From Geobacillus thermoleovorans (lineage in GTDB: Bacteria; Bacillota; Bacilli; Bacillales; Anoxybacillaceae), in assembly GCF_001610955.1 (NCBI RefSeq), contig NZ_CP014335.1, positions 1,715,001 to 1,779,000 of the forward strand: a DNA stretch of 64,000 nt. The letters are read 5' to 3'. The position numbers and the translations under genes were made by a program. Within the stretch, counting starts at the first letter, position 1. Every line of letters begins with the position of its first letter. Shown piece after piece: positions 1 through 64,000 of the stretch. The notes under the pieces were generated by a model. It did no database searches. It was not told the DNA's origin and worked only from the letters and a program-made list of their open reading frames with translations.

Positions 1-24
1 TAGGCATCCGTCCGATCCAAACAA

Positions 25-184
25 GGCAGGTCTCCTGACTTAGGATCATCGCTTGGCGGCGTCTTCCCGAAGCATCCTTCAGTGACTTGTTGCCGCAAAG
101 CTCCCCATCACAGTGGCGGGCACCGTGCCGGATTTTCACCGAGCTTCCCTTTTCACCCAAGCCCTAAGCGGGCTAGGCACCTTG
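25..184 (-). ncRNA. Cobalamin (B12) riboswitch
   Basis: Read on the minus strand, this stretch carries the conserved blocks of the cobalamin riboswitch in order: GGTGCC near 184, a GGGAAGC block, GGTGAAAATCCGGC, the GCCACTGT block and finally the GTCAGGAGACCTGCC block ending near 25. The aptamer therefore looks complete. The regulated gene must start to the left of position 1 and is not visible. By family knowledge it should be a B12 synthesis, uptake or B12-independent isoenzyme gene, repressed when adenosylcobalamin is abundant. Confidence 0.93.
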
Positions 185-259
185 TTTGTCTTACCGCCAT
201 ATATGCGCTGTCATGGAACAAGCATCCGTTTTCATCGTAGTACAACCAATGCGTTGCCG

Positions 260-745
260 TCAACCGTTTTTTGCCGACAAATCTTTGTTGGCGACGACAA
301 CGCCGTCCGCATCAGCGTACACGTACGCCCCTGGCTCCCAGCGGACGCCGCCAAACTCGAGCGCAACGTCGCGTGAGCCTTTTCCCTCTTTTTTGCTTTT
401 CACCGGGCATGTGCCGATCGCCATCACGCCAATCGGCATGGCGCCAATTTCCGCTGAATCGCGGATGCAGCCGTGGATGATGACGCCAGCAAGCCCCCTC
501 TCGCAAGCGATTTGCGCCAGCCGGTCGCCTAATAGCGCGACGCGGCGCGAGCCTTTTCCATCGACCACGAGCACCGTCCCCGGCGGCACCGTCTCCAGCG
601 CTTCTCGGACAAGGACGTTGTCTTCAAACACATCGACCGTCGCAATCGGCCCGGAAAACGCCCGCTTTCCGCCGTACGATTGGAACGGCAACTCGCATAC
701 TTGCAACTCGTCTAAAAATTGATCGCATAAATCGGCTGTTTTCAT
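260..745 (-). CDS. RraA-like family protein (aldolase/RNase E regulator fold)
   Basis: The 161-residue product matches the RraA / 4-hydroxy-4-methyl-2-oxoglutarate aldolase family over its full length. It has the VVDGKGSRRVALLGD segment near residues 60-75 and the GVIIHGCIRDSAEI signature near 86-99, where the Arg-Asp pair contributes to the metal and substrate site in the aldolase branch. RNase E is not expected in this lineage, so the enzymatic reading (HMG/oxaloacetate-type cleavage or decarboxylation) is more likely than RNase regulation; that is inference. A gene-start AAAGGGGAGAGCG precedes the ATG. It is monocistronic, between the B12 riboswitch and tRNA-Gln. Confidence 0.85.
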   Translation of the reverse strand: MKTADLCDQFLDELQVCELPFQSYGGKRAFSGPIATVDVFEDNVLVREALETVPPGTVLVVDGKGSRRVALLGDRLAQIACERGLAGVIIHGCIRDSAEIGAMPIGVMAIGTCPVKSKKEGKGSRDVALEFGGVRWEPGAYVYADADGVVVANKDLSAKNG

Positions 746-922
746 TGTCGCTCTCCCCTTTCATGTTTTGCATTCGCCGTCATTCGCCAAAATCCTTCTG
801 CCTCAGCAGTTTTTTGTCGACGATCTTTCATTCGAACGACTGACACGAACGCGGCGATGTGAACCAAACCATTGTGTGGCCGTCAATCGCTTCGATGTAT
901 TCCACCGATCGCATTGAAACCA

Positions 923-964
923 TAAAAAACGGCCCCGCGCCGATATATAGCGGAGACCGTTTTC
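923..964 (-). terminator. Intrinsic terminator of tRNA-Gln
   Basis: On the minus strand AAAACGGTCTCCGC and GCGGGGCCGTTTTTT form a strong GC-rich stem followed directly by a run of T, about 40 bases after the tRNA 3' end. Confidence 0.75.
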
Positions 965-1002
965 ACCGGCTCAAAGCCCCTCCGGTTTGACCAGACGTTC
1001 AG

Positions 1003-1074
1003 CTGGGCTAGCTGGATTCGAACCAGCGCATCACGGAGTCAAAGTCCGTTGCCTTACCGCTTGGCTATAGCCCA
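1003..1074 (-). tRNA. tRNA-Gln (anticodon TTG)
   Basis: The minus strand folds into a 72-base cloverleaf. The acceptor arms TGGGCTA/TAGCCCA are followed by discriminator G, the D-arm includes AGCCAAGCGGTAAGGC, the anticodon loop is CTTTGAC with anticodon TTG, and the T-arm carries GGTTCGAATCC. The CCA end is not encoded. It stands alone rather than in a tRNA cluster and has its own terminator. Confidence 0.97.
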
Positions 1075-1251
1075 ACGTTTTGTTGTCGTTTACAGTATGC
1101 GGCATGATAACGCACTTTATGCATCAAACTGAATATCCCTTTGCTTGATGTGCGAAACTATCGGTACAAGCATCCTTTTCCCACTATATCACCTCGTTTT
1201 TCCCTCGCACTTGTTTTCCCGATATGATATACTGAAAGGGGAGAGATGTAT

Positions 1252-2133
1252 ATGCGCCGGATCACGGTTTTTCGCTTCTATCTTTGCACATTGTTTTTGT
1301 TATCGTTGCCGATCGTCTTAGCGGCCGCGGCTGCCTGGCAGCCATCCAGCCAGCCGAAAACCGCCGTCATCGCCCACCGCGGCGCGTCCGGATACGCGCC
1401 GGAGCATACGCTCTCATCCTACCGCCTTGCCGCCCGCATGCAGGCGGACTATATCGAAGTCGATGTGCGCGCAGCCAAAGACGGGAAGCTCGTTGCTCTG
1501 CATGATGCGACGCTCGCCCGGACGACAAATGCCGAAACGGTCTACCCGCGCCGTGCTCCGTGGCGGGTAAATGATTTTTCGTTCGCTGAACTGAGGCGGC
1601 TGGATGCCGGGTCGTGGTTTCATCCACGCTTTGCCGGCGAGCGCATCCCGACGCTTGATGAGGTGATTCAGATGCTGAAAGCGGAGCGTGTGGAAGCCCC
1701 GTTGTACATCGAAACGAAACAGCCCGGCATCGAAGAGGCGGTCGTCCATCTATTGAAAAAACACGGTTTCCTGCAACAGCGCCGCGTCATGTTTCAATCG
1801 TTCCACCCGGAAAGCTTGCAAGCGCTCCGGCCGCTCATCCCGCACGGCATTCGGCTCATTCAATTGGTCGACGAGAAGGAAGCGCACAGCGGCCGCGACG
1901 AGCTGCTGCAACAAATCGCCGTCTATGCCGATGGCATCGGCTTGCCGCTTTCGGCCGTCACCGAAGAGTGGGTGCGCGCCGCCCATGGCCGCGGGCTCAT
2001 TGTTCACGTCTATACCGTCAATGAACCACACGATCTCGCTCGCCTATGCGCCATGGGCGTTGACGGCCTGTTCACCGATTATCCAGACCGCCCTGGCCGC
2101 ATTGCCGCCTGCCGTCGTCTGCCCCGCCATTGA
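1252..2133 (+). CDS. Glycerophosphodiester phosphodiesterase, exported
   Basis: The protein hydrolyses glycerophosphodiesters to glycerol-3-phosphate and an alcohol (GlpQ/UgpQ family). The catalytic start HRGASGYAPEHT, the metal ligands in DYIEVDVRAAKDG and the HDATLARTT segment are all present. The C-terminus has the typical VYTVNEPHDL and GVDGLFTDYPDR motifs. A charged N-terminus and hydrophobic stretch form a signal peptide, so it is probably secreted or membrane-tethered. An in-frame ATG at 1246 sits only about two bases from the AAGGGGAG ribosome site, whereas ATG 1252 has eight-base spacing, so 1252 is preferred. A role in recycling phospholipid or teichoic acid is inferred. Confidence 0.9.
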   Translation: MRRITVFRFYLCTLFLLSLPIVLAAAAAWQPSSQPKTAVIAHRGASGYAPEHTLSSYRLAARMQADYIEVDVRAAKDGKLVALHDATLARTTNAETVYPRRAPWRVNDFSFAELRRLDAGSWFHPRFAGERIPTLDEVIQMLKAERVEAPLYIETKQPGIEEAVVHLLKKHGFLQQRRVMFQSFHPESLQALRPLIPHGIRLIQLVDEKEAHSGRDELLQQIAVYADGIGLPLSAVTEEWVRAAHGRGLIVHVYTVNEPHDLARLCAMGVDGLFTDYPDRPGRIAACRRLPRH

Positions 2134-2255
2134 CCGGCCTTCAGGGAGCCAGGGGGAGCTTATTGTTTACATAATGTTATTATGGTTAATAAAAACGAAA
2201 ATCGTTCCCATTTGACCCGATTCGGTGTATCATTTGAGAAAAAGGAGGCCAGATC

Positions 2256-2699
2256 ATGTGGACGATCATCGATTACGAAAACGGCCCATTTACCGTGACG
2301 ACGGACCGCCGCCGCGTCCAGCTTGAGCGCGTGTTTGACTTCCTTGCCCGCTCGTATTGGGCGAATGAGCGCAGCCGCGAAACGATCCTCAAATCGCTTG
2401 ACCATTCGCTCTGCTTTTCCCTTTTTCACGGCGACAGGCAAATTGGCATGGCGCGCGTCATCACCGACCGGGCGACGTTCGCCTATCTGTGCGACGTGTT
2501 CATCGATGAAGCATACCGTGGGCAAGGTCTCGGGAAATGGCTGTTATCATGCGTGCTCGCCCATCCTGATGTCGCCGCTGTCCGCAAGGTGATGCTCGCG
2601 ACCAAAGACGCGCACGGGCTGTACAGGCAGTTCGGCTTTGCCGCGCCGAGCGAGCCGGAGCGGTTGATGGAGCGGATTCAAGAGCCGCGAACGGAGTAA
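2256..2699 (+). CDS. GNAT family N-acetyltransferase
   Basis: A 147-residue acetyltransferase of the GNAT fold. The acetyl-CoA pyrophosphate loop is visible as DEAYRGQGLGKWLL (about residues 82-95), and strand beta4 is CDVFI just before it. The C-terminal DAHGLYRQFGF is the usual GNAT tail motif. A strong AAAGGAGG site precedes the ATG. The substrate cannot be told from sequence. It is a single gene ending at a terminator shared with the convergent topB. Confidence 0.88.
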   Translation: MWTIIDYENGPFTVTTDRRRVQLERVFDFLARSYWANERSRETILKSLDHSLCFSLFHGDRQIGMARVITDRATFAYLCDVFIDEAYRGQGLGKWLLSCVLAHPDVAAVRKVMLATKDAHGLYRQFGFAAPSEPERLMERIQEPRTE

Positions 2700-2709
2700 A
2701 GGGCAAAAA

Positions 2710-2736
2710 AAGGCGGGCCGCCATCGGTCCGCCTTT
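2710..2736. terminator. Bidirectional terminator between GNAT gene and topB
   Basis: AAGGCGG...CCGCCTT forms a hairpin with A-runs on one side and T-runs on the other, suiting both convergent genes. Confidence 0.7.
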
Positions 2737-2774
2737 TCGCCAAACCTCCCATCCCCCAACGCCTGTTGCCTTCG

Positions 2775-4931
2775 TCACCACTTCGGAAACTGAAACGACA
2801 ATTTCTTCTCGTTTTCATCCCAAACGAGTATGGCGTCAAACGTTTTCCCGCCTTTTTTAAACCCTTTTATGACATTTGTTTTCCCTTGCGCCAGCAGCTT
2901 TTTCACATTCGCCGCCGAAATCGATTTGCCGAGAATGCGTTTGGAGATCGTAAACGAGCATTTTGTTTTCGCGTACTGGTCGCAACCGTACAACGTTCCT
3001 TTGTCGATGACGGTCCCGCCGCAAAGCGGGCACGGCCCAAGCTTCTCGCCCATCGTTTTTTTCTTCCTTGTCCGCTGGATCGAGGCGGTGTCAACCCCTC
3101 TGAAATTCCAATTCGGCGCGGCGGCGATGGCGTCAGCGACCACTTTTTGCGCCAACTTTTTCACCTGTTCCATAAAGGCGGCGGGCGAGGCGCTCCCTTC
3201 GCCGATTTCGCTTAAGCGCTGCTCCCATTTCGCCGTCATTTCCGGCGAGGCGAGGATCGTGCCGCCAAGCGCCTCGATCAACACTTTCGCCTTGTCGGTC
3301 GCGTACACGAGGTTCTTTTTCACTTCAATATACTTCCGCTCTTTCAGCATGGTAATGATCGCCGCCCTTGTTGCTTCCGTGCCAAGCCCTTCCGTTTTGG
3401 CGAGCACTTTTTCCAGTTCCTCATCGTCCAAAAATTTTCCCGCCGTTTTCATCAAGGTGATGAGTTCGCCTTCTGTATACCGTTTCGGCGGCTCGGTCTT
3501 CCCTTCTTTCACCTTTACAGCGGCCGCTTTCCCCGCCTCCCCTCGCTCAAGGGGAGGCAGCGCAGCATCTTTCTCCTCCTCATGCGGGCGGATGACCGCG
3601 CGCCATCCTTCCTCGACGACCTGCCTTCCTTTCGAAACGAAGCGAGCCCGACCGTCAACGAGCGTCGTGACGGTCGTATAATCGATGACCGCCGCCTGGT
3701 GGTGGGCGGCAATCAAGCGGCGGACGACCAAATCATACACCTTCCGCTCGTCGTCCGACAGCTTCTCCGGGGCAACAACTTGTTCAGTCGGGATGATCGC
3801 GTAGTGGTCGGTGACTTTTTTCTCGTTTACATAACGCTTATTCTGTAAAATCGACGGCTGCGGCAGCGGAAAATACGGCGCGTACGCTGGAAACGATGAC
3901 AACTTTTGCAAAATGGCAGGGAACGTTTCCGCTTCCCCTTTCGTCACATGCATCGAATCGGAACGCGGGTACGAAACGATCCCTTTTTGGTAGAGCGATT
4001 GCAGCACATCAAGCGTCTTTTTCGGCGAGAAGCGGTACAGCTTGTTCGCTGTCGCCTGCAGCGTCGATAAGTTGAACAACAGGGGCGGCTGATACGTTTT
4101 CCGCTCCGTGCGGACATCGGCGACTTCCGCTCGTTTTCCTTGGCAAAAGGCAGCGATCTTTTTCGCCATCTCCTCGTCCTTGAGGCGCGTTTGGCCGTTT
4201 TCATCCTTCCATTTTCCTTCATAGCGCTTATCGCCGATGACAAACGAAGCGACGACTTCCCAAAACGATTCAGGGCGGAACTGCTCAATTTCCCGTTCAC
4301 GCCGGACGATCAGCGCCAATGTCGGCGTCTGCACGCGTCCGACGGAAAACACATCATTCATCCCGCGCTCTTTCAGCAAGAGGCTGTACACGCGCGAGGC
4401 GTTCATGCCGACGAGCCAATCAGCGCAGGCGCGGGCGTACGCTTCCTCATAGAGCGGGCGCGTCGTCTGCTCATCAAGCAAACGGCGGAACCCTTCCTCA
4501 ATCGCCTTCGGGGTCAATGATGACAGCCAAAGCCGCTTGATCGGCTTGTTGACGCCGCTCATGCGGATGATGTTGCGCACAATGAGCTCCCCTTCGCGCC
4601 CCGCGTCGCCGGCATGGATGATTTCCGTCACTTCCGGCTTTCGCAACAGTTCCTTGACCACTTGAAACTGTTTCGCCTTCGCTTTTTCGATCTCATACTC
4701 GAACCGTTCCGGGATGATCGGCAACGTGTTGAGCGTCCACCGTTTCCACTCGGGGCGGTACCGCTCAGGAGCTGCGAGCTGGAACAAATGCCCGATCGCC
4801 CATGTCATATACGCCCCGTTGGGAAACAAGTCATTCGGCAAAATTTCGATATAGCCTTGCCGTTTTTTCGTCCGAAAAATCGAGGCGAGCGTCGCCCCTT
4901 GGTCCGGCTTTTCCGCGATAATGACTTTCAT
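2775..4931 (-). CDS. topB: DNA topoisomerase III
   Basis: A type IA topoisomerase of 718 residues that relaxes negative supercoils and decatenates DNA by single-strand passage. The N-terminal Toprim domain starts MKVIIAEKPDQG and has the acidic HAGDAGREGELI motif near residue 107. The active-site tyrosine is Y321 in YPRSDS. The C-terminal part has one C4 zinc ribbon-like block (CPLCGG...CDQYAKTKC). Length and architecture match the Bacillus TopB family. It is followed upstream (12 bases) by the aldo/keto reductase gene on the same strand, so the two may be cotranscribed. Confidence 0.96.
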   Translation of the reverse strand: MKVIIAEKPDQGATLASIFRTKKRQGYIEILPNDLFPNGAYMTWAIGHLFQLAAPERYRPEWKRWTLNTLPIIPERFEYEIEKAKAKQFQVVKELLRKPEVTEIIHAGDAGREGELIVRNIIRMSGVNKPIKRLWLSSLTPKAIEEGFRRLLDEQTTRPLYEEAYARACADWLVGMNASRVYSLLLKERGMNDVFSVGRVQTPTLALIVRREREIEQFRPESFWEVVASFVIGDKRYEGKWKDENGQTRLKDEEMAKKIAAFCQGKRAEVADVRTERKTYQPPLLFNLSTLQATANKLYRFSPKKTLDVLQSLYQKGIVSYPRSDSMHVTKGEAETFPAILQKLSSFPAYAPYFPLPQPSILQNKRYVNEKKVTDHYAIIPTEQVVAPEKLSDDERKVYDLVVRRLIAAHHQAAVIDYTTVTTLVDGRARFVSKGRQVVEEGWRAVIRPHEEEKDAALPPLERGEAGKAAAVKVKEGKTEPPKRYTEGELITLMKTAGKFLDDEELEKVLAKTEGLGTEATRAAIITMLKERKYIEVKKNLVYATDKAKVLIEALGGTILASPEMTAKWEQRLSEIGEGSASPAAFMEQVKKLAQKVVADAIAAAPNWNFRGVDTASIQRTRKKKTMGEKLGPCPLCGGTVIDKGTLYGCDQYAKTKCSFTISKRILGKSISAANVKKLLAQGKTNVIKGFKKGGKTFDAILVWDENEKKLSFQFPKW

Positions 4932-4943
4932 CGTCCTTTCCCC

Positions 4944-5834
4944 TTACGGCACATCATGCCCCATGGAGCTTTGCAAAATGGCGAACCATTGCTCGCGGGA
5001 AAGCGACAAAGACAGCGCCCGCACCGCCCGCTCGATGCGTTCTTGTTTCCCCGAGCCGACAATCGGCATCATCCGCGCTGGATGAACGAGGAGCCACGCG
5101 TACAGCACTTCGTCGATCGTCTCAGCGCCCACTTCGCCTCGCACTTGTTCAAGCGTCCCGCGCAGCCGCACCGCCCGGTCATCGTCAGCGGAAAAAATCG
5201 CTCCACCGGCGAGCGGCGACCATACCATTGGCGGAACGCGCTTCTCAAGGCAAAGGTCAACTGTGCCGTCTTCAAGATTTTCCAACCGATACGCCGATAC
5301 TTCGATTTGGTTGGTCACGAGCGGAAACGGCAAATACGACTGAAGCATTTCCCACTGCGAACGTTTAAAGTTCGAGACGCCGAAATAGCGCACTTTTCCG
5401 TCCTGTTTCAGCTGGCAAAACGCCTCGGCCACCTCTTCTGGATTCATGAACGGATCCGGACGGTGAATGAGCAAGACATCGATATAATCCGTGCGGAAAT
5501 TGGCGAGCGACTGCTCGACCGAGGCGATGATATGGGTTTTGCTTGTATCATATAATTTCATCCCGTATTTTGGCGGCCGCTTGATGCCGCATTTCGTCAC
5601 AATCTCGATCTGACCGCGCAAGCTTGGCTTTAACGCCAGCGCTTCGCCAAAGCGCGATTCACACGTGTAGTCGCCGTAAATATCAGCATGGTCAAACGTC
5701 GTAATGCCGCGCTCAAGACAAAATTCAATGAGCCCGAGCAGCTGCTCGCGCGAATAGCCCCAGTCCGCAAGCCGACAACAGCCGTGAATGAGGCGGGAAA
5801 AAGTCAAATCGTCCGCTAAACGGATTCGTTCCAT
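4944..5834 (-). CDS. Aldo/keto reductase family oxidoreductase (YdhF-like)
   Basis: A 296-residue NADPH-dependent oxidoreductase with the AKR (alpha/beta)8 signature. The catalytic Asp/Tyr region is FDHADIYGDYTCE (about residues 45-57), followed by the Lys in VTKCGIK and the His in LLIHRPDPF. The C-terminal PIVGSGKQERI binds NADP. An in-frame start at 5888 lies upstream, but AAAGGGAGAC sits at the right distance from ATG 5834 and homology begins there. Physiological substrate unknown. It diverges from the M3 peptidase gene. Confidence 0.9.
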   Translation of the reverse strand: MERIRLADDLTFSRLIHGCCRLADWGYSREQLLGLIEFCLERGITTFDHADIYGDYTCESRFGEALALKPSLRGQIEIVTKCGIKRPPKYGMKLYDTSKTHIIASVEQSLANFRTDYIDVLLIHRPDPFMNPEEVAEAFCQLKQDGKVRYFGVSNFKRSQWEMLQSYLPFPLVTNQIEVSAYRLENLEDGTVDLCLEKRVPPMVWSPLAGGAIFSADDDRAVRLRGTLEQVRGEVGAETIDEVLYAWLLVHPARMMPIVGSGKQERIERAVRALSLSLSREQWFAILQSSMGHDVP

Positions 5835-5927
5835 TGATCGTCTCCCTTTCTTTTTTTGGTTTTGGCTAAAATCGTTCCGCTTGCGCATACTACCAACAAG
5901 AGGAAAAAACGGAAAGGACGTGATGAT

Positions 5928-7784
5928 ATGAAGCGCTGGCTTCTTGGGCTCGCCGCCGTGCTTCTTTTGGCCTCCCCATGGCCGACATCAGCCGCCGAAA
6001 CTGCATACGAATGGAATGTGGCCGACATTTACCCATCCGAACACGAATGGATGCGCGACTACAAGACGGTGAAAAACGCCTTGCCGAAACTGGCGGCGTT
6101 TGAAGGGAAGCTTGACGATGCGAAGACGATCGCCAAACTGTTCGCCCTAAACGAACAAACGGCCCGCAAGCTCGAAAAACTGTCGCTTTACGCCCATTTA
6201 AAACGCGATATCAACATTGAAGATGAAACGGCGGCCCGGCTCGGGGCAAAAGTGGAAGCGCTCGCCGCCCAATATGCGGCGAAAACAGCGTTTATCGAGC
6301 CGGAACTGCTCGCCCTCCCAGAGCGGACGCTCAGGAAGCTCCAAAAAAGCAAACCGCTGAAAGCGTACCGCTATTACTTCCATGAGTTGCGTGAGCAAAA
6401 GCCGCATACGCTCACGAAACGCGAAGAACAGCTGCTCGCGAAACTATCGCCGGTGCTCGGCGAAGCGGAGAACATTTATGACCACGCCGCCCGCGGCGAT
6501 TACGAGCCGCCATCTGTCAAGATGCCGAACGGAAAGACAGTGACATTGACCGACGACCAATACGCCGCCATGCTCGAGCACCCGGACCGCCGCTATCGAA
6601 AGGCGGCGTTTGAAGCGAAAGCCAAAAGTTATGAAGCCATGGAACAAACCGCAGCCGCGACGCTGTATGCCTCGGTCAAAGCGGATGAATTGTATGCGAA
6701 CGTGCGCCGCTATCCATCCGGCCTTGCCGCCGCGCTGGCCGCCGATGACGTACCAAAGGAAGTGTTCGATCACTTGATCGCCGCCACTCGCCGCCACTTG
6801 CCGGCGCTTCACCGCTATGTCGAACTGCGGCGGCGCGCGCTCGGGCTTGACCGCGTCCATAGCTATGACTTGTACGTGCCGCTCGTCGGCGAAACAATGA
6901 AACCGATTCCGGTCGAAACGGCGAAGACGCTCATAGTGGAAGGACTCAAGCCGCTCGGCGCCGACTATATCAAACAGGTGCACCGAGCGTTTCAAGAACG
7001 ATGGCTTGATGTCTTCCCGCGCCCGAAAAAATATACCGGCGGCTACAACACGGGAGCGTATGACACCCATCCGTTCATCTTGCTCAATTACAACGGTTCG
7101 CTCGACAGCGTATTGACGATGGCTCACGAGCTTGGGCACGCCATGCATTCCGTATACACGAACCGCGCGCAGCCGTACCATTATTCCGGTCATTCGATTT
7201 TCACCGCCGAAGTCGCCTCGACCGCGAACGAATGGCTCATGCTCGATTATTTGTACAAACAGGCGAAAACAAAAGAAGAAAAACTCCGCCTGCTCATCGA
7301 ACAAATCGAGCAAATCCGCGGCACGTTGTACACGCAAGTGATGTATTCCGAATTTGAACGGATGATTCATGACAAAGTGCGCCAAGGCGGCAGTCTGACA
7401 GCGGACGAACTGAACCATCTTTGGCTTGGCCTGCTCAAAACGTATTACGGCCCGGCGTACGCCGCCGATCCCGGCGCCGCGCACGGCTGGCTGCGCATCC
7501 CGCATTTTTATGACGCCTTTTATGTATACAAATATGCCACTTCGCTCGCGGCGTCGTACACCATTGTGAGCGACATCCAAACCGATACAAGCGGCAAGGC
7601 GGTGAAGCGGTACAAACAATTTTTGCGCTCCGGCGCATCCGATGATCCGATCCGTCTGCTCAAGCGAGCCGGAGTGGATATGACAAGCCCCGAACCGATC
7701 GAGCGGGTCTTAGGTCATTTCGCCGAACTCGTTGACGAACTCGATCGACAGCTGCCAAGCCAAAACCGTCAGCGGTCTACATGA
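5928..7784 (+). CDS. M3 family oligoendopeptidase F, secreted form
   Basis: A 618-residue zinc metallopeptidase of the PepF/M3B family that cleaves oligopeptides. The HExxH motif is H400-E-L-G-H404, with the downstream Glu of the M3 site in the FTAEVASTANEW region. An oligoendopeptidase F N-terminal domain occupies the first third. Most PepF enzymes are cytosolic, but this one starts with a clear signal peptide ending in a TSAA-type cleavage site, so it is probably exported. ATG 5928 has GGAAAGGACG upstream and starts the signal peptide; a longer in-frame start at 5856 would precede it with unlikely residues. It ends at a strong terminator. Confidence 0.93.
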   Translation: MKRWLLGLAAVLLLASPWPTSAAETAYEWNVADIYPSEHEWMRDYKTVKNALPKLAAFEGKLDDAKTIAKLFALNEQTARKLEKLSLYAHLKRDINIEDETAARLGAKVEALAAQYAAKTAFIEPELLALPERTLRKLQKSKPLKAYRYYFHELREQKPHTLTKREEQLLAKLSPVLGEAENIYDHAARGDYEPPSVKMPNGKTVTLTDDQYAAMLEHPDRRYRKAAFEAKAKSYEAMEQTAAATLYASVKADELYANVRRYPSGLAAALAADDVPKEVFDHLIAATRRHLPALHRYVELRRRALGLDRVHSYDLYVPLVGETMKPIPVETAKTLIVEGLKPLGADYIKQVHRAFQERWLDVFPRPKKYTGGYNTGAYDTHPFILLNYNGSLDSVLTMAHELGHAMHSVYTNRAQPYHYSGHSIFTAEVASTANEWLMLDYLYKQAKTKEEKLRLLIEQIEQIRGTLYTQVMYSEFERMIHDKVRQGGSLTADELNHLWLGLLKTYYGPAYAADPGAAHGWLRIPHFYDAFYVYKYATSLAASYTIVSDIQTDTSGKAVKRYKQFLRSGASDDPIRLLKRAGVDMTSPEPIERVLGHFAELVDELDRQLPSQNRQRST

Positions 7785-7787
7785 AAG

Positions 7788-7820
7788 AGGTGTCCCGCGC
7801 CGTTCGGGACACCTTTGTTA
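7788..7820 (+). terminator. Terminator after the M3 peptidase
   Basis: AGGTGTCCCG and CGGGACACCT pair around a short loop and are followed by TTTGTTATT. Confidence 0.75.
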
Positions 7821-7927
7821 TTGCGGCGGAAAAAAGAATATCGCTTTGCGCTGCAACGCGCCGGACCGGTTAAGGCGGTCGATCGCGCGCAAAGCGACAC
7901 CATGCGCTTGCCCCGCAGCCAAGGCGG

Positions 7928-9397
7928 TTATTCACTTAAAGATGCGCCTGCAATTTTTTCTTTCACCTTGCGGATGTTTTCCATCTTATTGTCCCAGCAC
8001 GCTTGGCTCAAATCGACGGGATATTGCTCGGGATTGAGCGTCCGTTTGTACTCCTCCCAAAACAAGCGCAAGCTTTCTTTCGCATACGCTTGAATGTCCG
8101 GAAGCGGGGGCGACGTATACACGAGCCGGCCGTTGTCGAAGATCGTCACATGCAAATCACGCGCTTCGAAATTGGTGACGAATTTGCTGATGAACGTGTA
8201 CACCGGATGGAACATTTTCAGCCGCTCTTCTTGCTGCGGGTTTTCGCTCTCTAAGGCGATGTAGTCGCCTTCCGCTTTATGGTTGATTTTGTTGACGATG
8301 CGGTACACCCGCTTCAGCCCCGGCGTCGTCACTTTCTCTGGATTGCCGCTGATTTTGATTGTATCGACCATCTCACCGCGTTCGTTTTCAATCGCCACCA
8401 TTTTGTACACGGCGCCGAGCGCTGGCTGATCGTACGCCGTAATGAGCTTTGTGCCGATCCCCCACACATCGATTTTCGCCCCTTGCGACTTCAAGTTTAA
8501 AATCGTATCTTCATCCAAATCGTTCGAGGCGAAAATTTTCGCGTTCGGAAATCCGGCTTCATCGAGCATTTTCCGCGCTTCCTTCGACAAATAGGCGAGA
8601 TCGCCGCTGTCGATGCGGATGCCGATAAAGTTGATTTGGTCGCCCAGCTCCTTCGCGACGCGAATGGCGTTTGGCACCCCGGACTTCAACGTATCGTACG
8701 TATCGACGAGAAATACGCAGTCTTTATGACGGCGTGCATACTTCAAAAAGGCGGTGTATTCATCCTGATACGCTTGAATCATCGAATGGGCGTGCGTTCC
8801 GGCGACCGGAATGCCAAACAGCTTCCCGGCGCGCACGTTCGATGTCGCCTCAATCCCGCCGATATACGCTGCGCGCGCCCCCCAAAGCGCCGCATCCATC
8901 TCCTGCGCCCGCCGGCTGCCGAACTCCAAAGCCGGTTCGTTCCCGAGAATATGCTTAATGCGCGACGCTTTCGTGGCGATGAGCGTCTGGAAATTGATAA
9001 TGTTTAAAATAGCCGTTTCGATGAGCTGCGCCTCGGCGAGCGGCGCCTCGATGCGCATAATCGGTTCATTGGCAAACACCACTTCCCCTTCGCGCATCGA
9101 ACGGACCGTGCCGGTGAAGCGAAGCGTCCGCAAATAGTCTAAAAAGTCGTCGCGGTAACCAAGTTCTTGGCGCAAATAGTCGATGTCGCTGTCAGAAAAT
9201 CGGAACTGTTGCAAAAACTGAATGACACGCTCCAACCCAGCGAACACCGCATAGCCGTTGCCAAACGGCAGCTTGCGGAAAAACACTTCAAACACAGCGC
9301 GGCGCTCATGCATACGATCTTCCCAATACGTCTCGACCATGTTGATTTGATATAAGTCCGTATGAAGCATCAAACTGTCATCGGCATATTTTTTCAT
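7928..9397 (-). CDS. pncB: Nicotinate phosphoribosyltransferase
   Basis: A 489-residue enzyme that joins nicotinate and PRPP to nicotinate mononucleotide, the entry step of NAD salvage. Family hallmarks are DLYQINMVETYW at the N-terminus, the EFGSRRAQ motif, GTHAHSMIQ with the phosphorylated-histidine region, and the PRPP-binding FIGIRIDSGDLAYLSKEAR block. The length fits the long Bacillus branch. It lies 86 bases downstream of pncA on the same strand, so pncA supplies nicotinate to this enzyme in one operon. No classical terminator was identified beyond the stop. Confidence 0.95.
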   Translation of the reverse strand: MKKYADDSLMLHTDLYQINMVETYWEDRMHERRAVFEVFFRKLPFGNGYAVFAGLERVIQFLQQFRFSDSDIDYLRQELGYRDDFLDYLRTLRFTGTVRSMREGEVVFANEPIMRIEAPLAEAQLIETAILNIINFQTLIATKASRIKHILGNEPALEFGSRRAQEMDAALWGARAAYIGGIEATSNVRAGKLFGIPVAGTHAHSMIQAYQDEYTAFLKYARRHKDCVFLVDTYDTLKSGVPNAIRVAKELGDQINFIGIRIDSGDLAYLSKEARKMLDEAGFPNAKIFASNDLDEDTILNLKSQGAKIDVWGIGTKLITAYDQPALGAVYKMVAIENERGEMVDTIKISGNPEKVTTPGLKRVYRIVNKINHKAEGDYIALESENPQQEERLKMFHPVYTFISKFVTNFEARDLHVTIFDNGRLVYTSPPLPDIQAYAKESLRLFWEEYKRTLNPEQYPVDLSQACWDNKMENIRKVKEKIAGASLSE

Positions 9398-9483
9398 GAA
9401 TGTGCAACCTCCAACATACGAATGACTGCGCCGCCGAATGGAGAAAAAGAACGTTCATCGTCTATTCTATCATGTTTTCTCCA

Positions 9484-10035
9484 TTATTCCACTATTTCTG
9501 CGCCTAGCGTATGGCGAAAATGGCGGAGCGCCCATTCGTGTCCCGCCGCGTCGAAGCTCGCGACCGCCCGCCGGTGGACGACGATGCGAAAGCCTTTATT
9601 GTATGCATCGACCGCCGTATGGAGGACGCAAATATCGGTGCAGCAGCCGACCAAATGCACTTCCGTGATGCCTCTCTCGCGCAATTTCAGCTCCAAATCG
9701 GTCCCGGCGAACGCGCTGTAGCGCGTTTTGTCCATCCAGTAGACGTTGTCTTTATGCTTATTTGCTTGATACACCTCTTCGAGCTCCCCGTACAGCTTTC
9801 GGCCCTCCGTCCCTTCAATGTTATGCGGCGGAAACAGCTTCGTTTCCGGATGGTAGTGATCTCCCGCCACATGTTTGTCAATGGCGAAGACAACAAAATC
9901 TCCACGATCGATAAACTGTTTCGTCACCCGTACAAGTTCTTCTTCAATCGCCTGCCCCGGCTTCCCGCATGTGAGCGCGCCATGATCGGCGATAAAATCG
10001 ACGGTGTAGTCGATGTTAATGAGTGCTCTCTTCAT
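9484..10035 (-). CDS. pncA: Nicotinamidase (isochorismatase-like cysteine hydrolase)
   Basis: A 183-residue cysteine hydrolase that converts nicotinamide to nicotinate. The catalytic Asp is in NIDYTVDF at the N-terminus, the Lys in the MDKTRYSAF region, and the nucleophilic Cys lies in HLVGCCTDICVLHTA. The histidine-rich segment KHVAGDHYHPE provides metal ligands. ATG 10035 has a good GGAGGG site; the longer in-frame start at 10083 has none. Paired with pncB immediately downstream, it completes nicotinamide recycling. Confidence 0.93.
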   Translation of the reverse strand: MKRALINIDYTVDFIADHGALTCGKPGQAIEEELVRVTKQFIDRGDFVVFAIDKHVAGDHYHPETKLFPPHNIEGTEGRKLYGELEEVYQANKHKDNVYWMDKTRYSAFAGTDLELKLRERGITEVHLVGCCTDICVLHTAVDAYNKGFRIVVHRRAVASFDAAGHEWALRHFRHTLGAEIVE

Positions 10036-10159
10036 GAAAATCCCTCCTGCGTGTTTGTCTAACAAACGGGTCTTGCTGTACATTGCCGCTGCTATACTTT
10101 TACTCTACTCCAGCATGCAAAATCTGGGCAAGCAGAAGATTGCATAAGAAAGCGAGCCG

Positions 10160-10444
10160 ATGATGCAAAACTCGCCTTCCATCGCTCAGCGGAAAAGTGA
10201 TTCCTTTCTGACGAATGGTTTTTACGAATATTTACAAAAACAGAAAGTAGGATATGCCGATATGATCCCCCTTTTTTTCAATATCGTTTTTTTGCTCGTG
10301 CTTCTTGCCGTCGGTTTATCCGTCGTCTTCCTGAATAAATTTGCGTCAAACCGGATTCGCATGATCAGCTACACTGAGCCTCTCCGTTGGGTGCCGTTCA
10401 ACAATTATCAGCTGAATCAAATCAACAAAGCGGCGCAACCATAA
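10160..10444 (+). CDS. Small single-pass membrane protein, unknown function
   Basis: A 94-residue ORF with one strong membrane segment (about residues 37-61, IPLFFN to VVFLNKF) followed by a basic and polar tail ending NQINKAAQP. No family was recognised. The ribosome site before ATG 10160 is weak. An internal ATG at 10262 with GTAGGA upstream would give a 60-residue form that starts right at the membrane segment. It is convergent with yidC2 and shares a perfect terminator with it, which supports a transcribed gene. Function unknown. Confidence 0.55.
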   Translation: MMQNSPSIAQRKSDSFLTNGFYEYLQKQKVGYADMIPLFFNIVFLLVLLAVGLSVVFLNKFASNRIRMISYTEPLRWVPFNNYQLNQINKAAQP

Positions 10445-10454
10445 GCGCAAAGCG

Positions 10455-10491
10455 AAAATCCCGCGCCTGCTTGAAGCAGGCGCGGGATTTT
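10455..10491. terminator. Perfect bidirectional terminator
   Basis: AAAATCCCGCGCCTGC and GCAGGCGCGGGATTTT form a perfect 16-bp hairpin with T-runs in both directions, serving the small membrane gene and yidC2. Confidence 0.85.
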
Positions 10492-10501
10492 CACTGATCC
10501 G

Positions 10502-11251
10502 TCAGCTATTTTCCGCCGTTTTCGCCGCTTTCAGCTGACTGCGCAAAATGAGCGACTGGATGATCGAGAAGCAGCCGCCAACCACCCAGTAAAGCGACAG
10601 CGCCGATGGGACGGAGCTGGCGCCGATAAAGATCATGACCGGCATGATGTACGACATCATCGCCATTTGCGGCATTTGTTCTTCGGCCATCGACGGCGAG
10701 AGGCGGAGCGAGATGAACGTCGTCAACGCCGCCAAAACGGGCAAAATGAAATACGGATCGCGGTGGCCAAGCTCGACCCATAGGAACGAGTGGGTTTTAA
10801 TTTCTTGCGTCCGCGAAATCGCGTAATAAAGCGCCATAAAAATCGGCATTTGAATTAACACCGGCAGGCAGCCGCTCGCCGGGTTGACGCCGTGCTTTTG
10901 GTACAGCTGCATCATTTCTTGCTGGAGCTTGCGCTGCGTTTCCGGGTCTTTGCTTTTATATTTTTCTTGCAGCTTCAACAATTCCGGACGCAGCTTTTGC
11001 ATGGCGAGTGATGCGCGGAACTGCTTCAAAATGAGCGGCAGCAAGCAAAAACGGACGATGAGCGTCAGCACGATAATGGCGATGCCGTAGTTGTCGCCAA
11101 ACCAGTGCCCAAGCGTCAAAAGGAGCTTCGACATCGGGTAGACAAAATAATGGTTCCAAATGCCTTGGCTATGTTCATTGATCGGTTCGTTGCGGTTGCA
11201 GCCGGAAAGAAGCAAGACTGCACCAAGCAGCACCAATACCCATTTTTTCAT
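10502..11251 (-). CDS. yidC2: Membrane protein insertase YidC/OxaA family lipoprotein
   Basis: A 249-residue YidC homologue that inserts and folds membrane proteins alone or with SecYEG. It begins with a lipoprotein signal (lipobox LLSGC), then a periplasmic-side helix and the conserved five-helix core: NYGIAIIVLTLIVRFCLLPL with the hydrophilic-groove Arg, the cytoplasmic coiled-coil hairpin with MQKLRPELLKLQEKYK, and QMPIFMALYYAI. The start ATG 11251 follows AAGGAGGG, but that site can be buried in a stem (separate entry). Because the preceding short ORF resembles mifM, I read this as the second, inducible YidC (YqjG-type) rather than SpoIIIJ; the paralogue assignment is inference. Confidence 0.93.
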   Translation of the reverse strand: MKKWVLVLLGAVLLLSGCNRNEPINEHSQGIWNHYFVYPMSKLLLTLGHWFGDNYGIAIIVLTLIVRFCLLPLILKQFRASLAMQKLRPELLKLQEKYKSKDPETQRKLQQEMMQLYQKHGVNPASGCLPVLIQMPIFMALYYAISRTQEIKTHSFLWVELGHRDPYFILPVLAALTTFISLRLSPSMAEEQMPQMAMMSYIMPVMIFIGASSVPSALSLYWVVGGCFSIIQSLILRSQLKAAKTAENS

Positions 11252-11315
11252 GAAAAGCCCTCCTTACTATCATGTTGCAAAATCATGCCGTTTCATCATA
11301 AAGGAAAGGGCCTTC
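11252..11315 (-). promoter_or_regulatory. Stem-loop sequestering the yidC2 Shine-Dalgarno
   Basis: On the minus strand the left arm GAAGGCCCTTTCCTT (11315-11301) can pair with AAGGAGGGCTTTTC (11265-11252), which contains the ribosome site of yidC2. Pairing is nearly complete apart from a small bulge. The left arm coincides with the last codons of the upstream ORF, so a ribosome paused there would hold the stem open. Pairing was judged by eye, without energy calculation. Confidence 0.7.
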
Positions 11316-11562
11316 CATCCTCATCCGTTCGGCTTGTCCGTTCCCGAACGGGAATTTTCCGCCGCTGCGGCAAAAACAGCGGGCGCCATGGAAGCGCCGC
11401 TCGTTCGGCGCCTCCTCCCGCCTCCCGCTCGCGAACCGAGGCCAACGCCGGCTCGTAAAACAATGATTTCGCTGTCCGATGTGCGCCCATATACCCTTTC
11501 ATGATGATCCATAACGCGCCGACAAGCGACATATACACAAGCAAATCAATAGGCGCTTCCAT
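11296..11562 (-). CDS. MifM-like regulatory nascent-chain (arrest) peptide, candidate
   Basis: An 88-residue ORF directly upstream of yidC2. It has one N-terminal membrane segment (residues 5-22, IDLLVYMSLVGALWIIMK), a polar Arg-rich linker, then RRKIPVRERTSRTDEDG (67-83) and only five further residues before the stop. B. subtilis MifM has the same plan: about 95 residues, N-terminal membrane segment, C-terminal basic stretch, an acidic DEEDAG-type stall site a few codons before its stop, and an SD-masking stem before yidC2. ATG 11562 has an AAGGGGGTGG site; the in-frame ATG at 11607 has none. Sequence identity to MifM is low, so the call rests on architecture and position. Confidence 0.68.
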   Translation of the reverse strand: MEAPIDLLVYMSLVGALWIIMKGYMGAHRTAKSLFYEPALASVREREAGGGAERAALPWRPLFLPQRRKIPVRERTSRTDEDGRPFPL

Positions 11563-11647
11563 GCGTCCCGTCCACCCCCTTTTGCCCCGTCCATCTTCTC
11601 TTCTCATACAATAGCAAACTTTCCATCAAAAGAAAAGCAACAATTGA

Positions 11648-14600
11648 TCACATCCGCTCCAAGCGGTGAAATGCCGGCTCGTCAGCCGCCAACATGGCGA
11701 GCTCTCCGCTTTCATCAGCCGAAAATGCCGCCTCAAGCTCTTGCTTCGCCTCATCGAAGCGTCCAAGCAGCGCGAGACAGCGGGCTCGTTCGTAGCGAAG
11801 TCGAGCATCTTTGGCCATATGGACGCACCGTTCAATGGCAGCCAAAGCCCGCTCAATGTGCCCTGCCGCTTCATAAGCAGCCGCGAGCTGCATATTCAGC
11901 TCTTCATCCTCAGGATACCAATCGGCGTAGCGCTCCCAAAGCGCCGCCGCTTCCTGATAGCGGCCCGTTTCCATATACTGTTCGCCAAGCAACATGAGCG
12001 CCTCACGGGCGAGCGGTTCTTCCGCCACGATCGCCTCCAGCTGCCGCTCGGCTTTCTCGTGCTGCCCTTCTTGAAGCCAAACGACCGCCTGCAACACGCG
12101 CAGTTCGACATCGTCCGGGTCATCAGCCACTAGCCGTTCAAGCCACCGCTTGGCTTCTTGGCGCTTCTTCTCATCGTCGGCCTTCAACAAGTGTTCGACG
12201 AATTCACGCGCCAATGAAGGATCCCAAACGCGGGCGAGCGCCCGGCGCCACGTTTTGATGGCATCGTCCTCCAGCTCGATCGCCGCATAGAGGCGGGCGA
12301 GCTGCCCATAGGCTTCCGCATCGCTGCGATTGAGGCGAATCGCCTCCTCATACAAATCAATGACGATCGAAAACAAGGAAAACCTGCCCATCCATTCTTT
12401 CGCTTTTGTCCACCACCGCACCGGCTCGTCGCTTTCGTTCTGTTCCTCTTCCAAATACGGAAGGAGAGCGGCGGCCGCATTCCGATAAACAACGCTTTTC
12501 GCCTCACGGCCGATCTTCAGCCGCTCCAGCCGGTGGCGCAGCTTCCCTAAGCCGCGCATCGTTTTCGGGAATAAGGCGACATATGCCGAATACAACGATT
12601 CATCGTCGGGATGGCGCACCATCAACCGCTCGAGCAGCTTGATTGCCTCTTTCGTGCGTCCTTCCCGGCTAAGCACATTCGCGTAATGACGAAGCACTTC
12701 ACTGTGATCCGGGTCAAGAGCAAGCGCCCTCTCGACCGCCGCCTTTTCTTGATCGCGGCGTCCGAGCGCTCCATATACATACCCGAGGCTGTCATAGTAC
12801 CACACATCTCCTCCACGCGGACGGGCATCGGCCAACGTCTCAAGCAGCGCCGGAGGCTCTATGATCGCTGCAAGCTGTTCGCTATCCACTCGCAGCGGAG
12901 CAAGGCGAACCGCCTGAAGCAAATGCGCGTGCTGCCGCTCTTCGTTTCCTTCTGCCTCATAGAGCGCAGCTAAGCGAAAATGGCAGAGGACAAACGACGG
13001 ATCGGCTTTGAGACACGCCTCATAATGTTGTTTCGCCTCTTGGTAGCGTCCGAGCGAGGCGCACAGCTCCGCCAGCCGGAAGAGTGAAAGCCAATGGCCC
13101 ATGGCGGCGGCTTCTCGGTAAAACGCCATGGCCTTGGACGGCCGGCCTTGCCGCTCATAAAGGACGCCGAGAGCGGAATGGGCCGAAGCGAGTTTCGGGC
13201 GAGCCGAGACAAGCTGTTTCAAAAACGCCCGGCCGCGCTCTCGAAGAGTTGGCGTTGTCAGCTGGTCGATGTAAAACTCGTACGCTTCTTCGGCATCAAA
13301 CTCGGCGAGGCGCAGCCCTTCCTCCAACCACGACAGCGCCGTCTCGCGTCCTTCCTCCTCATCGGCGAAACCGTGGGCGATGAGCCATTTGCCTGCATTG
13401 AGCCAATATTCGCTGTTGTTGGCAAAACGGGTGCGCTGCTTGATTACATACCGGCGCGCCGCTTCCACATCCCCGCGCTCCGCGAGGGCGGCCGCCAAGC
13501 CTAGATGGGCAAACACGTCATCGCTGTCATGGCGGATCGCCTCTTCGTAGCACGAAACCGCTTGTTCCGCCTCTCCTTCCTCCATATAGAGATCGCCAAG
13601 GCGGACGTAAAGCGGCGCCAACCGCCAGGCGGCGGCCAATCCCTCTTCCAACACCGCTTTCGCTTTTTCCCGATCACCGTCGTCATCATACAAGTCAGCC
13701 AACATCAAATACGGGTACGGTTCCTGCGGGTCGAGCGCTTTGGCGACGCAAAAGCCGCGTTCCGCCTTGCGCCGGCGGCCGAGCTCCCGATCGCAGCGGG
13801 CCCGCTCATACCAAAGCTGGGCATCCCGCCGTTCGCGGCGCACAAGACGATCAAACCAGGCGCGCGCTTCGGCAAACCGCTTCGCGTGGAACAACAGCAC
13901 ACCATGGTTCGTTTCGATAAACAAATCGCCCGGATATAAGCTGACCGCTACGCGCGAAGAGATGAGCCCTTTTTCGATATGACCGGCGTACGCCGAGGCG
14001 AGTCCGAAATAGCTCCACACTTCCGGCTGATCTGGGTCCAACTGGAGCGAGGTGCGAAAATAGCGAGCCGCCTCTTCGTAGCGGCTGGCAAAAAAGGCGA
14101 TTCGGCCGCGCAAATAATGGTAGAGCGGGCTTTGTGCCTTTCCTTTCACCCGTTTGAGCACGTCTTCAGCCTTCTCCATTTCTTGCGTGTAGATATACGC
14201 TTTCGCCGCCATCAGCAGCAAGTCGTTATGTTCGGGATACTCGCTCAAGACGCGCCTGGTGTAATCAAACACAAGCGGCTTCGCCTCATCGCTGCTAAAA
14301 TGCTTCATGACATACAGCCATGTGTACGGGATGTGCTCATGCTTGCGCAAAAAGGCGACAAACGCGTCGAAATGCGCCTGCTCGTCCTCATCCATCTTTT
14401 CGGCCAACGCATGCAATTCGCGGAAATAGCGGTCTTCCTCTTCGGGGAGCTCGGCGGCGAGCGCCGCTTTTTCCCGGGGAAGCGCCACAATCGACAAATA
14501 ATGCGTCCCTGCATACCATTTGGCAAGCTCGTCCTCGGAAACAACAAACGGATCAAATAGATTCGGGTCTTGCACGTACAACGCCCCAAGCCGCTCGTCA

Positions 14601-15808
14601 TAGCCAAACAACACCTGCACGTGCGATGACTGTTCATAATCGACGCTTAACAGCACCGGAACGTCCTCATCAATCAGCCGCTTCCAACGAAGCGGCGAGC
14701 CGACGAAAAAGCGGCAAACAAAGCCAAGCTCTTCCAAATAATGAACCGTCGTCGACAATTTCGATCCGCGCACATCAAAAATATGTTGGGCCACTTCATC
14801 CTGCGTACGGGGGGAGCCAAGCAATCGAAGCATCATTTCCAAACTTGCCGGCACGCAATAGTTATGCTTTTGCACGACCGGCACAAGCGGCAGCACCACC
14901 GACCGTTTCCTTTGCCGCCCAAGCGCTCGGGCGTACGGCGTTTTTTCAAGCTGCGGCTCCGCTTTCACAAGCGATTCAAGCTTCTCCCATTCGTCAAGCT
15001 GGTAATACAGTTCGGCGCGCAAATGGGCGAAATAACGGCGATGCATATGAAGCGGATTCAGGCGGTCAAGTTCATCCATCGCCGCGAGCGCCTCACGGTA
15101 GGCGCGCACATCGCGCAAGCGGCGCACGCGCTCAGCGTAAAACGCCAGCACTTGCGGAAAGCGCCGCCCTCCTTCCTCCAAAACGGCAAGCGCCTCGTGG
15201 TGGCGGCCGTCAAGAGCGTACAAATCCGAAAGCAGCAAATAGCACATGTCGCCGCGCTCCGGGTCATCGAGACCGGCGCGAATCACCTGTTCGGCGCGCT
15301 TCCGGTCGCCGGTCTCGATATAAAAATAGCCCCACTTGTCATGCATCGGCACCGTCTCATAGCGGGCAACCACATCCATCCATTCGTGCGCCTCATCGAT
15401 CCGCTGCATATCCAATAAAGCGCGCACCAACGCAAACGCCGCCCGGGCGATCGATTCCCTCGGCTCCTCCACCCGGCCTTCGAGCGCTTCTGTAAGACGC
15501 GGGGTGAGCGCCTCTTCCACATCGAGCGGCCGGCGGTTCTCGAGCCACTCATCACACACCCAAGCGAGCGTCTGCAACGTATTGAACTTCCGGTGGGCGT
15601 ACCGCGCGACAAGCCCGCTATGCCGGTACATGAGCGCATAATCAAACAGCCGGATGAGCGCCCGAAACGGCTCGATGCTGTCCCATGACGCCATGAGCGG
15701 CCGCCATTGAAACAATCCCATGTTTTCTAAATGCGGCCGCACCTGGGCAAGGGCATCCACGATTCGTTTTTCTTCAACGAGCAATGCGATCGGTTTGATA
15801 TGATTCAT
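11648..15808 (-). CDS. Giant TPR protein with embedded C39-like peptidase domain
   Basis: A 1386-residue protein with no signal peptide or membrane span, so presumably cytosolic. Residues 1-300 and about 460-1386 are dense tetratricopeptide repeats (recurring A..Y...G....A). Residues about 305-445 form a papain-like C39-type domain: Q313 and C318 in QKHNYCVPASLEMM, H396 in SSHVQVLFGYDE, and D414 in YVQDPN give a complete Gln-Cys-His-Asp set. C39 domains usually cut double-glycine leaders of peptides on ABC exporters, but no exporter or peptide gene is nearby. TPR arrays bind proteins, so a protease recruited to a specific partner is plausible inference. Function not known. Confidence 0.88.
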   Translation of the reverse strand: MNHIKPIALLVEEKRIVDALAQVRPHLENMGLFQWRPLMASWDSIEPFRALIRLFDYALMYRHSGLVARYAHRKFNTLQTLAWVCDEWLENRRPLDVEEALTPRLTEALEGRVEEPRESIARAAFALVRALLDMQRIDEAHEWMDVVARYETVPMHDKWGYFYIETGDRKRAEQVIRAGLDDPERGDMCYLLLSDLYALDGRHHEALAVLEEGGRRFPQVLAFYAERVRRLRDVRAYREALAAMDELDRLNPLHMHRRYFAHLRAELYYQLDEWEKLESLVKAEPQLEKTPYARALGRQRKRSVVLPLVPVVQKHNYCVPASLEMMLRLLGSPRTQDEVAQHIFDVRGSKLSTTVHYLEELGFVCRFFVGSPLRWKRLIDEDVPVLLSVDYEQSSHVQVLFGYDERLGALYVQDPNLFDPFVVSEDELAKWYAGTHYLSIVALPREKAALAAELPEEEDRYFRELHALAEKMDEDEQAHFDAFVAFLRKHEHIPYTWLYVMKHFSSDEAKPLVFDYTRRVLSEYPEHNDLLLMAAKAYIYTQEMEKAEDVLKRVKGKAQSPLYHYLRGRIAFFASRYEEAARYFRTSLQLDPDQPEVWSYFGLASAYAGHIEKGLISSRVAVSLYPGDLFIETNHGVLLFHAKRFAEARAWFDRLVRRERRDAQLWYERARCDRELGRRRKAERGFCVAKALDPQEPYPYLMLADLYDDDGDREKAKAVLEEGLAAAWRLAPLYVRLGDLYMEEGEAEQAVSCYEEAIRHDSDDVFAHLGLAAALAERGDVEAARRYVIKQRTRFANNSEYWLNAGKWLIAHGFADEEEGRETALSWLEEGLRLAEFDAEEAYEFYIDQLTTPTLRERGRAFLKQLVSARPKLASAHSALGVLYERQGRPSKAMAFYREAAAMGHWLSLFRLAELCASLGRYQEAKQHYEACLKADPSFVLCHFRLAALYEAEGNEERQHAHLLQAVRLAPLRVDSEQLAAIIEPPALLETLADARPRGGDVWYYDSLGYVYGALGRRDQEKAAVERALALDPDHSEVLRHYANVLSREGRTKEAIKLLERLMVRHPDDESLYSAYVALFPKTMRGLGKLRHRLERLKIGREAKSVVYRNAAAALLPYLEEEQNESDEPVRWWTKAKEWMGRFSLFSIVIDLYEEAIRLNRSDAEAYGQLARLYAAIELEDDAIKTWRRALARVWDPSLAREFVEHLLKADDEKKRQEAKRWLERLVADDPDDVELRVLQAVVWLQEGQHEKAERQLEAIVAEEPLAREALMLLGEQYMETGRYQEAAALWERYADWYPEDEELNMQLAAAYEAAGHIERALAAIERCVHMAKDARLRYERARCLALLGRFDEAKQELEAAFSADESGELAMLAADEPAFHRLERM

Positions 15809-15907
15809 ACAAAGAAAACTCCCTTATTCTTTTTCCAGCTATTTATAAGTGTAGAACAAGCCCGGCAAAACAGCCACATATTTTTTCACAAAAATACCGA
15901 CAAACAA

Positions 15908-15945
15908 AAAATGGCCTCTCCTTTGAACAGGATCAGCCATATACC
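15908..15945 (-). terminator. Terminator after monoacylglycerol lipase
   Basis: On the minus strand ATGGCTGATCCT and AGGAGAGGCCAT pair imperfectly and are followed by TTTTTTG, just beyond the stop at 15954. Confidence 0.55.
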
Positions 15946-15953
15946 GATTCGTT

Positions 15954-16706
15954 TTATCCGGCGTGCTTGGCGAAAAATTCGAGAGACCGTTCAATAATCA
16001 TCGGTTGATCGTAATCGAGCGTCGCCACATGGTAGCTGTTTCGGAGGCGGACGATCTCTTTCTCCGTCGATGAAATGCCTTGAAAGATGATGTCGGCGTT
16101 TCCCGGCGGCACGACGTGATCTTCGTCGGAGACAAAAATCAACGCCGGACAGACGATGCGATCGAGTTTCGCTTTTGTCTGTGCCATCAGCCTAGCCAGC
16201 TGAAGAAGCGAAGCGGTCGGCGTTTTCTCGTATGCCAGCTCTTTCACATCCGGATTTTTCAAGTCCGAACCGATCGAATCCAGATACCTCGGCAGCTCGC
16301 CCCCGCCCGTCATCCCGGCGGCGATGGCCGGGATGTCGACAGCGGCGTTAATCGGCACGATGCCGCAGATGTCTGGGTGATGTTCCGCCAAATAAAGCGT
16401 GAGCGTCCCGCCCATCGACAGCCCGGTGACAAAAATGGTTTGGCATCGTTGTTTCAGCCATCCATATCCTTCTTCGACCGAGGCGACCCAATCGTGGAAC
16501 GTCGTCCGTTCCATGTCTTCGTAATGCGTTCCGTGCCCTTTTAAGCGCGGCAGGCAAACGGTATAGCCGGCTTTCGCATACGCTTCAGCGAGCGGGCGCA
16601 TGCTGTGGGGCGTGCCGGTGAATCCGTGCACGAGCAGCACCCCGACCGGCCCGTTTTCGGCGTAAAACGGCTCGGCGCCCGAGAGCACCGGATATTGTTC
16701 GCTCAT
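15954..16706 (-). CDS. Monoacylglycerol lipase (alpha/beta hydrolase)
   Basis: A 250-residue alpha/beta hydrolase that cleaves monoacylglycerols. The nucleophile elbow is G95-L-S97-M-G99, with D196 in SDEDH and H226 in NSYHVATL completing the triad. The oxyanion motif HGFTGTPHSM is at residues 27-36. This numbering and the overall sequence correspond to the characterised thermostable bMGL of Bacillus sp. H-257, so the substrate assignment is unusually firm for an esterase. No signal peptide, so cytosolic. Single gene with a GGGGGAGAGG site. Confidence 0.94.
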   Translation of the reverse strand: MSEQYPVLSGAEPFYAENGPVGVLLVHGFTGTPHSMRPLAEAYAKAGYTVCLPRLKGHGTHYEDMERTTFHDWVASVEEGYGWLKQRCQTIFVTGLSMGGTLTLYLAEHHPDICGIVPINAAVDIPAIAAGMTGGGELPRYLDSIGSDLKNPDVKELAYEKTPTASLLQLARLMAQTKAKLDRIVCPALIFVSDEDHVVPPGNADIIFQGISSTEKEIVRLRNSYHVATLDYDQPMIIERSLEFFAKHAG

Positions 16707-16792
16707 CTTCCTCTCCCCCTTATCTAGTCAAATCCGTTCCTCTCACTATATTCGCCGCCGCACCTCTTTTTTCCTTTTTTGATCGGACGCCG

Positions 16793-17296
16793 TTACCACA
16801 TCGACAACCATGACCGCCACCATTCGTGAAACAAGCCGTTGACGCCAAAATAGACGAATGCGATCCAAGCGATGCCAACCAATGCTTTCTCCATCCCTTT
16901 TCCCGTCCGATAGAGCGGCACTTTCCACCGCTTGGACGAAAACGGCCAAAACAGCGGCACCCCTTGAACAGAAAAAAAGTCTTCCACAATATGAAACAAG
17001 TAGCCGAGCACGAGCCCAGCGGTAAACGGCGACGCCGAGTCGCGCCAGACGAGGGCGGCAAGCACCCCCCAGACGATGAGCGAATGCGTCATGCCGCGAT
17101 GGCCGAACGCTTCTTTTACTTTCCCCGCGACGCCGAACGAACGGCGGCCGACGTATGACGACGGCTCGTCAATGTCAGGAAGAAGGCTGCCGATGACAAG
17201 CCCCGCCGTATAGGCGGCGGTAAACGGCAGCTTTGTATGCGCGGCCGCCGCCGCGCCGAGGCATAATGTGGCAATGACATGGCTGGAGTATCGCAA
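16793..17296 (-). CDS. YdjM-like membrane-bound metal-dependent hydrolase
   Basis: A 167-residue protein of the YdjM / DUF457 family of predicted membrane-bound metal-dependent hydrolases. Typical features are SSHVIATLCLG near the start, the acidic GSLLPDIDEPSSY motif, FGHRGMTHS with conserved His and Arg, and GYLFHIVEDFFSVQGVPLFWPF. Four or so membrane segments are visible. The biochemical activity of the family is undetermined; E. coli YdjM is LexA-regulated, but no LexA site was noted here. It diverges from narG, sharing a 170-base intergenic region. Confidence 0.85.
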   Translation of the reverse strand: MRYSSHVIATLCLGAAAAAHTKLPFTAAYTAGLVIGSLLPDIDEPSSYVGRRSFGVAGKVKEAFGHRGMTHSLIVWGVLAALVWRDSASPFTAGLVLGYLFHIVEDFFSVQGVPLFWPFSSKRWKVPLYRTGKGMEKALVGIAWIAFVYFGVNGLFHEWWRSWLSMW

Positions 17297-17390
17297 CGAA
17301 ATCCCCTCAAACTTTTATCGTTTTCCCCATTATACCACAGAAAAGAATATTTGTTCGTTTCTTTGACGGATTTGTGACAATGATGCCAAG

Positions 17391-17440
17391 TGTGACAAAG
17401 TTAACATCGCGTTATTGACATCATGGCTATAGTTAAAAGT
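17391..17440 (+). promoter_or_regulatory. Class II FNR-type promoter of narGHJI
   Basis: TGTGACAAAGTTAACA (17391-17406) matches the FNR consensus TGTGA-N6-TCACA with one mismatch in the right half. A -10 TATAGT lies at 17428-17433, giving a start near 17440, so the site is centred about 41.5 bases upstream, the classic activator position for Bacillus Fnr. No good -35 box is needed or seen. Confidence 0.75.
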
Positions 17441-17467
17441 ACACAACGCTAATAAGGAGTGAAGCAA

Positions 17468-20400
17468 ATGAAACGAAAACGATCTCCGCTCACCAACCGT
17501 TTCAAATATATTCGGCCGATCGAGCGCCAAGCCGACGGCCATAGCGAAACAACCTACGGCGACCGCGCCTGGGAAGATGCGTACCGTCGCCGCTGGCAGC
17601 ACGACAAAGTCGTCCGCTCGACCCATGGCGTCAACTGCACGGGGTCGTGCAGCTGGAACATTTACGTCAAAAACGGCATCGTCACCTGGGAAGGACAGCA
17701 GCTCAACTATCCGTCGACCGGGCCGGATATGCCGGACTTTGAACCGCGCGGCTGCCCGCGCGGCGCGAGCTTCTCATGGTATATGTACAGCCCGCTGCGC
17801 GTCAAATACCCGTATGTCCGCGGCATCTTGCTTGACATGTGGCGCGAGGCGCTCTCCCATCATCCAAACAACCCGCTTGAGGCGTGGAAAAGCATCGTTG
17901 AAGACCGCGAAAAAGCGAAGCGCTACAAACAGGCGCGCGGGAAGGGCGGATTCGTGCGCGTCAGCTGGGACGAAGCGTTGACGCTTGTCGCCGCTTCCTT
18001 ATTGTATACGGTTGTGAAATACGGACCGGACCGCAACATCGGCTTCTCGCCGATTCCGGCGATGTCGATGGTCAGCCATGCCGCCGGATCGCGCTTCATG
18101 CAGCTAATGGGCGGGCCGATGTTAAGCTTCTATGATTGGTACGCCGACTTGCCGCCGGCGTCGCCGCAAATTTGGGGCGACCAAACGGACGTGCCGGAGT
18201 CAAGCGACTGGTACAACGCCGGCTACATCATCACCTGGGGCTCGAACGTCCCGCTCACCCGGACTCCGGACGCTCACTTTTTAGCCGAAGTGCGCTACCG
18301 CGGCACGAAAGTCGTCTCCGTCAGCCCAGATTACGCCGAGTCGACAAAATTCGCCGACGACTGGCTGTCGGTGAAGCAAGGGACGGACGGCGCCTTGGCG
18401 ATGGCGATGGGGCATGTTATTTTAAACGAATATTACGTCAAACGGACCGTTCCATATTTTGAACGATATGCCAAAACGTACACCGATTTTCCGTTTGTCG
18501 TCACCTTAAAACAAAACGGCGGCGCATGGACGGCCGGCCGCTTCTTGTTGGCGAAAGACCTTGGCAAACAAACGAACAATGCCGAATGGAAGCCGGTCAT
18601 CTATGATGAAAACACCGACTCGTTTGTCGTGCCGAATGGAACGATCGGCGCTCGCTGGGAAGACAAAGGAAAATGGAACTTGCGTCTTGTTGATGAGGAA
18701 ACAGAACAGCCGCTTGAGCCACGCCTGTCGTTTTTAGGGAGCGAAGATGAAGTCATCTCGATCCAGCTTCCATATTTCACCGCTGAGGGCGGAAAAACGA
18801 TCGAACGCGCGGTTCCAGTGAAAAAAGTGCAAACCGTAACAGGAGACGTTTACGTCACGACCGTCTATGATTTGATTTTGGCCAACTACGGCATTGACCG
18901 CGGCATCGGCGGCACAGTCGCCCGCTCGTACGATGACGAGGTGCCATTCACGCCAGCATGGCAAGAAGCGATCACCGGCGTCGACCGCGAACTCGTCGTG
19001 AAAATCGCCCGTGAGTTTGCCGACAACGCGATCGACACAAACGGCCGGTCGATGATCATCGTCGGCGCCGGGATCAACCATTGGTTCAACTCCGATACGA
19101 TTTACCGCGCCGTCTTGAACCTTGTCTTGTTCGTCGGCGCCCAAGGGGTGAATGGCGGCGGTTGGGCCCATTACGTCGGGCAGGAAAAGCTGCGGCCGGT
19201 GGAAGGATGGCAGACAATCGCCACCGCCCGCGACTGGGTCGGACCAGCGAAATTGCAAAACGGCACGTCATTCTTTTACTTTGCGACCGACCAATGGCGC
19301 TATGAAGAGCGGCCGGTCGATGAGCTCATCTCACCGCTGGCCAAAAAAGCGCGCTATTCACACCCTGGCGATTACAACGTCTTGGCCGCGCGGCTTGGCT
19401 GGCTGCCGTCGTACCCGACGTTTAACAAAAACGGCATCGAGCTGTATAACGAAGCAGTAAGCCATGGAGCCCGCACGCCGGAAGAGATCGGCGCCTACGT
19501 CGCGAAACAGCTGAAAAAGAAAGAATTGCAGTTTGCGATCGAAGATCCGGACAACGAGGCGAATTTTCCGCGCAACTTGATCGTCTGGCGCGCCAACTTA
19601 ATCTCAAGCTCCGGCAAAGGGCACGAATACTTCTTAAAACATTTGCTTGGCACGACGAACGGCTTGTTAAACGATGACCGCGACAGCCTGCGCCCGGAAG
19701 AAATCCGCTGGCGCGATGAAGCGCCGGAAGGCAAGCTCGATCTGCTTGTCAACTTGGACTTCCGCATGGCCGGCACAGCGCTCTACTCCGATGTCGTCCT
19801 GCCGGCAGCGACATGGTATGAAAAACATGACTTAAGCAGCACGGATATGCATCCGTTCGTCCATCCGTTCAATCCAGCCGTGCCTCCGCTCTGGGAAGCG
19901 CGCTCGGACTGGGATATTTTCAAATCACTCGCGAAAGCCGTATCTGATGTCGCCAAACAAGCCGGCTTAAAGCCGATGAAAGAAGTCGTCGCCACTCCGC
20001 TGTTGCACGATACGGCGCAAGAGCTGGCGCAGCCGTTCGGTGAAGTGAAAGACTGGAGCAAAGGCGAAACTGAACCGATTCCGGGCAAAACGATGCCGAA
20101 CATTCACGTCATTGAACGCGACTATACCCTTCTTTACGACCAAATGACCGCCTTAGGTCCAAATGTCGCCCGCCAGCCGATCGGCACAAAAGGGATTGCC
20201 TGGTCAGCGAAAGACGAGTATGAACAGTTGAAACGCCGGCTCGGCACTGTCCGGCGCGCTTCCATCGCCGACGGCTGCCCGGATATCAGCGAAGCGAAAA
20301 AAGCGGCTGAAGCGATTTTGACGCTGTCATCAACTACAAACGGCAAAATGGCGGTGAAAGCGTGGGAGGCGCTTGAGAAAAAGACGGATTTGAAATTGGC

Positions 20401-21154
20401 CGATTTAGCGAAAGAACGCGAGGAAGAATGCTTTACGTTTGAACAAATCACCGCCCAGCCGAAAACGGTCATCACCTCGCCGGCGTTCAGCGGCTCGGAA
20501 AAAGGCGGGCGGCGCTACTCGCCGTTTACGACGAACGTCGAACGGCTCATCCCGTGGCGGACGTTGACCGGCCGGCAGTCGTTTTACATCGATCATGAAC
20601 TGATGCACGAGTTTGGCGAAACGATGGCGACGTTCAAGCCGGTGTTGCCGCACCGTCCGTTTTCAAACAAACGCCCGAAAGAAAACGGAAAGGAAGTCAT
20701 CTTGAACTATTTGACGCCGCATAACAAATGGTCGATCCACAGCATGTATTTCGACTCCTTGCCGATGTTGACGCTTTTCCGCGGCGGGCCGACCGTGTGG
20801 ATGAACAAAGATGATGCGGCCGAAGCCGGCATCAACGACAACGACTGGATCGAATGTTTCAACGAAAACGGCGTCGTCGTCGCCCGCGCCGTCGTCTCCC
20901 ACCGGCTGCCGCGCGGCATGGCGTTTATGCACCACGCGCAAGACCGCCATATTAACGTGCCGGGCACGAAGCTGACAAACAACCGCGGCGGCACGCACAA
21001 CAGCCCGACGCGCATCCACGTAAAGCCGACGCATATGATCGGCGGATATGCACAGTTAAGCTACGGATTCAACTATTACGGACCGACGGGCAACCAACGC
21101 GACCTGTACGTCGTCATCCGCAAACTCGAGGAGGTTGATTGGCTTGAAGATTAA
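17468..21154 (+). CDS. narG: Respiratory nitrate reductase alpha subunit
   Basis: A 1228-residue Mo-bisMGD catalytic subunit of the membrane-bound NarGHI complex that reduces nitrate to nitrite with quinol electrons. The N-terminal HGVNCTGSCSWNIYVKNG region carries the His/Cys ligands of the FS0 [4Fe-4S] cluster. The YSPLRVKYPYVRG and GRQSFYIDHELMHEFGE segments are family hallmarks. There is no twin-arginine signal, as expected for cytosol-facing NarG. ATG 17468 follows AAGGAG; a GTG at 17459 overlaps that site. It overlaps narH by 11 bases. Anaerobic induction by Fnr is indicated by the promoter. Confidence 0.97.
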   Translation: MKRKRSPLTNRFKYIRPIERQADGHSETTYGDRAWEDAYRRRWQHDKVVRSTHGVNCTGSCSWNIYVKNGIVTWEGQQLNYPSTGPDMPDFEPRGCPRGASFSWYMYSPLRVKYPYVRGILLDMWREALSHHPNNPLEAWKSIVEDREKAKRYKQARGKGGFVRVSWDEALTLVAASLLYTVVKYGPDRNIGFSPIPAMSMVSHAAGSRFMQLMGGPMLSFYDWYADLPPASPQIWGDQTDVPESSDWYNAGYIITWGSNVPLTRTPDAHFLAEVRYRGTKVVSVSPDYAESTKFADDWLSVKQGTDGALAMAMGHVILNEYYVKRTVPYFERYAKTYTDFPFVVTLKQNGGAWTAGRFLLAKDLGKQTNNAEWKPVIYDENTDSFVVPNGTIGARWEDKGKWNLRLVDEETEQPLEPRLSFLGSEDEVISIQLPYFTAEGGKTIERAVPVKKVQTVTGDVYVTTVYDLILANYGIDRGIGGTVARSYDDEVPFTPAWQEAITGVDRELVVKIAREFADNAIDTNGRSMIIVGAGINHWFNSDTIYRAVLNLVLFVGAQGVNGGGWAHYVGQEKLRPVEGWQTIATARDWVGPAKLQNGTSFFYFATDQWRYEERPVDELISPLAKKARYSHPGDYNVLAARLGWLPSYPTFNKNGIELYNEAVSHGARTPEEIGAYVAKQLKKKELQFAIEDPDNEANFPRNLIVWRANLISSSGKGHEYFLKHLLGTTNGLLNDDRDSLRPEEIRWRDEAPEGKLDLLVNLDFRMAGTALYSDVVLPAATWYEKHDLSSTDMHPFVHPFNPAVPPLWEARSDWDIFKSLAKAVSDVAKQAGLKPMKEVVATPLLHDTAQELAQPFGEVKDWSKGETEPIPGKTMPNIHVIERDYTLLYDQMTALGPNVARQPIGTKGIAWSAKDEYEQLKRRLGTVRRASIADGCPDISEAKKAAEAILTLSSTTNGKMAVKAWEALEKKTDLKLADLAKEREEECFTFEQITAQPKTVITSPAFSGSEKGGRRYSPFTTNVERLIPWRTLTGRQSFYIDHELMHEFGETMATFKPVLPHRPFSNKRPKENGKEVILNYLTPHNKWSIHSMYFDSLPMLTLFRGGPTVWMNKDDAAEAGINDNDWIECFNENGVVVARAVVSHRLPRGMAFMHHAQDRHINVPGTKLTNNRGGTHNSPTRIHVKPTHMIGGYAQLSYGFNYYGPTGNQRDLYVVIRKLEEVDWLED

Positions 21155-22613
21155 AGCGCAAGTCGGCATGGTGATGAATTTGGACAAATGCATCGGCTGC
21201 CATACGTGCAGCGTCACGTGCAAAAACACATGGACGAACCGCCCCGGCGCTGAATACATGTACTTTAACAACGTTGAAACGAAACCCGGAATCGGCTATC
21301 CGAAACAATGGGAAAACCAAGAGAAGTATAGAGGCGGCTGGGAGTTGAAAAACGGCGAACTGCGGCTCAAATCCGGCTCGAAAGCGATGCGGCTCGTCAA
21401 CTTGTTCTACAATCCGTACCAGCCTACGATCGACGATTACTACGAACCGTGGAATTACGACTATGAAACGTTGACGAACAGCCCGCTAAAACAATACCAG
21501 CCAGTGGCGCGGCCGAAATCAAGCATCACCGGCGAATGGATGGAGCTGTCATGGGGGCCGAACTGGGAAGACGATCTGGCCGGCGTCCATATCACCGGTT
21601 TGCGTGATCCGAACGTTGTCAAAATGGAGCAGGCGATCCAAGCGGAATTTGAGAACGTCTTTATGATGTACTTGCCGCGCATTTGCGAGCATTGCCTCAA
21701 TCCGTCATGCGTATCGAGCTGCCCGTCAGGCGCCATGTACAAACGCGACGAGGACGGCATCGTCCTCGTCGACCAAAACGCCTGCCGCGCTTGGCGGTAT
21801 TGCGTCACAAGCTGCCCGTACAAAAAAGTGTATTTCAACTGGCAAACGAACAAAGCGGAAAAATGCACGCTCTGCTTCCCGCGCATCGAAGCCGGCATGC
21901 CGACGATTTGTTCGGAAACGTGCGTCGGCCGCATTCGCTACATCGGCGTCATGCTGTATGATGCGGATCAAGTGAAAGAAGCGGCGAGCGTCGCCGATGA
22001 GAAACAGCTATATCACGCTCAACTGGACATTTTCCTTGATCCGAACGATCCGACTGTCATCGCCGAAGCGAAAGAAGCGGGCATCCCGGACGAATGGATC
22101 GCCGCCGCACAGCGCTCGCCGATTTACAAAATGATCGTCGACTGGAAAATCGCTTTGCCGCTGCATCCGGAATACCGGACGCTGCCAATGGTATGGTACA
22201 TTCCGCCGCTGAGCCCGATCATGAATACGATCGAAGGAAAAGGAAGCCAAGCGAGCGCCGATGACATCTTCCCGGCCATTGATGAAATGCGCATTCCGAT
22301 CGAATATTTGGCGAATTTGCTGACGGCGGGCGATACGGCGCACATCCGCACGACATTGAAAAAAATGGCGGCCATGCGCTCATACATGCGGGCGAAACAA
22401 ACGAACAAACAGCCGGACATCCGCCTCATTGAATCGCTCGGCTTAAGCCGTGAAGACATTGAAGAGATGTACCGTTTGCTCGCGATTGCCAAATACGAAG
22501 ACCGCTTCGTCATTCCAGCATCGCACCGCGAAGAAATCGCTGACTTGTACGCGGAACAAGGCAGCTGCGGGCTGGCGTTCGCCGGCGGCCCGGGCGCTTG
22601 CGGCACGCTGTAA
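21144..22613 (+). CDS. narH: Respiratory nitrate reductase beta subunit
   Basis: A 489-residue iron-sulfur subunit passing electrons from NarI to NarG. It has four cysteine groups: CIGCHTCSVTC near the N-terminus, CEHCLNPSCVSSCPSGA, CRAWRYCVTSCPYKK (the Trp marks the [3Fe-4S] site) and CTLCFPRIEAGMPTICSETC. The start is TTG 21144, nine bases after GAGGAGG; the in-frame TTG at 21135 abuts that site. The N-terminus then reads MKIKAQVGMVMNLDKC as in B. subtilis NarH. Overlap with narG suggests translational coupling. Confidence 0.97.
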   Translation: MKIKAQVGMVMNLDKCIGCHTCSVTCKNTWTNRPGAEYMYFNNVETKPGIGYPKQWENQEKYRGGWELKNGELRLKSGSKAMRLVNLFYNPYQPTIDDYYEPWNYDYETLTNSPLKQYQPVARPKSSITGEWMELSWGPNWEDDLAGVHITGLRDPNVVKMEQAIQAEFENVFMMYLPRICEHCLNPSCVSSCPSGAMYKRDEDGIVLVDQNACRAWRYCVTSCPYKKVYFNWQTNKAEKCTLCFPRIEAGMPTICSETCVGRIRYIGVMLYDADQVKEAASVADEKQLYHAQLDIFLDPNDPTVIAEAKEAGIPDEWIAAAQRSPIYKMIVDWKIALPLHPEYRTLPMVWYIPPLSPIMNTIEGKGSQASADDIFPAIDEMRIPIEYLANLLTAGDTAHIRTTLKKMAAMRSYMRAKQTNKQPDIRLIESLGLSREDIEEMYRLLAIAKYEDRFVIPASHREEIADLYAEQGSCGLAFAGGPGACGTL

Positions 22614-22667
22614 AAGGAGAAAGAAGGCGAGCCCCGCCCCCTTCAACAATGAAATGGAGGATTTACG

Positions 22668-23243
22668 ATGAACAGCGAACAACAACAAACGGTCTTTCTA
22701 TGTGTATCGTATTTGTTGTCTTACCCGGACGAACAGTGGGCCGAATCGCTTCCTGACTGCCTAGACGCCATCCGCTCGCTTGACGATGAAACCGTCCGTG
22801 CGCCGCTTTTGGCAGTGGCCGAACAGCTCGCGGTCACCCCGGCTCGAGAGCGGATGGAGCAATATGTCGAAACATTTGATTTCGGCAAAAAAACGAATTT
22901 GTACTTGACGTATATGACAAACGGCGAGCAGCGGGAGCGCGGAATCGAACTCGTCGCCTTAAAAGCGCGCTACGAGGCGGCCGGATTCGCCGTCTCCGAT
23001 CACGAGCTGCCCGACTACTTGCCGCTCATGCTTGAATGGATGGCCTATGCAGATCAAGAGCATACGACCGCCTTGCTCGCCGATTATGCCGGCCATATCC
23101 GCGAAATCGGCGACCGGCTGGCAGCGGCAGGCAGCCCGTATGCACAGCTGTTTGACGCGCTCAATCACACATTCACTCAACTCGGCGTGACGCCGCTCCC
23201 GAAAGGAGGTGCAACGGCATGGCCAGCCAATTTCTCTGGGTGA
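22668..23243 (+). CDS. narJ: Nitrate reductase assembly chaperone (delta subunit)
   Basis: A 191-residue TorD/NarJ-type chaperone needed to insert the molybdenum cofactor into NarG and to dock NarGH on NarI; it is not part of the final enzyme. The conserved PDYLPLMLEWMAY motif lies near residues 114-126 and FDFGKKTNLYLTY near 67-79. AAATGGAGG precedes the ATG. Its end overlaps the narI start by 25 bases. Confidence 0.94.
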   Translation: MNSEQQQTVFLCVSYLLSYPDEQWAESLPDCLDAIRSLDDETVRAPLLAVAEQLAVTPARERMEQYVETFDFGKKTNLYLTYMTNGEQRERGIELVALKARYEAAGFAVSDHELPDYLPLMLEWMAYADQEHTTALLADYAGHIREIGDRLAAAGSPYAQLFDALNHTFTQLGVTPLPKGGATAWPANFSG

Positions 23244-23923
23244 TTGTTCCGTATTTGGCGCTTGTCCTATTTGTCGCCGGCCATATTTGGCGCTACCAGC
23301 GCGACCAGTTTGGCTGGACATCCAAATCAAGCGAACTGCTCGAAAAACGGCAGTTGCGCCTTGGAAGCCTTCTCTTTCACTGGGGCATTTTGTTCGTGTT
23401 TGTCGGCCACGTGATGGGCATTCTCATTCCCGAGCCGTTTTACGAGGCGCTTGGCGTGACAGAAGAGATGTACCACGCCCTCGCCTTGGCAGGCGGCATT
23501 CCGGCCGGCTTGGCGGCCTTCGTTGGTTTCGTGATCCTTTTTCGCCGCCGCTTGACGGTCAAGCGCGTACGGACGACAAGCAGCACCGGCGACTGGGTCG
23601 CGCTCGGATTTTTGCTTGTCGTGATCGCCAGCGGGTTGTCGTCGACGTTTCTGAACATCGATTCGCACGGGTTTGATTACCGGACGACAATCGGCCCGTG
23701 GTTTCGCGGCCTTCTTACGTTCCGTCCGAACCCAGCTTATATGGAAGCGGTGCCGCTTTGGTTTCAGATTCATATTCTCGCTGCATTCGGTTTGTTCGCC
23801 GTCTGGCCGTTCACCCGTCTCGTTCACGTATTCAGCTTCCCGCTCCGCTACTTGCAGCGCAGCTACGTCGTCTATCGAAAGCGAATGCCAAAACAAGCAG
23901 AGCCGGTCAACCGCGCCAAGTAA
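23219..23923 (+). CDS. narI: Respiratory nitrate reductase gamma subunit (cytochrome b)
   Basis: A 234-residue, five-helix membrane cytochrome b that oxidises menaquinol and anchors NarGH. Histidine haem ligands are visible in LFHWGILFVFVGHVMG (helix 2) and in IHILAAFGLFAVWPFTRLVHVFSFP (helix 5). A near-perfect GAAAGGAGGTG site overlaps the end of narJ. Last gene of the operon, which ends at a strong terminator about 175 bases on. No narK-type transporter follows here; the only one in the window lies in the assimilatory cluster. Confidence 0.96.
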   Translation: MASQFLWVIVPYLALVLFVAGHIWRYQRDQFGWTSKSSELLEKRQLRLGSLLFHWGILFVFVGHVMGILIPEPFYEALGVTEEMYHALALAGGIPAGLAAFVGFVILFRRRLTVKRVRTTSSTGDWVALGFLLVVIASGLSSTFLNIDSHGFDYRTTIGPWFRGLLTFRPNPAYMEAVPLWFQIHILAAFGLFAVWPFTRLVHVFSFPLRYLQRSYVVYRKRMPKQAEPVNRAK

Positions 23924-24094
23924 GCGAGCGGCGGGCGTCACATCAGGAACCCTAAACTGAACAGGCGGAGGGGGCAAACCGATTGCCTAACAGCCGGCCT
24001 GTCAACTTTAACGGCGGCGGGAACGAAACAACGTGCGCTTCCGCATACCCTAACGATCATGCATAACAACCTGCCAACAAATGAACCAATAATA

Positions 24095-24132
24095 AAAAAC
24101 AGGATGCCCGTCGTTTGGGGCATCCTGTTTTC
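24095..24132. terminator. Bidirectional terminator of narGHJI and hemerythrin gene
   Basis: AAAACAGGATGCCC and GGGCATCCTGTTTT pair perfectly around an 8-base loop, with A/T runs on both flanks between two convergent genes. Confidence 0.85.
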
Positions 24133-24142
24133 CATTTGTTAC

Positions 24143-24676
24143 TTAGTTAATGCGCGCAAACAGCTCCTCTTTCTCCGCATCGGACAACAACCGCTCGGCC
24201 ATCGGGAAGAGCACGTTCTCCTCTTTCATGAAGTGCTCATCCAAAATATGATACGCCTCAATCACCGCGCCGGCAAGCGTCAACGCCTGCCTGCTGTCGA
24301 TGTTCTCCGGCAGCTGGGCGGTCTTTTCTAAAAACATGGAAAGGCGCGTTTTCGCCTGTTCGTGTTCGTATTCCATAACGGCGATAGGGCCGGTCGTCCG
24401 CCCGATGTACCGAGCCATCATTGGGAACAATACGCCTTCTTCCCGCTCCGAATGCGGATCTAGGGCGGCGACGAACGATTCAACTTTTTCTCTCAAATCA
24501 GCGAGCGGCTCACGCCAGTTGCGGTCATTTTCCCCGCGGCCGATCGCCTCCGCTGCGGCAAGCAGCTGCTCCATTTGGGCGCGCAGCGGGCCGTGTTCTT
24601 GTTTTAATTGCGCCAGACCGGCGCATAATTTCACCCCTTCAGGGCCGCCCATATGGCAAAATGAATGCATCATCAA
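24143..24676 (-). CDS. Hemerythrin HHE cation-binding domain protein
   Basis: A 177-residue four-helix protein with the hemerythrin HHE pattern. Probable di-iron ligands are His in LKQEHGPLR, His/Glu in LDPHSEREEGVLFP, His in VMEYEHEQAKTR and His/Glu in YHILDEHFMKEENVLFPMAER. Such proteins bind O2 or NO or repair iron-sulfur clusters under nitrosative stress. The gene has its own consensus class II FNR promoter and faces narGHJI, so protection during nitrate/nitrite respiration is a reasonable inference. AGGAGGAAT precedes the start; a second ATG lies one codon on. Confidence 0.9.
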   Translation of the reverse strand: MMMHSFCHMGGPEGVKLCAGLAQLKQEHGPLRAQMEQLLAAAEAIGRGENDRNWREPLADLREKVESFVAALDPHSEREEGVLFPMMARYIGRTTGPIAVMEYEHEQAKTRLSMFLEKTAQLPENIDSRQALTLAGAVIEAYHILDEHFMKEENVLFPMAERLLSDAEKEELFARIN

Positions 24677-24701
24677 TTCCTCCTTTTTATGATCCGTCCG
24701 T

Positions 24702-24752
24702 TGTTTCCATTATACTGTGTGCAGCATCTCCATCGTTGTGAGTCATATCACA
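24702..24752 (-). promoter_or_regulatory. Class II FNR promoter of the hemerythrin gene
   Basis: TGTGAGTCATATCACA (24737-24752) is a perfect palindromic FNR box (TGTGA-N6-TCACA). A consensus -10 TATAAT lies on the minus strand at 24714-24709, putting the start near 24702 and the box centre close to -41.5. Confidence 0.82.
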
Positions 24753-24885
24753 CCGCCGACAGGCAAGCGCAAAAAAAAAACAGCACGCTCGCCCCCATGA
24801 GCGACGCGCCGTAGCAAATCCCCGCCGAACCGTGCTCGCCATCTGCTGGAATGAGCTTCGTTTCATGCTCGCCCCGCCCTTTCAT
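24748..24885 (-). CDS. Possible 45-residue small membrane peptide
   Basis: An ATG at 24885 opens a 45-codon frame with a polar, charged N-terminal half and a hydrophobic C-terminal half (GASLMGASVLFFFCACLSAV). A GGGGATG sequence lies about nine bases upstream. The frame crosses a run of ten T and stops inside the FNR box of the next gene. The base composition is coding-like, unlike the AT-rich DNA just upstream, but there is no homology I recognise. It may be spurious. Confidence 0.3.
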   Translation of the reverse strand: MKGRGEHETKLIPADGEHGSAGICYGASLMGASVLFFFCACLSAV

Positions 24886-25029
24886 ATGAAAAATACATCC
24901 CCAGTTTTATTATAAGCGGAAAATGTTCGAAAAACTGTGACAAAAAATAAACAGTTTAGCATTTTTGATGAAACACATAATATAAAACATTTAACAAAAA
25001 GATGATCTCTTATATAGCAGGTTGGACAA

Positions 25030-25062
25030 TTGATATAAAACAACCCTCAACAGGGCTTATTG
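25030..25062 (-). terminator. Terminator after the hemD-like gene
   Basis: On the minus strand ACAATAAGCCCT and AGGGTTGT pair around GTTG and are followed by TTTTAT. The 150 bases beyond (24890-25030) are AT-rich with no gene seen. Confidence 0.55.
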
Positions 25063-25851
25063 TTGAAAATAACGGGCAAGCGTCACAATCATCGCTCCCA
25101 TCCGCTCATGTTCCGGGGCGATGACGCGATCGACTCCCTCTTCTTCCAATGCTTCTTTTGTCACTTTGCCAACGGCGCAGGCGACGACATCAGTGCGAAA
25201 CGCCTCAAGCAGCGGTTCGATCTCCTTTTTTTCACGGGCAAACGAAAAGAAAAAACGGACTTGCATCGCCGATGTAAAACAGACGGCATCCACTTTGCGC
25301 CCGACGATTTCTTTATACAATGTCGCCAGTGTCTCCTCATCCGGAGCGATATGCCGGTATGGCAACAATTCCGTATACAAAGCGCCTTGTTCAAGAAAAA
25401 ACTGCTTCAAGGCTGGCGCGGTATCGCCGTACAGCTGTACAACAACGTTTTTTTCCGCAAAGTCGTGCCCATAAAGAGCAGCAATCAACCCTTTCGTCGT
25501 CCCGTCCTCGCTTGCGGCCACCGGGGTGACGCCGATTTGTTTCAACGCCGTCACCGTTTTATAGCCGCGGGCAGCCACGTTCGCTTCCTTGATCGTTCGA
25601 TGCCATTGGGCAGCCATTCCCTCCCGGTCGGCCGCTTCCAACAGCGCCTCAAAGCCGATTCCCGTCGTAAATACGATCCAGTCCGGCCGCATGGCGATGA
25701 CGGTTCGCATTTCCTCTCCCAGTTCGCTTCCCTTTGAAAAGACGGTCCCTTGCGCTGGACGAATGATGGCCGTTCCTCCTTGCTTTTCAATAAGCGTTGT
25801 CATTTCGTCCAGTTTGCGTGACGCGCACAAGGCAATCCGTTTGCCATGCAT
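25057..25851 (-). CDS. Uroporphyrinogen-III synthase (HemD-like)
   Basis: A 264-residue protein of the HemD family, which closes and inverts hydroxymethylbilane to uroporphyrinogen III. The two-domain pattern is visible: DWIVFTTGIGFEALLEAA at the first domain, VAARGYKTVTALKQIGVTP at the crossover, and DAVCFTSAMQVRFFFSFA plus VVACAVGKVTKEALEEEGV in the second. It lies outside a hem operon, next to nitrate-respiration genes, so it may be an extra copy supporting sirohaem or haem demand; that is inference. Stand-alone HemD-domain regulators also exist, so the enzymatic role is not certain. Confidence 0.8.
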   Translation of the reverse strand: MHGKRIALCASRKLDEMTTLIEKQGGTAIIRPAQGTVFSKGSELGEEMRTVIAMRPDWIVFTTGIGFEALLEAADREGMAAQWHRTIKEANVAARGYKTVTALKQIGVTPVAASEDGTTKGLIAALYGHDFAEKNVVVQLYGDTAPALKQFFLEQGALYTELLPYRHIAPDEETLATLYKEIVGRKVDAVCFTSAMQVRFFFSFAREKKEIEPLLEAFRTDVVACAVGKVTKEALEEEGVDRVIAPEHERMGAMIVTLARYFQQ

Positions 25852-26025
25852 GTCCCTTCCCCCTTATGGTCAGTCGTTCGTCCTTTCCATTCTAAAAGAT
25901 GGTCTTTGCCTATGCAACAAAAACCATTCCGCTCCCTGGCACATCGCAACGCGAATGCCGCCTTCATTGGGTATAGCGCCCAGCGCAACAGAACAGACCG
26001 CAGGCAGAAACAGCCGACCACCATC

Positions 26026-26052
26026 AAAAAACACGCGCCCAAAGACGCGTGC
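26026..26052 (-). terminator. Terminator after the 81-residue protein gene
   Basis: On the minus strand CACGCG and CGCGTG pair and are followed by TTTTTTGATGG. Confidence 0.65.
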
Positions 26053-26059
26053 CCTCCGT

Positions 26060-26305
26060 TCAACGAGTATGTACCATGGCCTCTTCTCCCCGACGGTCAA
26101 AGGAACCGATGATGCGCGTCGGCTCGACGGAAATGATCCGGTCCAACGGAATGTCCATTAGACGCATTTGCCGGTTGTAAACAAACAGTTTGCGCGTGTC
26201 CTGATACAGCTTGACCGGCAGCACGACCGCTTCCCCTTGATAGGTTTTTACACGCACCGGCTGCTTCTCGGCAATCCACGCCGACAGCTGTTCATACCAT
26301 TCCAT
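26060..26305 (-). CDS. Conserved-looking 81-residue protein, unknown function
   Basis: A short protein predicted to be mostly beta strand (VRVKTYQGEAVVLPVKLYQD, KLFVYNR, MDIPLDRIISVEPTRII), in the manner of a small barrel domain. The IPLDRIISVE ending vaguely recalls YolD-like proteins, but I cannot assign it. AAGGGGGAACA precedes the ATG and a terminator follows, so it is probably a real monocistronic gene. It lies between hemD-like and the M6 protease gene. Confidence 0.6.
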   Translation of the reverse strand: MEWYEQLSAWIAEKQPVRVKTYQGEAVVLPVKLYQDTRKLFVYNRQMRLMDIPLDRIISVEPTRIIGSFDRRGEEAMVHTR

Positions 26306-26464
26306 TCTGATTGTTCCCCCTTCTCATCCGATCCTACTTATGATTATAAACGGAAAAAGCGGAAAAAAGGGGGAAAGAAAAATCAACAAATTCGACGAAG
26401 GGATGACAAACCGTGTCGATAAATGTTCAGCGCACGGAAATGTTCCGTGCGCCTTTGGAGGTGG

Positions 26465-28831
26465 TCAGCGGTGGATCAACACACGCGCTGCCGTGCGGTC
26501 AACGCTTTCACCGATGACGCGGATTTTTAGGCCATAGTTGGGCACGTTCCGGCCGGCGTCGACGGCCCCTTTATTGTCATACGACCGGCTGTCGTCAAAC
26601 ACCGGCGTCGGCGATGTATCGTTGTCGATCAGCTGTGAGCCATTGATTGCCACGCGGAATGGGGCTCCTTTTTGCAGGCTGAACGCCGCATCGTGCACTT
26701 GATAGCGAGTCGACGCTGTCGTATTGCCCGACCATTTTAACGTATGCTGGTCGGCATCCACAACGCCAAGAAACCCTTCGCCCGGATGGACGCCCGTCCA
26801 GTTGTTGTCATAGCCTTCATCCACATACCAGACGACAAGCCCTGGATCGTACGAAAGAAGCCGGTCGCCGCGCAAAATATGGGCGAGCCCTTCATCGACG
26901 CCGCGGTGGTTGCGCCATTCAAGCAAATAATAATGCTTCGAGCGCGCGATGCCGTCGCTTTTCGCAAAACCGTCCAACGCGAAAGCGCTGTCGCCCTCTG
27001 CATCGTCTGTGAGCGCGATTGTTCCATCTGCCGTCACTTGAATGTTGTCAACATACCAGCCAGCTTCCGACACCGCCACATCGGTGATGTAATGGAAGCG
27101 AAGGTCAATCGTTTGTCCTGCATAGGCCGACAAGTCAAATTCCGCCTTCACCCAGCCGTTTGACGTACCGGTAATGCCGTTGCCCGGGTTTTGCCCGTAC
27201 GGATTGTCGGTCGTCGTAATGTTTCCTTGAATTGTTGTCCATTCGTTGCTGCCATGCGGTTTTACTTCTACCGCCCCATAATCCCAGTCTTTCTCAATCG
27301 CATACCATGTATCAAATGCCAGCGTCGCCTTGGACGCTCTCGTCAAATCGATCGTCGTTGACATCGTATGATCTAAGTTGTTTCCACTGCCGGAGAAATA
27401 GGCATACGCACCGCTTGGCGGGGTCGTGATGACCGTTTCTTTGTCCGGCAAGTTGATGCGCACGGCATCGTTGTTCGTCCCTTTCGTGTTCGCTTCATCG
27501 AGCACGACTTCAACACCGTTTGGCGTTACTTCGTTCCACTCAACGGTCGTTCCGCTCAGCCAGTTGCTGCCGGGCATGGTCGACTGCAAAAACTGTTTCG
27601 CCCAGGCGCTGAAGCCGGTCGGCTCGGTGCCCGGAATGCGTCCCGCCCAACTTCCGCTTGACATAATCGACCAATAGGCAACTGGCTCGCCCAGACCGGA
27701 GTAAATCGTATCGTATTCATCCGGCAGCCCTAAATCGTGGCCGTATTCGTGAGCAAACACTCCTGCCGCCCCGTCAGCCGGCTCAATCGTATAATCGTAA
27801 GCCGCCAGTTGGCCGCGCCAATACGGCACATCCGTCGTCGTATTCGGAATGCGGTACACCGATCCTAAATTCCAGCGGTGCGACCAAATGGCATCGCCGC
27901 CGAGCGAACCGCCGCCCGATTCTTCTCCGACGCTGGAGTGAATGATCATTAAATGGTCAATCAAACCGTCCGGTTCGCGATAATTGCCGTCGCCGTCTAA
28001 ATCGTAGCGATCCTCTTGGTCAAACTCACGCAAATCAATGGTCGGATCCTGGGCGGCTGCCGCCAGCGCTTCGCGCACAAGCGCCCGTGGATTGACGTCA
28101 TTGCCATCCGGCGCCGGTACATTTCCGCCATAGTATTTAGCCGGATACTTCGCCTGATACCAGCCTGCCACTTTTCCTTCAATGGAATAGCTGCCGCCTG
28201 ATTGCTCTTCATAATATTTTTTTACTGAGATAAGCTTCTCGCCATTCGGTCCATCGTAATAGCCGTCATCGCCGCCGAAAATCATATCTTCATAATGTTC
28301 GCGTGTATAATCTTTATAATACATATCCGTTTCAGTTGGCTGAATGTTGTTATGCGGAAAGTCCGGATACTCGATGAGCAAAACGAGTACACGGTCGACC
28401 CGCTTGCCGCCGTTCCATGGCTCCGGCTTGACGGATGGCACGGAAGCCGTTTTCGATTGTCCGAGCTTTTTCCCTTTCCCGTTCAGCACGCCATTTGTCT
28501 GCTGTCCGTCCTGCATCGCCTCGGCGCGCTTTGCCTCTTTATCGTATAATTCTCCTTTTCCCCGCGGCATATGAATCGCCTTTTGCCGCAAATAGTCGCG
28601 CACTGCTTGTTCCACCTCAGCAGGAGTCGCATCAGCGCGAAGCTTTCCGCTCCGTTTCAACATTTCCGCCAGCTTTTCCTCATTGGCAATCGCAAAATCG
28701 ACCGGTCCCCCTTGCTTCACAGCTGGAATGCCGGGGGCGTTAGCCGCTTTCGGCGCTTCCGCCGGAGATGCCCACAGCCCGATGCCGAGCGACAGCGCCG
28801 CAACAAGTGATGGAATCGACCGTTTTTTCAA
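26465..28831 (-). CDS. Immune inhibitor A-type M6 metalloprotease
   Basis: A 788-residue secreted zinc protease of the M6 (InhA) family. It has an N-terminal signal peptide, a propeptide to about residue 130, and a catalytic domain with H361-E-Y-G-H365-D-L-G-L-P-D371 (HExxHxxGxxD). A calcium-loop-like DLDGDGNYREPDG lies near 278-290. The C-terminal part has MAM/VEG-like beta-sandwich sequence (LAFDTWYAIEKDWDYGAVEV, GWYVDNIQV) and the YYLLEWRNHRGVD segment typical of InhA. In pathogens InhA cleaves host antibacterial proteins; in a thermophile scavenging of external protein is more likely. A weak hairpin at 26430-26452 (GCGCACGGAA/TTCCGTGCGC) follows. Confidence 0.93.
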   Translation of the reverse strand: MKKRSIPSLVAALSLGIGLWASPAEAPKAANAPGIPAVKQGGPVDFAIANEEKLAEMLKRSGKLRADATPAEVEQAVRDYLRQKAIHMPRGKGELYDKEAKRAEAMQDGQQTNGVLNGKGKKLGQSKTASVPSVKPEPWNGGKRVDRVLVLLIEYPDFPHNNIQPTETDMYYKDYTREHYEDMIFGGDDGYYDGPNGEKLISVKKYYEEQSGGSYSIEGKVAGWYQAKYPAKYYGGNVPAPDGNDVNPRALVREALAAAAQDPTIDLREFDQEDRYDLDGDGNYREPDGLIDHLMIIHSSVGEESGGGSLGGDAIWSHRWNLGSVYRIPNTTTDVPYWRGQLAAYDYTIEPADGAAGVFAHEYGHDLGLPDEYDTIYSGLGEPVAYWSIMSSGSWAGRIPGTEPTGFSAWAKQFLQSTMPGSNWLSGTTVEWNEVTPNGVEVVLDEANTKGTNNDAVRINLPDKETVITTPPSGAYAYFSGSGNNLDHTMSTTIDLTRASKATLAFDTWYAIEKDWDYGAVEVKPHGSNEWTTIQGNITTTDNPYGQNPGNGITGTSNGWVKAEFDLSAYAGQTIDLRFHYITDVAVSEAGWYVDNIQVTADGTIALTDDAEGDSAFALDGFAKSDGIARSKHYYLLEWRNHRGVDEGLAHILRGDRLLSYDPGLVVWYVDEGYDNNWTGVHPGEGFLGVVDADQHTLKWSGNTTASTRYQVHDAAFSLQKGAPFRVAINGSQLIDNDTSPTPVFDDSRSYDNKGAVDAGRNVPNYGLKIRVIGESVDRTAARVLIHR

Positions 28832-29100
28832 AAATATCCCTCCATATCAAATAAAAGGTTGATAGAAAATATATACAATTAAAATATTATAGAATAATAT
28901 AAAAAAATAAAGGGTATTTTTTATCAAGAACAAAATAGTTCTTTTTACCTATATTTGTCGAAAAAACGAGATTTATAGCAAAAAAAGGCTATCGATTTCA
29001 CCTTAACATCCAGACAGTTTTCCAGTTACAATGTAATATATTCGCAGTTTTTGTAGAAATTCTGGTTATGCAGCTTGACGATGGGAAAGAAGGTGCCGCG

Positions 29101-30405
29101 ATGCTGAATATTTTCAAAGACTTTTTGCTCAACTTGTTTTTCATCCTTCTGCCGGTGTTCCTCGTTCCCCTCTGTACGGAGCAGGAGAAGAGACCAAAAC
29201 GATTCCGCCTTTATTTGCCGACCATTTGTTACGCCGTCGTGATCATGTTATGCATCACCCTCCCGGTCGGAACAGAGAGCGATTTCATCTTCGACTTGCG
29301 GCAAATTCCTCTGTGGCTTGGCGGTTTGTACGGCGGAGCGGGGGCGGCGACGGTTTTAGCGTTTACGGCGATCGCCTACCGCTCGCTGTTCGGCGGAGCT
29401 GGCGTCTTCGTCACCGTCGTCGTTTCCATCGCCATCGCTGCAACAAGCAGTTTATTGACAAAACGGTTTGTCGAGCTGCCAACCAAACAGCGCACGCTGT
29501 TCGCTGCATCGCTCAGCTTCGGCTCTGGCCTATTGACCGTCGCCATAGCGGAGTGGATGGCTGCTGCGGTTTCTCCTCCGCCTTCCGTTGCGCTTATCTT
29601 TTTGTTTGTACAGCCCATCAGCATGCTCATCGTTTGTTCGTTTCAGGAAATGGTGCACCATAACATCGCGCTGCGCAAACGAGTGATTCGCGCCGAGAAA
29701 ATGGAAGCCGTCACCCATTTAGCTGCTTCCATCTCTCATGAAATTCGCAATCCACTCACCGCGGCGCGTGGGTTTATCCAACTGATCGAAGAGCAGCCGC
29801 TCGCTGCCGACAAACGCCGCCAGTATGCGCGCATCGCCATTGAGGAGCTTGACCGAGCTGAAGCGATCATCACCGATTACTTGACGTTTGCCAAGCCGGC
29901 GCCCGAGACGCCGGAAAAGCTGAACGTGAAGCTCGAAATCGAGCGAGTCATTGACATCCTCCGCCCGCTCGCCAATATGAGCTGCGTCGATATTCAAGCG
30001 ACGCTTGCCCCATTTTCCGTCATCGGTGAGCGCGAAAAATTCCGTCAATGTTTGCTCAATGTAATGAAAAACGCCATCGAAGCGATGCCTAACGGCGGGA
30101 CGTTGCAAGTATACGTCTCCATTGACAACGGACGTGTGCTCATCCGCATCGCTGATACCGGCGTTGGCATGACGAAAGAACAGCTCGAACGGCTTGGCGA
30201 ACCGTATTTTACGACGAAAGGCGTCAAAGGCACGGGGCTCGGAATGATGGTCGTCTACCGCATCATTGAATCGATGAACGGAACGATTCGCATCGAAAGC
30301 GAAATACATAAAGGAACGACGGTGTCGATTTATTTGCCGCTCGCACCGTCTCCTTCTTCCTCAACGATTTCTGATAAAGAAAAACAGCTGTTTGCCGCCT
30401 TATGA
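29101..30405 (+). CDS. KinB-like membrane sensor histidine kinase
   Basis: A 434-residue histidine kinase. Residues 1-190 hold about six membrane segments of the 5TM-LYT type seen in KinB and LytS. The dimerisation helix has the phosphorylated His in HLAASISHEIRNPLTAARGFIQL. The ATPase domain shows N-box CLLNVMKNAIEAMPNG, G1 IADTGVGM, F-box PYFTTK and G2 GTGLGMMVV. This is the sporulation phosphorelay KinB type by layout; that Spo0F is its partner is inference, and no KapB-type partner is next to it. Start ATG 29101 with AAGAAGGTG is preferred over 29068. The 270 bases upstream are AT-rich promoter DNA with no gene. Confidence 0.88.
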   Translation: MLNIFKDFLLNLFFILLPVFLVPLCTEQEKRPKRFRLYLPTICYAVVIMLCITLPVGTESDFIFDLRQIPLWLGGLYGGAGAATVLAFTAIAYRSLFGGAGVFVTVVVSIAIAATSSLLTKRFVELPTKQRTLFAASLSFGSGLLTVAIAEWMAAAVSPPPSVALIFLFVQPISMLIVCSFQEMVHHNIALRKRVIRAEKMEAVTHLAASISHEIRNPLTAARGFIQLIEEQPLAADKRRQYARIAIEELDRAEAIITDYLTFAKPAPETPEKLNVKLEIERVIDILRPLANMSCVDIQATLAPFSVIGEREKFRQCLLNVMKNAIEAMPNGGTLQVYVSIDNGRVLIRIADTGVGMTKEQLERLGEPYFTTKGVKGTGLGMMVVYRIIESMNGTIRIESEIHKGTTVSIYLPLAPSPSSSTISDKEKQLFAAL

Positions 30406-30465
30406 TATAGCGAAGACCGGCCGCAAGGGCTCTTGTGAACAAAGGTCAACATATCGATATCCTGT

Positions 30466-30515
30466 ATGCCCAGCCATCAAAGTGCCTTTCTTTTGGTCTG
30501 GGCATCTTTTCCTTT
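30466..30515 (+). terminator. Terminator after the kinB-like gene
   Basis: ATGCCCAG and CTGGGCAT pair around a 24-base loop, followed by CTTTTCCTTT. The remaining bases to 30668 hold the map promoter region; a TACAAT at 30620-30625 is a plausible -10. Confidence 0.5.
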
Positions 30516-30667
30516 AGCCGCCCTTCGCACAGATGAGTAAACTATTTTTGGGTAAAATTCAGGAATAGATCCCCAGTTGCGAACGGATCGCCCTAGTTTA
30601 ACATCACAGCGGTTTCTGCTACAATACTATCGAAGCGAAACACATCGAGGGAAAAGGAGACAGTTGC

Positions 30668-31417
30668 ATGATTCACGTCAAAACGGAACGGGAAATTCAA
30701 TTGATGCGCGAGGCGGGGAAACTCTTGGCCGCCTGTCATCAAGAGATCGCTAAACGCATCGGACCGGGCGTCACAACGATGGAAATCGACCGGTTCGTTG
30801 AAACGTTTTTGGCCAAATACGGCGCCAAACCGGAACAAAAAGGATACCGCGGCTATCCGTATGCGACATGCGCTTCCATTAACGATGAAATTTGCCACGG
30901 GTTTCCGCGCAATGAGCCGCTGAAAGAAGGCGATATCGTCACGATCGATTTTGTCGTCAATTTGCGCGGAGCGCTCGCCGATTCCGCCTGGACGTACGCC
31001 ATCGGCGACGTCGGCAAAGACGTGCAAAAACTGCTTAACGTCACCGAGCAGTCGCTCTATAAAGGAATCGAGCAAGCCGTTCTCGGCAATCGGATCGGCG
31101 ACATCGGCCACGCCATTCAAACGTACGTCGAAGCGCACGGCTTTTCCGTCGTACGCGATTTCACCGGACACGGCATCGGCCCGACGATTCACGAAGAACC
31201 GTATGTCCCCCACTTCGGTGAAAAAGGAAAAGGGATGCGTTTAAAGGAAGGGATGGTCATCACGATCGAACCGATGGTCAACATGGGGGCATGGCAAAGC
31301 AAAATGGATCCGAACGGCTGGACGGCGCGAACGATCGACGGCTCGTATTCAGCGCAATATGAACATACGATCGCCATTACAAAAAACGGGCCGCTCATTT
31401 TAACGACGCCGGCGTAA
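30668..31417 (+). CDS. map: Type I methionine aminopeptidase
   Basis: A 249-residue metallo-aminopeptidase that removes the initiator methionine. The five metal ligands are visible: Asp in IVTIDFVVN, Asp in LADSAWTY, His in FTGHGIGPTIHEEP, Glu in ITIEPMVN and Glu in AQYEHTIAIT. The substrate His is in the ATCASINDEICHG segment. This is outside the ribosomal operon copy, so it is probably the second MAP paralogue (YflG-type); that paralogue call is inference. AAAAGGAG precedes the ATG. Confidence 0.93.
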   Translation: MIHVKTEREIQLMREAGKLLAACHQEIAKRIGPGVTTMEIDRFVETFLAKYGAKPEQKGYRGYPYATCASINDEICHGFPRNEPLKEGDIVTIDFVVNLRGALADSAWTYAIGDVGKDVQKLLNVTEQSLYKGIEQAVLGNRIGDIGHAIQTYVEAHGFSVVRDFTGHGIGPTIHEEPYVPHFGEKGKGMRLKEGMVITIEPMVNMGAWQSKMDPNGWTARTIDGSYSAQYEHTIAITKNGPLILTTPA

Positions 31418-31420
31418 CGG

Positions 31421-31454
31421 TAACCCCCGGACAAAACACTTTGTCCGGGGGTTA
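31421..31454. terminator. Perfect hairpin between map and yjbQ-like gene
   Basis: TAACCCCCGGACAAA and TTTGTCCGGGGGTTA pair perfectly around a four-base loop. It lacks a long T-run but sits between convergent genes. Confidence 0.7.
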
Positions 31455-31543
31455 TCCATAATTCGCCCAAACTTCTTGCTAACCTATCTATCGTCTCTCC
31501 GCCTTATTCTTTTTCTTTTGTTTACATAATAAAATTATGGTTG

Positions 31544-31945
31544 CTAACCTTCGATCACCTTCACATACAACGTCCGCTGGCGCGGACCATCGTATTCACA
31601 AAAATACACACCTTGCCAGCGTCCAAGCAGCAGCCGGCCTTCGTGAATAATGACGTGCTGCGACGCGCCAACCGTGCTCGCTTTCATATGAGCGGCCGTG
31701 TTTCCTTCCATATGGCGGTCAAGCGGATGCTCCCACGGATACGTTTCATCAAAACGGCGCATCATGTCGCGCTTGACATCTGGATCCGCGTTTTCGTTAA
31801 TGGTGATGCCAGCCGTTGTATGCGGACAATAAACGACAGCGATCCCTTCCGTCACGTTAGCCTGGCGCACCGTCTCCTCGACGAATGAAGTAATGTCGAT
31901 CATGTCATCCCGCTTTGCCGTGCGGATTGTAAACGAACGAAGCAT
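31544..31945 (-). CDS. YjbQ family (UPF0047) protein
   Basis: A 133-residue YjbQ/UPF0047 protein. Signatures are [24 protein letters not shown] near the middle, the [13 protein letters not shown] segment and the C-terminal [15 protein letters not shown]. The family is widespread, forms trimers with a metal-like His cluster, and some members have been reported to complement thiamin-phosphate synthase loss; the true role is unsettled. ATG 31945 with AGGTGGTGG is preferred over the in-frame start at 31969. Confidence 0.88.
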
Positions 31946-32035
31946 ACATTCCACCACCTGGGCAAACATTTTGTACTTCGCAAAAAAGGTTTGCTACTCT
32001 AAATAATATAATACAAAAAATGGAGTGAGAAATCA

Positions 32036-33043
32036 TTGGCCAAGCGCTATGAAAACTTAGACGGCGTCTCGACGCACAAAACATGGGCCGATTTCCGCCG
32101 CTGGCAGCGGGAGCGGAAACAAAAACAAAAAGATTTGTCCTACGTCGTGCCGCATGTTTCACCGCCTCAATACGAGCGGCTTCAGAAGCCGAACGGACGG
32201 CCGCAGCTCTGCTGGGTCGGCCATTCGACCTTTGTCGTTCAACTTCATGGCATCACCATCGTCACCGATCCCGTCTGGGCGAATTGGATGGGCGCGGCCA
32301 AACGCTTGACGGCTCCTGGTGTTCCGCTTGACAAGATGCCGCCCGTGGACGTTGTGCTCATTTCCCACGGCCACTATGACCATTTGCATTTCGGCAGCCT
32401 CCGCCGTTTGCACGGTGACCCGCACATATTCGTGCCCGAGGGGCTCGGCCGCTTGTTCCGCCGCCGCGGCTATCGCCGTGTCACCGAACTGTCATGGTGG
32501 GAAACGGCCTCCTTTCACGGCGTATCGCTCACATTTGTTCCCGCCCAACATTGGACGCGGCGAACGCTTTGGGATACGAATACGTCGCACTGGGGCGGGT
32601 GGGTCATTGAAGCGGACGACGCACCGACGGTTTATTTTGCTGGCGACAGCGGCTACTTCCGCGGCTTTCGCGACATCGGCGAACGCTTTTCCATCGACTA
32701 TGCGCTCTTGCCGATCGGCGCGTACGAACCGGAATGGTTCATGGGGCCGCAGCACACCACACCGGAAGAAGCGGTGCAGGCGTTTTTGGACTGCCGCGCC
32801 CGGCTGTTTGTGCCGATGCATTACGGGGCGTTCCGCCTCGCGGACGATACGCCGAAAGAAGCGCTCGACCGTCTATGGACCGAGTGGCGGCGGCGCGGGT
32901 TGGAAGAGGAGCGCTTGCTTTGCTTGAAGCTCGGCGAGGTGATCGATGCCGCCCAAGCGTTGACGGCCCTTTCCCAATTCGACAATTCGTTCAGCCAAAC
33001 AAGCGCAATCACCATGGTGAAACAAGCGCGGCAAAAGGAATGA
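32036..33043 (+). CDS. MBL-fold hydrolase, NAPE-PLD/UlaG-like
   Basis: A 335-residue metallo-beta-lactamase-fold protein. The zinc motif is HGHYDHLH (HxHxDH), preceded by the GHSTFVVQLHGITIVTDPVW segment characteristic of the N-acyl phosphatidylethanolamine phospholipase D-like branch, with later ligands in YFAGDSGYF and the C-terminal VPMHYGAFRLADD. The start is TTG 32036 behind GGAGTGAG. The branch includes phospholipase D-like enzymes, but the bacterial substrates are mostly unknown. Single gene, ending at a hairpin shared with ycgQ. Confidence 0.87.
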   Translation: MAKRYENLDGVSTHKTWADFRRWQRERKQKQKDLSYVVPHVSPPQYERLQKPNGRPQLCWVGHSTFVVQLHGITIVTDPVWANWMGAAKRLTAPGVPLDKMPPVDVVLISHGHYDHLHFGSLRRLHGDPHIFVPEGLGRLFRRRGYRRVTELSWWETASFHGVSLTFVPAQHWTRRTLWDTNTSHWGGWVIEADDAPTVYFAGDSGYFRGFRDIGERFSIDYALLPIGAYEPEWFMGPQHTTPEEAVQAFLDCRARLFVPMHYGAFRLADDTPKEALDRLWTEWRRRGLEEERLLCLKLGEVIDAAQALTALSQFDNSFSQTSAITMVKQARQKE

Positions 33044-33058
33044 GCGCAACTTTATCCA

Positions 33059-33090
33059 AAAGAGCAAGCCAGTCCGCGGCTCGCTCTTAT
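33059..33090. terminator. Hairpin between MBL hydrolase and ycgQ-like gene
   Basis: AAGAGCAAGCC and GGCTCGCTCTT pair with one mismatch around AGTCCGC, flanked by A and T runs. Confidence 0.65.
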
Positions 33091-33935
33091 TCATTGAATT
33101 GGCGGTATACGTACGGCTCCTTCGGTTTGGCCACCCTCTCCCATGACGTCACTTTTACATACGGAAGCGTCATATGAAACGGCTGGTAATACATGGTGGA
33201 TAGCGTACCTTTCACATGAATCCATTCATCATTTTGAAGCGGCACCGTCTTTGGAAACTGAAGGAGCAGCCCGTACACCCCTGAATCCGCAACACAATGA
33301 ATGATTCCAAAGCGAAGGAGAAACGCCTCATTGGCGCGCGTCGTTTCCTCACGGTAAACAAACCCGGTGAATTCAATGTCGCGGGCGGCGAATGCACCGG
33401 GAAACTGATAAATCGTTTCCATGGCATTTAAATAGTTTTGATCATTCAACTCCAAGCGAGCAAGACGACCGTATTTTTTCAGCTCTTTTTCCATGGCATT
33501 TTGATAATCGTCCCGCCCATAATACATGCTCGTATCCGGACGCAAAAACTGCCGCTGGGCAAACGGATCGCTGCCGTCAGCCGCCATCCCAGGAACATGA
33601 ATCCCTTTCGCCTTTACGACTTCAGAATCCAGCGTCGCAACGGGAAACAAGAAGGCGGAAGCCAGCGGAAAAACAAAAATAAGGTAATTTACCACCCGCT
33701 TCCAGCGTGCGGACGGCTCATGATGGTGATGGCCACAGCACTCTTCCCCATGATCACGCGGTTCCTCGTTGCGGCTTGCCAGCACAAATTGCACAATCGT
33801 TAAAAAAGCAAACACAAACATCGCACTAAACGAAATATACGAATACCGCATATTAATGTATTTGCTCAACTCTCCAGTAATATATAAATGAAAAAACAAA
33901 AACGCAAACCCAAGCAAAATATACATGCGAATCAT
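33087..33935 (-). CDS. ycgQ: YcgQ-like TIGR03943 family membrane protein
   Basis: A 282-residue protein with three or four N-terminal membrane segments, a His-rich cytosolic loop (CCGHHHHEP near residues 66-74) that could bind metal, and a large C-terminal soluble domain with FTGFVYREE and FGIIHCVADSGVYGLLLQFP. This matches the TIGR03943 family always found beside a DUF318/UPF0718 permease, as here. It starts 16 bases downstream of the ycgR stop, so the two form an operon. A role in metal or small-molecule transport is inferred from the His cluster and pairing. Confidence 0.87.
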   Translation of the reverse strand: MIRMYILLGFAFLFFHLYITGELSKYINMRYSYISFSAMFVFAFLTIVQFVLASRNEEPRDHGEECCGHHHHEPSARWKRVVNYLIFVFPLASAFLFPVATLDSEVVKAKGIHVPGMAADGSDPFAQRQFLRPDTSMYYGRDDYQNAMEKELKKYGRLARLELNDQNYLNAMETIYQFPGAFAARDIEFTGFVYREETTRANEAFLLRFGIIHCVADSGVYGLLLQFPKTVPLQNDEWIHVKGTLSTMYYQPFHMTLPYVKVTSWERVAKPKEPYVYRQFNE

Positions 33936-33950
33936 GCCGCCACCTCCTTG

Positions 33951-34817
33951 CTAGATCAATAGCGATCCGGCAAACACAAACAACGTGATATAGGAAATCA
34001 GTTTCCACACAAACCGGGCTCGGAATGACTGAAACAACATGAGCGTATTTTTCACATCGAGCATCGGCCCGTAAACGAGAAACGCTGCCAGCGCGTGAAA
34101 CGGAAATGTGCTTTGAAACGACGAGGCGATAAATGCGTCCGCCTCGGAACAGAGCGACAGCACGAAGGCGAGCGCCATCATGACCAAAGAGGCCGCCACT
34201 TTCCCATTGCCGATCGCCACAAGCGCCGACGTTTTCACATACGTTTGCATCGCCGAAGCAATGAACGCCCCAATGATCAAATACTTCCCGGTCGCAAAAA
34301 ATTCATCGATCGTATGGCGCAGGGTGCCAACGATTTTCTCTTTCCAAGTACGGGGCATCATCGGCATCTCGCGCCGTTCATGGCGCAACTCGCTGCCTTC
34401 ATGCCGAATCGCCATCACGACACCGACAGCGACGGCGACAGCGCAAGCGAACAGCGCCCGACACAATACCATCGTCCAACTGCTTCCGAAAGCGATATAC
34501 GTCGAAAACAGCACAACCGGATTGATGACGGGCGCCGTTAACATAAACGGCACGGCCGCGTAAAGCGGCACCCCTTTAGCGACGAGCCGCCGAGTGATCG
34601 GCACGATGCTGCATTCGCATGAAGGGAAAAACACCCCAAGCAATGTGGCATAAACAATGGCCAAAAGGCGGTTTTTCGGTATCCACCGTTGTACGGCCTC
34701 TTCACTGACAAACATTTGAATGACTCCGGAAACAAACACCCCGAGCACAACGAACGGCAATGATTCAATCAATATGCTGATAAAAATCGTATTCAGCTGC
34801 AAGAATGTGTTCATCAT
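33951..34817 (-). CDS. ycgR: YcgR-like DUF318/UPF0718 permease
   Basis: A 288-residue integral membrane protein with about eight segments. The permease signature LLGVFFPSCECSIVPITRRLVAKGVP lies in the first half and the EADAFIASSF and GPMLDVKNTLMLF segments in the second. The family is a predicted transporter whose partner is the TIGR03943 protein. ATG codons at 34817 and 34814 both follow GAGAGGAG; 34817 is given. An inverted repeat just upstream may be its operator. Confidence 0.88.
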   Translation of the reverse strand: MMNTFLQLNTIFISILIESLPFVVLGVFVSGVIQMFVSEEAVQRWIPKNRLLAIVYATLLGVFFPSCECSIVPITRRLVAKGVPLYAAVPFMLTAPVINPVVLFSTYIAFGSSWTMVLCRALFACAVAVAVGVVMAIRHEGSELRHERREMPMMPRTWKEKIVGTLRHTIDEFFATGKYLIIGAFIASAMQTYVKTSALVAIGNGKVAASLVMMALAFVLSLCSEADAFIASSFQSTFPFHALAAFLVYGPMLDVKNTLMLFQSFRARFVWKLISYITLFVFAGSLLI

Positions 34818-34842
34818 GGGTTCTCCTCTCATTTACAACCGT

Positions 34843-34863
34843 TCATTTTATCATGATAAATGA
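34843..34863 (-). promoter_or_regulatory. Inverted repeat upstream of ycgRQ (possible operator)
   Basis: A 21-base near-perfect palindrome, TCATTT on one side and AAATGA on the other of core TATCATGATA, lies about 30 bases before the ycgR start. It is of metalloregulator size but matches neither the Fur nor the Zur consensus exactly. Regulator unknown. Confidence 0.45.
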
Positions 34864-34909
34864 CCATTGTCATGAAAATTTGGTAAGAAAAATAGCAAAC
34901 TCCATAACA

Positions 34910-34942
34910 AAAAAGGCGCTCCGCCTTTGGCGAAACGCCTCT
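34910..34942 (-). terminator. Terminator of the fru operon
   Basis: On the minus strand AGGCGTTTCGCC and GGCGGAGCGCCT pair around AAA and are followed by TTTTTTG. Confidence 0.75.
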
Positions 34943-34949
34943 TCTTCTA

Positions 34950-36821
34950 TTATTCTTCCACTTCTTTTTTCCACAACCCGACCATCAATGCGGTTACGAT
35001 GGAACCAATCAAAATAGCCAAGATATAAAGCCATGCACTGCCTTTGACGATCGGGATGACGAAAATCCCTCCGTGCGGCGCCGGCAGCCCGATATGGAAC
35101 CACATCGTCAACGCTCCCGCAACAGCCGATCCGACGATAATCGATGGAATGACCCGCACCGGGTCAGCCGCGGCAAACGGAATCGCCCCTTCGGTAATGA
35201 ACGAAGCGCCCATGATATAGCACGTTTTTCCGGCTTCCCGCTCGGCTTTCGTGAATTTCTTTTTAAAGAACGTTGTCGCCAGCGCCAATCCGAGCGGCGG
35301 CACCATCCCGCCAGCCATAATCGCTGCATGCGGCGCAAAGTTGCCAGCTTCAATCATCGCCAGGCCAAACGTATACGCCGCTTTGTTGATTGGTCCGCCC
35401 ATATCGACCGCCATCATGCCGCCCAACACCGCGCCAAGCAGCACTAAGTTGGCGGTTCCCATGCCGGAAAGCCAATGTTTCAGCCCTTCATTCAACGCCT
35501 TGACAGGATCGATGACCACATACATCATAATGACGCCGGTGAGGAAAATGCCGAATACCGGATAGAGCAGCACCGGTTTAATCCCCTCAAGCGACTGCGG
35601 CAAGCGGCTGAACAGTTTGCGCAGCCCGACGACCAAATACCCGGCCAGAAAGCCAGCGATCAATCCGCCCAAGAAACCCGCCCCGCCGTTCGCCGCCAGA
35701 AAACCGCCGACCATCCCCGGCGCAAACCCCGGCCGGTCGGCAATGCTCATGGCGATGAATGCAGCCAGCACAGGAACCATTAACGCAAACGCATTGCCGC
35801 CGCCAATGTCCATTAACAGTTTGGCAAACGGATGATACGACGGATCTTTCGGATCAAACGCTTTAATGCCGAAGGTGAAGGAAAGCGCAATCAAAATCCC
35901 GCCGCCGACGACAAACGGAAGCATATTCGATACACCGTTCATCAAATGCTTGTAAAAACCGGTGCGCGGCTTCGCCGCTCCCGCGCTGCCTCGCGCCGTG
36001 CTGCTCGCCCGATAAATCGGTGCATCTTGGCGCAACGCCTGCTCGATCAGCTTCTCCGGCTGACGAATCGCCTGGGCGACTGGCACTTGAATGACGTGTT
36101 TGCCGTTGAAGCGGTCCATTTCGACTTGTTTATCGGCTGCGACAATGATCGCCGTTGCCTCTTCAATCTCCTGCGCCGTCAGAGCGTTTTTCACTCCATC
36201 GGAGCCGTTTGTCTCGACTTTGATCGCCACCCCCATTTCCGCCGCTTTCGCTTTCAGTGCATCAGCGGCCATATACGTATGAGCGATTCCTGTCGGACAA
36301 GCGGTCACCGCCAGCACTTTCCGTCGGCCGCCAGATGGGGCGCCTTGCAGAGACGGTTCTTCCCTTTTGTTCTCTTTCTCTTTGAACAAACGGAGGATCT
36401 CCTCTTCATCCGAAGCACGCTCCAACCGGGTGCGGAACGAGGCATCCATCAACAGCGACGATAGTTTCGCCAACGCCTGCAAATGCGTCTGTTCCCCGCC
36501 TTCCGGGGCCGCAATCATGAAAAACAAATGGCTTGGCTGGCCGTCCAGCGACTCGTAATCAATCCCGGCGGTCGAACGGCCAAACGCCACCGCCGGGCGC
36601 TTGACCGCCGCCGTTTTGGCGTGCGGAATGGCAACGCCATCTCCAACGCCGGTCGTGCTTTGTTGTTCGCGCGCCCAAATCGCTCGTTTGAACGCCTCCA
36701 CATCGCTGACCGCCCCCGCCTCGGCGAGTTTCGCGGCCAATTCATCAATCACTTCCTCTTTTGTCTTTGCCCGAAGTTCAAGAATCATCGTTTCCTTTGT
36801 TAACAAATCCGTGACGTTCAT
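34950..36821 (-). CDS. fruA: Fructose PTS transporter EIIABC
   Basis: A 623-residue phosphotransferase permease that imports fructose as fructose-1-phosphate. Domain order is IIA (residues 1-150, phospho-His H67 in GVAIPHAKT), IIB (about 165-265, phospho-Cys C175 in VTACPTGIAHTYMAA) and IIC (about 285-620, about nine membrane segments, with the GGPINKAAYTFG and PHGGIFV motifs). AAGGGGGGCG precedes the ATG. It is the last gene of fruR-fruK-fruA, 24 bases after fruK. Confidence 0.96.
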   Translation of the reverse strand: MNVTDLLTKETMILELRAKTKEEVIDELAAKLAEAGAVSDVEAFKRAIWAREQQSTTGVGDGVAIPHAKTAAVKRPAVAFGRSTAGIDYESLDGQPSHLFFMIAAPEGGEQTHLQALAKLSSLLMDASFRTRLERASDEEEILRLFKEKENKREEPSLQGAPSGGRRKVLAVTACPTGIAHTYMAADALKAKAAEMGVAIKVETNGSDGVKNALTAQEIEEATAIIVAADKQVEMDRFNGKHVIQVPVAQAIRQPEKLIEQALRQDAPIYRASSTARGSAGAAKPRTGFYKHLMNGVSNMLPFVVGGGILIALSFTFGIKAFDPKDPSYHPFAKLLMDIGGGNAFALMVPVLAAFIAMSIADRPGFAPGMVGGFLAANGGAGFLGGLIAGFLAGYLVVGLRKLFSRLPQSLEGIKPVLLYPVFGIFLTGVIMMYVVIDPVKALNEGLKHWLSGMGTANLVLLGAVLGGMMAVDMGGPINKAAYTFGLAMIEAGNFAPHAAIMAGGMVPPLGLALATTFFKKKFTKAEREAGKTCYIMGASFITEGAIPFAAADPVRVIPSIIVGSAVAGALTMWFHIGLPAPHGGIFVIPIVKGSAWLYILAILIGSIVTALMVGLWKKEVEE

Positions 36822-36845
36822 CTGTACGCCCCCCTTGATTTCCTC

Positions 36846-37757
36846 CTATAAACGCACGACGCGGACGCGGTCGACGAGCGCTTCGACTTCCTCTTTCGTG
36901 CATAAATCTTCCGAAAACGCGGTCGCGCTTCCGGCGGCGACACTGTAAGCGAACGCTTCCTCGATCGGTTTTCCGCTCGTATGGGCGGCTAAAAACCCAG
37001 CGACCATCGAATCACCCGCCCCGACCGAATTTTTCACCGTTCCTTTTGGCGCTTCGGCAAACAGCGTTGCTTCCCGGCCGAAGTAAAACGCCCCCGCGCC
37101 GCCCATCGAGACGATGAGATGCTCTACTCCTCTTTCAACCAACCGGCGGCCATAGAGGATGATGTCTTCTTTCGTCAGCACAGCGGCGCCAAACAGTTCG
37201 GCCAGCTCATGGTGGTTCGGCTTGGCAAGAAACGGCCGGCAGGCGAGCAGCGCCTCGAGCGCCGGACCGCTCGTATCGACAACAAGACGAACACGCCGTT
37301 TCACCGCTCGAGCCGCCAATCGCTCGTACATGTCCGCCGACAGCGACATCGGCGCGCTTCCGGCGAGCACAAGCACATCACCGGCCGAAAGCGCTCCGAT
37401 TTTCGCTATCAATTGCGTTGCATCGTCATCGGCAATCATCGGGCCTTCACCGTTAATTTCCGTCTCCCGCCCAGCTTTCAGTTTGACGTTAATGCGCGTT
37501 TGCCCTGGGACATGAACAAAATCGCAGGCAATGCCTTCTTTCCGAAGCTCGCTTTCAATGAACCCGCCGGTAAATCCCCCGACAAATCCAAGCGCCGTGC
37601 TGTCAACATCCAAACGCTTCAACACGCGCGATACATTGATCCCTTTCCCGCCCGGAAATGTGAACGTTTTCACCGAACGATTCAGTTCACCAACATGCAG
37701 CTCATCGAGGTGAACGATATAATCAACAGATGGATTCAACGTGCATGTGTAAATCAC
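36846..37757 (-). CDS. fruK: 1-phosphofructokinase
   Basis: A 303-residue PfkB-family kinase that phosphorylates fructose-1-phosphate to fructose-1,6-bisphosphate. FPGGKGINVSRVLKRL binds the sugar, and SVGAGDSMVAGFLAA holds the catalytic Asp and anion hole. The start is GTG 37757 in the sequence CCGTGA, where it overlaps the fruR stop by four bases, so it is translationally coupled to the repressor. The N-terminus then reads MIYTCTLNPSVDY as in other FruK proteins; an upstream in-frame start at 37805 would lie in fruR. Confidence 0.95.
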   Translation of the reverse strand: MIYTCTLNPSVDYIVHLDELHVGELNRSVKTFTFPGGKGINVSRVLKRLDVDSTALGFVGGFTGGFIESELRKEGIACDFVHVPGQTRINVKLKAGRETEINGEGPMIADDDATQLIAKIGALSAGDVLVLAGSAPMSLSADMYERLAARAVKRRVRLVVDTSGPALEALLACRPFLAKPNHHELAELFGAAVLTKEDIILYGRRLVERGVEHLIVSMGGAGAFYFGREATLFAEAPKGTVKNSVGAGDSMVAGFLAAHTSGKPIEEAFAYSVAAGSATAFSEDLCTKEEVEALVDRVRVVRL

Positions 37758-38506
37758 GGAGCCACAACCTCTACTGTTGTTTTTGTTCGATACAAATCTT
37801 TCCACTCTTCATCCAATTCATCGGTGATCAACACCGCTTCATGCAAATCAGCAATTTTCGCAAACGCGCTTTCATTCAACTTCGAATGGTCAGCAAGCAC
37901 ATACGCGCGTTGCGCCAGCTGCATCGCCGTATATTTCACCAGCGCTTCTTCCGGATCCGGCGTCGTATAACCATAGTCGTAATGAACGCCGTTGGCGCCG
38001 ATGAAGCATTGGTCAAAGCGATACTGCCGCAGCGACTCGATGGCGCCGCGCCCGATCAACGCCTTCGTTTTCGGCTTGATCATGCCGCCGATCAAATACG
38101 TCGCCACATTGTGCTCAAGCAACCGCTCGACATGCATCACGCCGTTCGTGACAACGATGACCTCTTTGTCAGCTAAATGTGGAATCATTTCCCACGTTGT
38201 CGTTCCCGCATCTAAATAAATGCAGTTTCCTTTTTGGACCAAACTGGCCGCATACGCGGCAATCCGCCGCTTTTCTTCGATATATTTCAACGACTTTTCC
38301 GATACGCTTAACTCTTCGCGCTTCTGCTGCAACAAGGCCGCCCCGCCGTGCACACGGCGCAGTTTCTTTTCGGTTTCAAGCTGCGTCAAATCGCGGCGAA
38401 TCGTCGACTCCGACGCCCCAGTCGCCTCCACGAGCTCTTGCAGCTTGATGACTCCTTTTTGCGCCAACAGGTCCAAAATGAGGCGGTGACGTTCTTCTGT
38501 CAGCAC
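37754..38506 (-). CDS. fruR: DeoR-family fructose operon repressor
   Basis: A 250-residue DeoR regulator. The N-terminal helix-turn-helix is LQELVEATGASESTIRRDLTQLE, followed by the DeoR signature KLRRVHGGA, and the C-terminal sugar-phosphate sensor domain has IYLDAGTTTWEMIPHL and the C-terminal LADHSKLNESAFAKIADL. GTG 38506, behind GGAGGTGGG, gives the N-terminus MLTEERH seen in B. subtilis FruR. Fructose-1-phosphate is the expected inducer. First gene of the operon and probably autoregulated through the repeats upstream. Confidence 0.94.
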   Translation of the reverse strand: MLTEERHRLILDLLAQKGVIKLQELVEATGASESTIRRDLTQLETEKKLRRVHGGAALLQQKREELSVSEKSLKYIEEKRRIAAYAASLVQKGNCIYLDAGTTTWEMIPHLADKEVIVVTNGVMHVERLLEHNVATYLIGGMIKPKTKALIGRGAIESLRQYRFDQCFIGANGVHYDYGYTTPDPEEALVKYTAMQLAQRAYVLADHSKLNESAFAKIADLHEAVLITDELDEEWKDLYRTKTTVEVVAP

Positions 38507-38570
38507 ACTCCCACCTCCGATCATCGGGGATATCGCTTACAACTCTATCATATCCCAAGATAGTGAAAAA

Positions 38571-38642
38571 ATCAATCAAAAACATTCATTTTCTATCAAT
38601 ATAAATCAAATAAATAATTCAATCAATCAAAATCGATCAAAA
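38571..38642 (-). promoter_or_regulatory. fruRKA promoter with FruR operator repeats
   Basis: On the minus strand -35 TTGATT (38626-38621) and -10 TATATT (38603-38598) are 17 bases apart. Three or four direct copies of TTTTGATYGA, at about 38642-38633, 38632-38621 and 38582-38571, overlap and flank this promoter. Tandem repeats of this kind are typical DeoR-family operators. Confidence 0.7.
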
Positions 38643-38799
38643 TCTCATCCATAAGTAAATGTTCCTCTCTACTCCCAGCACATGAACGTCACAGCCCACC
38701 GACGCTTGATTTTTCACAGAAAGGTCCATGGGCAATGGTTTGCCCTCCACCCGGGGATTGAAAATCACCGCTTGCCGGCGCAGGATTTTCACGGAAAGC

Positions 38800-38832
38800 C
38801 AAAAATAAAAACACTTGCCATCGGCAAGTGCC
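38800..38832 (-). terminator. Terminator after the GGDEF/HD-GYP gene
   Basis: On the minus strand CACTTGCC and GGCAAGTG pair around GAT and are followed by TTTTTATTTTT. The 150 bases from 38650 to 38800 show no gene. Confidence 0.75.
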
Positions 38833-38841
38833 TTCTTTCAC

Positions 38842-40668
38842 TTAATTCAGTTGCTCCATCTCGGCAAGCGGCAAATAATGCTTCCGCACAAACGCGATAA
38901 ACTTCGCCGCATACACCGGATCAAACTGCGTTCCTGCGCAGCGCTCGATTTCCTCAAGCGCCTCTTCAAACGTTTTCGTCGGCTGGTACGGCCGCTCGGT
39001 TGTCATGGCGTCAAACGAATCGATAATACACAAAATGCGGGCCAGTTTCGGGATTTCTTCCCCTTTCAGCCCGTACGGATACCCTTTCCCATCATATCGT
39101 TCGTGGTGCAGCTCGACAAGCGGAAGCAAATCATCAAACCGCTTCTCCGCCGCCACAATCTCGCGTCCCCACGTTACGTGCTTTTTAATGATCTCCCATT
39201 CATGCTTCTCCAACTTTCCCCGCTTATTTAAAATATCGCGCGGCACTTCAATTTTGCCAATGTCATGGATGAGCGCCCCTAAAATGAGCGTCTGCCGTTC
39301 ATGGTCGGTCAACTCATCAAGACGGCTGCCAAACTCCAACGCATATTTAAACACCCGTTTGCTATGGCGGTATGTATAGACATCTTTGGAAAGAAAAAAT
39401 TTCACTTGCTGCTCGAGCGCTTCCAAATCTTGCTTAAACTTAATCTCATCCAAGCACATATTGTGCTTATCATACAGCTGCACGTTGTTTTTCCCTTGCG
39501 CCTTGGCGTAATACAGCGCTTGATCGGCGCGATGGATCAATTCCTCGCTTTCGTACATATCTTTTTCCATCTCGGCGATGCCGCACGAAAACGACAGGCA
39601 ACGATACGGAATATGCTCGACGCCTTCAAAATATGTATCGTTCACTTCTTTGCGCAACCGGTTTAAAAACGCGTACGCGTCTTCTTTCGTCGTGTTGGGC
39701 ATTAAAATGGCAAACTCTTCTCCGCCATAGCGGGCGACCGTGAAGTTCATCCCTTCGACTGCTTTTTGCAGTAGTTTCCCGAAAAAAGTCAACAAACGAT
39801 CGCCTTGCAAATGGCCGTTTCGGTCATTGTATTTTTTAAAATCGTCTAGATCAAGGAACGCCAATGCCAACGGCTGTTTAAGCAGTTTGCAGTCGGAAAA
39901 CTGCTCCTTGAGCGCTTCCTTGAAAAAACCATGGTTGTAAAGACCGGTGAGGTGGTCTTTGTTGGCGCGGTTGGAGACTAGTTGGTATAATTGCAAAAAT
40001 TTTTTAAAGATAAAAGATAACAATGTCACTAAAATAATCAGTAAGAATAGCCCAAAGTATTTTGCTTCCCATAACAAAATAGCTAAAACTAATGAAAGTA
40101 ATAGAGTAATAGAATAGCTGACACATGCCTCTTTTAAAATTCCTAGTTCTAGGGCCCCTTTAAAGATTTGACCCACGCAGAGAAAGAAAAGCAATATCAA
40201 AATAACATTAATCCCGAAATAAACCAGTAAACTAACTAAATAAGGCAGGAGATTGTAGTAATTTATCTTTCCAATTTCTCCGTGGAAAAACAAAAAGGAA
40301 TAATAGGCACCTGATATCATCAAACAATACATTGAAAAATTAAATAAATGTCTCCAAAAAGACATTTTTCGTCTGTAAAACAGTTCCACAACACTATAAA
40401 TAAACAAAACTTTCAGAGTAAAACTAATGCCATATAAAAATAAAATAGCAAGATAAATAGATGAGTCCATTGAGAAAGAATTAGCTTTAGGAGGTGAACT
40501 AATCGGAAAAAAATTCAACAAAATAATGGAACCAACTAACATATAAATTAAAACCCAATCCCAAAGGGATTGAGCAAAGAAATCAAGATTAATCCAAAAG
40601 CTGGACAAACCTAAAAATGAAATTATGATAATATAAATTTTTTCTGTTTCTTTAAAATTCAACGCCAT
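38842..40668 (-). CDS. Membrane GGDEF and HD-GYP cyclic-di-GMP protein
   Basis: A 608-residue signalling protein. Residues 1-225 form seven or eight membrane segments, 235-395 a GGDEF diguanylate cyclase domain with G315-G-E-E-F intact and no upstream RxxD inhibitory site, and 420-600 an HD-GYP phosphodiesterase domain with H468-D-I-G-K and H521-H-E-R-Y-D-G-K-G-Y-P. Both catalytic motifs are complete, so it could make and break c-di-GMP. The membrane part is strikingly AT-rich compared with the catalytic part, suggesting a swapped sensor domain. A 30-residue peptide and a DUF5317 protein lie upstream on the same strand. Confidence 0.92.
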   Translation of the reverse strand: MALNFKETEKIYIIIISFLGLSSFWINLDFFAQSLWDWVLIYMLVGSIILLNFFPISSPPKANSFSMDSSIYLAILFLYGISFTLKVLFIYSVVELFYRRKMSFWRHLFNFSMYCLMISGAYYSFLFFHGEIGKINYYNLLPYLVSLLVYFGINVILILLFFLCVGQIFKGALELGILKEACVSYSITLLLSLVLAILLWEAKYFGLFLLIILVTLLSFIFKKFLQLYQLVSNRANKDHLTGLYNHGFFKEALKEQFSDCKLLKQPLALAFLDLDDFKKYNDRNGHLQGDRLLTFFGKLLQKAVEGMNFTVARYGGEEFAILMPNTTKEDAYAFLNRLRKEVNDTYFEGVEHIPYRCLSFSCGIAEMEKDMYESEELIHRADQALYYAKAQGKNNVQLYDKHNMCLDEIKFKQDLEALEQQVKFFLSKDVYTYRHSKRVFKYALEFGSRLDELTDHERQTLILGALIHDIGKIEVPRDILNKRGKLEKHEWEIIKKHVTWGREIVAAEKRFDDLLPLVELHHERYDGKGYPYGLKGEEIPKLARILCIIDSFDAMTTERPYQPTKTFEEALEEIERCAGTQFDPVYAAKFIAFVRKHYLPLAEMEQLN

Positions 40669-40792
40669 ATATAACCACTCTCATGTGAATAAAATTCGAT
40701 TAATAAGACTAAAAAGAGACGCAATACATGAAATCATTTTCTTAATCAAGTGTTGAAAACATCTTGAATCAAATCTTGCAGAAAAGCCACAA

Positions 40793-40885
40793 CTATTCAA
40801 TCAGTCTAAATCCAGAAGTCAATGCCACAATCACCGAACCAAGGATGAACAAATTGATCAATACTTGTTTTACTTTGAATTTCAT
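40793..40885 (-). CDS. 30-residue single-span peptide in the HD-GYP cassette
   Basis: ATG 40885 follows AAGGGGGAAAAGGAC, an excellent ribosome site, and opens a 30-codon frame: a basic N-terminus MKFKVKQ, a hydrophobic segment VLINLFILGSVIVALTSGF and a short RLIE tail. It lies between the DUF5317 gene (25 bases upstream) and the GGDEF/HD-GYP gene (about 125 bases downstream), all on one strand. It could be a small regulatory membrane peptide or a secreted signal for the sensor. Function unknown. Confidence 0.65.
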   Translation of the reverse strand: MKFKVKQVLINLFILGSVIVALTSGFRLIE

Positions 40886-40910
40886 GTCCTTTTCCCCCTT
40901 AAAAATTAGT

Positions 40911-41507
40911 TTATTGATTCGCAGGAGCGGCCGTTGTTTCTTTCTCAGCATCGTCTGCCCCATGGCGCGGTGCACTGAGCATCAGATGCTGGATGAACAA
41001 GAACGCCCCTACGTTCATCACAACGTCGCCGATGCTGATGACTTGTTGGCGCGGGTACGGCGGAGACAGCGGGATGATGTCGCCAAGAAACGGCAGAAGC
41101 GTATCCGATGTGATCGCCTGGTGCTTGCCGTACAGACCGGCTTTTAACGCTTCGATGTATTCGCGGCCGAGAAATTGGGCGGCTTCGATCGAGACCGGCA
41201 TCCGTCCGCCGTTTACGGCCATGACGATAAAGTTAAGCAAGACGCCGGCGAAGATGACCGGAAACCCCGGCTGATGGCGGTTGAGCCACAGAAATGCGAG
41301 TCCTGTGATATAGACGAGAAGAAAAATAACGTTGCTCATTTTGGCGATCCACTCGATGCGTTCTTGAAGGAAAAAGACGATAAACTGCACCGCCAACAAG
41401 AGCGGAAACAACCAACCGCCGCGCAATTTCATGTTGGCCAACCCTTTCAGGCTTCCGCCGCGAAACCAGCCGATCAACAACGACAAAATGATTCCATCGT
41501 AAACCAT
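40911..41507 (-). CDS. DUF5317 family membrane protein
   Basis: A 198-residue membrane protein with about five hydrophobic segments: MVYDGIILSLLIGWFRGGS at the start, GGWLFPLLLAVQFIVFFL, VIFLLVYITGLAFLWL, FAGVLLNFIVMAVNGGRMPVS and DVVMNVGAFLFIQHLML. The NGGRMPVS and SIGDVVMNVGAF motifs are what I associate with DUF5317. ATG 41507 with AAGGGGACAGC is preferred over the long in-frame extension to 41624. Function unknown; position suggests a link with the small peptide and the c-di-GMP protein. Confidence 0.8.
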   Translation of the reverse strand: MVYDGIILSLLIGWFRGGSLKGLANMKLRGGWLFPLLLAVQFIVFFLQERIEWIAKMSNVIFLLVYITGLAFLWLNRHQPGFPVIFAGVLLNFIVMAVNGGRMPVSIEAAQFLGREYIEALKAGLYGKHQAITSDTLLPFLGDIIPLSPPYPRQQVISIGDVVMNVGAFLFIQHLMLSAPRHGADDAEKETTAAPANQ

Positions 41508-41624
41508 AATGCTGTCCCCTTGATAAACAGAATTTTCTCTTTTTTCTAAACTACTGTCCTCACTTCTATTTTTACCGTTTTTTTCATTCCATGTAAATAG
41601 TCCGTTCGTCCTAACTACAAACAA

Positions 41625-42280
41625 ATTTTGATGAATATCGTTTCCTTCTTTTCGTTTTCGTCATTCTTTGAAACAAGAAACGACAAAAACAGCGTCATGT
41701 ATATCCATTGAATAGTGAAAAAGAACCTACCCTCAATGGAATGATCCCCCGACTGCGCAAACACTTAGCGGCAGGAGATTCTTGGGCGCGCCTGCCCACA
41801 GCCAGCAAGCCATCCTCGTTCATCTCACCGTTCCGCTTCCAAGCTTATGTGGATTGGCTTCACGCGCAAGATAATAAATGGATGGTCCGTCGCAACAATG
41901 AATATCCCTCATTCCTTCTGCAAGACAAAGATATTTGATAAACCAACTAAATCCCCCCCAAGCAATAATAAAGATAGCCGTCGTTGATCCGTTCCGTGAC
42001 GCGGCTGTTTCATGTTCCACTGCTTGACGCTTCCGACCTCACTATGTCCGGCATGGCATAACACACAGACGGCATATCCGTACAAGCTCACTTTATGCGG
42101 CACTCCTCTTTCCCTCCTAACGACATCGATTCTAGAAATGCGGCATGCGTTTTTCTCGTTGAAAGACAAAAAGCCCTTTTTTATTATTCCGTATTGCTTT
42201 TCGGAAGATTATTGTTATAATTGTTTATACAGTAATAATTTTATGGATAAAAACGTCCTTTTTGCCCATTATATGGAAAG
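41625..42280. other. Gene-poor stretch, possible remnant DNA
   Basis: About 650 bases with only short, unrecognised frames on both strands (a 76-codon plus frame at 41708-41938 and minus frames to 42169), none with a convincing ribosome site or known motif. It separates the c-di-GMP cassette from the toxin-antitoxin pair and may be decayed mobile DNA. Confidence 0.4.
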
Positions 42281-42294
42281 GAGATGAAAAAGAA

Positions 42295-42576
42295 ATGGAC
42301 GCGGAAATGTTGGGAAGCAAGAATGACAAAACGTATACACGTCGGATTAGCCAAGTCGGGAATAGTTTGTCCGTTAGCATCCCGAAAGATTTAGCCACGA
42401 TGCTAAACCTAAATAAAGGCGATGAAATCGAAATATATTACGACAAGGAACGAGGGGAAATCGTGATGAAACGCGCAAACCGAATTCCAAAAGAAGTCCG
42501 TCCTGAAGTCGTGATGGCGATGAACCGCGCGATCTCCAAATATGACGAAGCGCTGCGCAACTTGAAATATAGATAA
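42295..42576 (+). CDS. AbrB/MazE-type antitoxin
   Basis: A 93-residue protein with a swapped-hairpin AbrB DNA-binding domain: TRRISQVGNSLSVSIPKDLATMLNLNKGDEIEIYYDKERGEIVM spans roughly residues 14-57. The tail, rich in basic and acidic residues, probably wraps the toxin. ATG 42295 lies behind AAAGGAG. It is 20 bases upstream of the Doc gene, so it is the antitoxin and autorepressor of a type II module. Confidence 0.88.
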   Translation: MDAEMLGSKNDKTYTRRISQVGNSLSVSIPKDLATMLNLNKGDEIEIYYDKERGEIVMKRANRIPKEVRPEVVMAMNRAISKYDEALRNLKYR

Positions 42577-42596
42577 AGGAGCAACCGGAGGAAAAC

Positions 42597-43019
42597 ATGG
42601 TTTATTATTTGACAGCGGAAGAAATCATATTTATCCATTACACGGTCATAGAAATGTACGACGACGCAGAACAAGCGGGGATCCAATTCCCCGATAAATT
42701 CGCGTGGATGTTGGAAAGACCGAAAACGAAATTGTTCGGGGAGGAACAGTTCCCTTCGATTATTGAAAAGGCTTGCTGCTATTACCATTCCATCGCGACA
42801 GGTCATATTTTCCACAACGGCAATAAGCGGACGGCTTTAACCGTATTCGTCACGTTCCTTGATTTGAATGGATATGAGTTCACTATGACCAATAAAGAAG
42901 CGGAAGATTTCACGGTGTACCTTGTCGAGGATGCCAAGTTCCGGGGAAATGATTGCATCCAGCATCTTGCCCACGAATTAGAGAGTTACATCCGTCCCAT
43001 CCAAAAACGAAAAGAATGA
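42597..43019 (+). CDS. doc: Doc-type Fic-fold toxin
   Basis: A 140-residue death-on-curing family protein. The Fic-fold core HIFHNGNKRTALTVF (HxFxxGNKR) is intact; in P1 Doc this fold phosphorylates elongation factor Tu and stops translation. The first Fic position after HxF is His-Asn rather than Ala-Asp, which fits the Doc kinase branch. GGAGGAAAAC precedes the ATG. Paired with the AbrB-type gene just upstream rather than a Phd-type partner. Confidence 0.9.
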   Translation: MVYYLTAEEIIFIHYTVIEMYDDAEQAGIQFPDKFAWMLERPKTKLFGEEQFPSIIEKACCYYHSIATGHIFHNGNKRTALTVFVTFLDLNGYEFTMTNKEAEDFTVYLVEDAKFRGNDCIQHLAHELESYIRPIQKRKE

Positions 43020-43189
43020 GGAAAAGAGTGAGGAAAAGAGCGGGCCAAAGCCGGGTCAAGTTCAATTATTGCGTAAAATTCCATCGCCAACCCAGTAAAC
43101 TTGGATGACAGGACAACAACATCGTTTTTTGCTGCTTTGTTTTTACACAACTGTGCGAACCTTGATCCAAAGCCGCCTTTTCGCTATCC

Positions 43190-43381
43190 TCAATTTTTAG
43201 GTATTGTCAAAAGTTTATCCTCCACACTCACGGTCTTCCCTTGAGTTTCAACGGTTGAACGAAAAAAGCTTTCTACCCCCGGTGTTTCGGCCATCATTGA
43301 GGCAACAACACCCAACAGCCAAAACAAAGGGCGGCCTGATCTTTTGTCCTCCAGATCCCGTTGAAACGAAAGTTTGCCCAT
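43190..43381 (-). other. Orphan 63-codon frame in gene-poor DNA
   Basis: A minus-strand frame reading from MGKLSFQRD to LLTIPKN with no recognised domain. The 470 bases between doc and the FeoB-associated gene otherwise show nothing. It may be the remnant of a transposase or another lost gene. Not called as a functional gene. Confidence 0.25.
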
Positions 43382-43446
43382 TGTATCCCCGCTTATTTTT
43401 TGGCTATCCTACAACATGGAAGCGAAAGTCTTTCGTCGGAAAATGA

Positions 43447-43481
43447 GAAAAACGGATTCCGATCATCGTCAGGAATCCGTT
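43447..43481 (-). terminator. Terminator of the feo operon
   Basis: On the minus strand AACGGATTCC and GGAATCCGTT pair perfectly around 11 bases and are followed by TTTCTCATTTT. Confidence 0.75.
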
Positions 43482-43494
43482 CGTCTTGAACGGG

Positions 43495-43641
43495 TTACCT
43501 CTCCGTCCCGCAGCTGCCTCGGCAATGGTCAGCCGCATGGCATGACGCGCACGCCCCTTTGGCGCTTTTTTTCACGTGGCGAACCAGCGTCCAGCCGGCG
43601 TAGGCAAAAATCGCTCCGCCGATCACAAGATTCGCGATCAT
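43495..43641 (-). CDS. FeoB-associated Cys-rich membrane protein
   Basis: A 48-residue protein: one membrane helix (IANLVIGGAIFAYAGWTLV), a basic stretch RHVKKSAKG, then a cysteine tail C-A-S-C-H...HC-R-G-S-C with four Cys and two His. This is the pattern of the FeoB-associated family (PF12669), which replaces FeoC in many Firmicutes and may bind iron or a cluster. GGAGAGAG precedes the ATG. It begins 15 bases after the feoB stop, so it is the third gene of feoAB. Confidence 0.85.
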   Translation of the reverse strand: MIANLVIGGAIFAYAGWTLVRHVKKSAKGACASCHAADHCRGSCGTER

Positions 43642-43656
43642 CGATTCTCTCTCCTT

Positions 43657-45650
43657 TCATGAATAACCAAGCATATGCCCAAACTGATAGACGGCAAACG
43701 AAATGACATACGCAACCGTCAGCGCGCATCCGATTGACAACAGCGTCCATTTCCGCGACCCGGTTTCTTTGCGAATCGCCGCCACCGTCGCTAGACACGG
43801 CGTATAAAGCAGGACGAACACCATAAAGCTGAACGCCGACAGCGGCGTGAAATGGGAGGCGATCACCTGCTTCAGCCCGTTCGTCTCATGAACGTGGTAA
43901 ATAATATTCATCGTGGACACGACAACTTCTTTCGCCAAAAAGCCGGTGATCAAAGCCGCGCCCGCCTGCCAGGCGCCAAAGCCAAGCGGGGCGAGCAACG
44001 GAGCGATGAGGCCGCCGATGGCGGCGAGAAAACTGTCATCCATGGCAACGCCGACCCCATGCGGCCCGATATACGTCAACAGCCAAATGGCGACCGAACC
44101 GCCAAAAATAAACGTGCCGGCTTTGCGAACGAACCCTTTCCCTTTCTCCCATGTGCTCCGCCATAACGTGAGCGCCTGCGGCACGCGGTATGGCGGCAGT
44201 TCAATGACAAACAGCGAACTTTCGTTTTTCAAGAGCGTCGATGAGAACAACTTGGCAAGCCCCAAAGCCACTGCAATGCCAAGCACGTAAAGTGAAAACA
44301 CGACAAGCGCCTGCTCGCGGACGAAAAACGTGCCGGCAAACAAGGCGTACACCGGCAAGCGGGCGGAACACGACATGAACGGCAGCGCCAAGATCGTCAA
44401 CAGCCGTTCTTTCGGCTGCTCGATCGTGCGCGCCGCCATCACCCCGGGAACGTTGCAGCCAAAGCCGATGATCATCGGGATAAACGCCTTGCCGTTTAAC
44501 CCGATCGCTTCCATCATCCGGTCCATCACCATCGCCACGCGCGCCATGTACCCGGAGTCTTCGAGAAGCGAGATGAAAAAAACAAAATGAAAATTTGCGG
44601 AACAAACACCAGAACCCCGCCGACCCCAGCGACAATCCCGTCCAAAACGAGTGCCTTGATAAACGGCGACGCCCCCGCCCAGTCGAGAAGACGGGACAGC
44701 CAATCAGTGAGCGGCCCTGAGAAGAAAGCGTCAAGCTGATCGGCAAGCGGCGTCCCAAGCCAGTTAAACGTGAGCATAAACACGAGATACATCAGCGCCA
44801 AAAAAATCGGCAGCCCGACATAACGGTTTGTCACAACCACATCGATTTTTTCCGTCCATGTCAACGGTTTGTTCTCAAGCGCGATCGCCGCAACAGCGAT
44901 CGCCTCACCGATCCAGCGGTCACGCGTCTCATAAATCTGTTCGGCGACCGAAGATCCGAGCTTCTGTTCCGCCTCTGCGCGGGCTTCCAGAAGCGGAGAA
45001 AGATCCAACCGCCCGCGCAAATAGGCGGCGATGCGCTCATTCCCCTCCAAAAACTGCAACGCCACCCATCGTTTGTTTCCAGGCACATCGTCCGGCAGCT
45101 GCTCGGCAATGCGACAGATCGCGCGTTCCACCTCAACGCCGTAATCAATAAAAATGCGGGAATGGTGTCCGTCTTTTGCCGACAAAATGGTGCGGGATAA
45201 CTCCTTTGTCCCCTTTCCCGTCCGGGCGATGACCGGAACAACTGGGACGCCGAGATGGCGCGACAGCTTGGCGGCATCGATTTTGACGCCGCGTTTTTCA
45301 GCGACATCCACCATATTCAAAGCGATGATGAGCGGGCGGCCAAATTCCAATAGCTGAACCGTCAAATGCAAGTTGCGCTTGAGTTGCGACGCATCAACGA
45401 TATTGACGATTGCCGAGCATGGCTCGGTCAATAAGAAATCAGTCGCCACTCCTTCATCACGGGACAGCGGCTGGAGCGAGTAAATGCCGGGCAAATCGAC
45501 GACCGGCACACCGTGTTGGCGGAGCACTCCTACTTTCTTCTCAACCGTTACCCCGCTCCAGTTGCCAACATATTCATAAGAGCCGGTTAAACAATTAAAC
45601 AATGACGTTTTTCCAGTGTTCGGATTGCCAAACAGCGCTACGTACGACAT
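43657..45650 (-). pseudogene. feoB: Ferrous iron transporter FeoB, one frameshift
   Basis: Together the two frames encode a complete FeoB of about 660 residues. The first (44526-45650) has the G-protein domain (GNPNTGKTS, DLPGIYSL, NMVD) and the first membrane helices up to [11 protein letters not shown]. The second (from about 44590 down to 43657) resumes with [18 protein letters not shown] and runs to the end, with FGCNVPGV and [12 protein letters not shown]. The junction is a run of seven T (minus strand, 44582-44576); one more T restores [13 protein letters not shown] exactly. A single-base indel, real or a sequencing error, is the simplest reading. In operon feoA-feoB-Cys-rich partner. 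Confidence 0.9.
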
Positions 45651-45652
45651 AT

Positions 45653-45874
45653 TTATTTCACCTCAATGGATGACGCCTCTTTGCGCCGTAAGCCGATGGC
45701 CTGCCCATCAACTTCGATCATCACCGGTCCGCCAAACGGCATCGCAGCTTTCAACCGCACCGTTTTCCCTTCTTTGACCCCTAGATGAAGAAGGCGCTGT
45801 TTCAGTGCTTCCTGCTCAACGGCCAAACGGACGACGACCGCCATTTCTCCTTTATGCAAATCGGTCAGCACCAT
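45653..45874 (-). CDS. feoA: Ferrous iron transport protein FeoA
   Basis: A 73-residue SH3-like protein that supports FeoB-mediated Fe2+ uptake on the cytosolic side. The family pattern is seen in LGVKEGKTVRLKAAMPFGGPVMIEVDGQAIGLRRKEASSIEV. It precedes feoB with only two bases between stop and start, so the genes are coupled. An upstream Fur-like site suggests iron repression. Confidence 0.93.
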   Translation of the reverse strand: MVLTDLHKGEMAVVVRLAVEQEALKQRLLHLGVKEGKTVRLKAAMPFGGPVMIEVDGQAIGLRRKEASSIEVK

Positions 45875-45920
45875 CGTCTTTTCCCCCTATTTCCCTGTCT
45901 ATTCTCATGTGTGTCAAGAA

Positions 45921-45935
45921 TGATTCTTTTTCTCA
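45921..45935 (-). promoter_or_regulatory. Candidate Fur box of the feo operon
   Basis: TGATTCTTTTTCTCA matches the 7-1-7 Fur consensus TGATAAT-N-ATTATCA at 10 of 14 positions. It lies between feoA and a possible -10 TATGAT (minus, 45947-45942), where repressor binding would block transcription. Confidence 0.5.
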
Positions 45936-46100
45936 ATTCCTATCATAGCATAACCGAAGAAAAAGGAAGTGACTTTTTTCACAATCATTCTATATTGTCA
46001 ACATTTTTTCAAAATTATTCTTCATATTAGTTGAACTCTTCAAAAAAATATATATAATTTCTTGTATATCTTTCCCATCTTTGTTCAAGGAGTGAGTACA

Positions 46101-47057
46101 GTGAATACACTAGGAAGAATCAGCAACTTTGTCGGCAATACGTTTGCGATCTGGGTGCTTTTGTTCGGAGCGCTTGCTTTTTTCGCTCCCGGCGCGTTTA
46201 CGTGGATCGCCCCGTATATTGTGCCACTTTTAGGCATCGTGATGTTTGGCATGGGATTGACGCTTTCAGCAGATGATTTCAAAGAAGTATTCAAACGTCC
46301 GCTTGATGTGTTGATCGGCGTCGTTGCCCAATTTCTGATCATGCCGCTTATCGCGTTTTTGCTCGCTTACTTTCTGCCGGTTTCGCGCGAAGTGGCGCTC
46401 GGCATTATTTTAGTCGGCTGCTGTCCGGGCGGAACGGCGTCCAACGTCATGACGTATTTGGCGAAAGGAGATACGGCTCTGTCGGTCGCCGTCACGTCTG
46501 TTTCGACGATTTTAGCGCCGATTTTGACGCCTTCGCTCATCTTGCTTTTAGCGGGAAAATGGCTGTCCGTATCGGCCGCAGCTTTGTTTTGGTCGATCGT
46601 CAAAGTCGTCCTGATTCCGATCCTTTTAGGACTCATCGCCCAGGCTCTGTTCCAAAAGCAAGTCAAAGCGTGCATCCCGGCGCTGCCGCTCGTTTCGGTC
46701 ATCGCCATCGTGGCCATTGTCGCCGCCGTCGTCGGACAAAACCAGGCGGCCATTGCCAAAAGCGGACTGCTTATTTTTCTTATTGTCGTTGTTCATAACG
46801 GATTGGGCTTGCTGCTTGGGTATTGGTTTGCCAAACTGTTTCGCCTGTCACCGCCAAAACAAAAGGCGATTTCCATCGAAGTTGGCATGCAAAACTCCGG
46901 GCTTGGTGCGGCCTTAGCGACCGCCCATTTTTCGCCGCTCGCCGCTGTTCCGAGCGCCATTTTCAGCGTCTGGCACAATATTTCCGGTCCGATGGTCGCA
47001 ACATACTTCCGCAAACAAGCAGATCGCCAGGCGGATGAACAAACGATTTCCGCTTAA
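46101..47057 (+). CDS. Bile acid:sodium symporter (BASS) family transporter
   Basis: A 318-residue membrane protein with about ten helices. Family motifs are FGMGLTLSADDF in helix 2-3, GIILVGCCPGGTASNVMTYLAKGD at the first crossover and EVGMQNSGLGAALA at the second, which form the Na+/substrate sites in BASS proteins. Bacterial relatives carry pantoate, pyruvate-like acids or taurocholate; the substrate here is unknown. GTG 46101 has AAGGAGTGAG ahead of it and is preferred over the longer frame from 46062. Confidence 0.9.
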   Translation: MNTLGRISNFVGNTFAIWVLLFGALAFFAPGAFTWIAPYIVPLLGIVMFGMGLTLSADDFKEVFKRPLDVLIGVVAQFLIMPLIAFLLAYFLPVSREVALGIILVGCCPGGTASNVMTYLAKGDTALSVAVTSVSTILAPILTPSLILLLAGKWLSVSAAALFWSIVKVVLIPILLGLIAQALFQKQVKACIPALPLVSVIAIVAIVAAVVGQNQAAIAKSGLLIFLIVVVHNGLGLLLGYWFAKLFRLSPPKQKAISIEVGMQNSGLGAALATAHFSPLAAVPSAIFSVWHNISGPMVATYFRKQADRQADEQTISA

Positions 47058-47085
47058 CCCCTCTCACGCTTTGCCTAGCAACAAA

Positions 47086-47131
47086 AAAGCTGTCTTCCGA
47101 AATGAACGATCATTTTTCGGAGACAGCTTTT
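47086..47131 (+). terminator. Terminator after the BASS transporter
   Basis: AAAGCTGTCTTCCGAAAATGA-like left arm and its complement TTTTTCGGAGACAGCTTTT form a long stem followed by T residues. Confidence 0.7.
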
Positions 47132-47195
47132 CCGCTCATCTTTCTTATTCCTTGACACCCGGGACAAAAGGCAGGCACCCGCCTTTCACCTCATT

Positions 47196-48122
47196 TCACA
47201 GTGCCCCTTCAAACGGAAACACCATCCGCCCTGCCAGTTCAGGAAAATCAATGAACGGGTTGCGGTTGCCTTGGATGAAAAAAATCGCGCTGTTGCGATG
47301 ATGTTCATACACCGTCGGTGGAAATTGTTCGTGCCAACGGACAAGGAGCGGAATATCGATTTTGCGCCGAAACGACTTTGCGATCGCCTTTGGGTAGCGA
47401 AGCAGAAAGTACAACATCGCCCTTGCCGCCGTCCCTTTGCCGTATTCCGGCTCGAAATAGCCATTATGAACGACTCCGCAACGGTTTTGGATTTGCTCGT
47501 CGGGATCTTCCGGATTGTAAAACGGGAAATCCGCGTACGGAAAATTCGACCGCATCGTATTGCACTCCGGCTGGCAAACGAATAAATGATGCAAATCGCC
47601 TTTCATCGGTTCGCGGGCGCCAAACCAAGACTGCGGCACGACATGTTCGGCATTGAATTTCCATTGCTGCTCGATCGTTTTCACCCGCTCGTGCACATCG
47701 CCGAGCCCATGCTTCATTTTTTTCAATAATTGTCGAAATTCATCGTAGCGCCGTTTCATCGTTTGGACATCTTGGACGATCAACATCTTCGGGTCTTTTC
47801 GCTCGCCGGAGTACAAGCTTCGCACCGTTCCGTCCGGCTGCAAGTCGACCCATGTGTACAAATATTCGTCCTTGCTGAAAAAATACGGCAGCCGTCGCTT
47901 ATGGGTGCGCGCCACCAGTTCGTGATAGCGGACAAACAACACCAATCCGTCCCCTTCAAGCGGCAGATGGCGGTAATACCGTTCGCGCGCCCGTTGGTCT
48001 TCATCCGCACGATAATACGCGTCCTCCACCGCGAGCCGCTCGTTCAACTGCTCCAGCTGGGCGGCAACATCTTCCGTTTGCCATTGGCCAAGCTCCTCAA
48101 GCCGCCGTTCCGCCTCTCCCAT
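47196..48122 (-). CDS. Endonuclease I family nuclease, no signal peptide
   Basis: A 308-residue protein with the endonuclease I (EndA/BsnA-like) His-Me-finger core: NAEHVVPQSWFG, then MKGDLHHLFVCQPECNTMRSNFPYADF, and NGYFEPEYGKGTAARAMLYFLLRYP. His and Asn of this block bind Mg2+ and activate water. Known family members are secreted and degrade external DNA or RNA. This one instead starts with about 50 residues of charged helix (RRLEELGQWQTEDVAAQLEQ) and no hydrophobic signal, so it seems to stay inside or leave by another route. AAAGGGGAG precedes the ATG. Confidence 0.85.
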   Translation of the reverse strand: MGEAERRLEELGQWQTEDVAAQLEQLNERLAVEDAYYRADEDQRARERYYRHLPLEGDGLVLFVRYHELVARTHKRRLPYFFSKDEYLYTWVDLQPDGTVRSLYSGERKDPKMLIVQDVQTMKRRYDEFRQLLKKMKHGLGDVHERVKTIEQQWKFNAEHVVPQSWFGAREPMKGDLHHLFVCQPECNTMRSNFPYADFPFYNPEDPDEQIQNRCGVVHNGYFEPEYGKGTAARAMLYFLLRYPKAIAKSFRRKIDIPLLVRWHEQFPPTVYEHHRNSAIFFIQGNRNPFIDFPELAGRMVFPFEGAL

Positions 48123-48185
48123 CGGCGCTCCCCTTTCTTTTTTCTTTTAGTGTATCATGGAAGGCGAAAGAGGGCGACAACAGCG

Positions 48186-49691
48186 TTAATGCAAAAGAAA
48201 CGATGTCGCGCCGAACAAAACGGCGGCGATGCCGGCGGCGATCAACGATGGGATCAACTTCGTGCGCGCGTATTCCATCACCGGCAAATCCAAAATGGTG
48301 CAAAGCGTCACTGTATTGTCGCTGAGCGGCGACGCGAACGCCCCGAATGTGCCGCTTGCAAACACAGCGCCGATGACCGGCAAAATATTCGCTCCTGACT
48401 GGCTCGCGAGCGTTACACCAAGCGGCATCAACATCCCCCACGTCCCCCATGACGAGCCGATGAAATAGGAAATGACGGCGCCAAGCAAAAACAAAATCGG
48501 AGCGACGAAAAACGGCGGAATCCATTCTTTGACATGGCCCGTAATGTATTGCGAAAACCCTAAATCCTCCGCCACAGCCGACAGCGCCCAAATGAGCGCC
48601 AGCATTAAAATGACGGAAATCAGCTCATTGCCGCCTTTAACAAAATGAGTCAATAAATCGTTCAGCTTAAACTTTTGCCAAAGGAAAAAGGCCACTGTAA
48701 TGATCACGGTAAACAACAGCGCCTCCAACATCGCACCGAGCGCATCGCTTTGCAAAAACGCCTGCCAAAACGTTCTTGCCCCCCGGCGGCCGTCCCACCA
48801 ACTTAAAAACAACGTCAAGACAAGCACGATCGAAAGCGGAACGATCAAATTCCACGGCTTGACCGGCGTTTCTTTTTGGTAAGCGCGCGGGCATGTCTGC
48901 ATCGCGTCTCCTTCTTCCCCTTGCGCTTCATTGGGCTCATTGTCAGCCGGCCGCTGTTCTTCCGCCATTTCGAGCGCCAACCGCTCGTTCCAGCTTCGAA
49001 TCGGCGCCTCTTTCCGCTTTTCGCTTACTGCCGCTTGTTTTTTGCGCGAATAGACAAAAAAACTGTAGTAGAGCCCAACCGCAATAATGGCATACGAGAA
49101 AAAGTTAAACGGAATGCTTCGGACGTACACGATGTACGGCTCCGCTCCGATGCCAGCCGTATCAAGCGCCTTATCGATGACCGACACCATATAGCCGACA
49201 AACGCGGTGGCAATTGGGATGAGCGCTACAACCGGGTTGGATGTCACCTCAATGGCAAAGCCGATTTGCTGGGACGACAGCCCAAGCCGTTTGCGCAGCG
49301 CCTTCATGATCGGCGCGACGGTGACGATGCGAAAATCGGGGTCGCTAAACGTCACCATCGTCGAAATCCACGTCAGCAGCATGGCGGTTTTGGCCGATTT
49401 CACTTTTTTGCTGACGAGATGGACGAACCCTTTGATTCCCCCGGTATATTTGATCATGCTGACAAGACCGGCGAACACATACAAGAAAATGATAATGCGA
49501 ATGTTGTTCGTCTGCATCAAGTTATCGACGACGTAATGAAGCATCGTCCGCAGCCCGCCAAGCAACGACGGCGTCATGAAATAGCTGCCGACCAACAGCC
49601 CGACAAACAGTCCAGGGATCACTTGCTTCGTCCAAATTGAAATCGGGATGACAACTAAAAATGGCAAGAGAGCTTTCCACGACGGTTCCAT
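48186..49691 (-). CDS. NhaC family Na+/H+ antiporter
   Basis: A 501-residue membrane transporter with about 11-12 helices. The NhaC-type halves show STMVTFSDPDFRIVTVAPIMKAL and AFVGYMV in the first and FIGSSWGTWGMLMPLGVTLA and FGAFASPLSDNTVTLCTI in the second. A polar cytosolic loop (about 225-290) splits them. It probably exchanges Na+ for H+, or a carboxylate as in MleN; the ion pair cannot be fixed from sequence. Single gene. Confidence 0.9.
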   Translation of the reverse strand: MEPSWKALLPFLVVIPISIWTKQVIPGLFVGLLVGSYFMTPSLLGGLRTMLHYVVDNLMQTNNIRIIIFLYVFAGLVSMIKYTGGIKGFVHLVSKKVKSAKTAMLLTWISTMVTFSDPDFRIVTVAPIMKALRKRLGLSSQQIGFAIEVTSNPVVALIPIATAFVGYMVSVIDKALDTAGIGAEPYIVYVRSIPFNFFSYAIIAVGLYYSFFVYSRKKQAAVSEKRKEAPIRSWNERLALEMAEEQRPADNEPNEAQGEEGDAMQTCPRAYQKETPVKPWNLIVPLSIVLVLTLFLSWWDGRRGARTFWQAFLQSDALGAMLEALLFTVIITVAFFLWQKFKLNDLLTHFVKGGNELISVILMLALIWALSAVAEDLGFSQYITGHVKEWIPPFFVAPILFLLGAVISYFIGSSWGTWGMLMPLGVTLASQSGANILPVIGAVFASGTFGAFASPLSDNTVTLCTILDLPVMEYARTKLIPSLIAAGIAAVLFGATSFLLH

Positions 49692-49855
49692 TGGCCATTC
49701 ACTCCTTTCTTTAAAAAGTATGGCGATTGTTTCCCTTGTCTATGCAAACGGTCATTGATTTTCCCCCAACAACAGGGAGACGAGTCCACACAAAAAGCGC
49801 GCCGCATGGTGGCACGCGCAAGCGAAACCGCTTTCCTGCCTAATAAAAAAATAAA

Positions 49856-49880
49856 AAGCTGCCAATTAGACAGCTTTCAC
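49856..49880 (-). terminator. Terminator after the metallophosphoesterase
   Basis: On the minus strand AAAGCTGTC and GGCAGCTTT pair around TAATT and are followed by TTATTTTTTTATT; it overlaps the stop codon. Confidence 0.7.
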
Positions 49881-50714
49881 TGCTTCTCTTCGGGACGGCA
49901 GCGCCAACAAGTGGAGCGTCACTTCCGGCTTCGAGCCGATTCGAATGTTCACCCCGGTTTGCCCAAGCCCTTCGTTGATATAAAACGGTTTCCCCTCCCA
50001 TTCATGATAACCTTTGATCATGTTCCGCTCGGTGAGCGTTTTGCTCATTTTCGCCAAATGGTACGGCTTTGGCCAATGAATTTGCCCGCCGTGGAAATGG
50101 CCGGACAACAAGTAGTCAAAATGATAGTCTTTCATATGCGGCACGATGTCCGGATCGTGCGTCAACACGAGGTTGATGCCGTCTTTCACGCCGGCGTATG
50201 CCTTTTTGATGTCGCTGCGCCCCGTGTAAAAGTCATCGATGCCGATGATATTGACGGTTTGACCGTTGACGGTGATCGTTTTCGTCTCGTTTTGCAAGAC
50301 GACGCAGCCGTGCGCCTCAAGCGTCGCTTTCAAGCGCGCAAACGGTTCGCCTTGAAGCACGTAATCGTGGTTGCCAAACACCGCATACATGCCGTACGTC
50401 GGTTTCAATGCATTCAGCGCGGCCAAATACGGACTGAGCTTGGCGATGCTTTCCTCACGGTCCAAAAAGTCGCCCGTCAACGCGATCAAATCGATCGCTT
50501 CCTCTTTCAGCTTTTCGTATAAATCGTCCGGGGTGATCGACAGTTTTTCAAGATGCAAATCCGATAGCTGCAAAATCCGAAGGGCTCCGTCTCCATCCTC
50601 TGAACGGCCGACTTGGACTTTATGCAAAACCGCTTCATACGTGTTGCGGTGGGCTTTGCGAATGGCCAAAGCAAGCAATAACAAGATTGCAAGAAAAACA
50701 AAAAAGAATGTCAT
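49866..50714 (-). CDS. Membrane-anchored metallophosphoesterase (YkuE/YaeI-like)
   Basis: A 282-residue calcineurin-type phosphoesterase. One N-terminal membrane anchor (FFFVFLAILLLLALAI) is followed by the metal motifs LSDLHLEK, LTGDFLD, GNHDYV, LTHDPDIV and SGHFHGGQIH. Relatives hydrolyse UDP-sugars or lipid-linked phosphates. ATG 50714 follows GGAGGAGAG and is preferred over the in-frame start at 50741. Single gene between nhaC and the YkoP-like gene. Confidence 0.9.
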   Translation of the reverse strand: MTFFFVFLAILLLLALAIRKAHRNTYEAVLHKVQVGRSEDGDGALRILQLSDLHLEKLSITPDDLYEKLKEEAIDLIALTGDFLDREESIAKLSPYLAALNALKPTYGMYAVFGNHDYVLQGEPFARLKATLEAHGCVVLQNETKTITVNGQTVNIIGIDDFYTGRSDIKKAYAGVKDGINLVLTHDPDIVPHMKDYHFDYLLSGHFHGGQIHWPKPYHLAKMSKTLTERNMIKGYHEWEGKPFYINEGLGQTGVNIRIGSKPEVTLHLLALPSRREAVKAV

Positions 50715-50774
50715 CGTCTTCTCTCCTCCCTCGATACCCATTATAGTGAAACGGAGGAGAGAAGAAAGAGGGAG

Positions 50775-51350
50775 TTAGTGGATGAGATGGCAGCCGTACA
50801 ACGAAAACAATTTTTCCTTTGACATCACCAAATATTTCGGCGGGCGGACAAGCGGCATGAGACGGTGTTGGGCCACTGTCATCATCGGCCAATGGGATGC
50901 CATTTTAAACCAACGATAAAATGAATTGCCAATGTCAATGGCATCAAATCCGAGTCTCTCACAACCTTTATTTAACATCGTCACGCCGATGATCCCTTTT
51001 ATGCGGGAGGACTGTTTGTGATGGTAAAGATGATGGGCAACATACGGCAAACCGGCTTTCACTTGTTCGAAAATATAACGTCCTTTTTGAATATCGCTTC
51101 GATACTGCATCAGTTCGCGAAGCAGACGAACATTATGAAGGTGAATTTTCAACAGCCAGTCATTGGCCGCGATCGTCGTTCCGTCCGAAAGGTGAATGGT
51201 TTCACCCTTGTATCGAAGCAAACGGACGCGGAAAATGGAACGACAGCCGTTCTCTTTCCCACCAACATATTCGAGGCGGGAACATGCATAATAGAGCGGA
51301 TCCATCAGTCCCCATACAGACAACAGCCACTGCGTCGCTTTGCTTCTCAT
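50775..51350 (-). CDS. YkoP-like protein
   Basis: A 191-residue protein resembling B. subtilis YkoP, seen also as a domain joined to polysaccharide deacetylases. Recognisable segments are GDPLYYACSRLEY-like LMDPLYYACSRLEYV, DWLLKIHLHNVRLLRELM and the C-terminal RPPKYLVMSKEKLFSLYG. No catalytic motif is evident; an N-terminal hydrophobic helix is weak. ATG 51350 with GGAAGGATG is chosen over 51383. Function unknown. Confidence 0.75.
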   Translation of the reverse strand: MRSKATQWLLSVWGLMDPLYYACSRLEYVGGKENGCRSIFRVRLLRYKGETIHLSDGTTIAANDWLLKIHLHNVRLLRELMQYRSDIQKGRYIFEQVKAGLPYVAHHLYHHKQSSRIKGIIGVTMLNKGCERLGFDAIDIGNSFYRWFKMASHWPMMTVAQHRLMPLVRPPKYLVMSKEKLFSLYGCHLIH

Positions 51351-51673
51351 TGGCGGCATCCTTCCCCTGCTCGTTCTATCCATTTACATTATGGAATCGA
51401 TCGAGCGCCATTATAAATGGAGAAAAAAGGAGAAAAAATCGCTGCATAACCAGTCGGGAGACGCGCGTACTGAGGTCCAGTTCCATTTCGTCCCCTGCTC
51501 GAGGCTTTATCAAAAAAAGCGCGCACGAATCTCTGTGCGCGCCAAACAACTATGCTCTTATGATTGGACAAACGCCGCTGTGTTTACATCCTGTTGGCAC
51601 ACGGCCAGGCGGTTTTCTGCATGCTTTGCTTCCAAGCAGGGGATGCATCCAAAATTCGAATCTGCCCGCGCCC

Positions 51674-51979
51674 CTAGGAACGCCGCCGAAAATGCGCATT
51701 CATTTGCCCTTTCAACATCCGCTCGCGCAGCTCTTTCGTCATCTCCTGGCGGATTTCCCACGTCGACACCCCTTCCTCGCGCTGATTGGCAATTTTCATC
51801 AACTGCTCCACATCGGCGAACGAATATTTGCGGATGCCTTTCGAACGGTCAGGGAACACCAATTTCCGTTCCTCATAATAACGAATTTGCCGCTGCGACA
51901 GCCCGGTCAGTTCGCTGACAACCCCGATCGAAATGACTTTTTTGTATTTGTAGTGATCTTCTTGCGGATGAGCTGTCAT
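51674..51979 (-). CDS. tnrA: MerR-family nitrogen regulator TnrA
   Basis: A 101-residue MerR regulator matching B. subtilis TnrA closely: [31 protein letters not shown] is the winged helix DNA-binding part, [21 protein letters not shown] follows, and the tail [14 protein letters not shown] is the glutamine-synthetase-binding C-terminus (KMLEGQLNAHFR in B. subtilis), which distinguishes TnrA from GlnR. ATG 51979 follows GAGGTGAGG. It activates nitrogen-scavenging genes when feedback-inhibited glutamine synthetase is absent. Its own promoter carries two TnrA/GlnR sites, and the nirB promoter in this window has another. Confidence 0.93.
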
Positions 51980-51995
51980 ACTCCTCACCTCAATA

Positions 51996-52065
51996 CGTTA
52001 TATTTTCTAACGTAATTATACAAAAAATGATGTTAGCTCGCTAACTTTTGTAAATAAAATTAACA
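51996..52065 (-). promoter_or_regulatory. tnrA promoter with TnrA and GlnR/TnrA boxes
   Basis: TGTAAATAAAATTAACA (52049-52065) fits TGTNA-N7-TNACA. A -10 TATAAT lies on the minus strand at 52020-52015, giving a start near 52008, so this box is centred at about -49, the activating position of TnrA. A second site, CGTTATATTTTCTAACG (51996-52012), overlaps the start, where GlnR or TnrA would repress. The -35 is poor, as expected for an activated promoter. Confidence 0.78.
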
Positions 52066-52159
52066 TATTTTTTAAATTTCCTGTAAATGTGCTTAACACA
52101 TTTGCTGTATGCTGAAGAAAAAGATGATATGGTAAAGGTAAAAACAGGGAGGGAATCGA

Positions 52160-52375
52160 ATGGGGACATGGATGAGAAGCGCCGTGCGGAAGAAAAAGCA
52201 GTTTTACATCGAACGACTGATGCAGTTCGGCTTAGCCGCCGACCGCGAGCGGCTTGAAGAATGGACAATGGCCGAACTGCGCCGCGAATATGAACGATTC
52301 CACCCCGCCCACACGATCGAAGGAGGACGCCGCCATGGACAAACAAGCCCTCGAACTGGCCAAGCGCATCATTGA
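52160..52375 (+). CDS. FbpA-like small basic protein
   Basis: A 71-residue basic protein resembling the Fur-regulated basic protein family (PF13076): AVRKKKQFYIERLMQFGLAADRERLEEWTMAELRREYERF covers residues 8-47, and the rest is unrelated tail. In B. subtilis FbpA-C act with the sRNA FsrA in iron sparing. GGGAGGGAATCGA precedes the ATG; -35 TTGCTG (52102-52107) and -10 TGATAT (52125-52130) 17 bases apart form a likely promoter. No clear Fur box was found, so the iron link here is only by family. Confidence 0.75.
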   Translation: MGTWMRSAVRKKKQFYIERLMQFGLAADRERLEEWTMAELRREYERFHPAHTIEGGRRHGQTSPRTGQAHH

Positions 52376-52472
52376 GCTCGATCTGGAGCGCGATGCGATG
52401 TTTGAACAGCTGATCGCCCTCATCGGCAATCAAGCAGATGAGCTGCTTCGATTTTTGCAAAATCGATTGTAA
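52335..52472 (+). CDS. 45-residue helical peptide overlapping the fbpA-like gene
   Basis: ATG 52335 behind GGAGGACGCC opens a 45-codon frame overlapping the end of the preceding gene by 41 bases in another frame. The product is an amphipathic, acidic-basic helix (MDKQALELAKRIIELDLERD to QNRL). It is probably translated from the same mRNA, which ends at a terminator just beyond. Function unknown. Confidence 0.65.
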   Translation: MDKQALELAKRIIELDLERDAMFEQLIALIGNQADELLRFLQNRL

Positions 52473-52488
52473 AACGATCGCAAATGAG

Positions 52489-52527
52489 AAAGTGCCCTGA
52501 ATTTCTTCACGGGCACCTTTTCTCATC
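52489..52527 (+). terminator. Terminator after the fbpA-like pair
   Basis: GAGAAAGTGCCC and GGGCACCTTTTCTC form a long stem with a T-rich right arm. Confidence 0.65.
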
Positions 52528-52528
52528 A

Positions 52529-52618
52529 TCATTCTTCAATAGACAGGGTTACATCAATATTGCCGCGGACAGCTTTGGAGTACGGGCACATTTGACCAAG
52601 AAGAATGTTGTTCATCAT
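52529..52618 (-). pseudogene. ohr: Remnant of organic hydroperoxide resistance gene ohr
   Basis: About 29 codons remain. They read MMNNILLG then QMCPYSKAVRGNIDVTLSIEE and a stop, which is the conserved Ohr C-terminus including the resolving Cys of the CPYS motif. The rest of the roughly 140-residue Ohr peroxidase is missing, and the fragment is joined directly to the end of the ohrR remnant. This points to an internal deletion. Confidence 0.8.
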
Positions 52619-53045
52619 TCAGCCGCCCAAGCAACGACCGCAGCAACATCAACAATTCGCTCCACTCTTGATTGGAAAGCCCTACTCGTTTGACAATTTC
52701 TTCTGGTATGCATTGTGCCTTTTATTTGATTTTCTCGCCCTGTTCTGTTAAAACAATGCGCACAACCCGTTCGTCTTCTGGCGATCTCAACCGTTGAACG
52801 AGGCCATTCTCCTCCATTCTTTTCAACATTGGCGTCAGTGTGCCGGAATCCAAATACAATCGTTTTCCAAGCTCTTTCATTGTCGTCTCCCCTTGCTCCC
52901 ACAACACGAGCAAAACGAGATATTGCGGATATGTAATCCCTATTTCTTCAAGAAAAGGACGATATAACTTCGTCAACTCACGAGAACAAGCATAAATGGC
53001 AAAACAAAGCTGATGGTCTAAACGCAGCGCATGATCGTTTGACAC
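52614..53045 (-). pseudogene. ohrR: OhrR peroxide sensor, interrupted by an in-frame stop
   Basis: A MarR-family repressor close to B. subtilis OhrR: LDHQLCFAIYACSRELTKLYRPFLEEIGITYPQYLVLLVLWE carries the reactive Cys, and LYLDSGTLTPMLKRMEENGLV is the recognition helix region. Translation stops at TAA 52724-52722 after about 107 residues, yet the same frame continues as KAQCIPEEIVKRVGLSNQEWSELLMLLRSLL-like sequence equal to the normal C-terminal dimer helices. Start GTG 53045 is behind GGAGGAAG. The DNA-binding part is intact, but dimerisation should fail. Its partner ohr is also lost. Confidence 0.85.
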
Positions 53046-53155
53046 GATTTCTTCCTCCATTTCTTTTCAAGGTTGGACACCTTCCTCCTCCCTATTATAT
53101 CGATCTCTCTCTTCGCCTGAAACCCGTTGAAGGTTTTCTGAAGGAAGATGATGAA

Positions 53156-53194
53156 GAAGGCTCCGCCTGTTTCCTTACAGAGGCGAGAGCCTTC
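53156..53194 (-). terminator. Probable terminator after narK
   Basis: GAAGGCTCCGCCT and AGGCGAGAGCCTTC pair with one bulge around a 10-base loop. On the minus strand it is followed by TTCATCATCTTCC, a weak T-tract, about 140 bases after narK. Nothing else was seen between 53060 and 53334. Confidence 0.45.
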
Positions 53195-53333
53195 CGAAAT
53201 CAGTGATAAGGATGGACGTCGCAAAACCGCCCCCTCTTTGTCAACCTAAAGAAAGGACTGTTTTCCACCAGTTTTTTCGTTCAATCAAACGATTTCCTTT
53301 GAAAGTTTGCAGCGTCTCTTTGGGTTACACCAT

Positions 53334-54536
53334 TCATTCTGCTGCTTTTTGAGAGAACGATTCGATCACAACCGTCGTCCCTTGAAGGCGACGAGCAGCC
53401 ATCACCGCGATCGCGAAAACGAAAGCAAGCATCCAAAACCCATACGCCGAAGAGCCGGTCCACTGCTTCATCACCCCGAGCACGTTCGGCAGCAAAAACC
53501 CTCCCAGTCCGCCAGCGGCGCCGATGATGCCCGTCAACAAACCGACTTCTTTCGGAAACCAGGTTGGAACGACTTGGAACAAAGCACCGTTTGCCGCACC
53601 AAAGCAAAGAAAAAGAACGACCATCAATCCGAACACGATGAGAAGGGGCGGCAATGCGCCGATGAACGCAAGCAAAACCGCACCAACGGCAAACAACAAG
53701 GAAAGAAGCCGCATTCCGCCGATCCGGTCAGCGAGATAACCGCCAATCGGGCGGATGAAACTGCCCGCAAACACGACGGCGGTGACGAAATCGCCGGCCG
53801 TGACTTTACTGACGCCGTATTCATCAAAGAAGAAAATGCCTAAGTATCCCGTCAGCCCGACAAATCCGCCGAATGACAAGCTGTAGAAGAAACAAAACAG
53901 CCATGCTTCTTTTCGACGGAGAACGGCTCCGTATTCACGCAACGAAACGGGTTTCACCGCTGTTGGACATTCACGCGCCAGCCAAGCGAATAGAAAAAAG
54001 ACAACAACTAGCGGGACGAGCGCCAATCCGAACACCGCGTTCCACCCATACGCCTCCGCCAGCCGCGGGCCAAACAGCGTTGCCAGCACCGTCCCGCTGT
54101 TTCCGGCCCCAGCGATCCCCATGGCCAGCCCTTGATATTCTTTCGGATACCAGCGGCTCGCAAGCGGCAACGCAACGGCAAAGCTGGCTCCGCCCACCCC
54201 TAATAAAAATCCGAGCGCATACACATCCGACATCCGGTCAGCGAACTGCCACCCCCACACAAGCGGCACAGCTGTCACCGCCATGCCAAGCAGACCAGCC
54301 CGCTTCCCGCCCCAGCGGTCGGCGAGCATCCCCATCGGAATGCGAAGCAGCGCCCCGCCCAACACGGGAATGGCGACCATCATCCCTTTTTCCGCCGGCG
54401 TGAGCGCAAACGACTCAGCGACAAATACACCAAGCGCGCCAAGCAAGTTCCAAATCATAAAGCTGATATCAAAATACAAAAACGACGATAAAAGCGTCGG
54501 CGCATGCCCGACGCGCCAAAACGATTTCCTCGCCAT
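53334..54536 (-). CDS. Nitrate/nitrite MFS transporter (NarK/NasA type)
   Basis: A 400-residue major facilitator with 12 helices. The nitrate signature appears in both halves as GIAGAGNSGTVLATLFGP (helix 5) and GIIGAAGGLGGFLLPNVLG (helix 11), the glycine-rich motifs of the NNP family; RIPMGMLADRWGGKRAG is motif A. Conserved Arg residues that bind nitrate lie in LLRIPMG and SFIRPIGG. It follows nirBD-nasC by 200 bases on the same strand, so it probably imports nitrate for assimilation (NasA role). ATG 54536 with GGGGGAGTC is preferred over 54560. Confidence 0.9.
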   Translation of the reverse strand: MARKSFWRVGHAPTLLSSFLYFDISFMIWNLLGALGVFVAESFALTPAEKGMMVAIPVLGGALLRIPMGMLADRWGGKRAGLLGMAVTAVPLVWGWQFADRMSDVYALGFLLGVGGASFAVALPLASRWYPKEYQGLAMGIAGAGNSGTVLATLFGPRLAEAYGWNAVFGLALVPLVVVFFLFAWLARECPTAVKPVSLREYGAVLRRKEAWLFCFFYSLSFGGFVGLTGYLGIFFFDEYGVSKVTAGDFVTAVVFAGSFIRPIGGYLADRIGGMRLLSLLFAVGAVLLAFIGALPPLLIVFGLMVVLFLCFGAANGALFQVVPTWFPKEVGLLTGIIGAAGGLGGFLLPNVLGVMKQWTGSSAYGFWMLAFVFAIAVMAARRLQGTTVVIESFSQKAAE

Positions 54537-54553
54537 CTTCCCCCGACTCCCCC

Positions 54554-54582
54554 TTGGCACAGAGTGTTTGTTATGTTAAAAT
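54554..54582 (+). promoter_or_regulatory. Sigma-A promoter of a candidate small RNA
   Basis: -35 TTGGCA (54554-54559) and -10 TAAAAT (54577-54582) are exactly 17 bases apart on the plus strand, with a start near 54589. A CcpA-like sequence TGAAAGCGATTTCT (54588-54601) overlaps the start and differs from the cre consensus only at the end. Confidence 0.5.
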
Positions 54583-54589
54583 GGAAATG

Positions 54590-54640
54590 AAAGCGATTTC
54601 TCCACCTACTTCCCGCCGTATTGCTGGGAAGTTTTTTTTC
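54590..54640 (+). ncRNA. Candidate ~50-base small RNA with intrinsic terminator
   Basis: No gene lies upstream on the plus strand, yet ACTTCCCGC and GCTGGGAAGT form a strong hairpin followed by TTTTTTTT (54632-54639), a textbook intrinsic terminator. Together with the promoter 30 bases upstream this outlines a RNA of about 50 bases. Its 5' part, GAAAGCGATTTCTCCACCTAC, is pyrimidine-rich; CTCCACCT could pair with ribosome sites of mRNAs. It is antisense to the leader of narK if that gene is read from nasC. Confidence 0.5.
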
Positions 54641-54735
54641 TTATGGCGCGTCTCGGTCCGCGCGCCCCGCTGGGGATGATTCCCCGCCGCGGACGGAAAA
54701 GAGAGCGCTTTTTCCGGCGAAATGAACCACACAAG

Positions 54736-56877
54736 TCAATTTCTCCCTAAATCGACCACTGGCCGCACCCGAGCTGCGCACCGCTTAAACGCCGGCATCC
54801 GGCAATGCGGATCGAGCTCATCGGACGTAACGTTGTTGATTTGCTGCAGGCCGCTCCAGTGGAATGGGACAAAAATGGTATCCTCGCGAATTTGATCATT
54901 GTAACGGCTGCGGACGACCGCCGCACCGCGCCGCGTTTCAATGCGCACAAGCATCCCTGGGCCGATCCCGTATCGTTTGGCCGTCCTCGGGTGGATTTCC
55001 ACGACCGCCTCCGGCTGCCGCGCCGAAAGCGCCGGGCTCCGCCGCGTTTGCGTTCCACTTAAATAATGGGCAAGCACCCGTCCGGTCGTTAAATAAAGCG
55101 GATACCATTCATCCGTCTCCTCTTTCTCCGGCCGAAACGGCAAAACCGCAAACCGAGCCTTGCCGTCCGGATGAGCAAACCGTTCCGTAAACAACCGAGG
55201 AGTCCCAGGATGATGCGCATCGGGGCAAGGCCAGTAGACACGTTCGCGCCGAAGCCGCTCATACGTCACACCGTAATAATCCGCTTTGCCGCCGCGGCTC
55301 GCCAACCGCAGTTCATTGAAAATCTCTTCGGCTGACGTGAACGGGAAGAAGCGGCCCTTGCCAAGCTTGTGCGCAATCGCGCATAAAATTTCCCAATCAT
55401 GTTTCACCTCCCCAGGACGCTTCCGAGCCGCCGGCCGAAAGCACACCCGCCCTTCGACGTTCGTCACCGTGCCTTCGTCTTCCAAATACGACGAAACAGG
55501 CAGCACGAGATCGGCCAGCTCGGCTGTTTCGGACAAAAACATATCCGCAACGACAAGAAACTTCAGTTTTTGCATCGCTTTGGCCACAAACGCCGCATTC
55601 GGGCTCGAGACGACGGGGTTCGACCCCATGACCAACAGCCCGGTGATCTCGCCCGCATCGATCTTTTGCATCATTTCATACGCTGACACCCCCTTTCGCG
55701 GCAGCTCATCCGGCGCAACGCCCCATACGCTTGCGATATACCGCCGGTGTTGCGGATGCTCAATGCTTCGGTAGCCCGGCAGCTGATCGGCTTTTTGTCC
55801 ATGCTCGCGCCCGCCCTGCCCGTTCCCTTGTCCGGTGATCGAGCCAAACCCAGAGCCAGGACGGCCGATGTTTCCGGTTGCCAGCACGACGTTGATCCAC
55901 TGTCTGACCGCCGCATAGCCGTCCGTCTGCTGCTCCAAGCCGCGCGCCGTGAGCACGATCGCATCGGCCGCCTCCCCGTACTTTCGCGCCGCCAAGCGAA
56001 TCTTCTCTTCCGGCACGTCAGTCAGCCGGACGATCTCATCCATCTCCACTGCTTCTATGTGCTGTTTCCATTCGGCAAACCCAACCGTCCGCTCGCGCAC
56101 AAACGCTTCATCGATATATCCTTCGTCAAGCAGCACTTTCCCGATGCCGACGGCCAGCGCCGCATCCGTTCCGGGCTTGAGCGGCAGGTGCAGATCCGCC
56201 AACGCCGCCGTTTTCGTTTCCCGCGGATCCACCACGATGATAAAAGCGCCGTTCTTCTTCGCTTCATAAAAATACGGCATCAACGTCGGCTGGCATTCGG
56301 CGACATTGGTCCCAGCCAAAATGATCGTCTGGGCGAGTGGAATGTCGGAGAGCGGATTCGTCAACCCGCGGTCAAGACCAAACGCGTCGTTCATCGCGGC
56401 CGCGGCCGCCGACATGCAAAAACGGCCGTTGTAGTCGATGTGCCGCGTCTTGAGCGCCACGCGGGCAAATTTCCCGAGCAAATACGCCTCCTCGTTCGTC
56501 AAGGATCCGCCGCCGTAAACAGCAAACGCATCAACTCCATCTTCCTTCTGAATGGAGATGATTCGTTCCGCGATCAGCGAAAGCGCCTCCTCCCAACGGA
56601 CCCGCACAAACCGGCCGTCCACTTTCGCAAGCGGAACCAACAGCCGCTCGGGATGCAAAGCGTGCTGGTGGGCGTTCATCCCCTTTAAACAAAGGCGGCC
56701 GTTGGACGTCGGGTTGTCAGTCGGGACCGCCTTGTAGCGGCGCCGCTCTACAATCCGCTCCTCCACCAGCTGAAGCGTGCACTGGACGCTGCAAAACGGA
56801 CATTGCGTCGCGGCCGCCGTTTCTGACGCCCGTTCTTTTTCCTTGGCGCGAAAGTAGCGCAGCAATTCGTTCGTCAT
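54736..56877 (-). CDS. nasC: Assimilatory nitrate reductase, catalytic subunit
   Basis: A 713-residue Mo-bisMGD oxidoreductase reducing nitrate to nitrite in the cytosol. The [4Fe-4S] motif is CPFCSVQC...LCLKGMNAH near the N-terminus, and the GRFCMSAAAAAMNDAFGLDRGLTNPLSDI, NVAECQPTLMPYF, GQGNGQGGREHGQKADQLPGYR and MGSNPVVSSPN blocks match B. subtilis NasC through its length. ATG 56877 gives the N-terminus MTNELLRYFR like MTERLLRYFR there; ATG 56883 is the alternative. It follows nirD by 17 bases. The NasB electron-transfer partner of B. subtilis is not in this cluster. Confidence 0.94.
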   Translation of the reverse strand: MTNELLRYFRAKEKERASETAAATQCPFCSVQCTLQLVEERIVERRRYKAVPTDNPTSNGRLCLKGMNAHQHALHPERLLVPLAKVDGRFVRVRWEEALSLIAERIISIQKEDGVDAFAVYGGGSLTNEEAYLLGKFARVALKTRHIDYNGRFCMSAAAAAMNDAFGLDRGLTNPLSDIPLAQTIILAGTNVAECQPTLMPYFYEAKKNGAFIIVVDPRETKTAALADLHLPLKPGTDAALAVGIGKVLLDEGYIDEAFVRERTVGFAEWKQHIEAVEMDEIVRLTDVPEEKIRLAARKYGEAADAIVLTARGLEQQTDGYAAVRQWINVVLATGNIGRPGSGFGSITGQGNGQGGREHGQKADQLPGYRSIEHPQHRRYIASVWGVAPDELPRKGVSAYEMMQKIDAGEITGLLVMGSNPVVSSPNAAFVAKAMQKLKFLVVADMFLSETAELADLVLPVSSYLEDEGTVTNVEGRVCFRPAARKRPGEVKHDWEILCAIAHKLGKGRFFPFTSAEEIFNELRLASRGGKADYYGVTYERLRRERVYWPCPDAHHPGTPRLFTERFAHPDGKARFAVLPFRPEKEETDEWYPLYLTTGRVLAHYLSGTQTRRSPALSARQPEAVVEIHPRTAKRYGIGPGMLVRIETRRGAAVVRSRYNDQIREDTIFVPFHWSGLQQINNVTSDELDPHCRMPAFKRCAARVRPVVDLGRN

Positions 56878-56894
56878 CGCCATTCCCCCGCTTC

Positions 56895-57197
56895 CTACAG
56901 CTCGACATATACCAAGCCGTCTTTCACCGCCGCGCGGTACGTTTTGACACACCCTTCATCCGGCGCCTGCACCCGGCCGTCTTTCAGGCAAATTTTCCAA
57001 TCATGGAGCGGACAAAACACAAACTCGCCGCTCACAATACCTTGTGACAAATCGCCTCCTCGATGCGGACAGCGGTTTTCAACGGCAAATACTTGATCGT
57101 CACCCGTCCGGAACAACGCCAGCTCACGATTCCCAACCCGCACGCATTTTCCGAGCCGCTTCGGCAGCTGTTCCAATGTTCCCACTTCCACCTTCAT
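56895..57197 (-). CDS. nirD: Nitrite reductase small subunit (Rieske type)
   Basis: A 100-residue Rieske-fold subunit of assimilatory NADH-nitrite reductase. The cluster ligands are C-P-H in ENRCPHRGGDLS and C-P-L-H in FCPLHDWKICL, the [2Fe-2S] set. ATG 57197 fits the length of B. subtilis NasE, whereas the in-frame extension to 57293 is not homologous. It lies between nirB and nasC in one operon. Confidence 0.92.
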   Translation of the reverse strand: MKVEVGTLEQLPKRLGKCVRVGNRELALFRTGDDQVFAVENRCPHRGGDLSQGIVSGEFVFCPLHDWKICLKDGRVQAPDEGCVKTYRAAVKDGLVYVEL

Positions 57198-57418
57198 CCT
57201 CTCTTCGTCCTCCTCCTGCATCGATGTCTGATCCTGTTTGACCATTCCTTTACAAACTTTCATGAACAACAACGTAAAATCGGCTCTCCGCAAACGAAAA
57301 CCTCGTTTCCGGCTGGACGATGGCCATCATTTCCCTCTCTTCGTTCCAGCATTGATCCTAACCCATGATCAATCCAGGCGGCGGAACATCGACTTTTTCC
57401 GCCCGCCGCCATCCCCCT

Positions 57419-59845
57419 TCATTCCACCGACACCGGCTCTTTGTCGCCGATATCGCGGAACAACAGTTGCTGCAGTCTCTCGTTTTCGACAATGTCCCGC
57501 CACGGATCTGTTGTCGCCGAAAGAGCTTTGTGAAGCCGCTCAAGCAGCGCGCGGCGCGTTTCCACATCGAACAACACTTCGCGGATATGCTCAAGCCCAA
57601 CGCGCTCGACCCATTTGGACGTCCGTTCCAAATAATGCGCGGACTCGCGGTAATATTGCAAAAAAGCGCCGGTCATCTCGATCACCTCGTCTTCCGTCTT
57701 GACCGTGCAAAGCAAGTCAGCTGCACGCAAATGGGTGCCGCCGTTGCCGCCGACATAAATCTCCCATCCGCCCTCGACGCCGACGATGCCGACATCTTTA
57801 ATGCCCGATTCCGCGCAGTTGCGCGGGCAGGCGGAGACGGCCATTTTCACTTTATGCGGCGTTTTCAGCCGCTCAAATGTTTGTTCCATCCGAATGCCAA
57901 GCCCGGTTGAATCTTGCGTGCCAAAGCGGCAAAACTGCTTGCCGACGCACGTTTTCACCGTCCGCAGCGCCTTGGCGTAGGCGTAGCCTGACGGCATGCC
58001 GAGATCGGCCCAAATGCGCGGCAAATCTTCTTTTTTCACCCCAAGCAAGTCGATGCGCTGCCCGCCTGTGATCTTAATCATCGGCACGTTGTATTTTTCC
58101 GCGACATCGGCGATGTTCCGCAGCTGCTCGGCTGTGGTCACCCCGCCGTATATGCGCGGCACAACGGAGTACGTGCCATCGGCCTGGATGTTGGCGTGCA
58201 GCCGTTCATTGACAAACAAAGATTCCGCTTCTTCATCGTACTCACCCGGATAAAGCATGCCCAGGTAATAATTGAGCGCCGGACGGCATTTGGAACAGCC
58301 TTCCTCGTTTTTCCATCCCAATACGCTCATGACTTCTTTGACCGTCATCAACCGTCTTTGTTCGATGGCCTCGAGCACTTCCTCACGGCTTAGGTCCGTG
58401 CAGCCGCAGATCGTTTCTTTCACCGTATACCGATTCGCTTCTTCACCGAGCATATGCTCAAGCAGCTCGGCGACAAGCCCTTTACACCCGCCGCATGAGC
58501 GGGACGCGTTCGTATAGTCGCGCACCTCGGCGACCGTCTTAAGCCCGTGTTCGGCAATCGCCTGACAAATCGCGCCTTTTGTCACCCCGTTGCAGCCGCA
58601 AACAACATCGGTGTCGGCCATCGCCGCCGCAAGGCTTCCCTTCCCGCCTAAAGCGGCTGGGGCAAACAGCGACAGCGAGAGCGCCTCAACCGAATCGCCG
58701 CGCTGGATCATATCGAACAGCTTTCGACCTTCGCTCGTATCGCCAAACAGCACCGCCCCAACGATTTTCCCTTGGCGAACGACGACTTTCTTGTACACCG
58801 AGCGCGCTTCGTCATACAGTTTGATCGACTCCGTCCCTTCGCCATCCATAAATTCACCAGCCGAGAACACGTCGACACCGGACACTTTCAGCTGAGTCGC
58901 AACGACAGATCCTTCATACGGCTTTCCTTTTCGGCCGCAAATCGCCTCTGCCAGCACTTTCCCCTGTTCATAAAGCGGAGCGACGAGTCCATACACAACA
59001 CCGCGATGTTCCGCGCATTCACCGACCGCGTAAATGTGCGGCACACTCGTTTCCAAGTAGTCATTGACAACGATCCCTCGATTCACTTCAATGCCGCTTC
59101 TCCGCGCTAAATCAACATTCGGACGAATACCGACCGCCATCACCACCAAGTCGGCGGCAATGGACGTACCGTCCTTAAATCGCACTCCTTCCACACGGCC
59201 GTTGCCGAACAATTCGGCCGTCTCCTTGCGAAGCAAAACGTTCATCCCTTGTTTCTCCAGCTCCCGCTGCAGCAGCTTGGAAGCGGTCGGATCAAGCTGG
59301 CGTTCCATCAAATAGTCGAAAATATGGATGACATCGACATCCATTCCTAAGTGAAGCAGGCCGCGCGCCGCCTCCAAGCCAAGCAAGCCGCCGCCAATGA
59401 CCGCCGCTTTTTTGTACGTCTTCGCATATTCGATCATCCGCTCGCAATCTTGGATATCGCGAAACGCCGTCACCCCGGGCAAATCCGCCCCCGGCACCGG
59501 CAAGATAAACGGATTCGACCCTGTCGCGAAAATCAATTCATCGTATTCGACTACCCGCCCACGGTCGGTCCGAACAAGCCGCCGCTTGATGTCGACTTCC
59601 GTCACCGTTTCGCCGGCAAACAGCCGAATGCCGTTTCGTTCGTACCATTCCCAACTGTTCAACGTAATGTCATCAAGGCGCGTATCTCCTTGCAGCACCT
59701 TCGACAACAAAATGCGGTTATAATTCGGATGCGGTTCGCTGCCAAAAATCGTGATCTCAAACGCCTCGCGGTCAAGTTTTAAAATCTCCTCGATGCAGCG
59801 AACCCCCGCCATGCCGTTGCCGATTAACACGAGTTTTCGTTTCAT
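57419..59845 (-). CDS. nirB: Assimilatory nitrite reductase large subunit
   Basis: An 808-residue NAD(P)H-nitrite reductase (NasD) reducing nitrite to ammonium with six electrons. Residues 1-400 are the FAD/NAD domain (IGNGMAGVRC, VIGGGLLGLEAARGL). BFD-like [2Fe-2S] segments are at about 415-530 (CGCNGVTKG, CGCTDLSREEV...CSKCRPALNYYLG), and the sirohaem [4Fe-4S] domain follows with CVGKQFCRFG and CPRNCAESG. Sirohaem and cluster ligands are complete. First gene of nirB-nirD-nasC. A TnrA-type site lies upstream. Confidence 0.95.
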   Translation of the reverse strand: MKRKLVLIGNGMAGVRCIEEILKLDREAFEITIFGSEPHPNYNRILLSKVLQGDTRLDDITLNSWEWYERNGIRLFAGETVTEVDIKRRLVRTDRGRVVEYDELIFATGSNPFILPVPGADLPGVTAFRDIQDCERMIEYAKTYKKAAVIGGGLLGLEAARGLLHLGMDVDVIHIFDYLMERQLDPTASKLLQRELEKQGMNVLLRKETAELFGNGRVEGVRFKDGTSIAADLVVMAVGIRPNVDLARRSGIEVNRGIVVNDYLETSVPHIYAVGECAEHRGVVYGLVAPLYEQGKVLAEAICGRKGKPYEGSVVATQLKVSGVDVFSAGEFMDGEGTESIKLYDEARSVYKKVVVRQGKIVGAVLFGDTSEGRKLFDMIQRGDSVEALSLSLFAPAALGGKGSLAAAMADTDVVCGCNGVTKGAICQAIAEHGLKTVAEVRDYTNASRSCGGCKGLVAELLEHMLGEEANRYTVKETICGCTDLSREEVLEAIEQRRLMTVKEVMSVLGWKNEEGCSKCRPALNYYLGMLYPGEYDEEAESLFVNERLHANIQADGTYSVVPRIYGGVTTAEQLRNIADVAEKYNVPMIKITGGQRIDLLGVKKEDLPRIWADLGMPSGYAYAKALRTVKTCVGKQFCRFGTQDSTGLGIRMEQTFERLKTPHKVKMAVSACPRNCAESGIKDVGIVGVEGGWEIYVGGNGGTHLRAADLLCTVKTEDEVIEMTGAFLQYYRESAHYLERTSKWVERVGLEHIREVLFDVETRRALLERLHKALSATTDPWRDIVENERLQQLLFRDIGDKEPVSVE

Positions 59846-59973
59846 ATCGTCATCCCTCCATACTTCTTGTCATCGATGCAGCCAAAGCCGGATCGTCATT
59901 ACCAGCATCTCCCATAATCCGACCGTTCTTGTTTTCATCACCCTCACATTCCCCCTTTGCCTTGGCTGTGCCC

Positions 59974-60026
59974 ATCATATCACGTCAAACATGAAGCATG
60001 CATTTTTTATGTTAGATTATATAACG
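59974..60026 (-). promoter_or_regulatory. nirBD-nasC promoter with TnrA box
   Basis: TGTTAGATTATATAACG (60010-60026) matches the TnrA/GlnR consensus TGTNANAWWWTNTNACA with one end mismatch. A -10 TATGAT lies on the minus strand at 59979-59974 (start near 59967), so the site is centred about 50 bases upstream, the activating position. The rest of 59850-60110 is AT-rich with no gene. Confidence 0.7.
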
Positions 60027-60113
60027 CAATTTTAACAAAAAAACATAATAATCATATAAAAAATCAGATTAATATACGTATTTGTCGGAAATATGTAACT
60101 TTTTATAACATAA

Positions 60114-60152
60114 AAAAGCGACCTTCCGCTTGATGGAGCGGAGGCCGCTTCT
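60114..60152 (-). terminator. Terminator after the DnaA-N-like gene
   Basis: On the minus strand AGCGGCCTCCGCT and AGCGGAAGGTCGCT pair around CCATCA and are followed by TTTTTTATG. Confidence 0.75.
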
Positions 60153-60181
60153 TGTTGGAGGTTTGCTCGTTAAGGGGATCA

Positions 60182-60586
60182 TCAGTGAATCGGACGGGAT
60201 TCCAACAGTTCATCGATGATGCGCGCGTAGTGGTCAATGCGCCGCTCCAGCTCCTCCATCTGCCGCTCAAGGCGGGTGATGTATTGACGGAAGGTCATCG
60301 GAGCGCCGTATCGCTGTTCGAGCCGTTCTTCGATTTTCTGCCGCTCGCCGTGGACAGAGACGAAGATGCGCATCTCGCGGCCGAACACTTCGCGGACGGT
60401 TTCACTGATGAGTTCGCCATATCTTGTTTGCAGCCATTCACATTGAATCTCGTTTAGGCATTCGATGATGAGCCAATCCTCATCCACCGTCGCGGACGTC
60501 GAAGCAAACCAAGTGTCAAACGACGGGCCGGGCAGCTTTTGCGCAAGCTTCGTTTCCACTTGCTCCCAAAGATGATGCTCCTTCAC
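60182..60586 (-). CDS. Free-standing DnaA N-terminal-domain protein
   Basis: A 134-residue protein. Residues about 5-80 closely follow domain I of DnaA: LWEQVETKLAQKLPGPSFDTWFASTSA, LIIECLNEIQCEWLQTRYGELISETVREVFG and IFVSVHG. Residues 85-130 form a charged coiled coil (LERQMEELERRIDHYARIIDELLE). The ATPase and DNA-binding domains of DnaA are absent. Domain I mediates DnaA self-assembly and contacts with helicase and regulators, so this could modulate initiation; no test of that is in the sequence. GTG 60586 follows AAAGGAGGTGACA. It starts 18 bases after the thioesterase stop. Confidence 0.8.
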   Translation of the reverse strand: MKEHHLWEQVETKLAQKLPGPSFDTWFASTSATVDEDWLIIECLNEIQCEWLQTRYGELISETVREVFGREMRIFVSVHGERQKIEERLEQRYGAPMTFRQYITRLERQMEELERRIDHYARIIDELLESRPIH

Positions 60587-60604
60587 ACTGTCACCTCCTT
60601 TCAT

Positions 60605-61006
60605 CTACTCTCTTGGCTGCCATACATGTTCGCGCAATTTCGCCCGAATGTCATCCGGAATCGGTTCAGGCCGCCCGGTGTCAAAATTGAAATTGACATA
60701 CACCGCCCGTCCTTTGGCGCACACCACCCCGTTTTGGTGGATTTCTTCATAAATCGTGAGGCTTGTGTTGCCGATGCGCTCAATGCCGGTATACACGGTC
60801 ACATCTTGCCCATAATACAGTTGGTTGACGTAGTCAACCTCCATGCGGATGATCACCATCCGCCAACGTTTGAATGACAAGTCAGGCGTAAATAGTTTAA
60901 AAATTTCATGCCGCCCCGCTTCAAACCAAACGGGCACGGTCGTATTGTTAATATGGCCGACGCCGTCGGTTTCCGACACGCGCGGCGTAATGACAGTCGT
61001 AAACAT
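60605..61006 (-). CDS. Acyl-CoA thioesterase, 4-hydroxybenzoyl-CoA type hotdog fold
   Basis: A 133-residue single hotdog-fold thioesterase. The N-terminal VSETDGVGHINNTTVPVWFEAGRHEIF is the family motif with the catalytic Asp/His-Asn region, and VVIIRMEVDYVNQLYYGQDVTVYT follows. Probable substrate: an acyl- or aroyl-CoA, not identifiable. ATG 61006 is behind GGAGGAGCG; the frame open to 61231 lacks support. In operon with the DnaA-N protein. Confidence 0.87.
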   Translation of the reverse strand: MFTTVITPRVSETDGVGHINNTTVPVWFEAGRHEIFKLFTPDLSFKRWRMVIIRMEVDYVNQLYYGQDVTVYTGIERIGNTSLTIYEEIHQNGVVCAKGRAVYVNFNFDTGRPEPIPDDIRAKLREHVWQPRE

Positions 61007-61190
61007 GAACGCTCCTCCTCCACAAGAACTGGAATCGTCTTTTGTCGAATTTCGGCGGCTGATGTATATGGGTTCGCCCCAACGTGTGGAAATTCCTGCT
61101 TCTCCATCAAGAAAACGTGAAAAACGTCGCCCCTTGAGCGGAAAGGGGATCCAACCTGAGAAGCCGGATCCTAATTCCCAACATCCAAAG

Positions 61191-61228
61191 AAAAAACAGG
61201 AGCCTGAAGCAGCCCCTGTTTTTCTCCT
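61191..61228 (-). terminator. Terminator after the Fe-ADH gene
   Basis: On the minus strand AAAACAGG and CCTGTTTT pair around a loop containing GCTTCAGGC and are followed by TTTCTTTGG. It overlaps the stop codon region of the alcohol dehydrogenase. The stretch to 61006 has no gene. Confidence 0.7.
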
Positions 61229-62415
61229 CATTCGTTGTTCGGTTCGACGATCGTGCCGGCGAACGCGGCTTGATAAATCGTGCGGATGTCGTCTTCCGAA
61301 AGCGGCATCGGGCTGCGGGCGAGCAGCCGTTTTTGCTGGACGGCGTCCTTCGTCAGACTTTCTAACGCGCTTTCCGGAATGCCAAAACCGCCGAGCGTCT
61401 TCGGAATGCCGACATCGGCGACGAGGCGCTCGAGCTCCTCGACGCAGCGGTGCGACGCCTCCTCCTCTGATAAAAAGCTCGAGTTGCCGCCGAGGGCGTT
61501 TAAGATATCAGCCATTCGTTTCGTGCAGCTTTGGCGAATGTAGCCCATCACATATGGCAAGAGCACGGCATTTGATTCGCCATGGGCGATATGAAACTGT
61601 CCGCCAAGCGGATAAGCGAGCGCATGCACGCCGGCCACCCCGGCGTTGAAAAACGCCAACCCAGCCAGGTAGCTGCCGTTCGCCATATCGGTGCGCGCCT
61701 GTTTGTCCGTTCCGTTTTCCACCGCTTTGCGCAATGAGCGAGAAATCAGGCGCATGGCGGCGATAGCCAACCCATCCGATGTCGGGCTCGCATTGACCGA
61801 CACGTACGCTTCAACCGCATGGGTAAGCGCATCAATGCCCGTCGCCGCTGTCACCCGCGGCGGAACAGAAACAGTGAGTTGCGGGTCGACGATCGCCACA
61901 TCCGCCAACAAATAGTCATGCGTCACGACGTCTTTCGTCGTTTCTAAGGACAATACGGAGATGTTCGTCACCTCCGACCCGGTGCCTGATGTCGTCGGAA
62001 TCAATATTTTCGGCAATCCTTTTTTCTCAAGTGTTCTCGTTCCCGTCAAGTTTAAATAATCGGCGACCGAACCTTCATGCACGGCCAAAACAGCGGCCAG
62101 TTTCGCCAAATCCATCGCGCTGCCGCCGCCGACGCCGATGACAAGGTCAAACTCTCCGTCGCGGACAAACGCCACCGCCTTCTCCCCCGTTTCAAGCGGC
62201 GGCTCCGGCACAACATCCGTATATACATGCACGCTGCACCCTGCTTGCCGGAGCGGAGATGCCACTTGCTCGACGAGACCGAGTTTTTCAAGCGCTGGAT
62301 CGGTGATCACCAACACGTGTTTTGCCCCAAGCCTTTTTACTTCTGGAACTAACTGGCCAAGCGCCCCCCAGCCGACATAGCTGAGCGGCGGAAAGACGAT
62401 GCGGGATGCGGTCAT
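61228..62415 (-). CDS. Iron-containing alcohol dehydrogenase
   Basis: A 395-residue group III (Fe-dependent) alcohol dehydrogenase that oxidises an alcohol with NAD(P). The NAD site is GVGGGSAMDLAKL (about 94-106), and iron ligands are in GIDALTHAVEAYVSVNASP and GVHALAYPLGGQFHIAHGESNAVLLPYVM. In the lactone catabolic operons of Agrobacterium (blcB/attL) an enzyme of this family oxidises 4-hydroxybutyrate; the neighbouring lactonase makes that role attractive here but unproven. ATG 62415 has AAAGGGGCAG at eight bases; it is 18 bases from the lactonase stop. Confidence 0.9.
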   Translation of the reverse strand: MTASRIVFPPLSYVGWGALGQLVPEVKRLGAKHVLVITDPALEKLGLVEQVASPLRQAGCSVHVYTDVVPEPPLETGEKAVAFVRDGEFDLVIGVGGGSAMDLAKLAAVLAVHEGSVADYLNLTGTRTLEKKGLPKILIPTTSGTGSEVTNISVLSLETTKDVVTHDYLLADVAIVDPQLTVSVPPRVTAATGIDALTHAVEAYVSVNASPTSDGLAIAAMRLISRSLRKAVENGTDKQARTDMANGSYLAGLAFFNAGVAGVHALAYPLGGQFHIAHGESNAVLLPYVMGYIRQSCTKRMADILNALGGNSSFLSEEEASHRCVEELERLVADVGIPKTLGGFGIPESALESLTKDAVQQKRLLARSPMPLSEDDIRTIYQAAFAGTIVEPNNE

Positions 62416-62433
62416 CAATACTGCCCCTTTCTT

Positions 62434-63285
62434 TCATTCGTAGTATCCTTCTGTGGATTTGCGAAATTGGCTAAATTGTTCTGCATCATGACCAAACCAA
62501 ATTTCAGAATTAGTTTCTTGAGCAATGCGGCGAATTCGTTCGACGGTATTCACATAGCCGAGCGAATCGTAAATAATACCGGGCGGCTTAACAGGAGGAC
62601 CATAATTTTCCGCTGTGTAAATCGCGTCGGAGGCAAGGATTATTTTCCCCGTTTCCGCCAGTTCAACATGAAGGCCCAACATTCCCCAAGCATGACCACT
62701 TCCAAAGTTTAACACTCTTACCCCTTCTGCCAGCAAAATCTGATCCTCATGCCGTTTTACTGTCCGCCACTGCAAGTTGTTTTTAATCCATGCATCGATA
62801 TCAGCCCAAATATAAGCTCCTTCTTTTTGGTTTCTCGCATAACATTGCAATGCACCGTTAAACTCGTCTTCATGGACAACAATCGTCGCATTCGTAAACA
62901 TTTCCAAACATCCAGCATGGTCTAAATGCAAATGAGAAGCAACAACATAACGAATATCCTCTGGACGGACTCTTAACTGTTCTAACCGATTGTGCAAATA
63001 ACATTCTTCACTGGCATTCCATGGGAACATTTGCTGGGTCGCTTCCGCCCATCTACCTTGAGGACCCATAGAATTCGGGTTACAGGCTGTATCGAACAAA
63101 ATTTTTCCTTCCGGATGATCAATAAGAACCGTATAAATAGGAAACTCCACAAACTCCGTCTGTGCATTCGGATTGTGAATCGTCGCCGGATTGTGCATCG
63201 CAATCATCCAGTTCTTGTCCATCCTCATTCGTCCATTATCCATGACATACAACTTTGGGCGAGGTTTAACTATGTTTGTCATCAT
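62434..63285 (-). CDS. MBL-fold lactonase (AHL/butyrolactone lactonase-like)
   Basis: A 283-residue metallo-beta-lactamase-fold lactonase. The motif ASHLHLDHAGCLEMF is HxHxDH (two-metal site), with later ligands in GSGHAWGMLG, LASDAIY and FGHDAE; the Tyr in the YTVLI region and EDEF follow AiiA/AhlS/AttM lactonases. It should open homoserine lactones or simple gamma-lactones to hydroxy acids. ATG 63285 follows GAGGAGG. It forms an operon with the Fe-ADH and is preceded by a sigma-54-type promoter. Confidence 0.88.
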   Translation of the reverse strand: MMTNIVKPRPKLYVMDNGRMRMDKNWMIAMHNPATIHNPNAQTEFVEFPIYTVLIDHPEGKILFDTACNPNSMGPQGRWAEATQQMFPWNASEECYLHNRLEQLRVRPEDIRYVVASHLHLDHAGCLEMFTNATIVVHEDEFNGALQCYARNQKEGAYIWADIDAWIKNNLQWRTVKRHEDQILLAEGVRVLNFGSGHAWGMLGLHVELAETGKIILASDAIYTAENYGPPVKPPGIIYDSLGYVNTVERIRRIAQETNSEIWFGHDAEQFSQFRKSTEGYYE

Positions 63286-63349
63286 CTTTTCCTCCTCTAT
63301 CATTATTTGATTAGGGGGTCTTGTCACCTTCCCCTGTTTTTTCATTTAC

Positions 63350-63365
63350 GCAAGCAGTATGCCAA
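63350..63365 (-). promoter_or_regulatory. Sigma-54 promoter of the lactonase-ADH operon
   Basis: On the minus strand TTGGCATACTGCTTGC has the invariant GG and GC of the -24/-12 elements with exactly ten bases between. Transcription would start near 63338, about 50 bases before the lactonase ATG. Confidence 0.7.
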
Positions 63366-63415
63366 CCCCCATAGCTGACGACATACACAAGTTATAACAA
63401 TCCTTCTCTCTCCCT

Positions 63416-63430
63416 CCACAGGACTGGTGG
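63416..63430. promoter_or_regulatory. Candidate enhancer site for the sigma-54 promoter
   Basis: CCACAGGACTGGTGG is an imperfect inverted repeat about 85 bases upstream of the sigma-54 start. Its CCACCAGTC half on the other strand recurs in TCACCAGTCGGTGA at 63628-63641, just before the regulator gene. Both could bind that regulator. Confidence 0.4.
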
Positions 63431-63627
63431 GACGCGGGCACCATCGGCCATTTGGCAGTCTTTCATCCGAAAAACGAGCTAAGGCATGTCTAATAAAAAG
63501 AACATAACCAAAAAGCAGTCGACTCAAATGTTTTATGACCCTACATTCATATTTCAACGAAAAAAATCACCATTGCAGAGAAGGAAAAGATGTCAACTCT
63601 GTTGAAATAAGCATATTGTTACCGTTT

Positions 63628-63641
63628 TCACCAGTCGGTGA
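63628..63641. promoter_or_regulatory. Second candidate enhancer/operator palindrome
   Basis: TCACCAGTCGGTGA is a perfect five-base inverted repeat around AGTC and lies 36 bases before the PAS-domain gene. It shares CACCAGTC with the site at 63416-63430. Confidence 0.4.
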
Positions 63642-63676
63642 TTATTTCCACCAATCGAAAAAAAGGGGGATTCTTA

Positions 63677-64000
63677 TTGAATACCACGATGAATCAGGAA
63701 TGGATGCAATCTCTTCTTTCCTCGTTTCATAACGGCGTCATCGTCATTGATCGATATAACCAGATTGTCTTTCTCAATGACGCAGCAAAACAACTGCTTC
63801 ACCTCGAAGGAGAAGAGTGGAAAGGCAAAGACATCTTTGCCCTGTTGCCCGAAACAAAGCTCCCACATGTAGCCAAAACAGGGGAACGAATGATCGGGAC
63901 AGAAGCGATCATTCACGGACGCACCTTTCTTGTCAATCGCACTCCTTTTTATGAAAACGGTGAATTAGCCGGTGCAGTTGCTGTTTTGCAAGATTTCAAT
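63677..64000 (+). CDS. PAS-domain regulator, probably sigma-54 activator (partial)
   Basis: The first 108 codons of a gene cut by the window end. They encode a PAS sensor domain: FHNGVIVIDRYNQIVFLNDAAKQLLHLEGEEWKGKDIFALLP and the NRTPFYENGELAGAVAVLQDF end that usually leads into an AAA+ sigma-54 interaction domain or a kinase. TTG 63677 behind AAAAGGGGG is likely; ATG 63689 is possible. It diverges from a sigma-54 promoter, which favours an enhancer-binding activator. The decisive downstream domain is not visible. Confidence 0.7.
   Translation, partial: MNTTMNQEWMQSLLSSFHNGVIVIDRYNQIVFLNDAAKQLLHLEGEEWKGKDIFALLPETKLPHVAKTGERMIGTEAIIHGRTFLVNRTPFYENGELAGAVAVLQDFN

Follow-up and report, generated by a model that had tools for sequence, protein, structure and literature searches.

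Does the short open reading frame (ORF) that precedes yidC2 in Geobacillus thermoleovorans encode an arrest peptide of the MifM type, and if so, is it related to MifM itself? MifM of Bacillus subtilis is encoded by an upstream ORF (uORF) before yidC2, and a ribosome stalled on it opens a stem in which the Shine-Dalgarno (SD) sequence of yidC2 is otherwise masked, as described in the available portions of two reports (PMC6037786, PMC4423224). We examined this question in a window of 64,000 nucleotides of G. thermoleovorans DNA and in genomes of the surrounding family, order, and class.

The leader ORF and its locus

The leader, a candidate MifM-type arrest peptide recognized by ORF reading and by its homologues, is an ORF of 88 codons on the minus strand (11296–11562), with its ATG at 11562 and its TGA at 11298–11296. 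The yidC2 ATG follows at 11251 after 44 nucleotides. The yidC2 gene (10502–11251, minus) encodes a 249-amino acid protein assigned to 60KD_IMP by Pfam/NCBIfam-type family match; its match to a lipobox is weak. Along the minus strand, a TPR protein gene of 1386 codons comes first, followed by a promoter-like element, the leader, the 44 nucleotides, and yidC2. A 94-codon ORF with a hydrophobic stretch and no Pfam match lies convergent to yidC2 (10160–10444, plus). The promoter-like element (CTTTTCTTT...TTTGCTATTGT; 11608–11637, minus) has, as judged by eye, a counterpart in about 13 of 17 aligned leaders and none in L020, L034, L038, and L039. A consensus promoter scan made no call at this element.

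The leader has a single hydrophobic segment, at residues 5–21 (11500–11550), which was defined by hydropathy and charge balance. Its flanks carry charges of –1 (N-terminal) and +3 (C-terminal), and it is expected to adopt an N-out/C-in orientation. Codons 68–71 (11350–11361) encode R-K-I-P, which we propose as the upstream part of the arrest motif, and codons 80–83 (11314–11325) encode the acidic site DEDG, which would be the stall region by expectation; both were delimited by alignment. The glycine codon of this site and the next arginine codon are GGA AGG (codons 83–84; 11311–11316). An earlier, sequence-only reading had reported an ORF of this length and position with one N-terminal membrane segment, in agreement with these boundaries. 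It had also recognized the acidic site but put it four to nine codons before the stop; with the stop at codon 89, the actual distance is six to nine codons.

The leader matches no family in Pfam or NCBIfam above cut-off, and nothing in Rfam at the gathering score. (Elsewhere in the window, Rfam identified a cobalamin riboswitch at 8–199 and a tRNA at 1003–1074, both on the minus strand.) A PDB search with the leader profile gave five weak matches, every one of them a dopamine-receptor chain. Searches of protein databases with the single query and with the family profile returned named matches from Geobacillus only, and a wider profile also matched Anoxybacillus, Priestia, Metabacillus, and Bacillus sp. 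Further reading frames besides that of the leader are open in this GC-rich region, so the openness of the leader frame weighs little by itself. As the masking of the yidC2 SD is also unexceptional among the starts of the window, the case for the leader rests on conservation.

Conservation of the leader peptide

Searched with a profile of ten close homologues, 40 of the 41 genomes of the family, in nine genera, proved to have the leader. The weakest true matches had E values near 3e-4, and their peptides were read out. The leader adjoins yidC2 in 39 of these 40 genomes. The genome without it, G009, lacks yidC2 as well. In G023 (locus L044, 393–656 and downstream), the leader is intact and yidC2 is gone, with other DNA in its place that we take to be transposons, presuming its unsearched ORFs to encode transposases. 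The neighboring genes, which we take to be isochorismatase-like and phosphoribosyltransferase-like, are retained. A second, decayed leader-yidC2 copy occurs at L045 (G007:C25), and an intact copy is found elsewhere in G007.

Conservation is concentrated at the two ends of the peptide, namely the membrane segment and a tail resembling QRKIPxxERSxxSDEEGR (family pattern RKIPxxER....DE(E/D)GR), and the linker between them drifts in sequence. The first acidic residue, counted as the residue preceding the conserved Glu, is residue 80 in 34 of 40 leaders and ranges from 75 to 81, and the site reads DEDG, DEEG, GEEG, EEEG, or DDEG across the 40. The distance from the membrane segment to the third acidic residue is 56–61 residues. 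Among 14 Geobacillus leaders, pN/pS is 0.25 for the C-terminal motif, 0.51 for the linker, and 0.37 for the whole ORF. The tail also has a lower pS (0.22 vs 0.35–0.39 in the rest of the leader), and low synonymous change is as expected here from RNA constraint. The position of the stop codon varies: leaders L020, L025, and L038 extend more than 40 codons beyond the motif and over the yidC2 start, and L030 ends directly after DEEGR. These overruns and this early end suggest that stalling is not signaled by the stop codon.

Predicted masking of the yidC2 Shine-Dalgarno sequence

The yidC2 SD (AAGGAGG, 11259–11265, minus) is predicted to lie within a stem. The left, anti-SD arm falls within the last codons of the leader (11300–11318), and the right arm contains the SD and start codon (11250–11265). 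A 101-nucleotide segment (11330–11230) has a predicted folding energy of –27.9 kcal/mol (z = –3.2; none of 200 shuffles equally good), and its minimum-energy arms (11318–11305 and 11263–11250) take in the greater part of the SD and start codon. For SD masking among the 27 starts ranked in the window, yidC2 is fifth lowest at 37°C and second lowest at 60°C. The stem is predicted to be still closed at 60–70°C; we assume that the host grows near 60°C. Five terminator-like sites occur in 10380–11800 (2.7 expected, sd 1.7), and none of the five coincides with the stem. One of them, a hairpin with a T-run within the leader (11398–11382, minus), is not beyond chance for the stretch.

Elsewhere in the window, a 13-bp hairpin (50765–50717, minus; arms 50765–50753 and 50729–50717) masks the SD before the ATG at 50714 of an ORF (50741–49866) that presumably encodes a metallophosphatase, with a fold z of only –1.8. 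The sequence TATAAT occurs in its loop (50745–50740), and transcripts from such a promoter would consequently lack the masking arm, whereas read-through transcripts would contain it.

The predicted SD pairing occurs with codons just after the acidic site in 39 of 39 family loci. Counted from the base that opens the acidic motif, the pairing codons begin 13 to 18 nucleotides downstream and finish by +27 (+36 in L022). The SD core is less than 10% unpaired in 36 of the 39 and 16–40% unpaired in the other three. In control yidC1 genes linked to rnpA or YidD, one of 27 SDs is less than 10% unpaired and the median is 51%, with openness taken over six bases in the controls and five in the family loci. 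When the last leader codons are recoded synonymously, the SD becomes free at p≤0.05 in 31 loci of the 39, without a significant effect in the other eight; with the window's own codon usage, p for the window is 0.011. Over nine genera, the combined Fisher probability is 1.3e-7 (6e-8 with other representatives), and three of the nine representatives (two of nine with the other set) are not significant singly.

The left arm occurs in three designs, or stem registers, across the family. In Geobacillus, GGCCCTTTCCTT is opposed to AAGGAGGGC; in genera g4, g5, and g7, which we take to be Parageobacillus-like, GGAGACCTC is opposed to GAGGTCTC; and in Anoxybacillus-like genera, CTCCTTGTTTG is opposed to CAAACAAGGAG. 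The three designs would appear to serve one job, SD masking. Covariation was detected in 3 of 21, 1 of 9, and 0 of 10 pairs of the respective registers, which offer little variation to weigh.

On points that the sequence-only reading saw or proposed to check, these results show that the segment folds better than its shuffles, that the last leader codons are predicted to pair with the yidC2 ribosome site, that ORF and stem are conserved in relatives (40 of 41 genomes and 39 of 39 loci), and that the codons of RRKIP...DEDG change less, relative to synonymous change, than the linker.

Outside the family, a hand-chosen sample of 54 loci, 47 of which were processed, yielded 45 with a leader by rule; L150 and L201 were scored leaderless though other readings show a leader. 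The SD is less than 20% unpaired in 39 of these 45, and 21 pass the recoding test while 24 are not significant, counts that include L078, where the yidC start or SD is misplaced, and L132, where it probably is. SD pairing falls upstream of the acidic site in L190. Of the other seven loci, L224, L230–L233, and L235 were read for masking in a separate set of eight, seven of which gave a result (all but L221); L218 is outside both counts. Six MifM loci have an SD less than 4% unpaired, and these six and one g68 locus have the arm at +18 to +28, like the family geometry. FLL, SLLL, or RLLV, which follow the acidic site in many lineages, read as the anti-SD stretch in translation.

Invariant codons after the acidic site

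All 39 family loci use GGA for the glycine directly after DE(E/D), and the next codon is AGG in all 36 leaders that have Arg there, the remaining three having Ser (AGT/AGC). In five genes of the window, GGA accounts for 38 of 210 Gly codons and AGG for 5 of 267 Arg codons, and AGG is used for 2 of 342 Arg codons across the 39 yidC2 genes. The Pro codon of RKIP varies freely by comparison (CCC 8, CCG 11, CCT 12, and CCA 8 of 39). Because GGAAGG lies mostly outside the masking stem in the Anoxybacillus-like design, pairing cannot account for it in that group. GGA-AGG is absent from the corresponding place in all 46 non-family leaders read. Rare codons are known to influence decoding, and our guess is that GGA AGG makes a codon-level or SD-like contribution to the stall.

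Relationship to MifM

The leader and MifM share their position before yidC2, one N-terminal membrane segment, an acidic stretch near the end, a spacer near 55–60 residues, and a stem masking the yidC2 SD. The spacer is 55 residues to the fourth acidic residue in the MifM of L231 (56–61 to the third in the family), and the published median is 54. DEDG at residues 80–83 falls within the range of the MifM-type acidic stretch (residues 75–95). The MifM arrest residues R69, I70, W73, I74, M80, and N81, as given in the available text of PMC6037786 and PMC4423224, are replaced by RKIP..ER in the window leader, and DEED-AG by DEDG; the leader also differs in the invariant GGA AGG past the acidic site and in the sequence and register of its stem. 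The six residues are absent from the tails of all 40 family leaders, which have K-x-P there. The exact published motif, used as a DNA pattern, was found in none of 397 genomes of the order. Peptides of the form RI.TWI....RM[NK]....DDED precede yidC2 in seven genomes of a single genus (L226/L231, L230, and L232–L236); this form departs from the published motif by one exchanged acidic residue and, in two of the seven, by K for N.

MifM was represented in our comparisons by peptides from the genomes of one genus, that of B. subtilis itself not among them. Aligned by hhalign with a family-only profile, it scored 0.5%, and with wider profiles 4.9% and 71.7%. A profile of 25 K-x-P sequences aligned with MifM at 70% over 84 columns (score 27.95), and the best of 60 shuffled-tail controls scored 15.9 and the reversed control 12.6. 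Leaders of Niallia and Pullulanibacillus bridge the two groups in profile comparison: K-x-P against Niallia gave 83% and Niallia against MifM 77–84%, with none of 60 controls as high in each case. The link to Fictibacillus leaders is unclean (2 of 60 controls equally high), and that to Listeria leaders is weak (11% and 16%; 0 of 60 controls each). A class-level profile search matched MifM in one of at least five genomes of its genus, G250, exactly before yidC2 (E = 0.004), and missed it in G082, G149, G176, and G272. The 12 non-family matches of this search comprised eight before a YidC-like gene (G042, G074, G120, G200, G225, G250, G483, and G569), three without such a gene, and one (G498) whose position was left unread.

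The leader might have arisen independently of MifM and converged on its layout, an origin to which the exchanged tunnel residues, the failure of the narrow profile comparisons (0.5%, 4.9%), and the single class-level match within the genus of MifM would all be suited. We regard such convergence as unlikely, since it is opposed by the K-x-P alignment over 84 columns, by the Niallia intermediates, and by the placement of the G250 match. To judge from the wider profiles, divergent homology to MifM is the likelier origin, and one ancestral mifM-yidC2 pair with exchanged tunnel residues is the simplest reading, although not a proven one. The sequence-only reading had called the leader nearly unrelated to MifM, which describes the tunnel residues and the narrow profile well and the broad profile poorly; of its two suggestions, a divergent or a separately evolved version, the former is favored.

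YidC paralogues and leaders in other families

The second YidC of this genome is encoded by an rnpA-linked gene and is 51% identical to YidC2. In a tree of 87 chosen YidC rows, yidC1 is separate from yidC2 with support of 89/12, a separation that is neither shown nor rejected. The YidC2 proteins of Bacillus, Listeria, Niallia, and Pullulanibacillus cluster, on long branches that call for caution. A recent, lineage-specific duplication in the Geobacillus family was also considered; a single clade of its yidC2 and yidC1 is rejected by an AU test (p = 4e-5) whose group was chosen after the tree was viewed.

Iterated profiles reach leaders in genomes of Priestia and of f11, f42, f6, f28, f3, and f35. 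Those read out lie before yidC, and the weak matches L087 and L088 have no yidC nearby. Alkaliphile leaders were located through their YidC2. K-x-P is present in 30 of the 45 chosen non-family leaders, a figure that includes near-copies in a hand-chosen set and is not a rate. The 15 without it are from Fictibacillus (3), Pullulanibacillus (2), Niallia and Bacillus sp. V3B (2), and Listeria (8). Most fetched Listeria yidC2 loci (L190–L209) carry a uORF that contains W[LI]... and whose end is acidic. Outside the order, at L218 and L219 (G483 and G569), a leader reading RRKCP[VA]KESS.GDEEP overlaps the start of a YidC-like gene that is very divergent (33–35%).

Proposed mechanism

Within the family, the peptide, its spacing, the position of the stem, and the masking of the SD are conserved, as judged from sequence and predicted folds. 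We put the probability at about 0.83 that the leader is a divergent MifM-type monitoring substrate for insertase activity; the stall, the release by insertion, and the regulation are what we infer from MifM (PMC6037786, PMC4423224). By comparison, the layout is MifM-like, as the sequence-only reading held, in its tail peptide, near-fixed spacing, well-placed stem, and second yidC downstream.

If YidC were sufficient, insertion of the N-out/C-in segment would pull the nascent chain, and the ribosome would clear RKIP..DEDG and depart. The anti-SD codons would then re-pair with the yidC2 SD, and little YidC2 would be made. If insertion were failing, the ribosome would remain with D82/G83, or perhaps R84, in the P site. 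With a footprint of the usual size, it would cover the left arm, 14–25 nucleotides downstream of the first acidic codon, and thereby free the SD, so that yidC2, the gene of the backup insertase, would be translated. Points against this reading are the intact leader retained in G023 although yidC2 was lost, the loci in which recoding has no significant effect, the three less well masked family SDs, the scarcity of covarying pairs, and the absence of the six MifM arrest residues.

Translational coupling would dispense with arrest and sensing altogether: the stem overlaps the end of the ORF, any translating ribosome would open it, and yidC2 output would track translation of the leader. Coupling leaves the conserved RKIP..DEEG peptide and its spacing unexplained, and the stop position on which it might depend is not kept (L020, L025, L038, and L030); we think it has little chance of being correct. 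That the leader is instead a working small membrane protein, such as a YidC2 partner, whose overlap with a regulatory stem is due to chance, would fit the conserved membrane segment and the whole-ORF pN/pS but is very improbable, given a linker that diverges at nearly constant length, conservation centered on a tail whose end coincides with the start of the stem, and post-acidic residues that in many lineages read as the translated anti-SD stretch.

Within the MifM-type reading, a more specific and rather doubtful proposal is that the arrest is encoded by peptide and codons together, with K-x-P replacing RI/WI/MN and GGA-AGG holding the ribosome, and that K-x-P is the common form in Bacilli and B. 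subtilis MifM the odd one. The hold by GGA-AGG would come about through slow decoding or through SD-like pairing with 16S rRNA.

If the MifM-type reading is true, a well-studied arrest peptide becomes part of a family that has replaced its tunnel contacts yet kept layout, spacing, and RNA switch, and the contacts needed for force-sensitive stalling become comparable across it. The thermophile version could yield stalled complexes stable enough for structural work. Whether the stall is set by the mRNA as well as the peptide is a question posed by the invariant codons.

Comparison with known systems

A literature search found no work on a Geobacillus MifM or on this leader in Geobacillus; one review mentions Geobacillus along with MifM and arrest peptide (PMC9360617). 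Fujiwara et al. (2024) describe a MifM cluster of 572 Firmicutes uORF proteins in 592 genomes, delimited by sequence clustering, an acidic window at residues 70–100, and an N-terminal signal. The window leader has the acidic residues and the signal and may be among the 572, and the available portion of that paper gives no K-x-P motif for the group (PMC10987492). Sensing of YidC has been demonstrated for CliM of Clostridia, which has in common with the leader a membrane segment, a C-terminal arrest motif, and an SD-masking stem before yidC2; the CliM motif, K-[YW]-x-I-W in the available text (PMC13183943), is absent from the leader sequences here. ApcA of actinobacteria likewise is a uORF before yidC2 with a membrane segment and an arrest motif, R-A-P-G in the available text (PMC7897499), which the leader sequences lack; none of them has an RAPP-type R-A-P-G, R-A-P-P, or R-A-G-P near the C terminus. 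New here is the invariant GGA-AGG that follows the acidic residues (39 of 39 and 36 of 36).
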